Positions 1 through 64,000 of a stretch of 64,000 nucleotides of DNA are shown piece by piece. A program made the position numbers and the translations under genes. Under the pieces are notes generated by a model. That model saw only the letters and a program-made list of their open reading frames with translations, made no database searches and was not told the origin of the DNA. This stretch comes from Synechococcus sp. WH 7803 (GTDB taxonomy: Bacteria > Cyanobacteriota > Cyanobacteriia > PCC-6307 > Cyanobiaceae). Position 1 is the stretch's first letter. Each line of letters starts with the position of its first letter. The DNA lies in the NCBI GenBank assembly GCA_000063505.1, contig CT971583.1:2015918-2079917 (forward strand), given 5' to 3'.

Positions 1-2751
<2,751 letters not shown>

Positions 2752-3191
2752 ATATAATCTCCAACACGCTTGCTGTCGTTGAAACAGATTCTCCCTGATT
2801 CATTGCTGAATCAAGAATCAAACTCGCAATTGCTCGACACAATTGAAAGAACGTGATGGAGTCTCGGCTCTTGCTCGATAGAATTTGCAACTCTCCTTCT
2901 CCATCATCCTTTCGGATCACAGAAAAGAATCATCGCATCATCCATGAGATGCTTTATTCTTTCCAGACTTACCTATGCAGTTGTCAAGGTTCTGCTAGAA
3001 CTTCAAATCAATTGATCAATTGCTTGATCAACTCATTTGAGCCCAGCATCTTATCAACCAAAGTCAACAAGTAAAGTTTTTACTTGTCTTTGGAATGACA
3101 GGAAGCTGGGGTCTTCCAGCGGACACATCTAAATCACACTCCAATCGAGCTCAACTCCAACATCTTGGAGATGGGGATACAGTTCGGTCAG
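2752..3191 (-). other. 16S-23S internal transcribed spacer, tRNA-Ala to 23S part
   Basis: About 440 nt of AT-richer spacer between tRNA-Ala and 23S with no credible coding sequence. It carries the boxA-like antitermination element listed separately. The rest should contain the processing stem flanking 23S. I see no further gene in it. Confidence 0.9.
2981..2992 (-). promoter_or_regulatory. boxA-like antitermination element in the ITS
   Basis: The minus strand reads GAACCTTGACAACTGCATAGG. GAACCTTGA(C/A)AA is the widely conserved boxA of cyanobacterial 16S-23S spacers, thought to bind NusB/NusE for rrn antitermination. Its position about 230 nt upstream of 23S fits. Confidence 0.75.
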
Positions 3192-3264
3192 TGGAGGTTA
3201 GGAGACTCGAACTCCTGACATCCTGCTTGCAAAGCAGGCGCTCTACCAACTGAGCTAAACCCCC
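3192..3264 (-). tRNA. tRNA-Ala (TGC)
   Basis: 73-nt cloverleaf on the minus strand: acceptor GGGGGTT pairs with AACCTCC, D-arm AGCTCAGTTGGTAGAGC, anticodon loop with TGC inside GCCTGCTTTGCAAGCAGG, T-arm with GTTCGAGTC. CCA is not encoded. It sits in the rrn spacer 9 nt downstream of tRNA-Ile, as usual in cyanobacteria. Confidence 0.97.
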
Positions 3265-3273
3265 AACACCGAA

Positions 3274-3347
<74 letters not shown>

Positions 3348-3532
3348 AGGAGTCTCATCCCTTGTGGGGTGTGACCTAGACAAAGTTTAGGAACTAAGAA
3401 TCTCCACCATCCTCACCTGCATCGCTGCAAGTTTGATGGCTTCAAAGCTGAGGTACCGATCGACCTAAGGTGACAGGATTTCGGCCTAAGAATAAATGTA
3501 CTCAGGCATCAAAATCGTTGTTTGTCTCCCTG
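3348..3532 (-). other. 16S-23S spacer, 16S to tRNA-Ile part
   Basis: 185 nt between the 16S 3' end and tRNA-Ile. On the minus strand a CACCTTAGGTC stretch near the 5' end and a TCTAGGTC stretch near the other end resemble the basal D1-D1' helix of cyanobacterial ITS. No coding potential is seen. Confidence 0.75.
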
Positions 3533-5016
<1,484 letters not shown>

Positions 5017-5613
5017 AGATCATTTCCTCTTAGACATTCTCACGTCCTCAAAATGATTTGCGTCACCCATTGCTCAGATAACCTGGCAATAGTTGAGGCC
5101 TCCTTCCGCTGACACAGAAAGGGTTCTTAAGAGTGCACTTCTAGATTTCTCTATCAATGACTTTCCAGGATCTCAGATCCGGTTGTTGCTCCACACTGCG
5201 CACACCGACAACTCAAAAGCTCGTGAAAACTCCCAAGTTGCAAGCGCAATGCTTCTCTGCAACGAATAATTGTTGACGGGACCTCACACCTTCATCGCTC
5301 TTTCATTCATCACTAACAACTCAACTTCTCAGTTGATTCGTCAGCAACAAACGCGATGAAAGCGTCAGTTCCTAAACTTTTCAGTTGTCCAGGTTCTGCC
5401 GTCGCGCCCCCTTCAGGAGCGGTTGGCGGTGCGGCCTCGCGACCGCTTGAGAAACTTACAACACCGTGGGATCGCTCCCTCTTGGCTTGTAAGCACTCCT
5501 GAACACATCAAGCTCTCGCTCTCCTTGTTCAGAAGCTGCGCTTCGGGCCTCAGCCCCCCGCGCAGTCCATAACCATAACACCACATACCCCCATTCACGC
5601 AACTACCAAACTC
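5017..5613 (-). other. rrn leader and promoter region, no gene seen
   Basis: About 600 nt between 16S and the inositol-monophosphatase gene. It must contain the rrn promoter(s) and the 16S leader/processing stem. A weak TTGATA (minus strand, about 5156) with a CTTAAG box roughly 19 nt downstream is the best promoter-like match I can see, and it is not convincing. A short inverted repeat GCGGT/ACCGC lies around 5418-5445. The 61-codon minus-strand ORF here looks random. Confidence 0.6.
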
Positions 5614-6435
5614 TCAGGGCAACAACAGCGACTCACCCCAAGGTCTGAGCCGCGTCAGCTGCTCCTCGGAACTGGCCGCAAGCACTGGAAAGCCCACATC
5701 AGAGAGGTCCCGTCCTGGAACCAGCGCCGTTGGATCTTCCCGCAACCAGAGCACAGGGCAACCAAGCTCAGACAGCACCAACCAGGCAGCAGCGAGATCC
5801 CAGATCTTTGGGGTGGCCTCCAGAGCCGCCACGGTCTGCCCCATCGCCACACTCACAAGATTGAGGCTTGCAACCCCGAGCAAACGGATCTTTCCTGGAA
5901 ACGGCTCTTGATGACGGCGCTGCAACACCCGAATCGCACGGCTGCAGAGCGAAACGCAGGCACTTCCTGCCGCCAGACGGGTTTCAGCGGTCAGTCGTTT
6001 GCCATTGCGCCAGGCACCACGACCCCGGATCGCAACGATGCGTTGTCTCAAGGACGGGATGTCGAGAAACGCTTCCATCGGCCGACCATCCACAAAGCGC
6101 GCCACAGAAATTGCCCAATAAGGAATGCCGGCGGCAAAGTTCGTTGTGCCATCCAGTGGATCCACCACCCAGAACGCAGATGTGGCCGGACAATGCTTCT
6201 CCCCCTCCTCACTGAGCGTGCTCTCTCCTGAGCAAATCTGAGCAAACCCCTGCACCAGGGTCTCATCACTCCAACGGTCACATGCGGTGATCAGACTCCC
6301 GTCGGGCTTCACATCGGAAACAATGTGGCCAAAATCGTGCCGTTGTCTCTCAGCGACACCATCAAGAAGCTGATGGACAGCAAGCAGCTGGGCCGGAGAG
6401 AGAGGAGCTGAAGTCACCGTCCGAAAAGGGCTCAA
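5614..6435 (-). CDS. Inositol monophosphatase family phosphatase
   Basis: 273-residue Mg-dependent sugar-phosphate phosphatase of the IMPase/SuhB superfamily. The diagnostic metal-binding motif DPLDGTTN is at residues 92-99, the upstream acidic EEGE is at 76-79, and the C-terminal WDLAAAW motif (consensus WDxAAG) is near 217. Substrate cannot be set from sequence: myo-inositol-1-phosphate, a histidinol-phosphate-like or another sugar phosphate are all possible. No signal peptide, so cytosolic. The start ATG overlaps the stop of the TolC-like gene in an ATGA arrangement, which suggests co-transcription and translational coupling. Confidence 0.92.
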   Translation of the reverse strand: MSPFRTVTSAPLSPAQLLAVHQLLDGVAERQRHDFGHIVSDVKPDGSLITACDRWSDETLVQGFAQICSGESTLSEEGEKHCPATSAFWVVDPLDGTTNFAAGIPYWAISVARFVDGRPMEAFLDIPSLRQRIVAIRGRGAWRNGKRLTAETRLAAGSACVSLCSRAIRVLQRRHQEPFPGKIRLLGVASLNLVSVAMGQTVAALEATPKIWDLAAAWLVLSELGCPVLWLREDPTALVPGRDLSDVGFPVLAASSEEQLTRLRPWGESLLLP

Positions 6436-8147
6436 GCACCGAGCTGGGAGGCCTCACAGGCTGGCGTATTGGGATCCGGCTCAATGGGAACAGACTCCAT
6501 GCGGTCGACTTCAGGCTTCTTGCCGGGAAGATTGAGCGGCGGGCAAGCTTTGACTTGATCCAAGCCAGTGCGACGCCTCAACTCAGCCAGGCTGGCGTTG
6601 TAGCTCAGAACTGCATCGGCATAACGCACTTCAGCACTGGTGAGATCGCGTTGGTTATCGACCACCTCGCGCTGAGTTGTCACCCCCGCTTGGAAACGCA
6701 ACCTGGCCAAACGCAATGACTCAGTGGCTGACAGCACCTCCCGCGTTGTGGTGCGGATGTTTTGCTGCGCATCTCTCAGGTCGTAAAAACTTTCTTCCAC
6801 TTCCCTGCGGATGCTGTCGCGCTCGGATGCAAAGTTGAACTGGCTCTCCTCTGCAGCTTGCTTGTTGCGGCGGTACTCCGCGCGGGCTCGACCCCCATCA
6901 AAAATGTTCCAGGTGGCCGACAAGCCCACCGAGTTATCGAAGCTCCATCCATACACCTCGGTGCTCACTGGAGGCTCGCTGGTTCCCCCCTGGAAACGCT
7001 GGGACGTGAAATTGTTGAAAATGCTCAACACAGGCTGAACAGACGCCAGTGCTGCGTTGGCGTTGCTGTTGTTAATCGAGATATCGAGAAGCACTCGATC
7101 GAGCTCTTCCCGGAAGGTGTAAGCCGCAATGATGCTTTCCTGAAGCGATGGTTCCCACAGTCCAAGCACACGAGCAGGGGCAGCGGATGTGGGAGTGATG
7201 TCTTGAGGAAGATCCATGAGCGATGCCAGGGATCGACGTGCATTCACCTGGTCGCCAAGAGCATTGGTGAGCAGCTGTTGATCACGGGCGAGCTGAGTTT
7301 CAGCTTCTAAAACCTCGAGCTTGGTAGCCACACCCGCCTGGTAGCGAGCTCGCGCATCGCGAAGACTCACCAATGAAGCTCGTACGGATTGTTGACCGAT
7401 CCGAACCTGTTCATCTTGACGTTGAAGCTGGAAATAAGACGTCGCTGCCTGAAGACGCAGCTCACGCAAGGAGATCAAGTAGGTGTCACGGGCGCTCTCA
7501 TAGGCATCTCTTGCAGCCGCGATCTGAGGAACCCTGGCTGGGTCAATCAAGTTCCAATTCAACTGGGCCCCAAAATTGGCAGACCAAATCTCTGTATTCG
7601 TGACTCGACCTTCAGATTGCTCAAGCCCCGTCAAAGGGTTCACAGTCTGGGTTCTGTTGGGATCGAAGGTTTGCTGCTCACCCGCGAGGTACTGCGGCAG
7701 ACCGTTGGCATTGAGATTGAGCGTGGGATACCAGGCCGAAAGCGCTGCACGCAGGCTTGATTTGGCCTGTTGAACCTGGCTTGCTACCGCTTTCAGGCTG
7801 GGATTATTGACCTCAACCAAACGCTCCACCTCAGCAAGCGTGAGGGGCCGCAGCTCTCGAATTCTCACTTGGCCCGGTTGATTGGGCAGCGCAAGACTCG
7901 GCGGAGCCTTGAGATCGTCTTGATTCTCAGGAAGCGTGGTGGCCGCGGGGGGAAGGACCGAGGGATCAGCTTTCGGCCTTGAACCCTTGATCTCAGTTGC
8001 AGTGGGAAGCGTCGATTGATCGATCAGAGCCGCACCATCAGCGGCCGCAGCATCAACGCTCGACCCGTCCTGTGCCCGCACGGGTGCATGGATCACAGAA
8101 GGCAAAACTCCTGCGAGTAACAGAAGACGTGCAGCAGTCCGACGCAC
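6432..8147 (-). CDS. TolC-like outer membrane efflux protein
   Basis: 571 residues. An N-terminal Sec signal (RR, then a LLLLAG core, cleavage near PVRA-Q about residue 25) precedes a low-complexity linker of about 70 residues. Two repeated OEP domains follow, rich in long amphipathic helices (AEVERLVEVNNPSLKAV; RDLTSAEVRYADAVLSYNAS). This is the trimeric outer-membrane/periplasmic tunnel of tripartite efflux or type I secretion. Cyanobacterial TolC homologues export toxic compounds and RTX-like or S-layer proteins. No inner-membrane partner lies in the window. It is first of a two-gene unit with the downstream phosphatase. Confidence 0.93.
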   Translation of the reverse strand: MRRTAARLLLLAGVLPSVIHAPVRAQDGSSVDAAAADGAALIDQSTLPTATEIKGSRPKADPSVLPPAATTLPENQDDLKAPPSLALPNQPGQVRIRELRPLTLAEVERLVEVNNPSLKAVASQVQQAKSSLRAALSAWYPTLNLNANGLPQYLAGEQQTFDPNRTQTVNPLTGLEQSEGRVTNTEIWSANFGAQLNWNLIDPARVPQIAAARDAYESARDTYLISLRELRLQAATSYFQLQRQDEQVRIGQQSVRASLVSLRDARARYQAGVATKLEVLEAETQLARDQQLLTNALGDQVNARRSLASLMDLPQDITPTSAAPARVLGLWEPSLQESIIAAYTFREELDRVLLDISINNSNANAALASVQPVLSIFNNFTSQRFQGGTSEPPVSTEVYGWSFDNSVGLSATWNIFDGGRARAEYRRNKQAAEESQFNFASERDSIRREVEESFYDLRDAQQNIRTTTREVLSATESLRLARLRFQAGVTTQREVVDNQRDLTSAEVRYADAVLSYNASLAELRRRTGLDQVKACPPLNLPGKKPEVDRMESVPIEPDPNTPACEASQLGA

Positions 8148-8171
8148 AACGATTCCGGGGCTGGGCGGAGC

Positions 8172-9569
8172 TTAGGGGTTTTTGGTCTGCTGACCGAGAA
8201 CAGCAGCCACGATGTCAGCTGCTCCATGCACGATCCGGATCGGTACCGGCAGTTGCTCCTGCACCTCATCGAGGGTCATGTCATCCAGGAACACAGGCTG
8301 ACCCTGCCGGAGCATCACGGACGGAAGAAGCAACTGATCCCCCAGAACCTGATCTCTGAGTCCATGGAGAAGATCTTCTCCTGTGAGCAAGCCCGTCACC
8401 ACTTGATCCTGACCCCAGTAAGGGCTCGGAAGTCCATGCAACGTGAGCGTCACACCATCAACTTGGTTAAGCCGCTCCTGCACCGGTGCCAGAGCCTGAT
8501 CCACCAAACGGCCCACCACCCAGCTGCTGTGAACAGACGAATCGATTCGTTCAGGAAGCTGCTCCGTGGCCTGCTCCAGAGCCTCAAGAAAGGCCCGGAT
8601 CGTGCCGACACCGTTTTCTTGTTGAGGCAGATCTTCGTAGGTGCCCCTCGAAGGCAAGGGCTGACCAGCAATCAGATACCACTCATCAGACAGCCAGGCG
8701 AAACGTGTACCAAGCTGTTGCTGGAAGCTGGACTGAAGCGATTCCACCGCCTCAATCACTTGGCGTGCGTCCGCCGGCGTGACAGCCCGCAGTCCATCCT
8801 CAGCAGGCCGAAAGCGCGTCAGACCCACAGGCACCACAGCAGCGGAAAGAACGGCAGGCCATTCCCCTGCCCCGAACCGCGCCAGGTCAGTGAGTGTGCG
8901 AACCAAAGCCTCGCCATCATTCAGTTCTGGGCAGACCACCACCTGGGCATGGATCTGCAACCCACGGCACGCGAACCAGTCGAGCTGATGCAGCAGTTCA
9001 CCCGCCCTGGGATTGTCGAGCAGTCGTGAACGCAACCCTGGGTCTGTGGCATGCACCGACACGAACAGGGGGCTGAGGCGTTGCTCTTCGATGCGCGTCC
9101 AGTCGCTCTCGCTGAGATTGGTCAGCGTTAGGTAGGAGCCGTAGAGAAAACTGAGCCTGTAGTCATCGTCTTTGAGATAAAGACTGTCGCGATGCCCGGG
9201 CGGCTGCTGGTCGATAAAACAGAAGGGGCAGCGGTTGGTGCATTGCCGCAGGCCATCAAACAACGCCTCGGTAAACGCAAGACCGAGGCCGTCATCGGCA
9301 TCCTTTTCGAGTTGCACGCGATGGAGCTTTCCGGCGCTGTCTTGGACCTCGAGGGTGAGATCTTCCTCAACGGTGAGATAGCGGTAATCAATCAGGTCGC
9401 GCGGGCGTACACCGTTAATGCTGAGCAACTGATCGCCGGGTTCGAAGCCGAGCTCCTCTCCGATCGAACCAGGCTCCACCGATGCAACAACCGCAGGCTG
9501 GGGCTGACGCCCAGCACTGGATGGATCGAGAGCGGCAACAGCTACGCCTGCGGAGGGTTCATTCCACAC
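8172..9569 (-). CDS. Cyanobacterial PDZ-radical SAM/FeS protein (TIGR03279, DUF512)
   Basis: 465 residues. A PDZ-like domain is at about 25-90 (PGSIGEELGFEPGDQLLSING). A Cys cluster CTNRCPFCFID (about 115) is spaced CX3CX2C as in radical SAM enzymes, followed by LKDDDYRLSFLYGSYLTLTN, and the C-terminal half is DUF512. The architecture matches the cyanobacterial family TIGR03279. A 4Fe-4S cluster and SAM chemistry are inferred; the reaction is unknown. The start is GTG at 9569 with no strong RBS, so a nearby alternative is possible. It lies between uppP and tolC-like in the same direction. Confidence 0.88.
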   Translation of the reverse strand: MWNEPSAGVAVAALDPSSAGRQPQPAVVASVEPGSIGEELGFEPGDQLLSINGVRPRDLIDYRYLTVEEDLTLEVQDSAGKLHRVQLEKDADDGLGLAFTEALFDGLRQCTNRCPFCFIDQQPPGHRDSLYLKDDDYRLSFLYGSYLTLTNLSESDWTRIEEQRLSPLFVSVHATDPGLRSRLLDNPRAGELLHQLDWFACRGLQIHAQVVVCPELNDGEALVRTLTDLARFGAGEWPAVLSAAVVPVGLTRFRPAEDGLRAVTPADARQVIEAVESLQSSFQQQLGTRFAWLSDEWYLIAGQPLPSRGTYEDLPQQENGVGTIRAFLEALEQATEQLPERIDSSVHSSWVVGRLVDQALAPVQERLNQVDGVTLTLHGLPSPYWGQDQVVTGLLTGEDLLHGLRDQVLGDQLLLPSVMLRQGQPVFLDDMTLDEVQEQLPVPIRIVHGAADIVAAVLGQQTKNP

Positions 9570-9588
9570 GAAATGGATTCAACTAATT

Positions 9589-10449
9589 TCAGTTTGAGCC
9601 AGAACCAGCCCACCAGGCCAACAAAAGAATTCCGAACAGCAACCGGTAGATCACAAACACCCAGGTGCTGTGTCGCTGCAGGAATTTGAGCAACCAGTCG
9701 ATAGCCAGCCACGAGACCACCGCTGCAGAGACGATGCCAACCATCAAAGGCAGAACACCCCCTGCACTGGGCTCAGTGAATGCATCTTTGAGCTCCACCA
9801 GCCCCGCAATGGTGATGGCAGGGATGCCCAGAAGGAAAGAAAACCGAGCGGCATCGGGCCGTTTCCAACTGTCAAAGAGCGAAGCAGTGAGGGTGCTGCC
9901 GGAGCGGGAGACACCAGGAATGAGAGCCAGTACCTGGGCCAATCCCACAAGGAGTCCATCGCGGCCCTGAACCTGATCGAGCTGCTTGGAGCGCGGTCCG
10001 AAACGCTCAGCAAGAGCAAGCAGGAGGGCCATCAGGATGGACACCCCAGCAATGGCGGGAACACTGCGCAGCGGCGAGGTTTCGTAACCAGGCCAATACA
10101 ACTTGATTGCCAGTCCGGCAAACAGGATGGGCAGGGTGCCGATCGTCATGGCGATTCCCAGTCGCGCTTCCGGCTCGCGCCATTGCCCCCTGCGCACAGC
10201 ACCACTGATCCCACGCAGAACAGCAGCCAGATCTGCCCTGAAATAGGCAATCACCGCCACGATGCTGCCCAGTTGAATCACTGCAGTCACCGATACGCCG
10301 GGATCACCCCAACCGGCGAGCACCGGCACAATTTTGAGGTGGGCTGTGCTGCTGATGGGCAGAAACTCCGTGAGTCCCTGCACAACGCCGAGAACGAAAT
10401 CTCTCCAGATGGCTTCAAGAAGACCAGGCTCCGACACCGCAGATTCCAA
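9589..10449 (-). CDS. uppP: Undecaprenyl-diphosphatase
   Basis: 286-residue, multi-TM BacA/UppP family enzyme that dephosphorylates undecaprenyl-PP to recycle the lipid carrier for peptidoglycan and surface polysaccharide synthesis. Both catalytic motifs are visible: GLTEFLPISSTAHL near residue 25 and PGVSRSGSTLTASL near 175. About eight hydrophobic segments follow. The longest start is TTG at 10449; GTG at 10437 is an alternative. It is divergent from the DUF3120 gene across about 130 nt. Confidence 0.95.
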   Translation of the reverse strand: MESAVSEPGLLEAIWRDFVLGVVQGLTEFLPISSTAHLKIVPVLAGWGDPGVSVTAVIQLGSIVAVIAYFRADLAAVLRGISGAVRRGQWREPEARLGIAMTIGTLPILFAGLAIKLYWPGYETSPLRSVPAIAGVSILMALLLALAERFGPRSKQLDQVQGRDGLLVGLAQVLALIPGVSRSGSTLTASLFDSWKRPDAARFSFLLGIPAITIAGLVELKDAFTEPSAGGVLPLMVGIVSAAVVSWLAIDWLLKFLQRHSTWVFVIYRLLFGILLLAWWAGSGSN

Positions 10450-10581
10450 TGGTTGGGTGGTCGGACGCTATGCCCAACAGGCTGAGGGCGCCAGTCCTGC
10501 TGAAGATTGAGTGCTGAGCCCTCAGACAGGCTCGAATCTTCTAAGGTTTCGATTCTTTCTTCACATTGCGGAGGTGCGGCC

Positions 10582-11316
10582 TTGTCCAGCGGGCTGATGC
10601 AAAACCCAGCCGCGGACAAGCAGAGGCTCTCTGCCACTGCAGTTCTGGCATCCCTCCCGTTTTGGGCGTCGGTGCTCGTGGTGATGCCTGTGTTCGTTCA
10701 GGCCCCATGGGTCCGTCAGCAACCATTGAGTGCTTGCCTCTTTGGACTCGTGCTGACGCTCGCGGGAATCCTGTGGAGCCTTAAGGCTGATCGAAGCGAA
10801 CAGGGCGATTTTGGCGCCCTCGTTCTGGGATTCAGCGGCAGCTGGATGGCTGGAAGTTTGTTCTGGGGATGGCTGCCGGCCCACCCGGTCCTGCATGTGC
10901 CGGTCGAAGCCTTCGCCCTGCCTCTTGCCTTAGCTGGGCTCACAACCCGCTGGCGCTGCGCCTGCGCCTTCTACTTGGCGTCCCTGATCGGAACAGCCTT
11001 CACCGATCTTTCGATGGCCCTATCCGGGGTGATGCCCCTGTGGCCCGAGGTGGTAACAGCCACGTCCGACCAAGCTCCCGATCTGTTGCGAGCAGCTGCC
11101 GCTCAGGTCCTCACACCGAAGTCTCTTCTGGTGGTGATCGTGGCAGCAGCGTTGATTACAAGACTGGTTGCTGTATGCCGCTCACGCGTTGATCGGCTTG
11201 GAGACAACTCGAGCGCATGGTCCATTGCGTCCTCGGTGCTGTTCACCACCTTGGTGATTGACGCCGTTTTCCTGGGAGTGTCCCTGCTGGCTCCAAGCCT
11301 GAGCGGACTCATCTGA
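10582..11316 (+). CDS. DUF3120 cyanobacterial membrane protein
   Basis: About 244 residues with six or seven hydrophobic segments (for example SLPFWASVLVVMPVFV, LFGLVLTLAGILWSL, SLLVVIVAAALIT). It resembles the cyanobacterial DUF3120 family, of unknown function. I chose the TTG at 10582 because a good Shine-Dalgarno GGAGG (10570-10574) sits 7 nt upstream. An in-frame ATG at 10597 is the alternative, and the upstream ATG at 10507 has no RBS and adds a non-conserved-looking stretch. It lies 114 nt before psbU on the same strand. Confidence 0.85.
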   Translation: MSSGLMQNPAADKQRLSATAVLASLPFWASVLVVMPVFVQAPWVRQQPLSACLFGLVLTLAGILWSLKADRSEQGDFGALVLGFSGSWMAGSLFWGWLPAHPVLHVPVEAFALPLALAGLTTRWRCACAFYLASLIGTAFTDLSMALSGVMPLWPEVVTATSDQAPDLLRAAAAQVLTPKSLLVVIVAAALITRLVAVCRSRVDRLGDNSSAWSIASSVLFTTLVIDAVFLGVSLLAPSLSGLI

Positions 11317-11430
11317 AACGAACTGCAAAAACCCCGGGGCTTTCTGCGATGGCCAGGGAAGAGCACTTGTAATGTTTGCTGGTCGGTTCTTCCGGCATCA
11401 TCCCGATCCGATTCTCAGACGGAGAATTTC

Positions 11431-11808
11431 ATGAAGCGTCTGCTGTCCTGGCTGACAGGTCTCGTCGTCATGGCTGGCTTGCTGTTTTCTTTGGCCACCC
11501 CATCAGGCGTTCAGGCCGCTGACATCCGCAATGTGGCTGACGACAAGATCGCCGAACGCGGCGACAAAGTTGATTTGAACAACTCATCGGTGCGGCGCTT
11601 CCAGCAATTTCCCGGGATGTATCCCACCCTGGCCGGAAAGATCGTCCTGGGCGGTCCCTACGAGTCTGTGGATGATGTGCTGGCTCTTGATCTCACCGAC
11701 CGCCAGAAGGAGCTGTTCGAGAAGTACCGCGATAATTTCACGGTGACGGCACCCTCGATTGCTCTGAATGAGGGCTTCGACAGGATTAACGACGGTCAGT
11801 ACCGCTAA
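11431..11808 (+). CDS. psbU: Photosystem II extrinsic 12 kDa protein PsbU
   Basis: 125-residue precursor. A Sec-type signal (KR, then LTGLVVMAGLLFSLA, cleavage after GVQA, about residue 29) targets it to the thylakoid lumen. The mature part has the double helix-hairpin-helix-like core of PsbU (DLNNSSVRRFQQFPGMYPTLA; GGPYESVDDVLALDLT). PsbU stabilises the Mn4CaO5 cluster and chloride requirement at the lumenal face of PSII with PsbO and PsbV. An RBS GGAG lies 7 nt before the ATG. The length is typical. Confidence 0.97.
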   Translation: MKRLLSWLTGLVVMAGLLFSLATPSGVQAADIRNVADDKIAERGDKVDLNNSSVRRFQQFPGMYPTLAGKIVLGGPYESVDDVLALDLTDRQKELFEKYRDNFTVTAPSIALNEGFDRINDGQYR

Positions 11809-11861
11809 AAATGCGTCATGGTTGAGCCGCCGGATCCTTCGGTGGTTTACGACAAGCTCCG

Positions 11862-13544
11862 ATGAGCAGCGTGCGATCAACATCCCAGGATCCGATCCAC
11901 AACGGCCCCTGGGATGTTGTGGTTGTTGGAGCAGGAGCGGCGGGTCTGATGACCTGCTTGGAGCTTCCCCCTGACCTGAACGTTCTGCTTTTGAACAGAA
12001 ACGCTGGTCGGCGCTCATCGAGCCGTTGGGCGCAAGGTGGAATCGCAGCGGTCACCGGTCCTGATGATTCTGCGTTGTTCCATGGGGAGGACACCCTGAA
12101 GGCAGGGGCAGGTCTCTGTGATGGCGATGCCGTCCGTCTCCTGGTGGATCAGGCACCCCACTGCGTGGAAAGGCTGCTCTCCCTCGGCATGGCGTTCGAC
12201 CGCAATCCCGATGGATCACTAGCGACCACCCTCGAGGCAGCTCACAGCCAGCACCGGGTGCTGCATGTGCAGGACCGCACCGGCAGAGCCTTGGTGGATG
12301 TCTTGCGCGAGCGCGTCGAAGCCAGACCAGGCCTGGTGCATCGCCGCGGCGTGCGCGTCACCCAACTCTGGGTCGAAGACCAACGCTGCTGCGGTGTTCA
12401 GATTCTTGATGGTCCCTGGCTGCACTGGGTTCCAGCCCGAGCAGTCGTTCTCGCAACAGGAGGAGGCGGACACCTCTACACCAACACCACGAATCCACCC
12501 CAGGCTTGTGGAGAAGGGGTTGTGCTCTCCTGGCAAGCCGGAGCTGCTGTCGACGATCTGGAATTTGTTCAGTTCCATCCCACGGCGCTGAAACTGGCTC
12601 ATGCACCTTGCTTCTTGATCTCAGAAGCCGTCCGTGGCGAAGGCGCCGTGTTGGTTGACCCCTCAGGACAAAGTCCTGTGGCCATGCTGACCCAGCGCGA
12701 CCTTGCTCCACGCGATCAAGTGAGCAGAGCCCTGCTGCAAGCCATGCGAACCCAGGGATTGAACCATCTGGGGCTGGATCTCTCACCAATACCGGCAGAA
12801 CAAGCCGAACGACGCTTCCCGACGATTCTTGAGCGCTGCCGGGAGTATGGCCTTCGCCCTCTACAGGAGCCAATCCCGGTGGCACCGGCCGCGCACTACT
12901 GGATGGGCGGTGTTGCCACGGATCTGCAGGCGGCAACCACGATTCCGGGCCTTTTCGCCGTTGGAGAGGTGGCCTGCACCGGGGTGCATGGTGCCAACAG
13001 GCTGGCCAGCAACTCATTGATGGAATGTCTTGTGTTCGCCCGACGACTCAGGGACATCGCTCTCAATGAAAGGAGCGCCCCCACCGTCTCCAACCAAGGG
13101 CTGGAGCCGTTCAAGCTGAGCACAGCGGAGCCAATGCCTGGGCAAGACCATGAATCCCTGCACCGATCGATCAACGCGCTTCGAGCAGCCTGCTGGGATA
13201 TGGCAGGAGTTGATCGACGCGTGAACGGGATGCGGCAGGCCTTGCGGGAGCTCCTCCAAGCCAGCAGCGCGTTGCAATGCAGCCCACTGCTGGAGGTGAT
13301 GCGCAACCAGGAGAAAGACCGATGTTTCCAGCTCGAGGAAACCTGCCGGAGCAACCTCAACCTTCTCCTTGATCTTCACCACCGCCAGCAAGCAAGCCGC
13401 CTCCTGCTGGATGCTTGCCTCTTTCGCACCGAGAGCAGGGGCGGACACTACCGAAGTGATGCACCGTCACCGCTTCCGCAATGGCGTTGCCATAGCCGCC
13501 AGGTGAAGGGCAAGAGCATCCACACCCGACCCGTCAGCGATTGA
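11862..13544 (+). CDS. nadB: L-aspartate oxidase
   Basis: 560-residue FAD flavoenzyme that oxidises L-aspartate to iminoaspartate, the first step of de novo NAD synthesis (NadA is the partner). It has the dinucleotide-binding GAGAAGLM near the N-terminus, SSRWAQGGIAAV typical of NadB, LATGGGGHLYTNTTNPP, and the active-site block HPTALK...LISEAVRGEGA. The C-terminal helical domain is complete. It is convergent with the VKOR gene, with only 21 nt between stops. Confidence 0.96.
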   Translation: MSSVRSTSQDPIHNGPWDVVVVGAGAAGLMTCLELPPDLNVLLLNRNAGRRSSSRWAQGGIAAVTGPDDSALFHGEDTLKAGAGLCDGDAVRLLVDQAPHCVERLLSLGMAFDRNPDGSLATTLEAAHSQHRVLHVQDRTGRALVDVLRERVEARPGLVHRRGVRVTQLWVEDQRCCGVQILDGPWLHWVPARAVVLATGGGGHLYTNTTNPPQACGEGVVLSWQAGAAVDDLEFVQFHPTALKLAHAPCFLISEAVRGEGAVLVDPSGQSPVAMLTQRDLAPRDQVSRALLQAMRTQGLNHLGLDLSPIPAEQAERRFPTILERCREYGLRPLQEPIPVAPAAHYWMGGVATDLQAATTIPGLFAVGEVACTGVHGANRLASNSLMECLVFARRLRDIALNERSAPTVSNQGLEPFKLSTAEPMPGQDHESLHRSINALRAACWDMAGVDRRVNGMRQALRELLQASSALQCSPLLEVMRNQEKDRCFQLEETCRSNLNLLLDLHHRQQASRLLLDACLFRTESRGGHYRSDAPSPLPQWRCHSRQVKGKSIHTRPVSD

Positions 13545-13565
13545 GATGCACTGGTCGCTCAACCA

Positions 13566-14579
13566 TTAAAAATTTGTCTCTCCCTTGAAACCCGACAAAC
13601 GGGCGAGAACCTTCAAAGGCTTGACGCCGGAATCAAGCTTGCCGTTGATCTCCCAGGTGGGGAAACCCTCGATTTTTTTGCTTTCACAGAGAGCCCGCTG
13701 ATTGTTCTGGCCATCTGCAGCGCACTCGATCACCGTGAGCTTCTTCGCCGCTTCTTTTCCAAACGCTTCCTTCTGCTCATGACAGTGGGGGCACCAGTAA
13801 GCGCTGTACATCACGGCGCCAGACGCAGTGAGATGCTCCGCCAGAGCCACCTTGGCTGGCGTACTTTCGGTGGTCACCAAAGGGGGTGCTCCAGCTCCGG
13901 TCACCGGGGCATCAGGACGCTCCGGATCGAGAACGGAAGCCCAGATCAAGCTTCCCAGCAGCACGGCGAGAGCAAGCAGGAAACCTCGGAAGAACAATTT
14001 GGATGGGTCATCCCAGCCACCACCGGCCACAGAAAGAATCAAAAGGAGAACGGACAGGGTTGCGGATAAGGCGCAAAAGAAACAGAACGCCTGGATTTTG
14101 AACACCATCAGTCCAACCAGCACAAGGCTGAAGACCGCCATACCCAGGGACACGGCAAACAGTCCCCACCAGGTGCGCCGCGCCAGATCACCGCGATTTT
14201 CGGAAAGCCCTGGCAGCAGAGGAACCAGGGCCATGATCAACACAGCGAGGTAGGCCAGCAAACCAGCAAACGAGAGCGGAACGCTGAAACCATCTCCCTG
14301 AAGAAGTGTTCCCCAAGGACTGTTGAGCACCTTGTCGCAACCGTCCGCGCCCATGGGACACGTGAGGTTTCCCAGCAGACCCCAGCGCTTCAAGGTGATC
14401 GAACCGGTGTCGATCACGCCCACGGTTGCGAGCACGGCCATGGCGATCCGTACCCATTTCGAGCCCTGATCCTGGCGACGGCGGCTGGTGAGTCTGCTGG
14501 CGGCCATGCGATCTGCAGAGAATGGATGAATTCTGGCAGGAGTGGGAGCGGGATTTATGGTGATTGATTGATTCGCCAT
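13566..14579 (-). CDS. VKOR-thioredoxin fusion, thylakoid/periplasmic disulfide-forming enzyme
   Basis: 337 residues from the ATG at 14579. The N-terminal part is a vitamin K epoxide reductase domain with about five TM helices: loop cysteines CPMGADGC and the catalytic CFFC motif (FCFFCALS). The C-terminal part is a thioredoxin-like domain with WCPHC. Cyanobacterial VKOR-Trx fusions oxidise substrate thiols and pass electrons to quinone, as DsbA-DsbB do elsewhere. The ORF extends to 14687, but the extra 36 residues overlap rimO. The ATG at 14579 overlaps the rimO start on the other strand; ATG 14507 (MAASRL) is an alternative giving 313 residues and a short intergenic gap. Confidence 0.93.
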
Positions 14580-15984
14580 GCCCATGTCCCCGGACCCACG
14601 TCCTGGCCGAGACGGGGCCAGCACCAAACCAACCGTGGCGTTTGCCCATCTGGGCTGCGAGAAGAACCGAGTCGATACCGAACACATGCTCGGTCTCCTG
14701 AGTGAAGCGGGCTACGGGGTGAGCAGCGACGAATCCGTCGCCAATGTGGTGGTTGTGAACACCTGCAGCTTCATCCAAGAGGCCAGGGAGGAATCCGTCA
14801 GGACACTGGTCGGACTTGCGGAACAAGGAAAGGAACTGATCATCGCCGGATGCCTGGCCCAGCACTTTCAGGAGGAGCTTTTGGAGTCCCTCCCTGAAGC
14901 GAAAGCGATTGTGGGAACGGGCGATTACCAGCACATCGTGGAGGTGCTGGAACGGGTGGAAGCCGGCGAACGGGTGAACCGGGTCAGCAGCACACCAACG
15001 TTCGTGGCCGACGAACGACTCCCGCGCCATCGCACCACCGGCGAAGCTGTGGCGTACCTGAAAGTTGCCGAGGGTTGCGATTACCGCTGCGCCTTCTGCA
15101 TCATTCCTCACCTCCGTGGAAATCAGCGCTCGAGACCGATCGAATCGATCGTGGCAGAAGCCCATCAGCTGGCCGCAGAAGGTGTCAAAGAACTGATCTT
15201 GATCAGCCAGATCACCACCAATTACGGCTTAGATCTCTATGGCCGTCCCCGCCTGGCCGACCTGTTGCAGGCCCTCGGAGACGTAGAGATCCCCTGGATC
15301 CGCGTTCATTACGCCTACCCAACAGGCCTGACCAACGAGGTCATCAGCGCGTACCGGGATGTGCCCAACGTTCTGCCCTATTTGGACTTGCCTCTGCAAC
15401 ACAGTCACCCCGATGTGCTGCGCGCCATGAATCGCCCCTGGCAAGCCGATGTGAACGAGCGACTGCTCGATCAGATCAGAAGCCAGTTGCCGGAGGCAGT
15501 GCTGCGCACCACTTTGATTGTGGGCTTCCCAGGGGAAACGCAGGAGCAGTTCGAGCATTTGGCAGGTTTTCTGGAGCGGCAACAGTTCGATCACGTCGGC
15601 GTGTTCACCTTTTCACCGGAGCAGGGGACGGCCGCAGCCGAATTGCCCAATCCCGTCGATGCCGACATCGCCTTAGCCAGAAAAGATCGCCTCATGACGC
15701 TGCAACAACCGATCTCTGCAGCGGCCAATGCCCGCTGGGTGGGCCGCACGGTGGATGCCCTGATCGAGCAGCACAACCCTGAGACCGGCGCGATGATCGG
15801 TCGCTGTGCCCGTTTTGCACCAGAGGTGGATGGGGAGGTTCACATCGCACCAAGAGCCGACGGACTACAGGCGGCGCCAGGAACCATGATCCCAGTTCAA
15901 ATCACTGGATCCGACATCTACGACCTCCGCGCCGAGATCGTGGGAGCTGCATCGATGGTGGCCTCGGCGCGGTCTGCCCTGTGA
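14578..15984 (+). CDS. rimO: Ribosomal protein S12 methylthiotransferase RimO
   Basis: 468 residues. UPF0004 domain with three cluster-binding cysteines (HLGCEKN, NTCSF, AGCLAQH), then a radical SAM core with CDYRCAFC and the RimO-type [12 protein letters not shown], then a C-terminal TRAM domain ([11 protein letters not shown] onward). It adds a methylthio group to the conserved Asp of ribosomal protein S12 using two 4Fe-4S clusters. RimO is favoured over MiaB by the GCEKN and IIPxxRG context. ATG 14584 (MSPDPR) is an alternative start. Confidence 0.93.
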
Positions 15985-17207
15985 GCGGACGGGGGCTGCA
16001 CGAACGCCAACGCATTATTTTCCTGATCGCCTCTGGCATCAGCACTGCCGGATCCTTCGCCGGATTGACGGCGAAAGGGTGGATCCTCATGGATGAAACG
16101 GCGGCACCCATGGTGCTGGCCCTTCATTTCGCAGCACTCTCGCTGCCAACGCTTTTGGTGAGCGGTCCGGCAGGTGTTCGCACCGATCGCATTGGCTGTG
16201 AAACGGTGTTGATCCAGGCGCAATGGGCGCTTCTGGGAGCAGGACTGATCGGAGCCGTGGCCATCCCTTGGCTGGATGGACTGCCCCAGGTGCTGATGCT
16301 GCTCGCCAGCACGCTCCTGGTGGGGATCGCAGGGGCCTATGAACTCACAGCACGCAACAAATACTGCGCCCTTCTCGTTGACGACAATGCCCAGCTGGCT
16401 CCGTTTCTGACCAGTTTCTCCGTGGTGTTCAACGTGGGCAAATTGGTGGGTCCACCGATTGGTGGCTGGCTGGTCACGCTCACGGGTCCGGCGACGGCGT
16501 TGACCCTCGATGCAGCCACCTATCTTCTGCCGATCGCCAGCGTGATCTGGCTTTTGCATCCAAGGCTTGAGAAGGAGCAGCGCAGCACATCGGCTGAGGG
16601 ATCGTCACTTGCAGTGGCGTGGAGAGACTGCGGAACAACTTTGCGCCACGTGGTGGTGTTCACGGGCTTGATGTGTGTCGTGGGCTTTTTCCACCCTGGG
16701 CTGGCCCCATTGATTGCCGCTCAGGAGTTAGGAACAGACCCAATGGACCTCGGGCTGTTCACCAGTGTTCTGGCCTTGGGCAGCATTGCCGGTGGGCTCA
16801 TCCTTCAGCGCAACAGTCACCGCTTCTGCAGGCGCCCATCGCTCACGTTGGCGGGATTCGGCCTGGTCACAGCTGTGGCTCAATTGGGCATGGCCCGAGG
16901 TGGACCTGTCCCTTTCATCCTTTTAATGACGCTGTTCATCGGTGCTGGCACGGCTGGACTCCTCAGCAGCAGCAATCTCATCACCCAAGTGGGTTCCAGT
17001 CAGATCTTGCGGGGGCGGATGGCCGGTCTCAGCCAGATCGCCTTTCTTGGCGGTGGAGGACTCAGCGGGCTAATTGCCGCGCAGCTGAGCATCAGTGTTG
17101 GGCTTCCAACCACATTCGCCATCTCCGGTGGGGTCGGGGTGGTGCTGGCCTTGATGGAAATTCGCCGTCGAGGCAACACCGTGCTGACGGAAATCAGATC
17201 AGTTTGA
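15981..17207 (+). CDS. MFS transporter
   Basis: 408 residues with about 12 hydrophobic segments, resembling MFS permeases of the enterobactin exporter/MFS_3 type. [10 protein letters not shown] after TM2 is a degenerate MFS loop motif, and [16 protein letters not shown] fits the TM5 exporter motif region. Substrate is unknown; efflux is inferred from the subgroup. The GTG start overlaps the rimO stop (GTGA), implying coupling. Its 3' end overlaps petL on the opposite strand by 14 bp. Confidence 0.9.
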
Positions 17208-17286
17208 TCCCACGCAATACCAGGCTGATACCCGCAGCGGTCACGAGACCGGCACCGACGAGACCTAGATAGATGACAACGCCCAT
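17194..17286 (-). CDS. petL: Cytochrome b6f complex subunit PetL
   Basis: A 30-residue single-span membrane peptide starting MGVVIYLGLVGAG and ending LRGIKLI. Size, single TM helix and the basic-I-K-L-I C-terminus match PetL of cyanobacteria and plastids, a small peripheral helix of the cytochrome b6f dimer in thylakoids. No clear RBS is visible; an ATG eight codons upstream (17310) is possible, giving 38 residues. The longer ORF to 17427 is not PetL-like upstream. Its 3' end overlaps the MFS gene by 14 bp. Confidence 0.75.
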   Translation of the reverse strand: MGVVIYLGLVGAGLVTAAGISLVLRGIKLI

Positions 17287-17442
17287 TGCAATCACAGAAT
17301 GCTGACCCATTAGATCAGAAACCGGGGCTCCAAACGACAGATCCCGCTTAAGCTTGCGTGCATCGAAACCAAACGGAACCGGACGGGTCTGCAAGCAGGG
17401 TCGACCGTCAGCACTCGAGCTCAACAAACGCGACCTCGGATT

Positions 17443-19017
17443 ATGCGCACTCTGTTCATCTATCCCCTGTTCCCGAAGACGTTCTGGAGCTACGAAAAAA
17501 TCCTGGAGCTTGTGAATCGCAAGGTTCTGCTCCCGCCCCTCGGCCTCGTCACCGTGGCAGCGCTCCTTCCCCAGGAATGGGAGATGAAGCTGGTCGACCG
17601 CAATGTTCGAGAGATCACCGAAGCCGAATGGAACTGGGCTGAATTGGTGGTGATCTCAGGAATGATCGTCCAGAAGGACGACATGCAGGTTCAGATCGAG
17701 GAAGCGAAGCGCCGGGGTCTTCCCGTGGCCGTTGGAGGCCCTTACGCGAGCTCAACGCCCGACGCCCCTGAAATCGCGGATGCTGATTTCAAAGTTCTGG
17801 ATGAAGGAGAGATCACGCTCCCGATGTTCGTTGAAGCGATCCAGAGAGGAGACAGTGGCGGCCGGTTCAGCTCCGAAGGGGAAAAACCCGATGTGACCTC
17901 AACCCCCATCCCTCGCTTCGATCTGCTCGAACTCGACGCTTACGACTCGATGAGCGTGCAGTTCTCCAGAGGGTGCCCCTTCAACTGCGAGTTCTGCGAC
18001 ATCATCGTTCTCTACGGCCGTAAGCCCCGCACCAAAACGCCTGACCAGCTGGTGGCGGAGCTTCAGAGCCTTTACGACCTCGGGTGGAGACGGTCGATCT
18101 TCCTTGTGGACGACAACTTCATCGGTAACAAGCGCAATGCCAAGTTGCTGCTTCCGGAGATCAAACACTGGCAAGAAGAGCGGGGTTACCCCTTCAGCTT
18201 CGCCACAGAGGCATCAGTGGATCTTGCCGACGACGAAGAAATGATGCGGATGATGCATGAGGCTCGTTTCGAAAGCGTGTTTCTTGGCATTGAAACGCCT
18301 GATGAAGCCAGTCTCGAAACGTCTCGCAAAATCCAGAACACCCGCAACCCTCTGGACGCGGCCGTGGACCGCATCACTGCCAACGGCATCCGCGTCATGG
18401 CTGGCTTCATCATCGGTTTCGATGGTGAAAAAAATGGGGCCGGACGTCGCATCGTGGACTTCGTCACCCGCACGGGAATCCCCGCGGCGATGATGGGAAT
18501 GCTGCAGGCACTGCCCAACACAGCGCTCTGGTATCGCCTTGAGAAGGAAGGTCGCCTGATTCAAGACAAGGACGCCGCGAAGGGCGTGAATCAGACCAAT
18601 CTGCTCAATTTCAAACCCACGAGACCGATCCGAGACATCGCCAATGAGTACGTGGAGGCGTTCTGTGCTCTGTATGAGCCGAATGCCTACATGGATCGGG
18701 TGTACTCCTACTACCTGAAGATGGGCGCTCCTCGCTGGAAGGGGTCCACCCAGCTGCCGACCTTGACCGATCTCAAAGCGCTCTCGATCGTGATCTGGAG
18801 ACAGGGGCTCAAGCGCAGCACGCGCGGACGCTTCTGGCGTTACATGTTTGGCATGGCCACACAGAATCCAGCGCTGCTCGAGCAGTTCCTCGTGGTGCTG
18901 GCACACAACGAGCACTTCCTCGAGTACCGCTCCATCGTTCAAAGCGAAATCAGGGAGCAACTGGAATCATTGCCACCCGAGGAACCAAGCGAATCCAAGG
19001 AGCTTCAACCCGTTTGA
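17443..19017 (+). CDS. B12-binding-domain radical SAM protein with DUF4070
   Basis: 524 residues. An N-terminal cobalamin-binding Rossmann-like domain (LLPPLGLVTVAALLPQEWEM; VVISGMIVQKDDM), a radical SAM core with CPFNCEFCDI near 186 and GIETPDE, then a DUF4070-type C-terminus. Family members methylate or rearrange unactivated carbons, and HpnP (hopanoid C-2 methylase) shares this layout. No hopanoid genes are visible here, so the substrate is unknown. It is divergent from petL. Confidence 0.88.
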   Translation: MRTLFIYPLFPKTFWSYEKILELVNRKVLLPPLGLVTVAALLPQEWEMKLVDRNVREITEAEWNWAELVVISGMIVQKDDMQVQIEEAKRRGLPVAVGGPYASSTPDAPEIADADFKVLDEGEITLPMFVEAIQRGDSGGRFSSEGEKPDVTSTPIPRFDLLELDAYDSMSVQFSRGCPFNCEFCDIIVLYGRKPRTKTPDQLVAELQSLYDLGWRRSIFLVDDNFIGNKRNAKLLLPEIKHWQEERGYPFSFATEASVDLADDEEMMRMMHEARFESVFLGIETPDEASLETSRKIQNTRNPLDAAVDRITANGIRVMAGFIIGFDGEKNGAGRRIVDFVTRTGIPAAMMGMLQALPNTALWYRLEKEGRLIQDKDAAKGVNQTNLLNFKPTRPIRDIANEYVEAFCALYEPNAYMDRVYSYYLKMGAPRWKGSTQLPTLTDLKALSIVIWRQGLKRSTRGRFWRYMFGMATQNPALLEQFLVVLAHNEHFLEYRSIVQSEIREQLESLPPEEPSESKELQPV

Positions 19018-19042
19018 GTATCAAGGCTCGCTTGAAAACCGC

Positions 19043-19417
19043 TCAATCCTGAACGTAAGGCTTGCCTTGCAGTAGGCAGGCCTCAGCTTTTTGGAGTTCC
19101 CGTCCGAGATAAAGCGCGTGATCCAGGCGGCTCACCGGGTGCGGTCCCTCCCCTTCCGTGAGCGCAATTCCTAACTCCTTCGCGGTTCGACCTCGGTAAC
19201 AAACGGTCGCAGCGCGTTGGCTTCCCCCTCGGCAACTGAGCACCTCACCGGTTTCAGGATCCGTGGCACGGCCCTTGTCATCCACATCGTTGCGGAAGTG
19301 CTCCGCCACGAGCTCGCCCGCACGGGAATCCACCCTGATCAGAAAATATCCGCTGGGGTCCAGTGCAATGAAACGCTGGGAGAGCTGGTCATCGAGGGAA
19401 GGGGTGCCATCAGTCAT
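19043..19417 (-). CDS. DUF4346-type conserved cyanobacterial protein
   Basis: 124 residues with no signal or TM segment. The central stretch DPSGYFLIRVDSRAGELVAEHFRND and a later ALYLGRELQKAEACL resemble the DUF4346 family, usually a small stand-alone domain in cyanobacteria. Function is unknown. ATG start at 19417. It is convergent with the radical SAM gene and followed on the same strand by nothing closer than the rRNA-side genes. Confidence 0.75.
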   Translation of the reverse strand: MTDGTPSLDDQLSQRFIALDPSGYFLIRVDSRAGELVAEHFRNDVDDKGRATDPETGEVLSCRGGSQRAATVCYRGRTAKELGIALTEGEGPHPVSRLDHALYLGRELQKAEACLLQGKPYVQD

Positions 19418-19441
19418 CAGGTCACCCTACGAATCAGCTGG

Positions 19442-20623
19442 TCAACGTCCAAGATCTGGGGGTTGAGCGCGGAACGGCAGGTCCGCATTGATGGCCTCGA
19501 TCTCTTCCTGCATCAGGGCATTGGCCCGCGGAAGCCACGCGCGGATCAGAGTATCCATCTGAGGGTCATACCAGCGATGAAGACTGGTTCGTGCCGTAGC
19601 CACGAAACCCCGGCGGCGCTTGTGACTGCCACCGGCTCCTGGATCAAAACTCACCAACCCCTGCTGAAGGGCCCACTCGATTGGGGCGTAGTAGCAAACC
19701 TCGAAATGGAGGCAATCAATCTCCTCATCACTCCCCCAATAGCGCCCCCAGAGGTGCTGGGCGTCTTTGACGCACAGCGACATGGCCACCGGTTCGTTCA
19801 AGTCACCACGGTGGGCATTGAACAGAACAACATGCTCCGCCAGTGAGGGATCGCAAAGCCGATCAAAAAAGCTGGCATCCAGATATTTGCTGCCCCAGGG
19901 CCCCCAACGGGCGCAGTGTTGCGCATAGAAGTCGTGCATCCTCGACACCAATACGGGAGTGAGTGCGTCCCCGGTGATCGGTGTCACCGTGAGGCCGGCA
20001 GCACGCACGGCCTTGCGTTCCCGTTTGATGTTGCGACGCTGATTGGCGTTGAAACCAGCGAGATAATCATTGAAGGTTTGTTGGCCGTCTGAAGACCACA
20101 AACTCTGTTGATTCAGCCAGCTGGCACAACCGGCTGCTTGCGCCAGTGGCTGCCAGGCGGGATCCACGTAAAGGAAATTGCAGCTGAGAATGCCGTGTCG
20201 TGCGGCGAAATCATCGATCAAGCCGAGCATCACTGTGGTGAGCTCCTGGGGGTCTTCGCTGGAGGCCACATGGAAGCGATAACCCTGCACCGGGCTCACC
20301 GGGCTCATCCCGATCAATTTCGGGTAGTACCGCAACCCGAGATCACCGGCCAAGCGCGCGAACGACTGATCAAACACGAATTCGCCATAGCTGTGGCCCT
20401 TGAGGTACAGAGGAGCGACGGCAACGAGCTGGTCGTCGTCCCGCCACAACGACAGATGCAGAGGCTGCCAACCCTGGTCGGGAGCCACGCTGCCGGAGCG
20501 TTCCAACGCCAGCAGCCAGGTCCAGCGATAAAAGGGGCAGATCTGATCACCAAGCAGCTGGTCCCACTGCTCTTCAGGAATCTCGCTGATGCTGCGATGC
20601 CAGCGGGCCGAAAGCGACGCCAT
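19442..20623 (-). CDS. FemAB/GNAT-like acyltransferase (COG3146, DUF482)
   Basis: 393 residues from ATG 20623 (a GTG at 20638 is also in frame). The C-terminal part has the COG3146 signature: LWGRYWGS, HFEVCYY, FDPGAGGSHKRRRGF. The family has a FemAB-like GNAT fold and is annotated as possibly involved in peptidoglycan biosynthesis or recognition, but the reaction is not established. No membrane segment. It is the next minus-strand gene upstream of DUF4346. Confidence 0.82.
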   Translation of the reverse strand: MASLSARWHRSISEIPEEQWDQLLGDQICPFYRWTWLLALERSGSVAPDQGWQPLHLSLWRDDDQLVAVAPLYLKGHSYGEFVFDQSFARLAGDLGLRYYPKLIGMSPVSPVQGYRFHVASSEDPQELTTVMLGLIDDFAARHGILSCNFLYVDPAWQPLAQAAGCASWLNQQSLWSSDGQQTFNDYLAGFNANQRRNIKRERKAVRAAGLTVTPITGDALTPVLVSRMHDFYAQHCARWGPWGSKYLDASFFDRLCDPSLAEHVVLFNAHRGDLNEPVAMSLCVKDAQHLWGRYWGSDEEIDCLHFEVCYYAPIEWALQQGLVSFDPGAGGSHKRRRGFVATARTSLHRWYDPQMDTLIRAWLPRANALMQEEIEAINADLPFRAQPPDLGR

Positions 20624-20696
20624 CCCAGGCCAATGCACAGGCAGAGAAGAAACCCTAACCAGGTGGGATCAAAGAGGCGAAACCGAAGGATCGATC

Positions 20697-20871
20697 GTGT
20701 CGACCCTTGATCTGGACAAGAGCCTGGCAGCCTCTCTTGATGGCCTCGCTGGCTGGACGTCTGCCCCCCCCCTGCTGCAGTGGATCCGCCCCACGCTGGA
20801 GCAGCAGCTTGCCGGCTTCAAGCCTTCAAGACCTTCCGTTCGACGACTTGATGCTGCGGTTACGCCGGTAA
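20697..20871 (+). pseudogene. Small plus-strand gene with an apparent single-base frameshift
   Basis: From GTG 20697 (GAAGGATC upstream) one frame gives a protein-like sequence STLDLDKSLAASLDGLAGW...QWIRPTLEQQLAGFK with GC-rich third positions. After 20823 the sensible frame changes: the +1 frame reads LQDLPFDDLMLRLRR and stops at 20869-20871. Removing one C at 20823/20824 joins the parts into a coherent 57-residue protein. Unshifted, the frame runs to 21050, mostly antisense to the RibD-like gene. A run of nine C lies inside (about 20764-20772). I do not recognise the family. It could be a sequencing error, a true pseudogene or a chance ORF. Confidence 0.4.
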
Positions 20872-21512
20872 CGCACGAGCAGCTCGTTACCACCCAGGGG
20901 CCGGCTGTGCTCCAGCAACCAGGCATCCGCCGCGGCCAGGGTCTCAGGGAGAGCTTGGGCGTTGGCCGGAACCCAGCCAAAAGGGCCACCGAGAACGCGA
21001 GGGCAGAGGGTGAGCTGCAGCTCGTCGACGGCATCGTCCGCCAACATTGATTCACAAAGTCGAGCTCCCCCCAAGAGCACCACTCTTGACCAGCCATGGG
21101 CCGCCAGGCTGGCCAGGGACTGGGCCCATGATGCAGCGAGGGGAAAGCCTTCGAGGAATCCTTCGGCACCGCCCCCTCCTGGACTGAGGAGGTAACGCGC
21201 CAAGGGCTGCTGAAACAACGGCCAATGCTGAGGGAACTCCACGTCGCGAGCCACAACGAACAGGGCAGGCTGTTGAGGGCGTCCTGTGGATTGGCGCTGC
21301 TCGAGGAGATCCCGGGCATGAATCAGACAGCTGGAACGATGGGCCCGCACGGTCCCGGCCCCGATCAACACCGCGTCCGACCAGGCCAGAGCTTCCTCTA
21401 AAGCCCTGCGATCACCGGAACCACCCAGATGGGAAGCGCCACCTTGGGCATAGGCCAGACGTCCGTCGAGGCTGACGGCCAGCACCAGCCTGACTGTTGT
21501 CTGATGGGTCAT
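20826..21512 (-). CDS. RibD C-terminal-domain reductase-like protein
   Basis: 228 residues matching the RibD_C/dihydrofolate-reductase-like fold: RLVLAVSLDGRLA at the N-terminus, SDAVLIGAGTVRAHR in the first third, VVLLGGARLCESML toward the end. RibD's reductase domain reduces the ribosylamino-pyrimidine in riboflavin synthesis with NADPH. A stand-alone copy lacks the deaminase domain, so it may pair with a separate deaminase or act on another pteridine/pyrimidine. It lies 12 nt downstream of the pterin synthase gene, supporting a pterin/flavin role. Confidence 0.87.
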   Translation of the reverse strand: MTHQTTVRLVLAVSLDGRLAYAQGGASHLGGSGDRRALEEALAWSDAVLIGAGTVRAHRSSCLIHARDLLEQRQSTGRPQQPALFVVARDVEFPQHWPLFQQPLARYLLSPGGGGAEGFLEGFPLAASWAQSLASLAAHGWSRVVLLGGARLCESMLADDAVDELQLTLCPRVLGGPFGWVPANAQALPETLAAADAWLLEHSRPLGGNELLVRYRRNRSIKSSNGRS

Positions 21513-21524
21513 CCAGGGATGGGA

Positions 21525-22445
21525 TCAGACCGGTGCCGCCGCTTCCAACGTGGCTGGTGTCATGTCGAGTTGGGGCATTTCGGCATAAACCTCAGCCGCA
21601 TTGTTGGGACTTTCCTGAAGACGAACCTTATGGAGGTGCGCACCAATGGCCCCCACAGGACCCGAAAGACGGTCGGCAATGTGCAGGGCGATGTTTTCAG
21701 CGGTGGGGACGCACTCCGCGAAGAAGGGCACGTCCTTATTGAGGAAGGTGTGATCGAAAGGCTCCACCACCAGATCATCCACAAGGCGCTGGAGCGCAGA
21801 GAGATCGCAAACCATGCCGGTGCGGGGATCAATGGCACCGCGCACGGTCACGTCCACCAGATAGTTGTGACCATGACCGTGGGGGCGGGCACATTTGCCG
21901 TAGATGCGCTCGTTCTCTTCCTGGCTCAGCTCAGGCCTTGCCAGACGGTGGGCAGCAGCGAAATGGGTGCGGATCGTGAGGAAGGCGTCCATGGGATGTC
22001 CGAGGTAGTCGGCCCAGAGGCCCGGTTGTTCGTAGAGGCGAAGTGCCGTGATCGGCAGGTGAGGTGAAAGCCGCTGCCAGATGCGATGCACGAGCGCTTC
22101 GGTGGTTGGCAGGCAACCGTCCGGTTTCGACACATCAAAGTCCGACCAGGCGTCGTTCAGGAATCGGAAGTTGAGCTGGTCGGTGACTTCTTTACGGATG
22201 GCGTGCTTCACCTCGGAGAGGTTGAGCACCATGCCATCGGCATCGAGGCCACCAGCCATCGACACGATGAGCTCGTAGTTGTGTCCATGACCGGGAGCCA
22301 GCGCACAGGCACCAAAGCGCGCTGCGTTGTCATCAGCAGACAGTTCCGGCAACCAGTAGCGGTGACTGGCGCTGAAACAGGCTCGGCGGGTGATCACGCA
22401 ACCGCGACCCTGGCCATGCCGGGCGATCGACTTCGTTTCAGTCAT
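21525..22445 (-). CDS. Two-domain 6-pyruvoyl/6-carboxy-tetrahydropterin synthase homologue
   Basis: 306 residues made of two PTPS/QueD units (about 18-150 and 155-290). Domain 2 is intact: AAHR and HGHGHN zinc ligands, the catalytic Cys in GKCARPHGH, and FDHTFLN with the Asp-His pair. Domain 1 keeps ASHR and GHGHNYE and a Cys (FGACALAPGHGH), but the Asp-His position reads LNFRFLN. Intact enzymes convert 7,8-dihydroneopterin triphosphate toward pterins (cyanopterin) or preQ0. Which one cannot be told from sequence. It is probably co-transcribed with the RibD-like gene. Confidence 0.9.
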   Translation of the reverse strand: MTETKSIARHGQGRGCVITRRACFSASHRYWLPELSADDNAARFGACALAPGHGHNYELIVSMAGGLDADGMVLNLSEVKHAIRKEVTDQLNFRFLNDAWSDFDVSKPDGCLPTTEALVHRIWQRLSPHLPITALRLYEQPGLWADYLGHPMDAFLTIRTHFAAAHRLARPELSQEENERIYGKCARPHGHGHNYLVDVTVRGAIDPRTGMVCDLSALQRLVDDLVVEPFDHTFLNKDVPFFAECVPTAENIALHIADRLSGPVGAIGAHLHKVRLQESPNNAAEVYAEMPQLDMTPATLEAAAPV

Positions 22446-22496
22446 GTGAAGGTCCGGCCGGCAGGCATCCTAATGAGCTAACAGCCATTCGGAGCC

Positions 22497-23072
22497 ATGC
22501 TGGATCCTGTTCCATCCCTCAGACAGCGGCTTGGCGGCCGAAATCTGTATCTCGTCGGGATGATGGGGAGCGGAAAAACCAGCACCGGTCGGCCTCTCGC
22601 CCAACGCCTGGAGTACGGCTTTGTGGATGCCGATGCTGTGATCGAGCAGGCCGCTGGCTGCACCATCCCCGACATCTTCAAGCGCGAAGGTGAAAGCGGT
22701 TTCCGCAACCTCGAGACCCAGGTGCTCAGCGCCATTAGTCAGCGCCACTCCCTCGTTGTGGCGACAGGGGGCGGCGCCGTGACGCGCCCTGAAAACTGGG
22801 GCGCGATGCACCAGGGGATCGTGATCTGGCTGGACGTGGAGCAGCAAAGGCTGTTGAAACGGCTGGAGTCAGACGACACACCGCGACCCCTTCTGCATGA
22901 ACAGGACCCTGCCCTGGCCTTGAACACACTGTTGACGGCCCGTCGGCCGATGTATGCCGAAGCCGATCTCACGGTGGTGATCGATGCAGAGCCGCCGGAT
23001 GAGGTGGCCGACGGAATTCTGAAACTGCTGCCAACGCTGATCCAGGACCCACCGAAACAGCGACCCGATTGA
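22497..23072 (+). CDS. aroK: Shikimate kinase
   Basis: 191 residues. Walker [10 protein letters not shown], the shikimate-binding DADAVIEQ and GESGFRNLE, and the GGGAV loop are all present. It phosphorylates shikimate at the 3-OH in the chorismate pathway. Cytosolic. The ATG at 22497 is 51 nt from the divergent pterin synthase start. The length is slightly above the usual 170-180 because of N- and C-terminal tails. Confidence 0.95.
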
Positions 23073-23075
23073 CCA

Positions 23076-23339
23076 TCAGCTCTGAGGCGGCTCCAGGCGG
23101 ACGGCATACCACTGCACGCAGACTCCTGGCGAGGTCTCCAGTTCACAGGCGGTATCGAGCAGGCGCTCTGCGGCTTCGCTCGCCCCATCGCATCCGCGAA
23201 GATCTTCAGGCCATGGATTGAGCGCCGTCAGTCGTTCCGTCAGCCATGTCAAGGTGGCGGCGGCCGTTAAAAGCTGCTCAGATTCACCGGGAACAAGCAC
23301 CACGTAGTGATCAAGCGATCGAATCAGGGGGTCTGACAT
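23076..23339 (-). CDS. Small conserved-looking protein of unknown function
   Basis: 87 residues starting MSDPLIRSLDHYVVLVPGESEQ, acidic and soluble. I do not recognise a family. The codon pattern is like its neighbours. The ORF extends to 23423 but the extra part is antisense to a signal peptide. The start codon overlaps that of the divergent 23338 gene, sharing one CATG. Its stop is 4 nt from the aroK stop on the other strand. Confidence 0.7.
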   Translation of the reverse strand: MSDPLIRSLDHYVVLVPGESEQLLTAAATLTWLTERLTALNPWPEDLRGCDGASEAAERLLDTACELETSPGVCVQWYAVRLEPPQS

Positions 23340-24060
23340 GAAGCGGAGGCTGTTGCTTGTGCTGTTCACCATGCTGCTGCAGCTGCTGATGGTGACGGGT
23401 GCGAACGCTGCACAACCAGCCAAAGCATCATTGCTCGAGCAACGCGCGCTGGAATGGCCCGAGTGGTCGCTGCCTGCACCTCTGCCCCGGCCGAAGGCCC
23501 GTCAGGATCTGATTTACCCCGACTGGTTCGCGGGTGACTGGGAGGTGCAAAGCGACACGGTGAACCAGGATGGTTCGATCCTCGAGAGCGAACCTCCTCT
23601 GCTGCACAGGGCACGCTTCCAACGCAATCGGGCAGGGCAACTGGTGGGCGACCGCCCGTTCAACGCCACCGCCATCGGCAAAGCGCTTCTGGGGGACAAA
23701 CTTCTGTCGGTCGAGCAGGACCCCGAGCGTGTGAACCGTCAACTGGCAAGGCTCAGCGGCGATGTTCTGCTGGAAACCAGCGTGATTGGCCGCCGTGAGG
23801 CCGTGGTGCCAACTGACAACGGCAGAGAGGCATTTCTAAGTGATGAGCTCGTGCTTCAGATCGTGCATGGCCCAGGAGCGCCGCGACTGAGCAGGATCGA
23901 AACCCTGACGCGCTACGAGCAGTGCGACGCCAAGATCTGCGCGGATCAGCGGCAGGTGAGTTATGGGGCCCCAGGACTGCAAACGGATCAGACCCTCGCA
24001 GGGCGCAGCAGCCGGTTTCGGCTGGTTCTCACTCGGTTGCCGCAGGGTCGCGCTGATTGA
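23338..24060 (+). CDS. Exported cyanobacterial protein, probably DUF6816
   Basis: 240 residues. An N-terminal signal peptide (KRR, then LLLVLFTMLLQLLMV, cleavage near ANA-A about 25) indicates export to periplasm or thylakoid lumen. The motif IYPDWFAGDWEV and the lipocalin-like beta pattern fit the DUF6816 family known from cyanobacteria and chloroplasts. Two cysteines (QCDAKIC) may form a disulfide. Function is unknown. The 3' end overlaps the convergent GST gene by 32 bp. Confidence 0.75.
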   Translation: MKRRLLLVLFTMLLQLLMVTGANAAQPAKASLLEQRALEWPEWSLPAPLPRPKARQDLIYPDWFAGDWEVQSDTVNQDGSILESEPPLLHRARFQRNRAGQLVGDRPFNATAIGKALLGDKLLSVEQDPERVNRQLARLSGDVLLETSVIGRREAVVPTDNGREAFLSDELVLQIVHGPGAPRLSRIETLTRYEQCDAKICADQRQVSYGAPGLQTDQTLAGRSSRFRLVLTRLPQGRAD

Positions 24061-24757
24061 GCTGGGCTTCCAGCTGATCACGCCAGTGGAACAACGACTG
24101 CAGGCGTGGATGATCGCTGAGGCCGGGAACGCCGCGGCCAGCCAGAGCGTCTCCAGATGAGGAAGGAAAGCGCAGCAGGGAGAGCTGAGCAGCGACAGCA
24201 AGATCCGCCAGGGTGAGCTTGTTGCCAACCAGATATCCGTTCTGGTCGAGGCCTTCGGCTAGAGCCGTGAGACTGCTGAGCATGGACGCCCTCTGCTCTT
24301 GCCCGAGCAGATCGCCCAAGGTGCTCAACCAACCGCCAGGCACCCCAGACATGACCTGACGCAATGGCGCCGGCAAATCATCCGGAAGAAGCGCCAGCCT
24401 GAGCTGACCATCGTCGGCTGCAGCCTGCAGGAGAGCAGCCCGGGTGGACGCGGCCAGGGTTGTGTCAGCCCAATCCTCGATCAGCTCCACTTGAGCCCTC
24501 TGGAGTGGATCAGAGGGAAGCAGAGCAGGCTCGGGCCGCAGCGTTTCGAGATAGCGGCAGATCGCGCTGGAGTCCGCGAACACCTGATCACCATCCACCA
24601 AAACGGGAACCTGGCGCTGACCCGACATCCGGAACACAGACAGCTGCCCGAGTCCGGGCGTGACCTCCACCTCACGAAAACTCAGATCTTTGGCGTGGAG
24701 CGTCATCCGCACCTTCAAGCAGAAGGCGGAGTGGCGGAATTGGTGGAGCTCCAGCAT
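24029..24757 (-). CDS. Glutathione S-transferase family protein
   Basis: 242 residues. Thioredoxin-fold N-terminal domain (HQFRHSAFCLKVRMTL; QVPVLVDGDQVFADSSAI, with the cis-Pro VPVL and the DSSAI glutathione-binding motif), then an all-helical C-terminal domain with LTLADLAVAAQL. The catalytic residue may be the Ser or Cys near residue 10-12 (SAFC). Substrate unknown. It overlaps the 3' end of the DUF6816-like gene. Confidence 0.9.
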   Translation of the reverse strand: MLELHQFRHSAFCLKVRMTLHAKDLSFREVEVTPGLGQLSVFRMSGQRQVPVLVDGDQVFADSSAICRYLETLRPEPALLPSDPLQRAQVELIEDWADTTLAASTRAALLQAAADDGQLRLALLPDDLPAPLRQVMSGVPGGWLSTLGDLLGQEQRASMLSSLTALAEGLDQNGYLVGNKLTLADLAVAAQLSLLRFPSSSGDALAGRGVPGLSDHPRLQSLFHWRDQLEAQLNQRDPAATE

Positions 24758-24816
24758 GTCCAGACCGGGGCAGGGACCGGCAGAGTAGCCATGAGAAACG
24801 GATCAACGCCATCGCC

Positions 24817-25023
24817 ATGCGCGAGTTCTTCGTCAATGTGACCCGCTACCCGCGCTATCTGATCGCGTTCAGCCTCGGCGTGCTCAATTCCGTTGCGGAA
24901 CCGCTGGCACGTCGCCGCAGCAATCCCGTGACCGCCGTGGCACTGATCGGAGCCTTAATCAGTGGCTTCATCAGCCTCGCTCTGGTGTTGCGTGCCATGG
25001 TGTCTTCAGCACCAATGAGCTGA
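24817..25023 (+). CDS. DUF751 (Ycf33-like) small membrane protein
   Basis: 68 residues: [21 protein letters not shown] is the signature of the DUF751/Ycf33 family, followed by a second hydrophobic span ([20 protein letters not shown]). Conserved in cyanobacteria and some plastids; function unknown. The stop is one base before the rbfA start, so they are probably co-transcribed. Confidence 0.88.
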
Positions 25024-25024
25024 G

Positions 25025-25447
25025 ATGGCTCCTGGACGACGGGTTGAACGTGTTGCAGCTCTGATCCGCAAGGAAACGAGTGAACTCCTGATGCACGGCA
25101 TCCGCGATGACCGCGTGCATCAGGGACTGATCAGCATCACTCAAGTGGACGTGAGCGGCGATCTGCAGCACTGCAAAATCTTCGTGAGTGTGCTGGCCGA
25201 TCCTGAGGGCAGAGCCCAGGTGATGGAGGGTCTGCAAGCAGCCAGCAGCTTCCTGCGCGGAGAGCTCGGTCGTCGCTTGCAGATGCGGCGGGCACCGGAA
25301 GTGGTGTTCCATCTCGACCGTGGCCTGGAGAAGGGAGCCTCCGTTCTGGGACTGCTCGGGGACCTCGAGCGCGAACGCCAGGAGCGGGGGGAGATCCCCC
25401 CAGGCAGTGACGATGCTCAAAACTGCCACGACGATGAACCCAGTTGA
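25025..25447 (+). CDS. rbfA: Ribosome-binding factor A
   Basis: 140 residues, KH-like RbfA fold: [18 protein letters not shown], the conserved [16 protein letters not shown] and [17 protein letters not shown]. It binds the 30S subunit and helps 16S 5'-end maturation and cold adaptation. The acidic tail is typical of cyanobacteria. It overlaps the start of the downstream GH3 gene by 14 bp. Confidence 0.95.
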
Positions 25448-27086
25448 GTTGCGGCGGGCGGTGTCTCAGCTGCTGGTGGTGAGAGCCAGCGGTCATGCCG
25501 GCGATCAGCAACGGCGATACCCACGCTGGGAACTCAGCAACAGTGAGCTGCAACGCCAACTGGAGAACGGCGTCGGCGGGGTGATTCTGCTGGGAGGCAC
25601 AGCCACCGAACTGCAGCAGCGCTGCCGAACCCTGCGCGCCTGGGCCGCTGATGACGATCTGCTTCTCTGCGCCGACGTGGAAGAAGGGGTCGGTCAGCGC
25701 TTTGAGGGCGCCACTTGGCTGGTGCCACCGCTGGCCTTGGGTCGCTTGCATGGGCACAACCCGGCGGCGGCGATTCGTTTCGCGGAACGCTATGGGCGTT
25801 GCACCGCTGACCAGGCTCGCCGATGCGGACTCAACTGGGTGCTGGCGCCGGTCTGCGATGTCAACAGCAACCCGGCCAATCCAGTGATCAATGTGAGGGC
25901 TTGGGGCCAGGCTCCAGAAGCCGCCGGTGCACTGGCTGAGGCATTCCAGCGCGGTTTGCAGGCTGGAGGCGTTCTTGGTTGCGCCAAACATTTCCCCGGA
26001 CACGGCGATACCGCTCAGGATTCCCATCTGGAGCTCCCCGTGCTGGCGCATGCGCGGGAGCGGCTCGAGCAACTCGAACTCAAACCATTCCGGCGGCTGA
26101 TCGCTGCAGGCGTCGAGAGCGTCATGACTGCCCATTTGCTGATCCCAGCCCTGGATGCCGAGCGGCCCGCGACCCTGTCTTCCAAGGTGCTGACCGACCT
26201 GCTCAGAGTGTCCCTTGATTTCCAGGGACTGATCGTCACCGATGCGCTGGTGATGGAGGCGATCACAGGTTTGGTGGGTCCCGGTGAGGCTGCCGTGCAG
26301 GCCTTCGAAGCCGGTGCTGACCTGATTTTGATGCCCGCTGATGCTGACGAAGCCATCAACGCTGTCTGCGCAGCCCTCGCGAGCGGACGCCTTCCCGCCT
26401 CGCGCCTCGAGCAGTCTTTACAGAGACGGCGGGAGGCGCTGCAACGCTGCCGCGAGCGCCAACGTCAGAACAGAACGGCTTCAACAGCCCCCTCACCACC
26501 GGACGCAGCAGAAACGGCAGCAGAAACGGCAGAAGAACACCAACTCGCCCTCGAACTCGTGGGCGCCACTCTCGAAGTCCAGGGAGCCACTCCGGTCGAT
26601 GCCCCTGCCGGTGGCGGTGTGACCCTGATCCGCGTGGACGGTGTGCTGGCCTGCCCATTCCTGCGCCCTGAGGCGCCAGCCATCAGCTGGCCCGCACGCC
26701 GCGGATTCAGGCCGATCCTCTGCCACGAGCTTGGAATCAGCCCCTGGCATGACCCTCCACAGGCCGACCATCCTCTGGCCCTGGATCGACTCGGGGAAGG
26801 ACCGGTTTTGCTGCAATTGTTTCTACGCGGCAATCCATTTCGCGCAGGCCGTGATCGTGATGACCCTTGGCCGGCAGCCATCCGCCAGCTCTTGGCACTG
26901 AACCGCCTGGCGGGGCTGGCGGTGTATGGCTGCCCTTACCGGTGGGAGAGCCTGCGAGCGCTTCTCCCCAGCAGCATTCCCGCCGCCTACAGCCCTGGGC
27001 AGATGGCCGAAGCCCAGCAGATGCTGATGGGTCGGTTGCTGGGGGAGGAGCACATGCTCGAGTTGGGAGGCGAATTCACCGACTGA
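25434..27086 (+). CDS. Glycoside hydrolase family 3 protein, NagZ-like beta-N-acetylhexosaminidase
   Basis: 550 residues from ATG 25434 (25413 also possible). GH3 TIM barrel with the NagZ signature [14 protein letters not shown] and the nucleophile region [10 protein letters not shown]. After about residue 345 there is an Ala/Glu-rich linker and a roughly 190-residue C-terminal domain that short NagZ enzymes lack. NagZ removes GlcNAc from anhydroMurNAc peptides in muropeptide recycling. The start overlaps rbfA. Confidence 0.88.
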
Positions 27087-27122
27087 ACGGCACTAATCTC
27101 AGCGCCAGTACGGGACGCCGTC

Positions 27123-28331
27123 ATGCTCAGCCTCTCGATGATCGTCCGCGACGAAGCCGAGCGCATCGAGTCTTGCCTGAACTCAGTGAAAGGCTTCGTC
27201 GACGAGATGGTTCTGCTCGACACCGGTTCAACGGACAACACCGTGGCCCTGGCTGAAGCTGCCGGTGCCCAGGTGGAACGGCTGGACTGGCCCGGGGACT
27301 TCGCGCCAGCGAGAAACGCGGCACTCGAACACGTGAGGGGGGACTGGGTGCTGGTGCTGGATGCCGATGAACGCCTGCGCGCCGAGGCGATTCCAGCGAT
27401 CCGAGCCTTGATGGCGCAACCGGATGTGCTGGTCATCAATCTGCTTCGCCACGAACTCGGTGCTGCCATGGCCCCGTATTCCAATGTGAGCCGGCTGTTC
27501 CGACGCGACGCACGCATCTGCTGGAGCCGGCCTTATCACTCGATGATTGACGACAGCGTGGCCGAGATCCTTCAGCAGGAACCGCACTGGCGGGTGGCGA
27601 ACTGCGCGGAACCGGCGCTGCTGCACGATGGCTACAGACCCGACCTCCTCAATCGGCGTGACAAGGCCGAGCGACTGCGCCAGTCGATGGAGCAGTGGCT
27701 GGAGGATCAGCCGGGTGACCCCTACGCCTGCACCAAGCTTGGGGCACTGGAGGTGAGCAGCGGCAACCATGAGCGAGGCGTCAATCTCCTGCGCCAAGGG
27801 CTTGAACAGCTGCCGGATGGAGCCGGGAGAACGGCTGAGCGTTACGAGTTGCTCCTCAACCTGGGGATTGCTTTGGCGCCTGAAGATGCAGTGGCTGCCG
27901 AAGGCTTTTACCGGCAGGCGCTTGATCTGCCCTTGGATGTGCGTTTGAGCCTCGGTGCCCGGCTGAACCTGGCCGCCTTGCTGATGCAGGCCAATCAGCT
28001 GGATGAGGCGATTCAGCTCACCACCACGGCCTGCCAGCGTGCCCCTGAAGTCGCGCTGGCCTGGTACAACCTCGGCCTGATGGAACGACGCCGGGGGGAC
28101 CTCGCCGCATCCCTACGCGCCTATGAGCGTTCCCTCGAGCTCAATCCCGATCACGCGGAAAGCCACCAGAACTTCGCCGTCGCGCGATTGATAGGTGGCG
28201 ATATCGACGGAGCACGCGCCAGCTTCCGCGCAGCGATCGACAAGCTCCATCAACAGAACCGTGCCGAAGAGGCCGGGGCGCTTCAAGCCCAGGTGAGCGG
28301 GATCGTGAAGCTCGATGGGAGTGCGTCATGA
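27123..28331 (+). CDS. Family 2 glycosyltransferase with C-terminal TPR repeats
   Basis: 402 residues. GT2 domain with SMIVRDEAERIESCL, LDTGSTDNT and the metal-binding DAD (VLDADERL) in the first 85 residues. TPR-type helices follow from about 190 on (for example ALAWYNLGLMERRRGDLAASL and LELNPDHAESHQNFAV). No TM segment or signal. Similar proteins glycosylate polysaccharides, peptides or proteins; the acceptor is unknown. The stop overlaps the hemD start (ATGA). Confidence 0.9.
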   Translation: MLSLSMIVRDEAERIESCLNSVKGFVDEMVLLDTGSTDNTVALAEAAGAQVERLDWPGDFAPARNAALEHVRGDWVLVLDADERLRAEAIPAIRALMAQPDVLVINLLRHELGAAMAPYSNVSRLFRRDARICWSRPYHSMIDDSVAEILQQEPHWRVANCAEPALLHDGYRPDLLNRRDKAERLRQSMEQWLEDQPGDPYACTKLGALEVSSGNHERGVNLLRQGLEQLPDGAGRTAERYELLLNLGIALAPEDAVAAEGFYRQALDLPLDVRLSLGARLNLAALLMQANQLDEAIQLTTTACQRAPEVALAWYNLGLMERRRGDLAASLRAYERSLELNPDHAESHQNFAVARLIGGDIDGARASFRAAIDKLHQQNRAEEAGALQAQVSGIVKLDGSAS

Positions 28332-29146
28332 CGGATGGCCAGGCCCTTGCGCTGCAGGGACGCACGGTGGTGATGACCCGGGCCATGGAACAGCAGAGTG
28401 AAGGCCGCCGACTGCTGGAAGCGCTCGGTGCCGATGTTCTCGATCTACCGGCTCTGGAGATCGGCCCCCCGGATCACTGGGGTGCCCTCGACGATGCCTT
28501 GGCTGAATGGGACACCTTCCACTGGCTGATCGTCTCCAGCGCCAACGGCGCGAATGCCGTTGAAGAGCGTCTGCAAAGGCAAGGGAAGGCATTGGCCCAT
28601 CGACCGGCCAGCCTCAAAATTGCAGCGGTGGGACGCAAGACCGCCAAGCGCCTGGAGGAGCTGGGTTCGGAGGCGGATTTCGTGCCCCCCGAGTTTGTCG
28701 CCGACAGCCTGATCGAACACTTCCCGGTCTCAGGCTGGGGGCTGCGCATCCTGCTTCCAAGGGTCCAGAGTGGCGGGCGCACCGTTCTGGGCGAAGCCTT
28801 CGGCGAAGCCGGCGCACGGGTTGTGGAGGTGCCGGCTTATGAATCGCGTTGTCCGCAAGCGATTCCCGCCGCAACGCTGGATGCCTTGCGAGCCGGGTCG
28901 GTGGATGCGATCTGTTTCACCAGCGGCAAAACGGTGCTGCACACCACACACCTGCTGGCAGAGAGCCTGGGGGAGGAGGAGGCGACGGCCAGGCTCAAAC
29001 GGACTGCCCTGGTTTCGATCGGTCCGCAGACGAGTGATCGTTGCCGCAAGCTGCTGGGCCGTGTGGACCAGGAAGCCCATCCCCATGACCTCGAAGGTCT
29101 GGTGATGGCTTGTGTTCAGGCAATACAGAAGGGAGATTCGGTTTGA
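28328..29146 (+). CDS. hemD: Uroporphyrinogen-III synthase
   Basis: 272 residues. HemD is diverse in sequence, but RTVVMTRAMEQQSEGRRLLEALGA, WLIVSSANGANAV, AVGRKTAKRLEELG, VDAICFTSGKTV and ALVSIGPQTSDRCRKLL match the two-lobed fold. It closes and inverts ring D of hydroxymethylbilane to give uroporphyrinogen III, the precursor of heme, chlorophyll, phycobilins and cobalamin. Translationally coupled to the GT2 gene. Confidence 0.92.
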   Translation: MTDGQALALQGRTVVMTRAMEQQSEGRRLLEALGADVLDLPALEIGPPDHWGALDDALAEWDTFHWLIVSSANGANAVEERLQRQGKALAHRPASLKIAAVGRKTAKRLEELGSEADFVPPEFVADSLIEHFPVSGWGLRILLPRVQSGGRTVLGEAFGEAGARVVEVPAYESRCPQAIPAATLDALRAGSVDAICFTSGKTVLHTTHLLAESLGEEEATARLKRTALVSIGPQTSDRCRKLLGRVDQEAHPHDLEGLVMACVQAIQKGDSV

Positions 29147-29658
29147 CCGGCCACCGAAACGGTGAGGCAACCTCGGCGCAAATCGATGGTCTGCACCACC
29201 CATCCCACCGGTAATAAGCCGCTCGACTCCCCAGGGCAACGTCCCCTGGCGCCAACACAGACCGGTCCTGAGCCTTCTGATGTGGTCACCAGGGCGCGAC
29301 GCTGACCACCAACCGCCAGCACCCCTTGAACCTGAAGCCCCAGGCCCTGCGGTTGATCAGCATCGGAAGCACTGGACTCTTGGGCCGATGCCGAGACAGC
29401 AGCAGCGACAGGAGCAAAAGGATCAGGGCGGCCATCGGGAACCGCGCTGAGCACCTGCTCAAGACTGGGCAGGGGCACGAACGAGGAAGGGGGAGCGATC
29501 CGATCTGGGGAACGGCTGGGGAGCTCAGAGACAGCATCCTCAATCCGAGGCGGCTTCAAGTTTGGAGTGACGGTGTTTGGGGCGACGGTGTTTGGGACGT
29601 CACTGCCGCAAGCACTGATCAGAATCGAAAGAAGCCCCGCCAGGCTCGCTCCACGCAC
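29116..29658 (-). CDS. Predicted lipoprotein of unknown function
   Basis: I place the start at the in-frame GTG 29658, giving 180 residues with a compact lipoprotein signal: RGASLAGLLSILISAC with lipobox ISAC, modified Cys about residue 17. The nominal ATG 29775 would bury the signal and overlap the SRPBCC gene by 83 nt. The mature part has a TVAPNTVTPN near-repeat, a Pro/Ser-rich linker, then a small C-terminal domain with four Cys (CVGARGRC; CLTV; FCIA). No family recognised. The 3' end overlaps hemD by 31 bp. Confidence 0.7.
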   Translation of the reverse strand: MRGASLAGLLSILISACGSDVPNTVAPNTVTPNLKPPRIEDAVSELPSRSPDRIAPPSSFVPLPSLEQVLSAVPDGRPDPFAPVAAAVSASAQESSASDADQPQGLGLQVQGVLAVGGQRRALVTTSEGSGPVCVGARGRCPGESSGLLPVGWVVQTIDLRRGCLTVSVAGQTESPFCIA

Positions 29659-29692
29659 CGATGCCCAAGCCCCATGGCCTCGGGCACGCGCT

Positions 29693-30142
29693 TCAGCCCC
29701 CGGATGCCTGTTCCCGTTCAACCAGATCCCGGAATCGATCAAGGTTTGCCTGAAGCTCCTTGGTAACAATCCCACCCAGGATGGTGGGTTCCATCAGCGG
29801 TGCCAAGACCCCGGGAAGCTCATAGGTGACTGAAAGCTTCACCGCAGTCCGTCCCGGCTGCTCTGCGTAAAAACGAACAGCGCCTTTGGTCGGCAGACCA
29901 CCAACGGATTCCCAGTGCAGCTGCTGCGCTTCAACGCGCTGGGTGATGCGAGCCTTCCAGTGAAACCGAAATCCCTGGGCGGCAAGGGTCCAGTCGGTGA
30001 GTTCGGGATCATCCAGGGTTTTCACCGATTCGATCCAACGCATCCACTTGGGCATGGCCTCGAGATCGCTCCAGACTGCCCACACCCGATCCACGGGAGC
30101 GTTGACCTCGGTGGTCACGGAATGTTCAAGCCAGCGTCCCAT
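29693..30142 (-). CDS. SRPBCC (polyketide cyclase/dehydrase-like) protein
   Basis: 149 residues with the START/Bet v1-like pattern VNAPVDRVWAVWSDLEAMPKWM at the N-terminus and a long C-terminal helix (TKELQANLDRFRDLVE). It sits 4 nt downstream of crtQ on the same strand, a pairing I recall as common in cyanobacteria. A role in carotenoid or lipid binding is inference only. Confidence 0.9.
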   Translation of the reverse strand: MGRWLEHSVTTEVNAPVDRVWAVWSDLEAMPKWMRWIESVKTLDDPELTDWTLAAQGFRFHWKARITQRVEAQQLHWESVGGLPTKGAVRFYAEQPGRTAVKLSVTYELPGVLAPLMEPTILGGIVTKELQANLDRFRDLVEREQASGG

Positions 30143-30146
30143 GGGT

Positions 30147-31613
30147 TCAGGCGACTGCGGTGTTCGTGGCCAGCTGGGCCGGCTTCTTCAGGATGGCGGC
30201 GGCAGCGAGATGTCCGCTCATCGTGGCCCCTTCCATGGAATCGATGTAATCCTGACGGGTATAGCTGCCGGCCAAGAAGAAATTGCGCACTGGAGTGCTC
30301 TGCTCAGGTCGGTAGGGCTCCATGCCAGGGGCTTCGCGGTAGAGCGACTGAGCCAGCTTCACCACATTGCTCCAGGTGAGCTTGAGATTGCGGGCCGAGG
30401 GGAACAACTCGCGCACCTGACGGTCCGTGTGAGCAACGATGTCGTCGACGGACTTGGGAATCCAGGGATCACCCGGTGTGAGCACGCACTGGAGCAGCGA
30501 GCCTTCACCCTCCTTGCGGTAATCCTCGGGGCTGGCCAGGGCGAGGTCGGCAAAGCAGCTGAAATCGGCGTCAGCCGTGTAGAGCAGATTGTTCAAACCT
30601 GCTGGATGCGCCACATCGCAGCGTTGCGCCTCCTGGGCATCGCCCAGTTCGGTCACCCAGCCGTCGTAGCGGAGCTGAACGGTGGCCACAGGCACAGCCT
30701 CCAGCTGATGGATCGCTTCGAACTGGGGATAACGATTCCACTCCTTGGGCAGCAGCTTCTGAATTCCTGGCACATCACAGGCAGCCAGGTAAGCGTCGGC
30801 CTCAACACGGATCTCTCCTTCGGGCGTTCCCAGCTGCAGGCCTGTGATTTCAGGGGATTCACCCTCGCTGTACTCCACCTGCTTCACCCTGTGACGCAGG
30901 TGGAGCTTGCCGCCGCGCTGCTGGATGTAGTCGAGGATCGGCCCCGTGAGCCAGCGGTGGGGCGATCCCTTCAGCAAGTTGAGTTTCGAAGCCTCGGTTT
31001 TGGCCGCAAACATCATGAAGATGGTGAGCATGCAGCGCGCTGAGATGGCCTCGCAATCGATAAAGCCCAGGGCATAGGCAATGGGATTCCACATGCGCCG
31101 GATGCTTTCGGGGCTGCCGCCATGGCCCACAAACCAATCTTGAAAGCTCACCGAGTCGAGCGCTCGGATGGTGCGCATCGCCCCTTCGTAATCCACCAAA
31201 CCGCGCACGATCGGGCTGGTCCCCAGGGCCAGGGCATTGCGCAGCTTGTCGATCCAGCTCAGCTGCGGCGTGGTGAAAAACGCCTTGAGGCCGTTGAAGG
31301 GTGCACCGATCGGAAAACGAAAATCCAGCTCCCGCAGATCCCCGCCCTTGTTCACAAACAGATGGGTGTGCTGCTTCGGCAGCAGATTCTCGAAGGCGCC
31401 CACCTTGCGCATCAGTGCAAAGAGATTGGCGTAGTTGAAAAAGAACACGTGCAGCCCCATCTCGATGTGGTTGCCGCTGTCATCCACCCAGCTGCCCACC
31501 TTGCCGCCCATGAAAGGCCGAGCTTCGTAGAGGTTCACCTCATGACCGGCATCGACCAGATCCACAGCAGCGGAGAGGCCGGCGAGACCGGAACCAACGA
31601 TCGCGACCCGCAC
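30147..31613 (-). CDS. crtQ: 9,9'-di-cis-zeta-carotene desaturase
   Basis: 488 residues, plant-type CrtQ/ZDS amine-oxidase flavoenzyme. FAD-binding [18 protein letters not shown] at the N-terminus, [13 protein letters not shown], and the C-terminal [18 protein letters not shown]. It desaturates zeta-carotene to lycopene (via neurosporene) with plastoquinone as likely acceptor, at the thylakoid or plasma membrane. It is divergent from the IscA-type gene; a perfect 8-bp dyad lies between them. Confidence 0.96.
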
Positions 31614-31634
31614 ATGATCTGCACAACTGAAGCG

Positions 31635-31660
31635 ACTCTATGTATGAGCCTCCATAGAGT
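31635..31660. promoter_or_regulatory. Perfect inverted repeat between crtQ and the IscA-type gene
   Basis: ACTCTATG, 10 nt, CATAGAGT: 8-bp arms with perfect symmetry in the 70-nt divergent intergenic region. Spacing (26 bp overall) suits a dimeric regulator. The start codons lie 22 nt (crtQ) and 24 nt (IscA-type) away. It does not match the SufR pattern I know (CAAC-N6-GTTG). Confidence 0.55.
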
Positions 31661-31683
31661 GAGGGAACCAGCCTGTGTTTCCC

Positions 31684-32076
31684 ATGACTTCCACCCCAAG
31701 CACTGCGCCGGCGCACACCGCGAAAGACGGCAAGGGGATCCTGATCACTGAACCGGCCATGCAGCAATTGGCCAAGCTCTGCAGCGAACAGGGTGACAAC
31801 CAGGTGTTGCGGGTGGGTGTGCGTTCTGGTGGATGCAGTGGCATGAGCTACACGATGGATTTCGTGCCGGCTTCAGACACCCAAAGCGACGATGAAAGCT
31901 ACGAGTACGTGGCCTCTGACGGCCAGAGCTTCCGCGTGATCTGCGACCCGAAAAGCCTGCTGTACATCTACGGAATGCAGCTTGACTTCAGCACAGCGCT
32001 GATCGGAGGCGGCTTCAATTTCACCAACCCCAATGCCACCCAAACCTGTGGCTGCGGCAGCTCCTTCGCGGTTTAA
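31684..32076 (+). CDS. IscA/SufA-type iron-sulfur cluster assembly protein
   Basis: 130 residues from ATG 31684. HesB-like domain with the three conserved cysteines: GGCSGM near residue 57 and C-G-C (TCGCGSSF) at the C-terminus. Acts as an A-type carrier or scaffold for Fe-S clusters. The first 20 residues are a variable tail. Divergent from crtQ. Whether it is SufA or IscA cannot be settled, since no suf operon is in the window. Confidence 0.93.
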   Translation: MTSTPSTAPAHTAKDGKGILITEPAMQQLAKLCSEQGDNQVLRVGVRSGGCSGMSYTMDFVPASDTQSDDESYEYVASDGQSFRVICDPKSLLYIYGMQLDFSTALIGGGFNFTNPNATQTCGCGSSFAV

Positions 32077-32139
32077 AACCGGCGGCTCCCTCGGCCTGCT
32101 GTGGGAATCTGAACGGATTGCTGTATCGGTCGATCATCG

Positions 32140-32559
32140 ATGGACGACACCCAGGATTCCCTTTTCCAACAGGCGATGGCCCGCTATCAGGACGGTGTGC
32201 CTGCAGCAGACCTTCTTGGGGATTTCGAGACGATCACCGCCGCAGCACCCAGACAATCGGCTGGTTGGACCTGCCTGACCTGGCTTCAACTGCTCTGCGA
32301 ACAGCCGGACGACGCCCTGCGATCAGGACGCATGGCGGTCAAGCTGAACCCTCAAGACCCGCAGGCGCGGATCAACCTCTGCCTGGCCATGCTGGAGACC
32401 AAAGCCAAGGGGGTGCGCGATCACATTGAGGTGGTCCAGCAGGTTCTCGCCGTGGCACCCGACGTGGCAGGCGATCTGCGCGAGTCGATCGCTGATGGTC
32501 TCAAGCGTCGTCCGGAGTGGCCTGCTCTGCTGAAGGTGAAGGCCTGGCTGGAGCTCTGA
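32140..32559 (+). CDS. TPR-containing conserved cyanobacterial protein
   Basis: 139 residues, acidic, without signal. The helical repeat GWTCLTWLQLLCEQPDDALRSGRMAVKLNPQD is TPR-like, followed by another helical pair (ARINLCLAMLETKAKGVRDH). Function unknown. One base separates its stop from the LpxB-like gene, so it probably shares an operon with it. Confidence 0.8.
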   Translation: MDDTQDSLFQQAMARYQDGVPAADLLGDFETITAAAPRQSAGWTCLTWLQLLCEQPDDALRSGRMAVKLNPQDPQARINLCLAMLETKAKGVRDHIEVVQQVLAVAPDVAGDLRESIADGLKRRPEWPALLKVKAWLEL

Positions 32560-32560
32560 G

Positions 32561-33766
32561 GTGGGGCGCCTGCTCCTGCTCAGCAACGGTCACGGCGAAG
32601 ATCTCTCAGGTTCATTGCTGGCCAGGGCACTGGCACGCCTGGGGCACACCGTGGAAGCCCTGCCCCTGGTGGGCAAGGGTCAGCCCTACCGGGATGCGGG
32701 CATTGATTTAATCGGCAGCACGCAGGAATTCAGCACCGGTGGGCTGGGCTACACCAGCCTGCGCGGGCGGATGACTGAACTGATCCAAGGGCAGGTGGTT
32801 TATCTGCTCCGGCGGTTGCTGCGGCTGCTGCGCATCGGCCATCGCTACGACGTGGTGGTGGTGGTGGGCGATGTGATTCCGGTGATGGCGGCCTGGCTGT
32901 GCCGGCGCCCTGTGGCCACCTATCTCGTGGCCTACTCCAGCCATTACGAGGGCCGACTGCGCTTGCCATGGCCCTGCGCCACCTGCCTCCAGAGCCGCCG
33001 CTTTCATGCCGTCTTCAGCCGGGATCAATGCACGGCTGATGACCTCAGCGGTCAACTGTCCCGAGAGGTGCGCTTTCTCGGCAATCCCTTCATGGATCCG
33101 GTGCTGGCCGATGCCGGGAGACTGCCTGCCGCTCGGCAACGGCTCGGCCTCCTCCCAGGGAGCCGCCGGCCGGAGCTTGAGCAAAATCTTGGTCTGCTTC
33201 TGCAGATGATCGAGCACCTGCCCAGCGAGCTCTTCAGGCAAGGCGTGCTCACGGTCGATCTGGCGCTCGTGTCCTCCCTCAGCGACCGATCGCTACGCGC
33301 CCTGGTGCAACCGTGGGGTTGGACGCTGACCGCAGAACCCGGTGGCTCAGGGTTGCAACTCCAGCGGGGGCCGCGCCGCATTCATGTGCGCCGAGGCGCA
33401 TTCGCAGCCGTGTTGCACAGCTCGAATCTGTTGGTGTGCATGGCTGGGACTGCAGCGGAACAGGCGGTGGGACTGGCACGCCCCGTGCTGCAGCTCGCTG
33501 GCCGAGGACCCCAGTTCACCGCGGGCTTTGCCGAAGCCCAGCGACGCCTGCTTGGGCCCACGGTGTTCTGTGCCCAGGGCGAACCAGGCGAAACCGCCAC
33601 TCTGGAAGCGTCGGCAAGGCTGGCCATCGATCTCCTCGAGAGGAGCCACTCCGACGCGGATCTGCAACGGCAATGTCACCAACAAGCGTTGCAACGGCTT
33701 GGCCCTTCAGGAGGAGGCGCCAGGATGGCCCAAGCCATTTCCGATTTGGTGCAGCAGCCGTTATGA
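32561..33766 (+). CDS. Lipid-A-disaccharide synthase-related protein (TIGR03492)
   Basis: 401 residues, GTG start. GT-B fold glycosyltransferase: LLLSNGHGEDLSGSLLARAL at the N-terminus, YDVVVVVGDVIPVM, AYSSHYEG, LLPGSRRPELEQNL, and the donor-site block VCMAGTAAEQAVGLARPVLQL. It resembles cyanobacterial TIGR03492, related to LpxB but distinct. Marine Synechococcus makes simplified lipid A, so a role in glycolipid or surface sugar synthesis is plausible but unproven. The stop overlaps the next start (ATGA). Confidence 0.9.
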   Translation: MGRLLLLSNGHGEDLSGSLLARALARLGHTVEALPLVGKGQPYRDAGIDLIGSTQEFSTGGLGYTSLRGRMTELIQGQVVYLLRRLLRLLRIGHRYDVVVVVGDVIPVMAAWLCRRPVATYLVAYSSHYEGRLRLPWPCATCLQSRRFHAVFSRDQCTADDLSGQLSREVRFLGNPFMDPVLADAGRLPAARQRLGLLPGSRRPELEQNLGLLLQMIEHLPSELFRQGVLTVDLALVSSLSDRSLRALVQPWGWTLTAEPGGSGLQLQRGPRRIHVRRGAFAAVLHSSNLLVCMAGTAAEQAVGLARPVLQLAGRGPQFTAGFAEAQRRLLGPTVFCAQGEPGETATLEASARLAIDLLERSHSDADLQRQCHQQALQRLGPSGGGARMAQAISDLVQQPL

Positions 33767-34038
33767 CACCACCGTTGCAGGAACCGCTCTGGAAGCGCTG
33801 GCTCGACCGCGTGTTGGTGCTTGACGTTTTTCTGGTGCTGGGCGGTGCCGGCTGGTTCGCCGTGGCGATTCTGGGGAGCAGCCAGGGGATCGAGGCTCCC
33901 ATGCGTCAGTTTCAGCGCCTCTGGGAGCCCCTGTTCACCCCTGCGATCGGTTTGTTGATCGCCTCAGCCTTGATCAACGGCTGCTGGAGCTGGTGGCAGC
34001 GGCGAGTGCAGCGTCAAGCGACGGATAACGGAAACTGA
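33763..34038 (+). CDS. Small two-helix membrane protein
   Basis: 91 residues starting MTPPLQEPLWKRWLDRVLVLD. Two predicted TM spans (VLVLDVFLVLGGAGWFAVAIL and FTPAIGLLIASALINGCW) are separated by QGIEAPMRQFQRLWEP. Function unknown; similar short proteins occur in cyanobacteria. Overlaps the LpxB-like stop by 4 bp and the convergent TIGR01777 gene by 65 bp. The longer frame to 33313 is a shadow of the upstream gene. Confidence 0.8.
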   Translation: MTPPLQEPLWKRWLDRVLVLDVFLVLGGAGWFAVAILGSSQGIEAPMRQFQRLWEPLFTPAIGLLIASALINGCWSWWQRRVQRQATDNGN

Positions 34039-34921
34039 ACGCGAGCTCCTGCAAACGGGTGGAGCCCACCCGCTGGCCTTCCAACACCACCTGAGCGCCA
34101 TCGCCGAGCAGCAGCTGGAGGACGGGACCGGGAACCGGCAGAAGACTGGGACGCCCCAAGCAGCGTCCGAGCCCCGAAGCGAAGTCGGCCATGGAAACGG
34201 GCTCAGGGGCAACGGCATTGATCGCTCCCGACCAGGAGGGCTGTTCCAGAGCGCTCTGGATCATGCGGCAGAGATCGCTGCGCTCGATCCAGCTCATCCA
34301 TTGCTGCCCCGAGCCGATTGGTCCACCGAATCCAGTCCGGAAGACCGGAAGCATCTTCGCGAGCGCCCCGCCGTCTGCTGACAGCACAATGCCGATGCGC
34401 AACACAACCAGTCGGGTGGCCTCGGGCTTCGCCGCGGCCGCCTGCTCCCAGCGCTGGCAAAGACCCGCCAGAAAATCGGAACCGGGAGCACTGGTCTCCT
34501 CGAACTGGGCGTTGGCGCTGGTGCCGAAATAGCCAACCGCCGATGCATTCACAAGCACGGAAGGCGGCGTCTCGAGCGCAGCCATCGCCTCCGCAAGACG
34601 ACGGGTGGTCTCAAGCCGACTGGATTCGAGCAGGCGCAGATGCTGGGGCGTCCAGCGTTGTTCGGCAATCGGCTCACCGGCCAGGTTCACCACGCCATCG
34701 CAGGCTGCGAGAGCTTGGGTCAAGGCTGCTGAGGAGGCCCAGTTGGACGCTGCTGCTGGATCGGCCTTGATCCACTGAAGCTCGGAAGCGAGACGGTCGG
34801 GCAGGCCGACCGCAGAGGCTGATCGTCGACTGACAACAGTGAGCTGATGGCCAGCTTCATGCAGGAGAGGGATCAACCCACGCCCGACCAGGCCTGTGCA
34901 TCCGATCAGCAGAAGACGCAT
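33974..34921 (-). CDS. TIGR01777 family NAD-dependent epimerase/oxidoreductase
   Basis: 315 residues, extended SDR fold: GCTGLVGRGL nucleotide-binding motif, VVNLAGEPIAEQRWT, SAVGYFG, and a C-terminal DUF1731-like end. The family includes the Arabidopsis cell-division factor GC1/AtSulA and its cyanobacterial homologue; the enzymatic substrate is unknown. Cytosolic. The 3' end overlaps a convergent gene by 65 bp. Confidence 0.92.
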   Translation of the reverse strand: MRLLLIGCTGLVGRGLIPLLHEAGHQLTVVSRRSASAVGLPDRLASELQWIKADPAAASNWASSAALTQALAACDGVVNLAGEPIAEQRWTPQHLRLLESSRLETTRRLAEAMAALETPPSVLVNASAVGYFGTSANAQFEETSAPGSDFLAGLCQRWEQAAAAKPEATRLVVLRIGIVLSADGGALAKMLPVFRTGFGGPIGSGQQWMSWIERSDLCRMIQSALEQPSWSGAINAVAPEPVSMADFASGLGRCLGRPSLLPVPGPVLQLLLGDGAQVVLEGQRVGSTRLQELAFSFRYPSLDAALAAATSSSSR

Positions 34922-34953
34922 GGGAGGTGAGCGCAGAAACAGGGTGCTCGAGG

Positions 34954-36231
34954 TTAGGCAGCCGATGAGGAATCAGCGCCGGGATCCGGAAGGGTGAGAT
35001 TCATGCGCCGAGCGAGGGGCACCAGGGCAAAGCCCTGAATGAACAAGCCATAGAGCACCACCGCAAGAGCCAGGGGAGGCATCAACACGCCCCAGCTCAC
35101 CCCGGACGACCAGGCATTGATGGCCAAGGCGATCGGCACGGCCCCGCGCAGACCAGCCCAGCACACAAAGATGCGTTCGCCCGAGCTGAACGGTGTGCGC
35201 CACAGCAGGAGGTGCACCATGACCAACCGCACAAGCTGCATCACCAGAAACAGCAGGAACGCCATTCCGGCCGCGTACACCACATCCTGAGGCGCGACGA
35301 CCAGTCCCATACACAGGAACAGGAGCAGCTCGGCCATCTTCGCGTAGCTCGAGTGCGCTTCTTCCAACACCGCCTGATCCAGGCTGTCGCTGTTGCCCAG
35401 CACCAGCCCCGCCACATAGGCCGCCAAGAGCGGGCTGCCTCCCAGCAAAGACGTGCCCCCACTGAGCACCATCAGGAGCGCCAGACTCACCACAGGCAGC
35501 ATCGAGGCCTGGTTCAGGCCCATCCGGGTGCCGAGGAGCTGAACAGTGAGGCTTCCACCCAGGAAACCGATCAGGATTCCGAGCAGAAACTGACGCACCA
35601 GATCGGTCACCAGCACACCAGCACCGACGCCATCCCCGCCCACCAGGGCAAGGGCAAGACCGGCCAGCACCACGGCCATCGGGTCATTGAAGCCCGATTC
35701 GCATTCGATCAGATCCATCAGCGGCTGGGGCAGCCGGCCCTGCAGGGGCCTCAGCAGTGCCAGCACCGCCGAGGCGTCCGTGCTGGCCACCATGGCGCCG
35801 ATAAAGAGATTGCGCGGCACGATCTGCGTGAGAGCTGCACCACCTCGGGCCAGATCAAACCCGATCCCCACGCCGGTGATCAACGCGGCTGTGATCAGCA
35901 CGCCGATGGTGGCCAGACGCGCGGCAGGCCGGATCACCCCCCGCACCTCTTTCCAATTGGTGGTCAGTCCGCCAAAAAACAGCACCAGCACGAGCGCCGC
36001 CTGGGTGATCTGCTGGGCATGGTCCAGGCTCAGCAGCGTGAGCTCGCGCGTGTTGGACACCTCCACCTGGTTGTCGATCAGGAGGCCGAGCAGGAGCACC
36101 ATGAGGATTCCTGGCACCCGCACCCGCGCCGCCAAGTCATCGAGGAGCACCGACACGAGCAGAAGACCGCCGAAGGCCACCAGATAGATCGAAAGGCCGT
36201 TGTCCAAATGGAGGGCTGGCGTCGCGTGCAA
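34954..36231 (-). CDS. Na+/H+ antiporter, CPA1 family
   Basis: About 425 residues from a TTG at 36231. No ATG exists before the first membrane helix; TTG 36207 is also possible, and the ORF upstream to 36393 runs into divergent ndhO. It has 11-12 TM segments with the family hallmarks FFGGLTTNWKEV (TM4), VASTDASAVLALL, and the ion-binding ECESGFNDP, the ND motif of CPA1 exchangers (NhaP/NhaS type). Exchanges Na+ (or K+) for H+ at the cell or thylakoid membrane. Confidence 0.9.
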   Translation of the reverse strand: MHATPALHLDNGLSIYLVAFGGLLLVSVLLDDLAARVRVPGILMVLLLGLLIDNQVEVSNTRELTLLSLDHAQQITQAALVLVLFFGGLTTNWKEVRGVIRPAARLATIGVLITAALITGVGIGFDLARGGAALTQIVPRNLFIGAMVASTDASAVLALLRPLQGRLPQPLMDLIECESGFNDPMAVVLAGLALALVGGDGVGAGVLVTDLVRQFLLGILIGFLGGSLTVQLLGTRMGLNQASMLPVVSLALLMVLSGGTSLLGGSPLLAAYVAGLVLGNSDSLDQAVLEEAHSSYAKMAELLLFLCMGLVVAPQDVVYAAGMAFLLFLVMQLVRLVMVHLLLWRTPFSSGERIFVCWAGLRGAVPIALAINAWSSGVSWGVLMPPLALAVVLYGLFIQGFALVPLARRMNLTLPDPGADSSSAA

Positions 36232-36264
36232 GGGTTCTAGCCTGGCGAACAAAGACCGACCCGT

Positions 36265-36522
36265 ATGGCCGAGACACCGTCGAGCCCTGCTCCTGCCGCA
36301 AAAGCCCCTCCTGCACTGAAAAAAGGTGCTCTGGTGCGTGTGAACAGGGCGGCTTATGAGGGCAGCGTTGAAGCGGGTGCTAGTGACCCCCACCCCCCGG
36401 CCTACATCTTCGAGGGGCCCGGTGAACTGCTTGTGGTGAAAGGGACCTACGGACAGGTGCGCTGGCGGCGGCCCGTGCCCGACGTGTGGCTGCGCATGGA
36501 TCAGCTCGAGGCGTTCTCCTGA
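36265..36522 (+). CDS. ndhO: NAD(P)H-quinone oxidoreductase subunit O
   Basis: 85 residues. A Pro/Ala-rich N-terminal tail, then LKKGALVRVNRAAYEGSVEAGASD, PAYIFEGPGELLVVKG and DVWLRMDQLE, matching NdhO, a small peripheral subunit of photosynthetic NDH-1 involved in cyclic electron flow and respiration at the thylakoid. Its 3' end overlaps the convergent glycosyltransferase by 22 bp. Confidence 0.95.
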   Translation: MAETPSSPAPAAKAPPALKKGALVRVNRAAYEGSVEAGASDPHPPAYIFEGPGELLVVKGTYGQVRWRRPVPDVWLRMDQLEAFS

Positions 36523-38597
36523 GTGCCGAGCGATTGCTCGATCACACGAATGGCCTTGGGAACGAGGTCGATCGCCTCCGGAATCCGCCAGATCGCTCCC
36601 GAGAGCACCGAAGCTGAAGCATCGAGGCCCATCAGCACGGGCTGATCACCGAGTCGTGTGTTGGCCGCAGCTGCCACAGCAGCAGCTTGGGCTGGGTCCC
36701 AACCAGCCAGCAGCACCACAGCACGAAACGCACTGGGCCAAGGGTTATCCGGAAGAACCTGCTCCAAGGCAGCGAACTGCTTGGAGGCCTCGATCGGGCG
36801 GTTGGCTAAAACAGCCAGCAATGCCAGCGTCCACCTGGCCTGACGATCGCCGGAGTCGATGTTGAGCCGGGCAAGAGCAGCCTTGCGTGCAGGCCCCCTA
36901 TAGAGAAAGTGGCCGTCGAGCATGTGTTCGATCGCCACGCTGCTGAAGATCGGATCCAGCCCAGATGGTCCCCTCTCCAAGGCGGATGCCAACGCGGGGA
37001 AGCGTTGATCAAACCCGGGCGATGCGGGTACGTCAGCACGCCGGCGCCACAGGGAATAGCTGCCCCCATCAGGACGGGGAAACGTGTCCACACGCGTGAA
37101 GACCCCGGAATCCCGCACGGCCCGATCCAGGCGCCGGGCCGCCTTGCGCACCGATCCCTGGTCACCCTCCGCCAGCAGCACCAGCTCGGCGTAATCCAGC
37201 ACCGGCTGCACGTGAGCGCGGCTGCCACCGAGCTGACGCCCTACCAACTGGCCTCCATTGCGGCGTCCGTAGTAGCTGACGTTGTGCTGATTCAGATCAG
37301 GGGTGCTCGGCACCACGATCAGGGTGCTCGGCTCAGCGCCTGGCACGCCACCTCCCGCACGCCGCACAATCGCTGCCAAGGGGCCTTGATGACGGTTCTG
37401 CAACCGTGCCGACTGCTGCATCCAGGCTGGTGTGGCTGCGGCCAGCCCCCCTGCCGCCAGGGCCAAACCCGGCAACCAGCGCGCCTGCACAGGCCAGCGA
37501 CGCCGGAGCCAGAGCCCCCACTGCAACCAGCCCCGACTCAGCAGCAACAGCACCAGTGGCAGCAGGGGCGCGATGTAGCGGGAATCTTTGTTCGGGCTGA
37601 GGTTGGTGAACAGCCAGCCCAGCAGCAACATCCCCAACAGCCAGCTCCAGGCCTGAGCGCGGTCGGAACCATCCCGAGGCGGCGCCACAAGCCCGGAGCG
37701 CCGTTGCTGAAGCAGCAGGACCAAACCCGATCCACCGATCACCAGCAACACCCAGCCGATCTGATCAGGAATCAGACGGGGGTACCAGAACCAGCCGGCC
37801 AAGGTCAGCACACCGGGGTCACCCTCCCGAGCCGCTGACTCGATCACAGCCCGGTTCGTGCCCCCGAGGGTGGTGATCCAGTTGTGGCGCAGCCAAGGCA
37901 GAAGACCGAGAGTCACAACAACCAGTCCCAACGCCAGTTGCGCCTGGCGACGCAGGCCTGAGCGCAAGGCCACAACGAGAGCCCAGACGCAAGCTGGAAT
38001 GAAAACAAGCAAAGCACTCTGTTTCACCAGCAACGCCGCCGAAACCGCCAGGGCGGCAACGAAAGCCTTCCACCAGGATGAAGGCCGCGTTGGATCCAAC
38101 CAGCAGCCCAAGCGCCACAGCGCCAGGGGCACGCAAGCGGTGAGAGGCAGCTCCAGCAGATAGTCCGTGCGCAATTCCAGCAACATGGGCGTCAGCGAGA
38201 CAGCTGCTGCGGCCAGCAAGGCAAACTCCCTGGCCAAACGCTGCGGGGAGCGAAGCGAGAGAGCCCAGCCTGCGGTGGCAAACACAAGCAACCCATTCCA
38301 GAGGCTGAGACTCCATGCGGCCTGAGCCGGGGCATCACCGCTCACTGCGATGACAACACCATTCACCAGAGAAGCGAGGGGCGGGATTTTTGGAGACAGG
38401 TCGAGAAGGGCTTGCCACCCCAGCCAGCCTCCTCCCGGGATCAGACCAAGAGCCCGGCCATGATCGAGGGCACTGTTGAGATAGTCGGCCTGATCCCAGG
38501 CCGGCAAGCCGCCATGGTGCGACCACCACAACCGGTCTACGGCCGTGGATAGCACCCACACCAGCAACAGCAGTGCCCGGAACAACCCCGCAGTCAT
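36501..38597 (-). CDS. GT-C (ArnT/PMT-like) membrane glycosyltransferase with soluble C-terminal domain
   Basis: 698 residues. Hydrophobic N-terminal 450 residues with about ten TM segments, starting ALLLLVWVLSTAVDRLW and the first-loop acidic pair DQADYLN typical of GT-C enzymes. The C-terminal 230 residues are soluble, with TPR-like Ala-rich helices (RWTLALLAVLANRPIEASKQF). Expected to transfer a sugar from a polyprenyl-phosphate donor on the periplasmic face; the acceptor is unknown. Its start overlaps the J-domain gene stop. Confidence 0.85.
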   Translation of the reverse strand: MTAGLFRALLLLVWVLSTAVDRLWWSHHGGLPAWDQADYLNSALDHGRALGLIPGGGWLGWQALLDLSPKIPPLASLVNGVVIAVSGDAPAQAAWSLSLWNGLLVFATAGWALSLRSPQRLAREFALLAAAAVSLTPMLLELRTDYLLELPLTACVPLALWRLGCWLDPTRPSSWWKAFVAALAVSAALLVKQSALLVFIPACVWALVVALRSGLRRQAQLALGLVVVTLGLLPWLRHNWITTLGGTNRAVIESAAREGDPGVLTLAGWFWYPRLIPDQIGWVLLVIGGSGLVLLLQQRRSGLVAPPRDGSDRAQAWSWLLGMLLLGWLFTNLSPNKDSRYIAPLLPLVLLLLSRGWLQWGLWLRRRWPVQARWLPGLALAAGGLAAATPAWMQQSARLQNRHQGPLAAIVRRAGGGVPGAEPSTLIVVPSTPDLNQHNVSYYGRRNGGQLVGRQLGGSRAHVQPVLDYAELVLLAEGDQGSVRKAARRLDRAVRDSGVFTRVDTFPRPDGGSYSLWRRRADVPASPGFDQRFPALASALERGPSGLDPIFSSVAIEHMLDGHFLYRGPARKAALARLNIDSGDRQARWTLALLAVLANRPIEASKQFAALEQVLPDNPWPSAFRAVVLLAGWDPAQAAAVAAAANTRLGDQPVLMGLDASASVLSGAIWRIPEAIDLVPKAIRVIEQSLGTQENASS

Positions 38598-39304
38598 CAG
38601 CCGATCTCCAGCCGGCGACGCTCCTCTTGGAGGCGCTTGCGGCGTTGCCTGGCTTCGCGGATCATCTCCTGTCCGTCGTGGAGATAGCTGTCCACGTAGC
38701 CCATCGTGTAACGCTCCAGCTCCGTCACCGCATCCTCCAGCTCGGAGAAACAGTGGTAGACACTCAGGCCAAAGCCTCGGGCCGAAGCCGGCGTTGGGAT
38801 GGATTGAAACAGGGTTTTGACCTTGTCGAGCCGGATCCGGCTCTGTTCGAGATAGGTGCAGAACGCCTCCATCAAGGCGTCGTCGTAGGGGTCGGCCGAC
38901 AAGGCCCTGAGTTCGGAGGCGAAGGGATTGATCACCTGGCCGATCAAACGATCAACCGGGGCGTAGACCTTCCTCAACCAATCCGCCAAATCTTGATCGG
39001 CACTGGTCGAACGACCACTGGCCCGCTGTGCCGCCTGACTGGCACGGGCATTGCGGGCCCCACGCGCCCTGGCCTCGTCCCTCGCCGCTTCTGCAGATCT
39101 GCTGCTGCTGCGATCAAAGGCACGACGACTCTCAGGATCGCCCAGTTGCTCCCAGGCGGCGTTCAACGCCAGGATTTTTTCGTCTGACCCACCGGCATCG
39201 GGGTGGTGCTGCTTCACAAGGCGCCTGTAGGCAGCCTTGAGTTCAGCTTGCGTCGCCGTGGATCCCACCTCGAGCACGGCATAGGGATCGAGACCATCTG
39301 GCAT
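38597..39304 (-). CDS. J-domain (DnaJ-like) protein
   Basis: 235 residues from ATG 39304. J domain at about 4-65 with the Hsp70-activating HPD in KQHHPDAGGS. A charged Arg/Ala-rich linker (about 70-105) and a C-terminal helical domain follow. No G/F region or zinc finger, so it is a class C cochaperone that would recruit DnaK to a specific client. The longer upstream ORF is antisense to nothing but lacks J-protein similarity. Coupled (ATGA) to the GT-C gene and 5 nt downstream of cysK. Confidence 0.92.
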   Translation of the reverse strand: MPDGLDPYAVLEVGSTATQAELKAAYRRLVKQHHPDAGGSDEKILALNAAWEQLGDPESRRAFDRSSSRSAEAARDEARARGARNARASQAAQRASGRSTSADQDLADWLRKVYAPVDRLIGQVINPFASELRALSADPYDDALMEAFCTYLEQSRIRLDKVKTLFQSIPTPASARGFGLSVYHCFSELEDAVTELERYTMGYVDSYLHDGQEMIREARQRRKRLQEERRRLEIG

Positions 39305-39309
39305 CAGAG

Positions 39310-40278
39310 TCACAGCTGAGCGTCCCGGCGTGCCGGAAGCGGCGCCGCAGTGCTGAACATCGGTGTGGAGAGATAGCGCTCTCCGAAACTGGCCAGGATC
39401 ACCACAATGCGCCGGCCCTCCATGGCTGGGCGTTGCCCAAGCCTCAGCGCAGCAGCCACCGCGGCACCACTGCTCACCCCGCACAACAGACCCTCTTCCC
39501 GGGCGAGACGCCGACCGACGTCCATGGCCTCATCGTCGCTGACCGCGATGATCTCATCGATGAGATCCATCTCCAGAACGGGCGGGATGAAGCCAGCGCC
39601 GATTCCCTGCAACCGATGGGGGCCAGCAACGCCACCCGCCAACACCGGACTGGCAGCCGGCTCCACGGCGACCACCGAAAGCTTGGGCTGGCGCTCTTTC
39701 AGCACTCGGGCGCAACCGGTGATGGTTCCCCCGGTCCCCACCCCGGCCACCACAGCATCCAGGGAACCCTCAGTATCAGCCCAGATCTCTTCGGCTGTGG
39801 ATGCTGCGTGCACCGCAGGGTTCGCGGGGTTATCGAACTGCTGGAGGAGGTAGGCCCCAGGGATCTCGTCAACCAGTTCACGCGCCCGTTCGATCGCTCC
39901 CTGCATCCCCTCCATACCTGGAGTGAGCTGCAGCTCAGCTCCATAGGCCCTGAGCATCGCCCGGCGTTCCGTGCTCATCGTGTCGGGCATTGTGAGGATC
40001 AGCCGATAACCTCGGGCCGCTGCCACCATCGCCAGGGCGATTCCGGTGTTGCCACTGGTGGGTTCCACCAGAACGGTCCGCTCAGGGGCAATGGTTCCAG
40101 CGCTTTCAGCGGCCTCCACCATCGCGCCGGCAATGCGGTCCTTCACCGACGCCGTGGGGTTAAAGCTCTCCAACTTGGCCACGATCTCGGCCGTGCATCC
40201 CCAGGCCTTGGGCAGACGATTGAGCCGCACCATGGGCGTGCATCCCACCAAGGCTGTGATGTCTGGGGCAATCGCCAT
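39310..40278 (-). CDS. cysK: Cysteine synthase A (O-acetylserine sulfhydrylase)
   Basis: 322-residue PLP enzyme: N-terminal GCTPMVRLN, Schiff-base lysine in NPTASVKDR, substrate loop PTSGNTG, PLP-phosphate loop GTGGTITG, and C-terminal SSGAA. Converts O-acetylserine and sulfide to cysteine. Cytosolic. It is the first gene of a minus-strand run that includes the J-domain and GT-C genes. The porin terminator lies upstream. Confidence 0.95.
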
Positions 40279-40364
40279 AGCAACCCGGGGCTCGCGCTCT
40301 GTTCAACCCAACCCATCATCAGCACGTTTTGAGCAGTGCGTTGATGGTCAGGTCAACGGTCAAT

Positions 40365-40389
40365 AAAAAACCCCCTCGAATTGAGGGGG
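40365..40389 (-). terminator. Rho-independent terminator of porin 1
   Basis: Minus strand: CCCCCTC, AATTC loop, GAGGGGG, then TTTTTT. Seven-base GC stem plus U tract, 90 nt after the porin stop. Confidence 0.92.
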
Positions 40390-40478
40390 AATTCAAAGTG
40401 TGTGAAGAGTGAACTGTGTGAGGACAAGAATCTCGAGGGCCCGTACAAACGGACCCCGGAGATCGTGCTGATGTCAGA
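40390..40478 (-). ncRNA. Porin 1 3'UTR with Yfr1-like layout (candidate sRNA or decoy)
   Basis: Between the porin stop and terminator, the minus strand has a strong hairpin (40430-40463: 5-bp ATCTC/GAGAT base, then an 8-bp stem GGGTCCGT/ACGGGCCC around TTGT). It is followed by an unstructured, purine-poor stretch carrying TCCTCACAC (40416-40424) and CTCTTCACACAC, then the terminator hairpin. Hairpin, single strand with CCUCACAC, terminator hairpin is the layout of the picocyanobacterial sRNA Yfr1. Whether it accumulates as an RNA is inference. Confidence 0.45.
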
Positions 40479-42347
40479 TCAGAACTTGAAGGTGGTCTGG
40501 ATCAGACCGCCGAACACGTTGAACTGACCGTCGTAGCCCTGACCGTTCTCCACCAGGTTGTTGGTGAACTGACCCATGGGGCGGGACAGGTAGAAGATCG
40601 CAGGGGTGACCTTGATGTTGTCGGTGACCTGGAAGTTGTAGAACAGTTCGAAGACGTAGTTGCCGTCGAAGGGGGTGGAACCACAAATTTCACGCTTGTC
40701 GCTGCGCTTGCCGTCGCAGGACTCGAGGCCGGTGGTGAAGGTGGGCTGACCCACAGCGAAGCCGAGGTCGTTGCCCTTCAGGAACACGTCGTCCCACTTC
40801 AGGCCCACCATCCAGCTCTGGCTGTTGACGGGGGTGCCGCCACGCTTGTTGCTGGTGGTGTTCTGGTTGATGCCCCAGCCCAGGGAGATGGAGGGGATGA
40901 AACCAGGGTTCTCGGGCTGCCAGTAGGCGTTCAGCGCGTAGCTGTTGGTGGAAGCACCGGAGCGCTTCTTGGGATCACCATTGGGGACGGTGTACTTGGT
41001 GCCGTCAACGTTGACAGTCTTGGTGGGGACGTAGAAGCAGTTGTTGTTCCACTTGTCCTGCTTGGCGAACTCGGTGCCACGACGGAAGCCGTTGCCGCTG
41101 TCGCACTGGCCGTAGCGGTAACCGAAGGCCACACCCCACTGAGGACCGGCGTAGCCGACCTGAGCCAGGAAGCTGGCTTCGGAGTTATCGGTGAGGAAAC
41201 CACCAGTGGTGGGATCGGTGGAGCTGCCGTTGCCGTCGTCAGCCACATAGTTCACAGACACGCTGAAAGCGTTCTGACCCTTGTCGACGCTCTGCTTCCA
41301 GTAAGCACCGATCAGCTGTCCGGTCTCCTTGTTGTAGACACCGCTGGTGCCCATCAGAGCGGTCCAGTCGAGGATCTTGGTGGCACCCTTGTTGTAGACA
41401 GAGGGCCAGAGAGCGATGGACTCGGTGTTACGAGCCAGAGCACCGGCAACCACGGTGAACTCTTTGCCGACCGGGAACTTGTAGAACAGACGGTCGAGGG
41501 TGACGATGTTGGCCTTCTCGTCCTGCACACCGGAATCGGTGGCGATGTCGAGAGCGGTGAGGTTCACGCCGGAACCACCGAAGGCGTTGCCGTTGCCGCT
41601 CTTGCTGAAGTTACCGGTACGCAGACGGGCAACCAGCAGGTCCTTGCCGGTGAAGCTGGTGTTCAGCTTCAGGCGCTGGTCATAGTTGAAGGTCCAGGCG
41701 CCGTAGTTGCGGTTGTAGGCGTTGGCACCACCGCGGGTTCCGTTCTTCTTGAAGACGGTGTTGCGGTTCTTGCGCTCCACCTTGCCGATCTGCTTGACAG
41801 CGTCAGCAGAGTCGTCGAAGTAGGTGGCGTTGGTGTCGTAGATGTACTTGGAACCGTCGTCACCGCCGGCGTTCACAGCACCGGTCACGAAGGTGGTTTG
41901 ACCCTTCAGCTTGGTGGTGGTGGTGAACTGGGTGGCTTCCAGTTCGCCCACGCGGGCTTCCAGACCGTCCACGCGGCCCTTGAGGATGGCGAGTTCCTTC
42001 TCGAACTCCTTCATCAGACGCTTGAGCTCGTCGGTCACTTCGGTGACGCGGTCGAGACAGGCGTTCAGCAGGGCAGCCGCTTCAAAGCGGGTCATGGCCC
42101 GGTTGCCGCGGTAGGTGCCGTTGGGGTAGCCAGCGACGCAGCCGTAGCGCTCGATCAGGTTGCTCAGTGCCTGGTAAGCCCAGTCGGTGGGATACACATC
42201 AGAGAACTGAGTGATGCTGGTGACCTGCTCGCCGGACTCGGCGTAGTCGGACACACCGTTGATGTTCAGCTCAGTGGCGTTGGCGGCCATGGGAGCCAGG
42301 AGGCCCAGGGCTGCAGGTGCCACCAGCAGTTGCTGGAAGAGTTTCAT
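40479..42347 (-). CDS. SLH-domain outer membrane porin 1 (Som/iron-uptake porin type)
   Basis: 622 residues from ATG 42347 (RBS GAGGA 7 nt upstream). Signal peptide KLFQQLLVAPAALGLLAPMAANA, then an SLH domain (VTSITQFSDVYPTDWAYQAL...GYPNGTYRGNRAMTRFEAAALLN), a coiled coil (VTEVTDELKRLMKEFEKEL, DGLEARVGELEA), and a C-terminal beta barrel of about 450 residues ending in aromatic Phe (TTFKF). SLH binds the peptidoglycan-linked polysaccharide; the barrel lets solutes, and in some homologues iron, cross the outer membrane. Tandem with porin 2. Confidence 0.95.
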   Translation of the reverse strand: MKLFQQLLVAPAALGLLAPMAANATELNINGVSDYAESGEQVTSITQFSDVYPTDWAYQALSNLIERYGCVAGYPNGTYRGNRAMTRFEAAALLNACLDRVTEVTDELKRLMKEFEKELAILKGRVDGLEARVGELEATQFTTTTKLKGQTTFVTGAVNAGGDDGSKYIYDTNATYFDDSADAVKQIGKVERKNRNTVFKKNGTRGGANAYNRNYGAWTFNYDQRLKLNTSFTGKDLLVARLRTGNFSKSGNGNAFGGSGVNLTALDIATDSGVQDEKANIVTLDRLFYKFPVGKEFTVVAGALARNTESIALWPSVYNKGATKILDWTALMGTSGVYNKETGQLIGAYWKQSVDKGQNAFSVSVNYVADDGNGSSTDPTTGGFLTDNSEASFLAQVGYAGPQWGVAFGYRYGQCDSGNGFRRGTEFAKQDKWNNNCFYVPTKTVNVDGTKYTVPNGDPKKRSGASTNSYALNAYWQPENPGFIPSISLGWGINQNTTSNKRGGTPVNSQSWMVGLKWDDVFLKGNDLGFAVGQPTFTTGLESCDGKRSDKREICGSTPFDGNYVFELFYNFQVTDNIKVTPAIFYLSRPMGQFTNNLVENGQGYDGQFNVFGGLIQTTFKF

Positions 42348-42362
42348 TGAATTCCTCACACC
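42348..42362 (-). promoter_or_regulatory. Yfr1-complementary ribosome binding site of porin 1
   Basis: The mRNA reads GGTGTGAGGAATTCA just before the ATG. GTGTGAGGA is perfectly complementary to TCCTCACAC, the core of the Yfr1 motif ACTCCTCACAC. It contains the Shine-Dalgarno, so pairing would block initiation, as reported for som mRNAs in Prochlorococcus. Confidence 0.75.
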
Positions 42363-42452
42363 AAAAATTGAGGGATATGGACACAAGTGTCCGAACAGAA
42401 CTTAAAGGTGTGTCGATCGAATGCACAGGAGGCCGCTGCACAAGCTGTCCAC
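42363..42452 (-). other. Upstream region of porin 1
   Basis: Holds the porin 1 leader (CCCTCAATTTTTGG next to the RBS, shared with porin 2) and presumably its promoter, since the porin 2 terminator lies just upstream. No confident -10/-35 pair is seen. Confidence 0.4.
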
Positions 42453-42482
42453 AAAAAACCCCTCCGCCATGCAGCGGAGGGG
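42453..42482 (-). terminator. Rho-independent terminator of porin 2
   Basis: Minus strand: CCCCTCCGC, TGCATG loop, GCGGAGGGG, then TTTTTT. Nine-base perfect stem. A second small hairpin (GAGTCTC/GAGACTC-type, about 42488-42503) precedes it in the 3'UTR. Confidence 0.93.
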
Positions 42483-42535
42483 CAAAAGAGTCTCAGGAGA
42501 CTCGTGTTGATTGAGGGGAATTGAACTGGGTTCGA

Positions 42536-44308
42536 TCAGAACTTGAAGGAGGTCTTCACCAGACCGCCGAACTGATTGAAGGAATCACCCTGAGTGACTG
42601 AACCCAACGGACGGCTGAGATAGAAGAGTGCTGGCGTCACCGAGATGTTGTCGGTGACCTGGAACTGATACCAGAACTCCCAGGCGTATTGACCGTCGCG
42701 GGTGAAACGGTCTTCTGCCGTTGAGGAGGACACACCGTCCACATCGTCTCCACTCAGACCAAGCGAGGTCACGAAGCCCTGCTGTCCCACAGCCATACCG
42801 GCGTTGTTGCCCTTGAGGAACACATCGCTCCATTGCAGGCCCACATACCAGGACTGAGATGTGGCGGATTCAAAGTCGTAGCCAAGCAGCTGAGGATCAG
42901 CACCGTCGCCGCCACCGAAGTAGTCGTTGCCATTGGTGCTGTTCAGGCCCCAACCCAAACTGATGGAAGGAATGAAGCCAGACTCTTCAGGCTCCCACCA
43001 GGCACTTACAGCAACGTTGTTGCTGTTGCCGAGCAGGCCCACCTGGGTGGCCAGCGGGGTTCCGGTGCTTTGGTACAGCGTTCCCCAGTTGCCGGAGGAA
43101 TAGGTGTAAGCCGCAGCCACACCCCAGCCGGAATCGGCATAAGCGAGCTGAACCGTGCCCGTACCAGCCGCTGCATCGGTGGCGATACCGCCGCTGGTGG
43201 GATCGGTTTCATTGCCGTTAAACGACACGTAGTTGGCACTCACGCTGAAACCGTTGTTGCTCCACCAAAGACCAGCACCAGGTCCAAGATTCAAGCTGTA
43301 AGCACCGGGAGCACCGGCGTAGGTGAAGAAGTCGAGAACCGTGTCTGCCGGGTAAGCACTCGGCCACACAGCAAGCATGTCGTCCTGGCGGACGAAGCCA
43401 CCGGCTGTGACAGTGAAATCACTTCCGAGGGGGAACTGATAGAAGAGTCGATCAATCGACACTGCATTGGACTTCGGCCCTTCTTCAAAGGCCACTTCCA
43501 AACCGGAGGCCGTCGCGAAGGTTCCTCCACTCAGGGCGTCGTAGATGCCTGAGGAAGCAGAGAATCCAAAGGCGCTGTTGGTGAAGTTGCCCGTGCGCAG
43601 CCGGGTGCGCAGCAGATCCTTACCGGTGAAACTGGTGTCGAAGTCGATCTTCAGGTCGTAATTGAAGACGGCGGCACCGAGGTTGTTATTGGCCTGAAAG
43701 GCCATGGTGCGCTTGCTGCCAACGCCGGATTCAGCTTTGGTGAGTTGCCGTCCGAATTGCTGATCAACCTTGGCGTTACCGCCAAACGTGTTGGCACCGG
43801 TCACGAAGGTGGCCACACCACTCATCTTCGTGGTGGTGGTGAACTGGGTGGCTTCCAGTTCGCCCACGCGGGCTTCCAGACCGTCCACGCGGCCCTTGAG
43901 GATGGCGAGTTCCTTCTCGAACTCCTTCATCAGACGCTTGAGCTCGTCGGTCACTTCGGTGACGCGGTCGAGACAGGCGTTCAGCAGGGCAGCCGCTTCA
44001 AAGCGGGTCATGGCCCGGTTGCCGCGGTAGGTGCCGTTGGGGTAGCCAGCGACGCAGCCGTAGCGCTCGATCAGGTTGCTCAGTGCCTGGTAAGCCCAGT
44101 CGGTGGGATACACATCAGAGAACTGAGTGATGCTGGTGACTTGGTCGCGGCTGGCAGCAGAACGGCCCTTTTTGGACTTGGCGGTGTACTCAGACACCCC
44201 CTCGATATTAAGCTCAGTGGCTGAAGCGGGTCGGATTGCATCAGAGGCCAGGGGAGCCAACAGCCCAAGGGCTGCAGGTGCCACCAGCAGTCGCTGGAAG
44301 AGTTTCAT
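42536..44308 (-). CDS. SLH-domain outer membrane porin 2 (Som/iron-uptake porin type)
   Basis: 590 residues from ATG 44308. Signal peptide KLFQRLLVAPAALGLLAP, cleavage near SATA or SDA. It has the same SLH domain and coiled coil as porin 1, encoded by about 311 identical bases, then a divergent beta barrel ending KTSFKF. Between signal and SLH it has an extra basic insert (TAKSKKGRSAASRDQ) that porin 1 lacks. Likely a paralogous channel with different surface loops. It has its own terminator, so it is separately transcribed or processed from porin 1. Confidence 0.95.
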   Translation of the reverse strand: MKLFQRLLVAPAALGLLAPLASDAIRPASATELNIEGVSEYTAKSKKGRSAASRDQVTSITQFSDVYPTDWAYQALSNLIERYGCVAGYPNGTYRGNRAMTRFEAAALLNACLDRVTEVTDELKRLMKEFEKELAILKGRVDGLEARVGELEATQFTTTTKMSGVATFVTGANTFGGNAKVDQQFGRQLTKAESGVGSKRTMAFQANNNLGAAVFNYDLKIDFDTSFTGKDLLRTRLRTGNFTNSAFGFSASSGIYDALSGGTFATASGLEVAFEEGPKSNAVSIDRLFYQFPLGSDFTVTAGGFVRQDDMLAVWPSAYPADTVLDFFTYAGAPGAYSLNLGPGAGLWWSNNGFSVSANYVSFNGNETDPTSGGIATDAAAGTGTVQLAYADSGWGVAAAYTYSSGNWGTLYQSTGTPLATQVGLLGNSNNVAVSAWWEPEESGFIPSISLGWGLNSTNGNDYFGGGDGADPQLLGYDFESATSQSWYVGLQWSDVFLKGNNAGMAVGQQGFVTSLGLSGDDVDGVSSSTAEDRFTRDGQYAWEFWYQFQVTDNISVTPALFYLSRPLGSVTQGDSFNQFGGLVKTSFKF

Positions 44309-44323
44309 GGAATTCCTCACACC
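44309..44323 (-). promoter_or_regulatory. Yfr1-complementary ribosome binding site of porin 2
   Basis: Leader ends GGTGTGAGGAATTCC before the ATG, the same GTGTGAGGAAT as porin 1, with nine bases complementary to the Yfr1 core. The upstream CCCTCAATTTTTGG is also identical to porin 1. Confidence 0.75.
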
Positions 44324-44468
44324 AAAAATTGAGGGAACACGCCGTAGCGATAGTGAAAATCTGTTGCATTACCCACCCTTAACCAGGGCACTTGTGACGC
44401 TCTTTCGCGTGACTTGTATCAATTCGATCACTTTGCGCCCCAAACGGTGCTTTTAACTACCAAAAAAT

Positions 44469-46187
44469 TTGGTCGATGGTGAATACCACACCTTGCTTGA
44501 TGCGCTTGATTGGGCACGACTGTTGCTCGCGCGCGTGAACCAGCTTCAGCGATGGGAAGGCCGCAGCCGGATCAAAGGCCATGCGCTGGCAGCGGGCTTG
44601 TTTGCAGTGGTGATGCTCGGATTGCAGCTGTGGAAATCCTGGGTTCTTTTGGCTGGATACGACCAGGGAATTTTCCAACAGGTGGCATGGAACAGCCTGC
44701 ACGGCCGTTGGTTTGAAAGTTCCCTCTCCTCGCAGCTCTCCACCAACGTTGTGCATGCCGGTGAGCTCCCGTTCGTGGGTTACGAACGGCTTGGCCAGCA
44801 CTTCACGCCCACCCTCCTGCTCTGGGCACCACTGCTTGGCGTGTTCGGCGCCGCTGCCCTTCCTGTTGTGCAGGTGGGCCTGATCACAGCTGCTGGCTTG
44901 GTGCTGCACCGACTGGCTGCCCCACGCCTCCCCGCGAGGACGGCGAACTGGCTTGTGATTGCTTTCTTCGCAGGCAATGCACTGATCGGTCCCACCCTTG
45001 GGAATTTTTCCGATCTCTGCCAGCTGCCCTTGGCTGTGTTCGTGTTGATGCTCGGCCTGCTGGAGAGCCGATGGGCCCTGACGGTTGCCGGAGCCCTGCT
45101 CATGCCGCTGATCCGCGAGGACACAGGGGTGATTCTCGTAGCCATTGGCCTATGGCTTCTGGTGCGATCCCGGGAGCGCTGGCGCTTGGCGTTGGTGCTG
45201 ATCGCCTGGGGGGGTGGCTGGGTTGTTGTGTGCACGAACGTCTTGATGCCGTTGTTCTCCGACGACAACAGCAAGCGCTTCATGGTGGAGAACTTCGGCC
45301 AGTACCTCGGTGCTGACCCAGACAAGGGAAGCAGCAGTCTCGGGGTGCTCAAGCGTGTCTTCAGCCAACCGGTCTTGCTCGTTCAGCAGCTGATCGATCC
45401 ACCGGGGAAGACCCTGCGCTATCTGCTGGGCCACAGCCTGCCCTTTCTTTTCGTTCCCCTGATCAGTCTCGACACCTGGCTGCTTGCAGGCCCCAGCCTT
45501 TTGGGGCTGTTTTTAGCCCAGGGAACCAATGACCCCCTGGCGATCACCATTCGCTACACCTGGCTGGTCGTGCCTGGTTTTGCCTTGGGTGCACTGTTCT
45601 GGTGGGAGCGTCGTGCTGTTCCATCACCAGGACCAAGGGTGCGACTGGCCTGGGGAGCAGCCCTGACCCTCTCGCTGCTGCTCACCGTGACCAGCAATCC
45701 CCACCGCAGCCTGTCGATGGTGATGCCCGACAGCATTGACCCTTGGCTTTACTCCTCTCCTGCGCAGCAGTGGGTTCATGGCCTGCGCGCGCGCAAGGCC
45801 CTGAAGGTGATCCCCGAAACCGATTCCGTCGCCGCGAACACGCCCCTAGTGCCGCTGCTGGCACAACGCCGGGCCATCGTGCGCTTTCCCTACACCACCA
45901 ACTACCTGGATCAGAACCGCCAAGAGCAGCGTGTGCAGTGGGTCGCCGTCGATCTTTCGCTCCTGGAGCGCTACGGGGTGGCTTTCCGTAGGGACTGGCG
46001 CCAACACAAGAAAAGCCTGGCCTGGATCGAGGACAACCGACAGACCTACACACCGCAGGCCATCCGGGATGGCGTTGTGGTTTTGCAGCGCCAGGGACCG
46101 CGCCATCCGGTCCTCGACAAGGAACTCAGCGCCCTGCTGGAGCGCCCCCGGCCACCATCCCCCTCGAAGCGCGCCCAACAGTCTTAA
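44469..46187 (+). CDS. DUF2079 multi-spanning membrane protein
   Basis: 572 residues with about ten TM segments. The motif GYDQGIFQQVAWNSLHGRWFESS and GQHFTPTLLLWAPL are hallmarks of DUF2079, a GT-C-like family of unknown reaction. The C-terminal 100 residues are soluble. The start is uncertain: TTG 44469 is the longest, with TTG 44493 and GTG 44535 also in frame and no clear RBS. Divergent from porin 2. The stop TAA lies in the A tract of the following hairpin. Confidence 0.85.
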   Translation: MVDGEYHTLLDALDWARLLLARVNQLQRWEGRSRIKGHALAAGLFAVVMLGLQLWKSWVLLAGYDQGIFQQVAWNSLHGRWFESSLSSQLSTNVVHAGELPFVGYERLGQHFTPTLLLWAPLLGVFGAAALPVVQVGLITAAGLVLHRLAAPRLPARTANWLVIAFFAGNALIGPTLGNFSDLCQLPLAVFVLMLGLLESRWALTVAGALLMPLIREDTGVILVAIGLWLLVRSRERWRLALVLIAWGGGWVVVCTNVLMPLFSDDNSKRFMVENFGQYLGADPDKGSSSLGVLKRVFSQPVLLVQQLIDPPGKTLRYLLGHSLPFLFVPLISLDTWLLAGPSLLGLFLAQGTNDPLAITIRYTWLVVPGFALGALFWWERRAVPSPGPRVRLAWGAALTLSLLLTVTSNPHRSLSMVMPDSIDPWLYSSPAQQWVHGLRARKALKVIPETDSVAANTPLVPLLAQRRAIVRFPYTTNYLDQNRQEQRVQWVAVDLSLLERYGVAFRRDWRQHKKSLAWIEDNRQTYTPQAIRDGVVVLQRQGPRHPVLDKELSALLERPRPPSPSKRAQQS

Positions 46188-46221
46188 AAACGATGCCCCC
46201 GTTCGGAAACCGAACGGGGGC
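46186..46221 (-). terminator. Strong hairpin terminator, minus-strand orientation
   Basis: Perfect 12-bp stem GCCCCCGTTCGG/CCGAACGGGGGC with a three-base loop (46195-46221). On the minus strand it is followed by ATCG then TTTTT, so it terminates minus-strand transcription. On the plus strand it directly follows the DUF2079 stop but has no T tract; it may work both ways. Confidence 0.8.
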
Positions 46222-46276
46222 TCTCGCCGGGTCCGCTCTGGCGCGGAACCGATTGATCAGTCAGAGGATGATGCCG

Positions 46277-46330
46277 TCAGCCGGCGTTCTCCGCGATCAG
46301 CAGACCCTGCATGAAAGAACTGGAACTCAT
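46277..46330 (-). CDS. Candidate small protein gene with ideal Shine-Dalgarno
   Basis: ATG 46330 is preceded by GGAGGAGGTGTCC, the strongest Shine-Dalgarno in this intergenic block, giving a 17-residue peptide MSSSSFMQGLLIAENAG. A terminator follows 56 nt after the stop. A longer reading from GTG 46414 (45 residues, same stop) has FLDLRIQGISG, GDHQ and EEVSMSSSSF, which faintly resembles the first 35 residues of Hcp-type proteins. It may be a small protein or an Hcp-like remnant. Confidence 0.4.
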   Translation of the reverse strand: MSSSSFMQGLLIAENAG

Positions 46331-46433
46331 GGACACCTCCTCCTGGATGGATTGATGATCGCCGGTGATGCATCCGGAGATGCCCTGAATCCGAAGATCA
46401 AGGAACACCACCACACCACTGCGCTCTGAACAC

Positions 46434-48029
46434 TTGAACCATAACGGAAGCGAACGGCCCCGGGGTCTGCTGGCTCCGCTGACGCTCTGGATCACAACAC
46501 TTGTGATCTGGCTTCCCTGGCTCGGCAATGTTCCTTTAAGGGATTGGGATGAGGGAATCGTGGCCACCGTGGCCCGCGCCACATCCCAACAAACCGGACT
46601 GAGCTGGCTGCTGGCCCTTAAGGATGCAGGGGAGCCCTATCTCAACAAACCGCCTGGACTGCACTGGTTGATCGGCACCAGCATCCAGACCTGGGGAGAA
46701 GGGGAAGGGGTTGTGCGCGCGGTGCCTGCCCTGGTGTCCACCCTGGCCGTTCCCTTGCTGGTGTTGCTGCGCAGGGAACTCAGCCGTGATCAATCAGGAG
46801 AACGCTCCGCCTTGGCTGCTGGGTTGGTGCTGATGACCCTGTTGCCGATGGCACGCCACGGTCGTCTGGCGATGCTTGATGGAAGCCTCGTGAGCTGCAG
46901 CCTGATGCTCTGGCTCGGATGGCTCGGCAGCCGGCGGCAAAGCCGCTGGGCCGTGCTGGCCGGGCTGGGAGGCACCGGAGTGCTGCTGCTCAAACCACCA
47001 GCCTTGATTGGCTTCACTGCCATCATCGTCATGATCACAGTGCTGGAGAAGCTGAGCCAGCAGCACCTGAGCCAAAGCAAGCCATCTCAACAGCACAACA
47101 TCCCATTCAGACGACGGATCGGCTGGCTCGTGCTGGGAACGACACCCGGCCTGGTCTGGCATCTCTGGCATGGCTGGTGGCGTGGACTGGATGCCTTGGT
47201 GATGTGGGGCGGTCAGGGCCTGAGCCGAGTGACCTCCGTGGTGGAAGGCAATCAGGGGGGCTGGCTGGTTCCGATCACCGAAGTGCTGGAGGGGGGTTGG
47301 CCGTGGTTGCTGCTGCTGCCGGCGGGGCTCCGCTGGGCCTGGCACCACCGCCATGAACGTGCAGGACTCTGGGAACTGGGACTGCTCGTGGGTAGCGCTG
47401 CCCTTGTGCTGCCGCTGCGCACCCAACTTCCTTGGTACAGCCATCTGCTCTGGCCGAGCATTGCCCTGCTTTGCGGCGAGGGACTGAGTCAGCTGTTGGT
47501 GAGCGGCAAGCCCCGATGGGTCCCGTCCATCTGGACGGGGCTTGGCGCAGGATTACTGCTAGCCGGCTCCATGGCGTTGCTCGGCATCACCGACGCTGTC
47601 CCTGCCGCATCGGTCCTGTCGGCTGGCGCCGGGTTGCTGATGGGCGGCCTCTGGATGCGCGCACCCATCAAGACCAGGCGATGTCGAGGGCTGCTGCTGT
47701 TGGTTGTTGGCTGGAGTATGGCCCTGCTCAGCCTCTGGCATAGCCGACTCTGGCTCTGGGAATTGAACGAAACTTGGGATCCAAGGCCGATCGCAGCCGT
47801 CATTCGCAAGCTTCCAGCTGAGGACCCGGTGGTTTTGCAGGGACCAACCCGTCCCTCTTTGGGCTGGTACGCCGGTCGACCTCTGCGTCGACTGCAATCG
47901 GAGCGCCCCGCTGAGCGTCATTGGTTGATCACCCGCAAATCGCCTGCATCTTGCAGGCAGCAACCGATGACAATCAACGGTGACTGGCAGCTGTGGCTTT
48001 GCCCTGCCGTTCCCACATCCACACAATGA
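46434..48029 (+). CDS. ArnT-like GT-C membrane glycosyltransferase
   Basis: 531 residues with 10-12 TM segments. The first periplasmic loop has RDWDEGIVATVARA, and the next has LNKPPGLHWLIG, the pattern of ArnT/PMT-type (GT39/GT83) enzymes. The acidic pair in the loop is the expected catalytic site. It transfers a sugar from a polyprenyl phosphate to an envelope acceptor; the substrate is unknown. Start TTG 46434, no obvious RBS. Follows the DUF2079 gene on the same strand. Confidence 0.88.
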   Translation: MNHNGSERPRGLLAPLTLWITTLVIWLPWLGNVPLRDWDEGIVATVARATSQQTGLSWLLALKDAGEPYLNKPPGLHWLIGTSIQTWGEGEGVVRAVPALVSTLAVPLLVLLRRELSRDQSGERSALAAGLVLMTLLPMARHGRLAMLDGSLVSCSLMLWLGWLGSRRQSRWAVLAGLGGTGVLLLKPPALIGFTAIIVMITVLEKLSQQHLSQSKPSQQHNIPFRRRIGWLVLGTTPGLVWHLWHGWWRGLDALVMWGGQGLSRVTSVVEGNQGGWLVPITEVLEGGWPWLLLLPAGLRWAWHHRHERAGLWELGLLVGSAALVLPLRTQLPWYSHLLWPSIALLCGEGLSQLLVSGKPRWVPSIWTGLGAGLLLAGSMALLGITDAVPAASVLSAGAGLLMGGLWMRAPIKTRRCRGLLLLVVGWSMALLSLWHSRLWLWELNETWDPRPIAAVIRKLPAEDPVVLQGPTRPSLGWYAGRPLRRLQSERPAERHWLITRKSPASCRQQPMTINGDWQLWLCPAVPTSTQ

Positions 48030-48091
48030 CGTAACGGCAGCGTTACTGGATTAACACGGCAACGTGCAATTCATGACAACGAAAGGGCATT

Positions 48092-48116
48092 AAAAAGCGC
48101 CTGCCGGAGCAGGCGC
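48092..48116 (-). terminator. Rho-independent terminator of psbD
   Basis: Minus strand GCGCCTGC, TCCG loop, GCAGGCGC, then TTTTTA. Eight-base GC stem 30 nt past the psbD stop. Confidence 0.92.
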
Positions 48117-48145
48117 CATTCAAAACAGTCAAACCGAAGGATTGA

Positions 48146-49201
48146 TCAGAGTGCGTTACCGCGGGGAAGAACCTCTTCAGGGAAGACGAAGTTTTCGTGC
48201 GGCTGGTCAGCCGGTGCCATCCAGGCACGCAGACCTTCATTGAGAAGGATGTTCTTGGTGTAGAAGGTCTCAAATTCGGGATCTTCTGCAGCGCGGATCT
48301 CCTGCGACACGAAGTCGTAGGCGCGCAGGTTGAGGGCCAGGCCGATGATGCCGATGGAGCTGGTCCACAGGCCCATCACAGGCACGAACAGCATGAAGAA
48401 GTGCAGCCAACGCTTGTTGGAGAACGCAATTCCGAAGATCTGGCTCCAGAAGCGGTTGGCGGTGACCATCGAATAGGTCTCTTCTTCCTGAGTGGGCTCG
48501 AACGCCTTGAAGGTGTTGGCCTGCTCGCCGTCCTCAAACAGGGTGTTTTCCACGGTGGCGCCGTGAATGGCACACAGCAATGCGCCGCCGAGGATGCCGG
48601 CCACGCCCATCATGTGGAAGGGGTTCAGGGTCCAGTTGTGGAAGCCCTGAAGGAAGAGGAGGAAGCGGAAGATCGCAGCCACACCGAAGGAGGGCGCGAA
48701 GAACCAGCTGCTCTGGCCGAGGGGGTACATCAGGAAGACGCTGACGAACACCGCGATCGGACCGGAGAAGGCGATGGCGTTGTAAGGGCGGATGCCCACC
48801 AGACGAGCGATCTCGAACTGACGAAGCATGAAGCCGATCAGAGCGAAGGCGCCGTGGAGTGCCACGAAGGCCCAGAGGCCGCCGAGCTGACACCAGCGAA
48901 CGAAGTCGCCCTGGGCCTCAGGGCCCCAGAGAAGAAGCAGGCTGTGACCCATCGCATCAGCGGGGGTGGACACAGCAGCGGTGAGGAAGTTGCAACCTTC
49001 CAGGTACGAAGAGGCAATGCCGTGGGTGTACCAGGAGGTGACAAAGGTGGTGCCGGTGAGCCAGCCACCGATGGCCAAGTAGGCCGTTGGAAAGAGAAGA
49101 ATGCCGGACCAGCCGACAAAAACGAAGCGGTCGCGCTTGAGCCAGTCATCGAGGACGTCAAACCATCCCCGCTGAGGCGCGCGTCCTACAGCGATCGTCA
49201 T
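48146..49201 (-). CDS. psbD: Photosystem II D2 protein
   Basis: 351 residues, full-length D2. Begins [27 protein letters not shown] and ends [10 protein letters not shown]; five TM helices with the conserved His ligands to P680, pheophytin and non-haem iron (for example the YTHGIASS and [14 protein letters not shown] regions). Binds QA and TyrD in the PSII reaction centre. No psbC follows: a terminator lies 30 nt downstream, so this is a monocistronic psbD, as in the second psbD copy of cyanobacteria. Confidence 0.98.
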
Positions 49202-49206
49202 GAGGG

Positions 49207-49220
49207 AGCTTCATGAAGCT
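49207..49220 (-). promoter_or_regulatory. 14-bp palindrome in the psbD leader
   Basis: AGCTTCATGAAGCT, perfectly self-complementary, ends 5 nt before the psbD ATG. The leader has no Shine-Dalgarno; CTCCCTC lies directly before the start. It could form an RNA hairpin or dimer at the initiation site. Confidence 0.5.
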
Positions 49221-49356
49221 TTACGTGCCGAGCCTAGTGGGCGCCGCCGGTTTGTGGGCAAGAAACCCGAGCAACACACCCGACATGAGTAGAAATGCCC
49301 AACGCTTCGCTGAACGCGCTGATTGGCGAAGATGGGTTGGTTTACGGGACTGATCT

Positions 49357-49620
49357 GTGTACGTGATTGAGCTGGCTCTGCGCATGAGCCCGATGCCCGT
49401 ATCCGTGCAGAGGAAAGAGCACGATTCGGCCGAAGCCCTTTACCAACAAGTGCGCTCGGCCCTTGAGCAGGGCCAGCCACGCCTGCTCGAACTCTGCTGC
49501 GAAAAGGTGGAAGGCAAGCGCCTCAGCGTTCTCACCAGCGATCTACTGGCTGTCCAGATTTATGAGAAAACAGCTGCAAGCGGCGGCACGAAACGCCCTG
49601 GCTTTTCGTTTGAAGCTTGA
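49357..49620 (+). CDS. UPF0367 family protein
   Basis: 87 residues, GTG start. [19 protein letters not shown] is the family signature of UPF0367, small proteins conserved in cyanobacteria and some plastids, with no known function. The stop overlaps the TTG in front of the ABC ATPase, 5 nt before that gene's ATG, so they are likely co-transcribed. Divergent from psbD. Confidence 0.88.
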
Positions 49621-49625
49621 TCCTG

Positions 49626-50330
49626 ATGCAGCCGGTTAATCAGGCCGACTCTGAACCAGCAGCACTTTGCTTTGACAGGGTCAGCTTCTGCTGGCCTTGC
49701 GGAACCAAGGCGCTCGATCGCTGCAGCATCGAGATCCAATCCCCCGGGCTCTGGATGCTGGTTGGCAGCAACGGAAGCGGCAAGAGCACCCTGTTTCGAA
49801 TGATCTGCGGCTTGATCAAGCCGCAGCGCGGCCACATGCACTGCACTCTGCGGCCCGCATTGGTGTTTCAGAACCCCGACCACCAACTGCTGCTACCGAG
49901 CTGCGGCAGCGAACTTCTCCTCAGCCTGCCGCCCCACCTCTCACGATCCGAGACAACCAAGAGGATTGAGGGACTGCTCGAGCAGGTCGGGCTGGCTGGG
50001 ATGGCCGGCCGGCCGATCCACACCCTGAGCGGCGGGCAGAAGCAGCGCCTCGCGATTGCAGGAGCTCTGGCCAGCGAGGCCAATCTGCTCCTCCTCGACG
50101 AGCCGACCGCCCTACTCGACGCGGCCAGCCAGGACGCCATCCTGGCGACGGTGCAACAACTCTGCCACCGCTCCAAAAATCCCTTAACTGCGCTCTGGGT
50201 CACCCATCGCCTTGGCGAACTCGATCACGCCGATGGCGCAGCGCGCATGGAAAAAGGACGCATTGGCGCTTGGGGCAGCGGGACAAGCCTGAGAAGAACA
50301 CTCGAGCCTCTTGCGAGACGGAGGGGCTGA
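49626..50330 (+). CDS. ABC transporter ATP-binding protein (CbiO/ECF-like)
   Basis: 234 residues from ATG 49626 (TTG 49617 also possible). Walker A GSNGSGKST, Q-loop FQNPDHQLLLP, signature LSGGQKQR, Walker B LLLLDEP, and H-loop VTHR. The Q-loop QNPDHQ is typical of CbiO/EcfA ATPases that energise cobalt, nickel or vitamin ECF importers. The membrane partner is not adjacent, so the substrate is unknown. Confidence 0.92.
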   Translation: MQPVNQADSEPAALCFDRVSFCWPCGTKALDRCSIEIQSPGLWMLVGSNGSGKSTLFRMICGLIKPQRGHMHCTLRPALVFQNPDHQLLLPSCGSELLLSLPPHLSRSETTKRIEGLLEQVGLAGMAGRPIHTLSGGQKQRLAIAGALASEANLLLLDEPTALLDAASQDAILATVQQLCHRSKNPLTALWVTHRLGELDHADGAARMEKGRIGAWGSGTSLRRTLEPLARRRG

Positions 50331-50353
50331 AGGGTAAGTTCTCTGGGTCACAT

Positions 50354-50425
50354 TCCTCGGTAGCTCAGCGGTAGAGCGGTCGACTGTTAATCGATTGGTC
50401 GCAGGTTCGAATCCCGCCCGGGGAG
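50354..50425 (+). tRNA. tRNA-Asn (GTT)
   Basis: 72-nt cloverleaf: acceptor TCCTCGG, D-arm AGCTCAGCGGTAGAGC, anticodon GTT in GTCGACTGTTAATCGATTGG, T-arm GGTTCGAATCC. CCA is not encoded. A terminator follows 13 nt later. Confidence 0.97.
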
Positions 50426-50438
50426 TTTTTTCACCACA

Positions 50439-50468
50439 CACCACAGCGCTTCGCTTGTGGTGTTTTTT
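50439..50468 (+). terminator. Rho-independent terminator after tRNA-Asn
   Basis: CACCACA pairs with TGTGGTG around an inner GCG/CGC stem and CTT loop (one bulged T), followed by TTTTTT. Confidence 0.9.
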
Positions 50469-50739
50469 ATTGCCAGGAGAATCCGTCGGGAACAATTTTG
50501 TTTGACCGATTGAATTTCGTTACTTCAGCCGTACCGAAACCGAAGACTTCCTGAAGAGCTGAATGACTTGATTGGCACCGGCATTGCGCCCAACACGTTC
50601 TGCCGCAATGGGTTCAGGCTGATCCACACCTCAGACACCCTTTCCAGGAATCACTGCAAGGCCGAGAGAACCTTGAGAGAATCTGTCAAGCCACGACGCG
50701 GCATCACCACGTCTTCCCTAACCACCCGCCTGCGAGTCG
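50469..50739 (+). other. Upstream region of rpaA
   Basis: About 270 nt without a convincing gene. It should contain the rpaA promoter. I see no clear operator repeat. The 72-codon ORF crossing into rpaA in another frame looks random. Confidence 0.5.
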
Positions 50740-51537
50740 ATGAAGCCCTGCATCCTGCTGATCGAAGACGACCGGGATATGCGTGAGCTGGTCAGCGGCC
50801 ATCTCGAGCACAGCGGCTTTGATGTGCAGAGCGCTGACGACGGCATCAAAGGCCAGGCCCTCGCCCTTCAGTACAACCCTGACCTGATCCTTCTCGACCT
50901 GATGCTCCCGAAAGTCGATGGTCTGACCCTGTGCCAAAGGCTCCGGCGTGATGAGCGCACATCTGCAATCCCGATCCTGATGCTCACGGCGCTTGGAGGG
51001 ACCAAGGACAAAGTGAGCGGCTTCAATTCCGGAGCCGATGATTACCTCACCAAACCGTTCGACCTCGAAGAGCTTCAGGTGCGCATCAAGGCCCTCCTGC
51101 GCCGAAGCGACCGCGCGCCTGTGGGCACCTCCGGCAATCACCACGAGATTCTCAGCTATGGGCCTCTCACCCTGGTTCCTGAGCGTTTCGAAGCCATCTG
51201 GTTCGACAAGCCGGTCCGGCTCACGCACCTGGAATTTGAGCTGTTGCATTGTCTGCTCCAGCGCCATGGCCAAACCGTGGCTCCCTCGTTGATCCTCAAG
51301 GAAGTTTGGGGATATGAGCCGGACGATGACATCGAGACCATCCGTGTTCACGTGCGTCACCTGCGCACCAAACTCGAACCCGATCCTCGGAAACCCCGTT
51401 TCATCAAAACGGTGTACGGCGCCGGTTACTGCCTGGAACTTCCCACCGGCGCTCAGTTGGAGGGGCTCGAGGATGTCCTTGCCCAGGCGCGGCAGGATCG
51501 CGAACAAAACGACCAGAACAGCCGCGCAAGCGCCTGA
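50740..51537 (+). CDS. rpaA: Response regulator RpaA (circadian output)
   Basis: 265 residues. Receiver domain (IEDD, phospho-Asp in [11 protein letters not shown], switch T in MLTALG, K in TKPFD) and an OmpR-type winged helix ([20 protein letters not shown]...[24 protein letters not shown]). These match RpaA rather than RpaB, notably the [10 protein letters not shown] and DIETIRVH stretches. RpaA is phosphorylated by SasA and drives clock-controlled and PSI/PSII-balance genes. It is convergent with holB. Confidence 0.93.
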
Positions 51538-51538
51538 G

Positions 51539-52513
51539 TCAAGAGCTCTGAACGCTGATCAAATTGAGCAGAGTCACCTCCCAGGCCAGGCGAGGCTGCA
51601 CAAACGACAACAACTGCTGACGCAGGCGATTCAGGCGTTCAACGGGCACTCTGTCGAGCTGCTGTCGCCAGAGAACGGTTTGCCACCAGCTGATCAACCA
51701 CAACTGCTGCTCACCCTCCAGTTGCTCGCACACATCCCGCGCCAGAGCAAGCGCATCGAGGGGCGTTTGCGGGGGATGCTTCAGGCGCTCCCGCAGGCCC
51801 TCCGGAATCGTGCCCCAAACACGCACGTGTTCGATCAGTGCACCAGGAGAGCCTGACGCCAGAGCGACAAGCTCAGGCTCAGCGGCAGCAACCTCCAGAG
51901 CTTGGTGGCCAGCAGCCTCGGGTAACTGGGCCAGCACGGTTTGCATCGCAGCATCGGGCAAGCGGGTGAAACGGATCTGCTGGCATCGGGAGCGGATGGT
52001 GGTGAGCAAACGATCAGGAGCAGCCGAAAGCAAGATCAACAACCCGTGACCAGGCTCTTCAAGGGTCTTGAGCAAGGCATTGGCCGCTCCCTCAGCCATC
52101 GCCTCCGGCTGCTCAAGAACCACCAGCCCTCGCGGCGACTCCAAGGGCTGTCGAGCCAAAAAGCGGCCGAGGTCGCGAATTTGTTCCAAGCGAACCTGGG
52201 GTGGAGTGCGCCTGTTGACACCGGCGGCTTCGGCTTCAGACCGGGAGATGAGACGCCCCTGATGGCTGTAGGTGGGCTCCACCCAAAGCAGGTCAGGGTG
52301 ATTGCGCTCTTCAAGACGCCGGCGCTCTCTGGGGTCTGGGCCGCCACCCGTGAGCACCCCTTCCATGAAGCGCAGAGCGCCAAGCCGGCGACCCACCCCG
52401 TCAGGACCACTGAAGAGATAAGCCGGTGCCAAACGCTGGTGCGTTAACGCGGACTGCAACACCTGGGTGGCAAGGGGCTGACCCTGAAGATCAGCAAACA
52501 GCTCGCTGACCAT
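51539..52513 (-). CDS. holB: DNA polymerase III delta' subunit
   Basis: 324 residues, AAA+ clamp-loader fold: LAPAYLFSGPDGVGRRLGALRF (degenerate P-loop as expected for delta'), EQPEAMAEGAANALLKTLEEPG, and the sensor region TIRSRCQQIRF. The cysteine zinc module of E. coli HolB is missing. It loads the beta clamp at the replication fork. Three nt from tmk upstream on the same strand. Confidence 0.92.
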   Translation of the reverse strand: MVSELFADLQGQPLATQVLQSALTHQRLAPAYLFSGPDGVGRRLGALRFMEGVLTGGGPDPRERRRLEERNHPDLLWVEPTYSHQGRLISRSEAEAAGVNRRTPPQVRLEQIRDLGRFLARQPLESPRGLVVLEQPEAMAEGAANALLKTLEEPGHGLLILLSAAPDRLLTTIRSRCQQIRFTRLPDAAMQTVLAQLPEAAGHQALEVAAAEPELVALASGSPGALIEHVRVWGTIPEGLRERLKHPPQTPLDALALARDVCEQLEGEQQLWLISWWQTVLWRQQLDRVPVERLNRLRQQLLSFVQPRLAWEVTLLNLISVQSS

Positions 52514-52516
52514 CGG

Positions 52517-53158
52517 TTATCGCCTCCTGAGGGCAGCATGTCCTTCCAGAGCAAGACGAATGGCCTGATGCACCTCCTTAGGACTCAAAGCCGCAGGGAT
52601 GCCAACCCAGCCCCGTTCTGCAGCCAGTTGCCTGAATCCATCGGCCACCCTGGCGAGGAAAGCCTGTCCCTCCGCCTCAATTCGGTCTTCAGTCCGCTCC
52701 TCCCGTCGGGCCATGCTCGCTTCAAGGGACAGATCGAGCCAAAGCGTGACATCTGGCACGAGTCCAGCCGTGGCAATCCGCTCCAAGTCGAGGATCAGGG
52801 CCCGATCCAAACCCCGCCCATCGCCTTGATAAGCCAGGGTTGAACCACTGAAGCGGTCGCTGAGCACCCAGTCGCCGCACGCAAGGGCGGGAAGGATTCG
52901 CCGTTGCACGTGCTGGGCCCGGTCGGCGGCATACATCAGCAGCTCGGCTTCCGGGCAAGGCGCCGCTTCATCAGGGGGATGAAGCAGCAGTTCACGCAGC
53001 GCGCGCCCCAGAGGGGTCCCGCCCGGTTCACGGGTGAGGTGCAACGTTGCCCCCTCAGGCATCAGGCCGCTATCCGGAAGCCATTCAGCGAGCTGTCGCA
53101 GCTGCGTGGTCTTGCCGCAACCATCGATCCCCTCCAGCACCAGAAAACGCCCTTTCAT
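52517..53158 (-). CDS. tmk: Thymidylate kinase
   Basis: 213 residues. P-loop EGIDGCGKTTQLRQLAEWL, TREPGGT, the DRFSGSTLAYQG loop, and a LID region (EASMARREERTEDR). Phosphorylates dTMP to dTDP. In an operon-like run between the Cu-ATPase and holB, with 2-3 nt gaps. Confidence 0.96.
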   Translation of the reverse strand: MKGRFLVLEGIDGCGKTTQLRQLAEWLPDSGLMPEGATLHLTREPGGTPLGRALRELLLHPPDEAAPCPEAELLMYAADRAQHVQRRILPALACGDWVLSDRFSGSTLAYQGDGRGLDRALILDLERIATAGLVPDVTLWLDLSLEASMARREERTEDRIEAEGQAFLARVADGFRQLAAERGWVGIPAALSPKEVHQAIRLALEGHAALRRR

Positions 53159-53160
53159 CG

Positions 53161-55527
53161 TTAAGGAAGCCTCAGGCTGAGAGCATTCACCACAACCGAG
53201 ACCGAACTCAAGGCCATCAACAATGCAGCCAGGGGAGGTGAGAGAAGAATGCCGAAACCGGGCAGGAGAACCCCTGCGGCAACGGGCAGAGCGATGAGGT
53301 TGTATCCAAACGCCCAGATGAGGTTCTGACGGATCTTGCGCATCGTGCGTCGTGCCAGGCCGAGGGCTTCTGGCAAAGCCTCCAAGCGATCACCCATCAA
53401 CACCAGATCGGCCGTGTCTTGAGCGATCTGGGTGCCTGTCCCCACAGCGATCCCCAAATCAGCGGCCGCCAGTGCCGGCGCATCATTGATCCCGTCGCCC
53501 ACCATCGCCACGGGTTGCGACTGACGCCAACACTCCAGCCGTTCCAGCTTCTGATCGGGAAGCAGCTGCCAGGCCATCTCATCCGTCTGGATCCCTAGCG
53601 TCTGCCCCACCCGTTCCACGGCCTGGCGACGGTCACCGCTGAGCATGCCGAGGGATAACCCCTGGGAGCGCAGGCGCTGCAAAGCCGTCACGGCATCGGG
53701 ACGCAGACGATCATCGATGGCCACCAGGCCGATCGGCCGATGGCCCAGGCTCACAGCCACCAGGGACTGTCCACCGGTCTGGGCGGCTTCAACCGCGTCC
53801 CGCTGGTGAGCGGGCCATTCGACGCCTTGGCTCCGCAACCACTCCAGGGATCCGACCCGCAGCGGATCCGGAGCGTCCGCGAGTGTTCCCTCCATCCCTG
53901 CTCCCGGAACCGTTCGACTGTCTTGAACCGGAAGCAGAGGAAGGTTGAGACGCTGTGCCTCCTGGAGGAGAGCATGGGCCAGGGGATGGCGACTGGTTTG
54001 CTCGAGGCTGGCCGCCAGCTGAATCGTGCGCGATGGATCATCACTCATGAGCACCGCTTCCACCAACGGCCTCCCCAGCGTGAGGGTGCCCGTTTTGTCG
54101 AACACCACCCGCTCGATCTCAGCAGAACGCTCGATCACATCACCACCACGGAAGAGCCAGCCCTGGCGGGCTGCCAACCCCGACGACACGGTGATCACCG
54201 TGGGGGTCGCCAAACCAAGCGCACAGGGGCAAGCCACCACGAGCACCGCGATCGCCAACTGCAGACCCAGCCCGAATGGCGTCTGGGCAGCGGCACCAAG
54301 GGACTGATGAACGCCATGCCCATGGCCATGGTCCATCAGCACCACAGGAACCTCCAGAACCTGCGGCCACAGGCTGCTGCCGATCAGCCACCAGAACAAA
54401 AAGGTGAACAGCGCCAGCGAGACCACGCCGTAGCAGAAGCGTCCGGCCACCCGATCGGCGAGCCCTTGGATCGGCGCTCGCCGCGCCTGAGCCTGTTCCA
54501 CCAAGGAAATGATGCGGGCCAGGGCCGTTTCACGACCCACCCGGCGCACCTCCATCACCAGGGTGGCCTCGAGATTGAGACAACCGGAACTGAGCTCCGT
54601 TCCTGGGCCGGCATCCACGGGCAACGGCTCTCCCGTGAGGCTGGAGAGATCCACCGCCGAATACCCCTCCTCGATCACACCATCCACCGGGATGCGATCG
54701 CCGGCGAGCAGCTCAATGCGTTCACCAGGCCGCAGCATCTCCACCGGTACGTCGCGCACGCTGCCATCGGCCATCACAAGCCGTGCCGATGACGGTTGCA
54801 GTGCTGCCAGTTCCTTGAGGGCACGACCGGTGCGCCGACGGGCCCGTTCCTCAAGAAAACGCCCGAGGAGCACAAAGCCCAGAAGCATCACAGGCTCATT
54901 GAAAAAACAGGGCCAGCCCACCGCAGGCCACACCAGGGCCACCACGCTGGCGATGTAAGCGCTGCCCACACCCAGGCTGACCAACGTGTCCATGCTGGGG
55001 ACGCCACTGATGGCCGCGGCCCATCCACTGCGCAGGATGGATCGTCCCGGTCCGAACAGAGCGACGGTGGCCAGTCCCGCATGGAACGGCAGCGTGCCGA
55101 TCAAAGGCAACGAGAGCGTTCCCGCCTCAGCCAGATGGCCGAGCACAGAGAGAAGCAGGAGCACCAGGGCCACCATCAGCTGACGCCACTGGTTCCACCA
55201 ACCCCAGGCCCGGTCGGGCTCCGCGTTGGCGCTCAACACACCACTCTGGCGCGGCTGGGCTGAAAACCCCCTGCTGCGCAAGGCCTCGAGAGCCCCCTCC
55301 AGCGCCTGCTGGGGATCCAGAGCCGCGGGATCCAGGCGCAGCCAAGCACTGCGCGTCACCAGGTTGACGCTGGCTTCCTGCACTCCAGGCTGATCCTGAA
55401 GGGTACGTTCAACGGCGCGCACACACCCGCCGCACTTCATTCCCTCCACATCCAGCAGCACCACCTCGGCGCTTGATGAGGGGGGGCTCTCAGTTGATGA
55501 CGATGGGGACACGGCGACGGATTCCAT
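53161..55527 (-). CDS. Copper-translocating P1B-type ATPase
   Basis: 788 residues from ATG 55527. N-terminal heavy-metal-associated domain with GMKCGGC, eight TM helices, the P1B-1 motif CPCALGLATP in TM6, phosphorylated Asp in DKTGTLTLG, SRHPLAHAL (HP motif), and GDGINDAPAL. It is a cyanobacterial CtaA/PacS-type Cu(I) pump feeding plastocyanin/cytochrome oxidase or detoxifying copper; which one cannot be told. A His-rich loop (DHGHGHGVHQ) between TM segments may bind metal. Confidence 0.94.
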   Translation of the reverse strand: MESVAVSPSSSTESPPSSSAEVVLLDVEGMKCGGCVRAVERTLQDQPGVQEASVNLVTRSAWLRLDPAALDPQQALEGALEALRSRGFSAQPRQSGVLSANAEPDRAWGWWNQWRQLMVALVLLLLSVLGHLAEAGTLSLPLIGTLPFHAGLATVALFGPGRSILRSGWAAAISGVPSMDTLVSLGVGSAYIASVVALVWPAVGWPCFFNEPVMLLGFVLLGRFLEERARRRTGRALKELAALQPSSARLVMADGSVRDVPVEMLRPGERIELLAGDRIPVDGVIEEGYSAVDLSSLTGEPLPVDAGPGTELSSGCLNLEATLVMEVRRVGRETALARIISLVEQAQARRAPIQGLADRVAGRFCYGVVSLALFTFLFWWLIGSSLWPQVLEVPVVLMDHGHGHGVHQSLGAAAQTPFGLGLQLAIAVLVVACPCALGLATPTVITVSSGLAARQGWLFRGGDVIERSAEIERVVFDKTGTLTLGRPLVEAVLMSDDPSRTIQLAASLEQTSRHPLAHALLQEAQRLNLPLLPVQDSRTVPGAGMEGTLADAPDPLRVGSLEWLRSQGVEWPAHQRDAVEAAQTGGQSLVAVSLGHRPIGLVAIDDRLRPDAVTALQRLRSQGLSLGMLSGDRRQAVERVGQTLGIQTDEMAWQLLPDQKLERLECWRQSQPVAMVGDGINDAPALAAADLGIAVGTGTQIAQDTADLVLMGDRLEALPEALGLARRTMRKIRQNLIWAFGYNLIALPVAAGVLLPGFGILLSPPLAALLMALSSVSVVVNALSLRLP

Positions 55528-55585
55528 CAACTCACGCTAGGCATCACCCGTTGGGTTCAGGATGGATTGATCCGTTCTGCTCTTC

Positions 55586-56107
55586 GTGCCCCGCAGCAAC
55601 CGCAACGACAACTTCATCGACAAGAGCTTCACGGTGATGGCTGACCTGATCGTGAAACTGTTGCCGATCAACGCCAGAGCAAAGGAGGCCTACGTGTATT
55701 ACCGCGATGGGCTCTCCGCTCAGAACGACGGCGACTATGCGGAGGCTCTGGAGAATTACGAGGAAAGCCTCAAGCTCGAGGAGAACCCCATCGACCGGGG
55801 CGAAACCCTCAAGAACATGGCCATCATTTACATGAGTAATGGTGAAGAAGACCGGGCTCTGGCGACGTATCAAAAGGCCCTGGATGAAAACCCGAAACAG
55901 CCGTCGTGTTTGAAGAACATGGGGTTGATCTTCGAGAAACGCGGACGCACCGCCGAAGAAGAGGGTCGCCGTGACGATGCCGACGGATGGTTTGATCAAG
56001 CCGCCGAAGTGTGGACGCAAGCCGTGCGCCTGAACCCCGGCGGCTATCTCGACATCGAAAACTGGCTGAAGTCCACTGGCCGCAGCAATGTGGACGTTTA
56101 CTTCTGA
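55586..56107 (+). CDS. ycf3: Photosystem I assembly protein Ycf3
   Basis: 173 residues, GTG start. Three TPR repeats ([62 protein letters not shown]; and the [19 protein letters not shown] unit) and the N-terminal [14 protein letters not shown]. Thylakoid chaperone for assembly of PsaA/PsaB. Divergent from the Cu-ATPase, convergent with radA (12 nt between stops). Confidence 0.97.
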
Positions 56108-56119
56108 TCGCCACCCTGC

Positions 56120-57514
56120 TCAATCGTCATCGCCGGGATTCACTCCCAAACCAAGAACGAGAGCTTCAGTGATCGATCCCGCTTCGAGCAGAGCGAGATC
56201 GAGACGTGCTGCCAAAGGGCCCAGGCCGCTGCCCCTCGGGACCACAGCACGGGTGAAGCCGAGACGCACCGCTTCCTGCAGGCGCAGTTCCAGCTGTCCC
56301 ACCGGCCGCAGCTGACCACCCAGGCCCAATTCCCCAAGCAACACCGTTCCCGCAGGGAGGGTGAGATCGCGATAGCTGGCCACCACAGCCGCGGCCACGC
56401 CGAGATCAGCCGCGGGCTCCTCCACATCCAGTCCACCCGCCACGGCCAGATAGCAGTCGAAGCGCGACAAGGGCAAGCCCATGTGTTTTTCGAGCACAGC
56501 GAGGATCTGATGCAGACGGTTCACAGCGATGCCTGTGGCCGTGCGGCGAGGACTGGCGTAACTGGTGGTGCTCACAAGAGCCTGCAAATCCACCACCAGC
56601 GGACGGGTCCCCTCGCAAGCCACGATCGTGGCCACACCGCTAGCTCGTTCGCCGCTGAGAAACAGTTCGCTCGGATTACCCACCTCGGCCAGACCCTGCC
56701 CCCGCATCTCAAACACACCCAGTTCATGGGTGGCGCCGAAGCGGTTCTTCACCGCCCGGAGCAAACGATGGCTGGCAAAACGATCACCTTCGAAGGTGAG
56801 CACAGCATCCACGAGATGTTCCAGAACCTTCGGGCCAGCCAGGACCCCTTCCTTGGTCACGTGGCCCACCAGCAGCAGGGCGGTGTTCTGACGCTTGGCC
56901 ACACGCTGAAGCGCGGCCGCACACTCCCGCACTTGGGCCACGGAGCCAGGAGCACTGGAGAGATCGCCGTCGTGGAGTGCCTGAATGCTGTCGATGATTG
57001 CCACATCCGGCTGCAAGGCTTCAAGCTCCTCCAGGACCAAATCCAGATCGGTTTCCGCCAAAAGCTGCAGATCACTGGGATCTGCGGTGAGCCGCTGCCA
57101 GCGCAACTTCACCTGCTGGGCCGACTCCTCTGCAGACACATAGAGCACGGACCGATCGCTGGCGATGGCCGACGCACTTTGCAGCAGCAGGGTGCTCTTG
57201 CCAATCCCAGGATCACCACCCACCAGAACCAGTGAACCGGGAACCAGCCCACCACCGAGGACGCGATCCAGTTCCCCATACCCACTGGACAGCCGCTGCA
57301 GCGGCTGATCGCCAAGGGCGGCCATTGACATGGACCGGCGTGCCTGAGGTCCGGCACCTGGATCAGCGCCAGCGCGGCGGCGCCGGGAATCCTGCTTCGG
57401 GGCGGATTGCTCCACGAGAGAATTCCAGCTACCGCAGCTGTTGCAGCGACCAAAAAACTGCCGCGTCTGCGCTCCGCAGCTCTGGCAGACGTAAGAAGTG
57501 GACGGACGGGGCAC
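56120..57514 (-). CDS. radA: DNA repair protein RadA
   Basis: 464 residues, GTG start. N-terminal C4 zinc finger (CQSCGAQ...CNSCGSW), RecA-like core with Walker A GDPGIGKSTLL, the RadA-specific KNRFG motif (VKNRFGATHELG), and a C-terminal Lon-like domain. Branch-migration helicase in recombinational repair. Divergent from rpaB across 90 nt with a perfect 21-bp dyad. Confidence 0.95.
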   Translation of the reverse strand: MPRPSTSYVCQSCGAQTRQFFGRCNSCGSWNSLVEQSAPKQDSRRRRAGADPGAGPQARRSMSMAALGDQPLQRLSSGYGELDRVLGGGLVPGSLVLVGGDPGIGKSTLLLQSASAIASDRSVLYVSAEESAQQVKLRWQRLTADPSDLQLLAETDLDLVLEELEALQPDVAIIDSIQALHDGDLSSAPGSVAQVRECAAALQRVAKRQNTALLLVGHVTKEGVLAGPKVLEHLVDAVLTFEGDRFASHRLLRAVKNRFGATHELGVFEMRGQGLAEVGNPSELFLSGERASGVATIVACEGTRPLVVDLQALVSTTSYASPRRTATGIAVNRLHQILAVLEKHMGLPLSRFDCYLAVAGGLDVEEPAADLGVAAAVVASYRDLTLPAGTVLLGELGLGGQLRPVGQLELRLQEAVRLGFTRAVVPRGSGLGPLAARLDLALLEAGSITEALVLGLGVNPGDDD

Positions 57515-57544
57515 GTCGAATAGTGAAGAAAGTTGGCGTTGCGT

Positions 57545-57565
57545 GAACAGAACGGCGTTCTGTTC
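57545..57565. promoter_or_regulatory. Perfect 21-bp dyad between radA and rpaB
   Basis: GAACAGAACG, one central G, CGTTCTGTTC: 10-bp arms without mismatch, 30 nt from the radA start and 39 nt from the rpaB start. It contains GAAC-N3-GTTC, which recalls but does not equal the Gram-positive SOS box (GAAC-N4-GTTC). Confidence 0.6.
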
Positions 57566-57604
57566 GCCTATTTGTGTCCCATAACTTGAAGCATTGCCGG
57601 CGAC

Positions 57605-58351
57605 ATGACGGCCTCAGCCCCTACCAAGGAAACCATTCTCGTAGTGGACGACGAGGCCAGTATCCGCAGGATCCTGGAAACCCGCCTCTCGATGATCGGC
57701 TACAACGTCGTCACCGCTTGCGATGGCACGGAGGCCCTGGAGTGTTTCCAGGAGTGCGAGCCGGATTTGGTCGTGCTCGACGTGATGATGCCGAAGCTTG
57801 ATGGCTACGGGGTCTGTCAGGAGCTGCGCAAGGAATCGGATGTGCCGATCGTGATGCTCACTGCGTTGGGTGACGTGGCTGACCGCATCACCGGGCTGGA
57901 GCTGGGAGCCGACGATTACGTGATCAAGCCCTTCAGCCCCAAAGAATTGGAGGCCCGAATCCGCTGCGTGTTGCGCAGGGTGGAGAAAGAACACGCTGCC
58001 GGTATCCCCAACACCGGCTTGATCAAGGTGTCGGATCTCAAGATCGACACCAACAAACGCCAAGTGTTCCGGGCCGATGAACGCATCCGCCTCACAGGAA
58101 TGGAATTCAGCTTGCTTGAACTGTTGGTGAGCCGCTCAGGCGAACCCTTCAGCCGTGGTGAGATTCTGAAGGAGGTCTGGGGGTACACCCCAGAACGACA
58201 CGTGGATACCCGCGTGGTGGATGTTCATATTTCCCGTCTTCGTTCCAAACTGGAAGACGACCCGGCCAATCCCGAGCTGATCCTCACAGCCCGAGGAACC
58301 GGTTACCTGTTCCAGCGCATCGTCGATTCCGTTGCCTCCGAAGGACCCTGA
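57605..58351 (+). CDS. rpaB: Response regulator RpaB (Ycf27)
   Basis: 248 residues. Receiver domain (VVDDEASIRRILETRLSMIGY, phospho-Asp in VLDVMMPKLDGYGVC, MLTALG, KPFSPKELEARI) and OmpR-type DNA-binding domain (LTGMEFSLLELLVSRSGEPFSR...VDTRVVDVHISRLRSKLE). The pattern is RpaB/Ycf27, the essential partner of NblS (Hik33) that binds HLR1 sites at high-light genes. The stop overlaps the plsX start. Confidence 0.95.
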   Translation: MTASAPTKETILVVDDEASIRRILETRLSMIGYNVVTACDGTEALECFQECEPDLVVLDVMMPKLDGYGVCQELRKESDVPIVMLTALGDVADRITGLELGADDYVIKPFSPKELEARIRCVLRRVEKEHAAGIPNTGLIKVSDLKIDTNKRQVFRADERIRLTGMEFSLLELLVSRSGEPFSRGEILKEVWGYTPERHVDTRVVDVHISRLRSKLEDDPANPELILTARGTGYLFQRIVDSVASEGP

Positions 58352-59639
58352 GCTGAACCCGGCCTCCACACCGCGGACGAAGCCGCGCCGCTCCAAGGCG
58401 GTGCGCCGTCTGGTGATTTGGTACAGGCGCAATGCCGCCGTGACCAGCCTTGTGGGCACGGCGACGACCTCGGCCAACGCCGCAGGCTCCATGGCCGGTT
58501 CCGTGACCTCCATGGCCGGATCCATGCTGCAACCGGTGATGGATCCCCTCCGCCGCCTTCAAGGAGGTGTGCCCGGAGACGACATCGAGATCAACGACCA
58601 AGACCGGATTTGGGTTGCAGTGGATGGCATGGGCGGCGACCACGCCCCCGGGCCAATCCTGGAGGGATGCCTGCAGGCGATCGAACGCCTGGCCGTGCGC
58701 ATTCGCTTCGTCGGCGAAACCGATCGCGTTCTGGAAGCCGCCGCAGCCTCAGGCCTGAGCGAAGCCTTGAACGCTGCGATGGATGCCGGCCACCTCGAAC
58801 TGATCCTGAGTGGTCCGTCCGTGGAAATGCACGAAGAAGCCACGGTTGTGCGCCGGAAACGCAACGCCAGCATCAATGTGGCGATGGATCTCGTGAAACG
58901 TGGCGAAGCCCAGGCGGTGTACTCGGCTGGAAACTCTGGAGCCGTGATGGCCTCCGCCATCTTCCGGCTGGGGCGCCTCACAGGAATTGACCGGCCAGCC
59001 ATCGGCGCCCTCTTCCCCACCAAAGACCCAGGACAACCGGTTCTGGTTCTCGATGTGGGCGCCAACATGGATTGCAAGCCCTCCTACCTGCATCAGTTCG
59101 CGCTGCTCGGCAACATCTACAGCCGCGACGTGCTGCAAGTGGCGCAGCCCAGAATCGGGCTACTCAACATCGGCGAGGAAGAGTGCAAAGGCAATGATCT
59201 GGCACTCAGCACCTTCGCGCTTCTGAAAGAGGAATCCCGCTTGCACTTCGCTGGCAATTGCGAAGGCCGGGACGTGCTCTCTGGAGACTTCGACGTGGTG
59301 GTGTGCGACGGCTTCACCGGCAATGTGCTGCTCAAGTTCCTTGAATCCGTGGGCAGCGTGCTTCTTGGTGTTCTGAAAGCCGAACTGCCGAGAGGCCGCC
59401 GCGGCAAGGTTGGCTCAGCGTTTCTGCGCAGCAACCTCAAACGCATCAAGAAGCGCCTGGATCACGCCGAACACGGCGGTGCGCTGCTTCTCGGCGTGAA
59501 CGGCATCTGTGTGATCGGCCATGGCAGCAGCAAAGCGCTGTCCGTGGTCAGCGCCCTGCGTCTGGCCCATTCAGCCGCAAGCCATGGCGTGATGGAGGAT
59601 CTCGCTGCGCTGAGCCAGCAAACCGCGGTGAAGGCCTGA
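58332..59639 (+). CDS. plsX: Phosphate acyltransferase PlsX
   Basis: 435 residues from TTG 58332. Catalytic core begins near residue 95 with WVAVDGMGGDHAPG and continues with YSAGNSGAVMAS, LLNIGEEECKGND and FDVVVCDGFTGNVLLK. Makes acyl-phosphate from acyl-ACP for PlsY. An N-terminal extension of about 90 residues (basic, then Ala/Ser/Met-rich with SMAGS twice) precedes the core; a later start cannot be excluded. Overlaps rpaB by 20 bp and starts a lipid operon. Confidence 0.93.
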   Translation: MPPKDPELNPASTPRTKPRRSKAVRRLVIWYRRNAAVTSLVGTATTSANAAGSMAGSVTSMAGSMLQPVMDPLRRLQGGVPGDDIEINDQDRIWVAVDGMGGDHAPGPILEGCLQAIERLAVRIRFVGETDRVLEAAAASGLSEALNAAMDAGHLELILSGPSVEMHEEATVVRRKRNASINVAMDLVKRGEAQAVYSAGNSGAVMASAIFRLGRLTGIDRPAIGALFPTKDPGQPVLVLDVGANMDCKPSYLHQFALLGNIYSRDVLQVAQPRIGLLNIGEEECKGNDLALSTFALLKEESRLHFAGNCEGRDVLSGDFDVVVCDGFTGNVLLKFLESVGSVLLGVLKAELPRGRRGKVGSAFLRSNLKRIKKRLDHAEHGGALLLGVNGICVIGHGSSKALSVVSALRLAHSAASHGVMEDLAALSQQTAVKA

Positions 59640-59661
59640 ACGGCCTCCTGCCGGACTGTGG

Positions 59662-60705
59662 TTGACTGACGCCACCTGCTTGGATCTTCTCTTGGCTGGA
59701 CAATCACCGCCGGTCCTGGGCGTGGGCCTGATCGGCAGCGGCAGCGCCCAGGCAGCACAGGTGATCAGCAACGATCAGCTCAGCCAACGGGTGGACACCA
59801 ACGATGAATGGATCCGAACCCGCACAGGCATTGGGCGTCGCCGGGTTAGCACTGCCGATCAGACCTTGGTCGACCTCGCGGCAGAGGCAGGTCGAAGCGC
59901 CCTGACCATGGCCGGTCGCTCCCCCCAGGATCTCGACCTCATCCTCCTGGCCACGTCCACCCCCGATGATCTGTTCGGTTCGGCCCCGAGGGTGCAGGCC
60001 GAACTCGGCGCGACCAATGCCGTCGCCTTCGATCTCACCGCCGCTTGCAGCGGTTTTCTGTTTGCACTGGTCACCGCAGCGCAGTACCTGCGAACGGGTG
60101 CGATGCGCCGTGCGCTGGTGATCGGTGCAGACCAGCTCAGCCGCTTCGTTGACTGGGACGATCGCCGCAGCTGCGTGCTGTTTGGAGATGGCGCTGGAGC
60201 CGTCGTCCTCGAAGCCAGCGATGAGGACGGACTTCTTGGTTTTCTGCTGCACAGCGACGGGGCGCGTGGTGCGGTCCTCAATCTTCCGGCCAATGACACG
60301 TCCGCTCCCCTCATCGCTGGGGCCGAGCACCGTGCCGGGGGGTATCGCCCGATCGTGATGAACGGCCAGGAGGTCTACAAGTTCGCAGTCCGCGAGGTCC
60401 CTGCCGTCCTCCAGTCACTCCTGAAGCGCTGTGACGTCTCAGCTGATCAACTCGATTGGCTCCTGCTCCATCAAGCCAACCAACGCATCCTCGATGCCGT
60501 TGCTGATCGACTGTCGGTGCCCGGCGCCAAGGTTCTGAGCAACCTGGCGGCGTACGGGAACACCTCGGCAGCCACCATCCCGTTGATGCTCGACGAAGCG
60601 GTGCGCGATGGCCGGGTCAGCTCCGGCGATCTTCTGGCCAGCAGCGGCTTTGGCGCGGGGCTGAGTTGGGGAGCAGCCCTGCTTCGCTGGCAGGGGCCCA
60701 CGTAG
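59662..60705 (+). CDS. fabH: 3-oxoacyl-ACP synthase III (FabH)
   Basis: 347 residues, TTG start. Thiolase fold with catalytic Cys in TAACSGFLFAL, His in LLHQANQRI and Asn in YGNTSAATIP. NDEWIRTRTGI near residue 50 is typical. Condenses acetyl-CoA with malonyl-ACP to start fatty acid synthesis. Between plsX and fabD. Confidence 0.96.
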   Translation: MTDATCLDLLLAGQSPPVLGVGLIGSGSAQAAQVISNDQLSQRVDTNDEWIRTRTGIGRRRVSTADQTLVDLAAEAGRSALTMAGRSPQDLDLILLATSTPDDLFGSAPRVQAELGATNAVAFDLTAACSGFLFALVTAAQYLRTGAMRRALVIGADQLSRFVDWDDRRSCVLFGDGAGAVVLEASDEDGLLGFLLHSDGARGAVLNLPANDTSAPLIAGAEHRAGGYRPIVMNGQEVYKFAVREVPAVLQSLLKRCDVSADQLDWLLLHQANQRILDAVADRLSVPGAKVLSNLAAYGNTSAATIPLMLDEAVRDGRVSSGDLLASSGFGAGLSWGAALLRWQGPT

Positions 60706-60732
60706 GCTCCAGCAACGCTTGCGCCGTTGAGA

Positions 60733-61629
60733 ATGTCGATCGCCTGGGTGTTTCCTGGTCAGGGGTCTCAGAAAGTCGGAATGGCTGATGCGGTGCTCAG
60801 CCTCCCTGGCGCCGAAGAGCGCTTCGCCTTGGCGTCGAGGCTGCTGGGTCGTGATCTGCTGGCGATTTGTCGCGGCGAGGCTGGAGACGGGGATGATCCC
60901 GTTGATTTGAATGACACGCGCAACACCCAGCCCGCGCTGTTCGTGGTCGAATCGCTGATCGTGGATGAGTTGCGGCGGCAGGGGCGCGAGCCTGCGCTCG
61001 TCGCCGGCCACAGCCTCGGTGAACTGGTCGCCCTCTATGCCGCTGGGGTCTTCGATGCCGACACCGGTCTTGAACTGATGCAACGCCGGTCTGAGTTGAT
61101 GGCCGGCGCTGGCGGCGGAGCCATGGCCGCCGTGATCGGATTCGAACGCAGTCAGCTCGACGAACTGGTCAATGCAACGGAAGGGGTGGTGATCGCCAAC
61201 GACAACAGTGCAGCCCAGGTGGTGTTGTCAGGCACAGCTGACGCTGTGGCGGCGGTTGGCGACGCCCTCACCTGCAAACGGGTGATCCCCCTGGCTGTGT
61301 CGGGTGCCTTTCATTCGCCCTTCATGCAAGACGCGGCGGATGCCTTCTCGCAGCACTTGAACGATCTGGCCTTTGAGGATGCGCGCGTCCCTGTGCTGAG
61401 CAACACGGATCCCACCCCTTGCGTGGATGCGGTTGAACTCAAGCGCCGCCTGCACCGCCAGATGATCACAGGCGTCCGCTGGCGTGAAACCATGCTGGCG
61501 ATGGGCGAAGCCGGGGTGGAGACCCTGGTGGAAGTCGGTCCAGGGGCTGTTCTCAGCGGATTGGCCAAACGCGCCATGCCCGGGATCACGCTGTCTCAGC
61601 TCGCTGGAGCCGACGATCTCGGTCTCTGA
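60733..61629 (+). CDS. fabD: Malonyl-CoA:ACP transacylase
   Basis: 298 residues from ATG 60733 (TTG 60727 adds two). GQGSQKVGM oxyanion loop, nucleophilic Ser in GHSLGEL, and catalytic His in FHSPFM. Loads malonyl groups onto ACP. Two nt upstream of the plsC-like start. Confidence 0.96.
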   Translation: MSIAWVFPGQGSQKVGMADAVLSLPGAEERFALASRLLGRDLLAICRGEAGDGDDPVDLNDTRNTQPALFVVESLIVDELRRQGREPALVAGHSLGELVALYAAGVFDADTGLELMQRRSELMAGAGGGAMAAVIGFERSQLDELVNATEGVVIANDNSAAQVVLSGTADAVAAVGDALTCKRVIPLAVSGAFHSPFMQDAADAFSQHLNDLAFEDARVPVLSNTDPTPCVDAVELKRRLHRQMITGVRWRETMLAMGEAGVETLVEVGPGAVLSGLAKRAMPGITLSQLAGADDLGL

Positions 61630-61631
61630 AC

Positions 61632-62297
61632 GTGAGCAATCTTGAGTTGCAGGATCAAGCGCCAGGGCCGCTGGTTCTGACGCCACGCCCGAGTCTCGCC
61701 TACCGGCTTGTGAGCGCAGCGTTGGTGTTTCCGCTCTACCGGCTGCTGTTCCGGGGGAAGACCCATGGGAACGAGCGAGTCCCCTTGCAGGGGCCTTTGG
61801 TGGTGGTGGCCAATCATGGCTCCCATCTCGATCCACCCTTGTTGGGGCACGCCCTGGGGCGCCCGGTGGCGTTCATGGCGAAGGCGGAACTCTTCCGGAT
61901 TCCCCTTCTGGGCCCCCTGATCCGGGCCTGCGGGGCCTACCCAGTGAACCGTGGAGCCAGTGACCGTGAGGCCATTCGCACCGCCACAGCCCGCCTGCAG
62001 GAAGGATGGGCCATTGGCGTGTTCCTCGATGGAACGCGCCAGCCCGATGGCCGCGTCAACCAACCCATGCCCGGAGCGGCCCTGCTCTCCGCTCGCTCAG
62101 GAGCACCGCTACTGCCCGTGGCCATCGTGAACAGTCATCGGGCCCTGGGCACGGGGCGAAGCTGGCCCCGGCTGGTGCCCCTGCAAATGCGCATCGGCGA
62201 ACCGATCCCTGCCCCTGCCAGTCGCCGCAAACCCGACCTGGAGGCCGCCACCCTCGAACTGCAACGCAGGATCAACGCCCTGCTCGATCAGGGCTGA
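61632..62297 (+). CDS. 1-acyl-glycerol-3-phosphate acyltransferase (PlsC-like)
   Basis: 221 residues, GTG start. Acyltransferase motif I NHGSHLDP, motif III FLDGTRQPDG (EGTR-like), and IVNSHRALG near the end. One hydrophobic N-terminal segment. Makes phosphatidic acid from lysophosphatidate. Last gene of the plsX-fabH-fabD operon. Overlaps the convergent DUF218 gene by 10 bp. Confidence 0.93.
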   Translation: MSNLELQDQAPGPLVLTPRPSLAYRLVSAALVFPLYRLLFRGKTHGNERVPLQGPLVVVANHGSHLDPPLLGHALGRPVAFMAKAELFRIPLLGPLIRACGAYPVNRGASDREAIRTATARLQEGWAIGVFLDGTRQPDGRVNQPMPGAALLSARSGAPLLPVAIVNSHRALGTGRSWPRLVPLQMRIGEPIPAPASRRKPDLEAATLELQRRINALLDQG

Positions 62298-62875
62298 GCA
62301 AACAGTCCGGGCCATTGCCTGCGCACCCAGGGCTTTAGATCACGGCCCGTGAGCACCCATGCCAAGGCTCTGAAACCATCACCCCATCGCTTTCCCATAC
62401 TTTCCATGCGGCACTGCTCAGCACAACTCACCGGCACGCCCGTCAGGCGAATGCCGCGGCTACCGGCAACCACCCCTCCCACCAGCAAAGCGCGGGGCAA
62501 GTGATCCTCACTGGTCACCAACAGCACATGCTCAACCCCCTCAGCCTGCAGCTCATCCACCAATGAGGTGAAATTGCCAAGCGTGTCCTGGGCCCGGTAA
62601 TCGAGGCGCACCTCGTTGGTTCCAAGTCCCTCATGCTCCATCAACCACCTGGCGTACTCAGGATTGGTTCCACCGCTGACCACCAACGGCAACGCCAGTC
62701 GACGAGCCAGGCGTAATCCGATGCGCTCTCGTTCGGCATCACCACCCAAGACAAGAATGCGTTGCGGGTCCTGTCGGGTGAGCGCTGCCTTAGCAAAAGG
62801 CCGCAGGGGCGTCGCCATCGCGGCCCCACCAATCAACGCTGACACCAGCAGAAAGGAGCGGATGCCGTGGCCCAT
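62288..62875 (-). CDS. YdcF/SanA-like DUF218 protein
   Basis: 195 residues from ATG 62875. An N-terminal membrane anchor or signal (SFLLVSALIGGAAMA), then the DUF218 core: RILVLGGDAERERIGLRLA, LVVSGGTNPEY, DTLGNFTSL and VLLVTSEDHLPRAL. The family is linked to envelope integrity and lipid-linked precursors; the reaction is unknown. Start overlaps the tsaB stop (ATGA). Confidence 0.88.
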   Translation of the reverse strand: MGHGIRSFLLVSALIGGAAMATPLRPFAKAALTRQDPQRILVLGGDAERERIGLRLARRLALPLVVSGGTNPEYARWLMEHEGLGTNEVRLDYRAQDTLGNFTSLVDELQAEGVEHVLLVTSEDHLPRALLVGGVVAGSRGIRLTGVPVSCAEQCRMESMGKRWGDGFRALAWVLTGRDLKPWVRRQWPGLFAQP

Positions 62876-63525
62876 CAAACGGATCCCACAGGAGAGGTGG
62901 GGTAGATCGGCAGCACGGAGTCCCAGGGCCCCAAAGCGTCACTGGCATGGCGATCCACGCAACAGCGCAGCAGCTGCAGCACATCGCACGCCACATCGAC
63001 AGCCATGGTCAGCGCTGGAGCCGGCTGATCTGCCGCTTGAAGCAGCGCAGGATGCTGCAACTCCCTGAAATCAAGGTCTGCGCAGGTTGCGTTGTCTTGA
63101 TTCCAGCCGTCGCGCACCTGATAGCGACCTGCAACCCGGCCGCGCCGAGGTAGATCCTGAATGATGGAGAACGGTTCTCCACGCTGTGGGGCGGGAAGCG
63201 TCAGCTGAAGGCGCGGAGCCATCAGCGCAAAGCTGCTCACCCCATCGAGGGGACATTGGAGCTGCTGAGCCAACGTGCGAGCCAGCACGACCGTGAGCCG
63301 GGTTCCTGTGAACCCCCCGGGCCCAGTCGCCACAGCGAGGCGACGGATCCCAGGCCACTCGGACGCGGGCAAGATCTCGTCCAACACGGAGGGCAGCGCA
63401 TTCGTCAGCGCACGCCCCATGGGACGGCAGACAACCTGAGCCGCGCTCAGGGGTGCTTGGGCAGACACCACCGCGATGCCCAGGGTGTCCGTTGAGCTAT
63501 GCAGGGCCAGCAGCCAGTCGCTCAT
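62875..63525 (-). CDS. tsaB: tRNA threonylcarbamoyladenosine protein TsaB
   Basis: 216 residues. ASKHA-type fold: LLALHSSTDTLGIAVV and the hallmark ATGPGGFTGTRLTVVLARTLA. Supports TsaD in t6A37 synthesis on ANN-reading tRNAs. A strong RBS (GAGGAGG) precedes the ATG. Overlaps the ycf34 stop (ATGA). Confidence 0.95.
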   Translation of the reverse strand: MSDWLLALHSSTDTLGIAVVSAQAPLSAAQVVCRPMGRALTNALPSVLDEILPASEWPGIRRLAVATGPGGFTGTRLTVVLARTLAQQLQCPLDGVSSFALMAPRLQLTLPAPQRGEPFSIIQDLPRRGRVAGRYQVRDGWNQDNATCADLDFRELQHPALLQAADQPAPALTMAVDVACDVLQLLRCCVDRHASDALGPWDSVLPIYPTSPVGSV

Positions 63526-63773
63526 TGAGGCACCTCCTCACCAGGGCGCAGGCGCGCCCATCGTCCTTGATCGAGGCTGAAGCTTCCGCAGGCGCGCACA
63601 TCCCACTCAACGCCGACCTGCCCGTGGGGGAGATCCTGCACACTGATGTGAATCCTGGGCTCAACAGGCTTCATCGGCGGGGCCTCACAGAGATGGGCAG
63701 CACCATGCTGACGCTCGACCGCGTGATAGGCCTGACAACGATCGACCCAGCGGCAGTCCACACAGATGCACAT
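63522..63773 (-). CDS. ycf34: Ycf34 family protein
   Basis: 83 residues from ATG 63773: MCICVDCRWVDRCQAYHAVE has the clustered cysteines of Ycf34, which in Synechocystis binds an Fe-S cluster and affects photosynthetic electron transport. The tail EWDVRACGSFSLDQGRWARLRPGEE also fits. ATG 63800 (nine residues longer) is less family-like. Coupled to tsaB. Confidence 0.9.
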   Translation of the reverse strand: MCICVDCRWVDRCQAYHAVERQHGAAHLCEAPPMKPVEPRIHISVQDLPHGQVGVEWDVRACGSFSLDQGRWARLRPGEEVPQ

Positions 63774-63807
63774 GCCCAATGGTTCCAGTGCGGACTCCAT
63801 TTTGACG

Positions 63808-64000
63808 GTGAGCCCAGAGCAACTGACTGATCTGCTCTGGCGCCGACTCGAACCGGAGCGATGGCCCCTCAAGCCCTCTCAGCTCCCTGAAGGGGCAGTT
63901 CTGGTGGGCGGAGCGGTTCGTGACGGATTGCTGAATCGATTGCCTCCATGTCCGGATCTTGACCTGGTGGTTCCGGGTGCGGTGCTGGGCACCGTCCAAC
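63808..64000 (+). CDS. cca: tRNA nucleotidyltransferase/poly(A) polymerase family protein (5' part only)
   Basis: Runs off the right edge. From GTG 63808 (TTG 63802 also in frame) it reads SPEQLTDLLWRRLEPERW, then LVGGAVRDGLLNRL and DLDLVVPG. GGAVRD and the D-x-D pair are the class II nucleotidyltransferase head, typical of CCA-adding enzymes. Divergent from ycf34. CCA-adding versus a paralogue cannot be settled from 64 codons. Confidence 0.8.
   Translation, partial: MSPEQLTDLLWRRLEPERWPLKPSQLPEGAVLVGGAVRDGLLNRLPPCPDLDLVVPGAVLGTVQ

Follow-up and report, generated by a model that had tools for sequence, protein, structure and literature searches.

A Yfr1-like exposed motif recurs in porin 3′UTRs of Cyanobiaceae and may provide negative feedback on porin synthesis

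Introduction

Porins are major outer-membrane proteins of picocyanobacteria, and until 2019 two porins were the only verified targets of the sRNA Yfr1 in Prochlorococcus (PMC6778093). The window, a 64,000-nucleotide stretch of the Synechococcus sp. WH 7803 genome, contains two tandem porin genes on the minus strand, and the 3′UTR of porin 1 carries a word that is also found at the core of Yfr1. This locus raises the question of whether a porin mRNA can act on porin ribosome-binding sites (RBSs) in the manner of Yfr1, or whether the likeness has another origin. In the mainly open-access literature searched, no porin 3′UTR is described as carrying a Yfr1 motif.

Layout and fold of the porin 1 3′UTR

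The porin genes and the elements of the 3′UTR are as follows.

42536..44308, minus strand: porin 2 CDS, an open reading frame in tandem with porin 1
40479..42347, minus strand: porin 1 CDS (SLH/OprB-type som porin), an open reading frame with relatives throughout Cyanobacteria
40479-40481, minus strand: porin 1 stop codon, from sequence
40365..40478, minus strand: porin 1 3′UTR, from the stop codon to the end of the terminator U-tract, from sequence, with a fold z of -5.2
40429..40464, minus strand: strong upstream hairpin, from the fold, formed in three relatives too
40416..40424, minus strand: motif A, UCCUCACAC, single-stranded, complementary to both porin RBSs and to the Yfr2 5′ end
40398..40409, minus strand: motif B, CUCUUCACACAC, single-stranded, from folds, pairing and close relatives
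40365..40389, minus strand: intrinsic terminator (CCCCCUC/GAGGGGG plus U6), from sequence and fold

Read on the minus strand, the porin 1 mRNA continues past its stop codon with UCUGACAUCAGCAC, the strong hairpin, UCUUGUCCUCACACAGUUCACUCUUCACACACUUUGAAUU, and the terminator, the last of which comprises a stem (40371-40389) and a U-tract (40365-40370). The 114-nt 3′UTR folds at -41.3 kcal/mol, with the z score taken against dinucleotide shuffles, and the two motif segments, TCCTCACAC (motif A at 40416-40424) and CTCTTCACACAC (motif B at 40398-40409), have unpaired fractions of 0.77 and 0.96 in this fold. The Yfr1-like architecture described in an earlier note on this DNA, a hairpin, a single-stranded CCUCACAC, and a terminator, is borne out by both sequence and fold, and the positions given there are right to within a base or two (the hairpin was placed at 40430-40463).

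The same note had regarded a chance match of nine bases as unlikely, and the genome agrees: TCCTCACAC occurs only 10 times on both strands of the 2,366,980-base one-contig genome (4.73 Mb of strands), so 0.00024 copies are expected in 114 nt from the genome-wide frequency. One of the ten copies lies in Yfr1, two are antisense of the porin RBSs, two are antisense of the 5′ ends of Yfr2/Cyano-1, and four further ones look coding, which leaves the porin 1 3′UTR as the sole remaining copy. The 3′UTR of porin 2 itself (about 42446-42535) lacks CCTCACAC. Because a lone low-probability match that is noticed post hoc is unconvincing, relatives were examined.

Complementarity to porin ribosome-binding sites

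The proposed partners of motif A are the two porin RBSs, both expected Yfr1 target sites identified from sequence and from a comparison of leaders.

42353..42361, minus strand: GUGUGAGGA at the porin 1 RBS
44314..44322, minus strand: GUGUGAGGA at the porin 2 RBS

As had been suggested, both RBSs carry the exact complement, GTGTGAGGA, and nine contiguous pairs are possible between motif A and either of them; motif B can form nine pairs with leader 1. When leader 1 and the 3′UTR are folded together, exactly the UCCUCACAC:GUGUGAGGA duplex forms (-62.3 kcal/mol, vs -54.7 kcal/mol apart). The core duplex is worth -14.2 kcal/mol, with opening costs of 1.6 for the 3′UTR, 7.7 for leader 1, and 6.6 for leader 2; the leader sites are partly folded, and roughly -5 kcal/mol net is left from the core duplex. 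Duplex energies of whole segments, for which the fractions of shuffles as good were 0.10 and 0.26, are uninformative because long gapped duplexes dominate them.

The leader word is nearly invariant. Of 150 porin leaders, 147 have GTGTGAG just 5′ of the start codon, and almost all porins examined have GTGTGAGG, the complement of the motif, at the RBS, as do most of those examined from other cyanobacterial families. In E. coli, the 5′UTR of the porin PMM1121 is repressed several-fold by Yfr1 (PMC6778093), and in Nostoc a porin homologue is among the predicted Yfr1 targets (PMC6974561).

A separate observation concerns the leaders themselves. CCCUCA lies a few bases 5′ of the RBS UGAGG in both porin leaders (42353-42374 and 44314-44335, minus strand), and pairing of the two words in a local hairpin could mask the Shine-Dalgarno sequence. 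Of 126 distinct leaders, 61 have CCTC[AT] at a distance of 2-14 nt upstream of GTGTGAGG, and three have the control word CTCC there.

Recurrence of the motif in porin 3′UTRs

Porin 3′ ends were collected by protein similarity, blind to the motif, to give 111 non-redundant regions of 110 nt. CCTCACAC is present in 19 of these, vs 0.52 in dinucleotide shuffles (at most 4 of the 111 in any of 500 shuffles), and only words from the T-tract of the terminator outnumber it among 8-mers; neither its reverse nor its reverse complement is found in any of the 111. Among 158 non-redundant ends of other genes from the same loci there is no copy (Fisher p 1.9e-8 vs porin ends). The exact motif is missing from the other 92 regions, including all 13 Prochlorococcus representatives, and many species in the genus to which the window belongs have no motif in their porin 3′UTRs. 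With one G-U pair allowed, the count rises to 27, vs 2.9 expected. In the UTRs that lack the exact motif, single variants that preserve pairing through G-U number 9 vs 1.1 expected, and non-pairing variants number 6 vs 3.4. A search for second copies gave 8 vs 1.7 expected, but its non-pairing control was up as well (5 vs 1.7), and this excess is not specific to pairing. Outside Cyanobiaceae, the exact motif is found in one of 20 porins (L363) and TCTCACAC in two (L347 and L365), all small numbers.

An independent scan of 400 Cyanobiaceae genomes for a porin ending, AAGTTCTGA, followed after 10-40 nucleotides by CCTCACAC returned 77 matches, spread over 66 genomes and 14 of 59 genera; the backward control returned 2. 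By tblastn, 65 of the 66 distinct matches examined are porins, and the remaining one has a porin-like ending too. The copy in the window is too far from the stop codon for the pattern to find, which makes the scan conservative. Judged by these counts, the porin 1 3′UTR feature is real, non-random, and recurrent.

Further sites with Yfr1-type motifs were encountered among the relatives. Four TCCTCACAC sites (L143, L144, L200, and L216), from four freshwater genomes, lie in a conserved, structured intergenic RNA that ends in GCACCATTCCTCACACC and a terminator; it scores 28-30 bits with the Yfr1 model in two of them, which is below threshold, and is a candidate second Yfr1-like sRNA. Two other conserved elements, one at L427 and L431 and one at L421 and L440, carry CTCCTCACAC just 5′ of a terminator in two marine genomes from a single genus, and the L427/L431 element, with its GTCGGC/GTCGAC stem, may be the Yfr10 of marine Synechococcus. 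Near the TCCTCACAC sites L189, L191, L188, and L204, a repeated leader-like sequence, GGCTGGTGACAGGTCAA...GCCTCCTCACAC...ATGACC, places the motif 5′ of start codons in Vulcanococcus-type genomes. Other sites that were first taken for Yfr10-like RNAs proved to be antisense to the 5′ ends of Yfr2/Cyano-1.

Presentation of the motif

In 60 non-redundant motif-bearing 3′UTRs, the motif is on average 0.93 unpaired, vs 0.43 for the other 8-mers in those UTRs. CA-rich words are often unpaired in any case, and the flanks were therefore also shuffled around a fixed motif; the minimum-energy fold leaves the motif fully unpaired in 80% of the real sequences of these 60 UTRs, vs 39% with shuffled flanks. 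Two arrangements recur: the motif lies in a spacer between a hairpin and the terminator, as in Yfr1 and in the window, or in a loop on a stem, as reported for Yfr10 (PMC6778093). Hairpin loops with a closing stem of six or more consecutive pairs hold the motif in 26 of the 60 (2.7 expected; simulated maximum, 11), and the sequences of the stems that bear these loops are unrelated between genera. What is conserved across these predicted and varying structures is the word together with its exposure. The earlier note had looked to conservation of the motif in porin 3′UTRs; recurrence far above chance was found across Cyanobiaceae, and conservation of position or of one structure was not.

Two explanations other than a Yfr1-type element can be weighed at this point. 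The spacer before the terminator is rich in C, A, and T and might yield CCTCACAC by accident, an idea that draws on the many porins without the motif and on the close relative L140, which lacks the first motif; set against 19 occurrences where 0.5 are expected, 77 scan matches vs 2 for the control, the absence from all 158 other gene ends, and the recurrent presentation in loops, it is extremely improbable. Alternatively, the motif may be an inconsequential target or decoy that serves as a site for an RNA-binding protein or in stability of the mRNA 3′ end, its likeness to Yfr1 being incidental. A single-stranded pyrimidine- or CA-rich stretch is a possible site for a protein or a nuclease, and the CA-rich flanks do vary, yet the word found in excess is perfectly complementary to the near-invariant RBS of porins, and single variants compatible with G-U pairing exceed non-pairing ones; we regard this explanation as improbable.

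Close relatives and the fit to Yfr2

Changes in close relatives bear on which RNA the element is matched to. In L140, motif A is lost, and the hairpin, with an altered stem sequence, and motif B are kept; motif B is retained in all close relatives examined, even without motif A. The changes seen in motif B (CTCTTCACAC, CTTTTCACAC, and CTCTTTACAC), which are small in number, are all compatible with G-U pairing, as is TCCTCACAT in L126. In L118 and L119, CCTCACAC is kept though the leader reads GTGTGAGA. The base 3′ of the motif is an A at 46 of 64 sites, yet the facing leader base is mostly G, and a covariation test showed no dependence of this base on the porin's own leader; the element is therefore untuned to its own RBS beyond 8-9 bases. 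Position -2 is associated with the own leader (26 of 66 pairable vs a permutation mean of 16.3), by a statistic that ignores relatedness.

A second candidate partner is Yfr2, the sRNA that neutralises Yfr1. Two Cyano-1 (RF01701) RNAs are encoded in the window's genome.

G000:C1:2191549-2191618, plus strand: Cyano-1 (RF01701) at locus L009, 5′ end GTGTGAGGA
C1:901841-901908, minus strand: Cyano-1 (RF01701) at locus L001, 5′ end GTGTGAGGA

The 5′ GTGTGAGGA of both is perfectly complementary to the Yfr1 core, and Cyano-1 is taken as Yfr2 from this 5′ motif and from the Yfr2 literature, the Rfam name being silent on the matter. A glutamine-II riboswitch (RF01704, 48.3 bits; L001 553-607, minus strand) lies close to one of the two copies.

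On this alternative, the 3′UTR would act as a sponge that binds the 5′ end of Yfr2, such that a rise in porin mRNA lowers free Yfr2, raises free Yfr1, and reduces porin translation, an indirect negative feedback. Every one of the 38 genomes searched has Cyano-1. In these genomes, the window's included, the Yfr2 5′ end reads GTGTGAGGAGTG and is complementary to the porin 1 3′UTR, which therefore suits Yfr2 as well as it suits the RBS: motif A pairs at -15.0 kcal/mol with Yfr2 and with the leader alike, and motif B, which forms 10 pairs with the Yfr2 5′ end, one of them G-U, pairs at -16.4 kcal/mol with Yfr2 vs -13.9 kcal/mol with leader 1. The retention of motif B where motif A is lost and of CCTCACAC in L118 and L119 also fits this partner. 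Yfr2 relieves the repression of a porin reporter by Yfr1 in E. coli, and RNase E cleaves Yfr2 unless it is bound by Yfr1/10 (PMC6778093). On the other side, the outer bases give no consistent extension of the match to Yfr2, and the element is specific to porins (65 of 66 matches) rather than following abundant mRNAs generally, which suits direct feedback equally or better. The equal fit to Yfr2, the untuned leader base, and L118 and L119 together keep the sponge model viable, and we consider it possible though rather unlikely. Both the direct and the sponge model predict negative feedback on porin synthesis.

A model for direct porin feedback

The best explanation, one that we hold with about even confidence, is that the porin 3′UTR contains a selected base-pairing element that mimics Yfr1/Yfr10 and would confer negative feedback of porin mRNA through the porin RBSs. 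In this direct model, CCUCACAC would be held single-stranded, by the spacer between hairpin and terminator here and by a hairpin loop in many relatives, and would pair with GUGUGAGG, the porin RBSs being the most likely direct partners. Two routes can be envisaged: a stable RNA may be processed from the 3′ end to target porin 1 and porin 2 in trans, or the 5′ and 3′ ends may pair within or between porin mRNAs. By either, RBS pairing would block ribosome access, and porin synthesis would drop as porin mRNA rises, parallel to the action of Yfr1. That the motif is present, exposed, recurrent, and complementary to the porin RBSs is observed; pairing in cells, the release of an RNA, and the sign of the effect are inferred. 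Weighing against the direct model are the 92 porin 3′ regions devoid of the exact motif, the loss of motif A in L140, the poor tuning to the own leader, and the cost of opening the partly folded leader sites. The interpretation offered in the earlier note stands in part: its architecture, its RBS complementarity, and the recurrence of the motif hold, with the correction that the motif recurs in exposed form and not in one structure.

Somewhat more tentatively, porin mRNAs throughout Cyanobiaceae, and possibly here and there in other cyanobacteria, may carry in their 3′UTRs a Yfr1 mimic that is mobile in structure and fixed in sequence, by which porin transcripts would join the Yfr1-Yfr2 network and place outer-membrane permeability under RNA feedback. 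If so, one element would couple three layers, its own RBS, the RBS of the sister porin, and Yfr2, and the regulated message would also encode its regulator, a feedback on membrane permeability that is built in. With such an arrangement, the Yfr1/Yfr2 network would in effect keep count of porin mRNA.

Comparison with known systems

The porin 1 3′UTR shares with Yfr1 (RF01116) a hairpin, a single-stranded UCCUCACAC core, a terminator, and the same target word at porin RBSs. It differs in that the core is preceded by UUG rather than AC and in its flanks, and whereas Yfr1 is an independent gene, usually between guaB and trxA (PMC6778093), the element here lies 15-112 nt past a porin stop codon. 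The Yfr1 model has no match in the window at its gathering score and none in 40300-42450 at E values up to 10, and the true Yfr1 of this genome lies at C1:1467225-1467281 (71.6 bits, full score). Membership in the Yfr1 family was rejected because the 3′UTR gives no model match and is not a separate gene. Identity with Yfr10 was rejected also, the 3′UTR having UGUCCUCACAC instead of the full undecamer ACUCCUCACAC. Yfr10 and Yfr18 of Prochlorococcus are dissimilar RNAs apart from the Yfr1 undecamer that both carry (PMC2518516, PMC6778093); the loop-on-stem motif of Yfr10 is matched in 26 of 60 porin 3′UTRs, unlike in the window, where the motif lies between hairpins. In MED4, Yfr10 and Yfr18 adjoin genes of the Yfr2 family, not porins, whereas here the motif lies within a protein-coding transcript. 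The Yfr1-motif RNAs so far described as sRNA genes would thus gain a class that is borne on mRNAs.

A parallel among cyanobacteria is the ApcZ-type sRNA, derived from the 3′ end of an mRNA. It is a precedent for functional sRNA release from such a 3′ end; it belongs to a different operon, has different targets, and is reported to serve cross-regulation of photoprotection, not porin feedback (PMC8136909). The icaR mRNA of Staphylococcus aureus similarly has a C-rich 3′UTR motif that is complementary to its own Shine-Dalgarno region (PMC3868564), in a long 3′UTR for which cleavage by RNase III was shown; the porin 3′UTR is short, with predicted pairing to two porin targets. OppZ and CarZ of Vibrio cholerae (PMC7398697) are likewise encoded in 3′UTRs, with predicted pairing to their own transcript and a proposed negative feedback. 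In common with these, the porin element lies in a 3′UTR that ends at the mRNA terminator and is complementary to its own translation start; for OppZ and CarZ, RNase E processing and repression are proven, whereas for the porin element both are proposals. Unlike in OppZ and CarZ, the pairing site in the porin system is also that used by a global sRNA, Yfr1, in Prochlorococcus.
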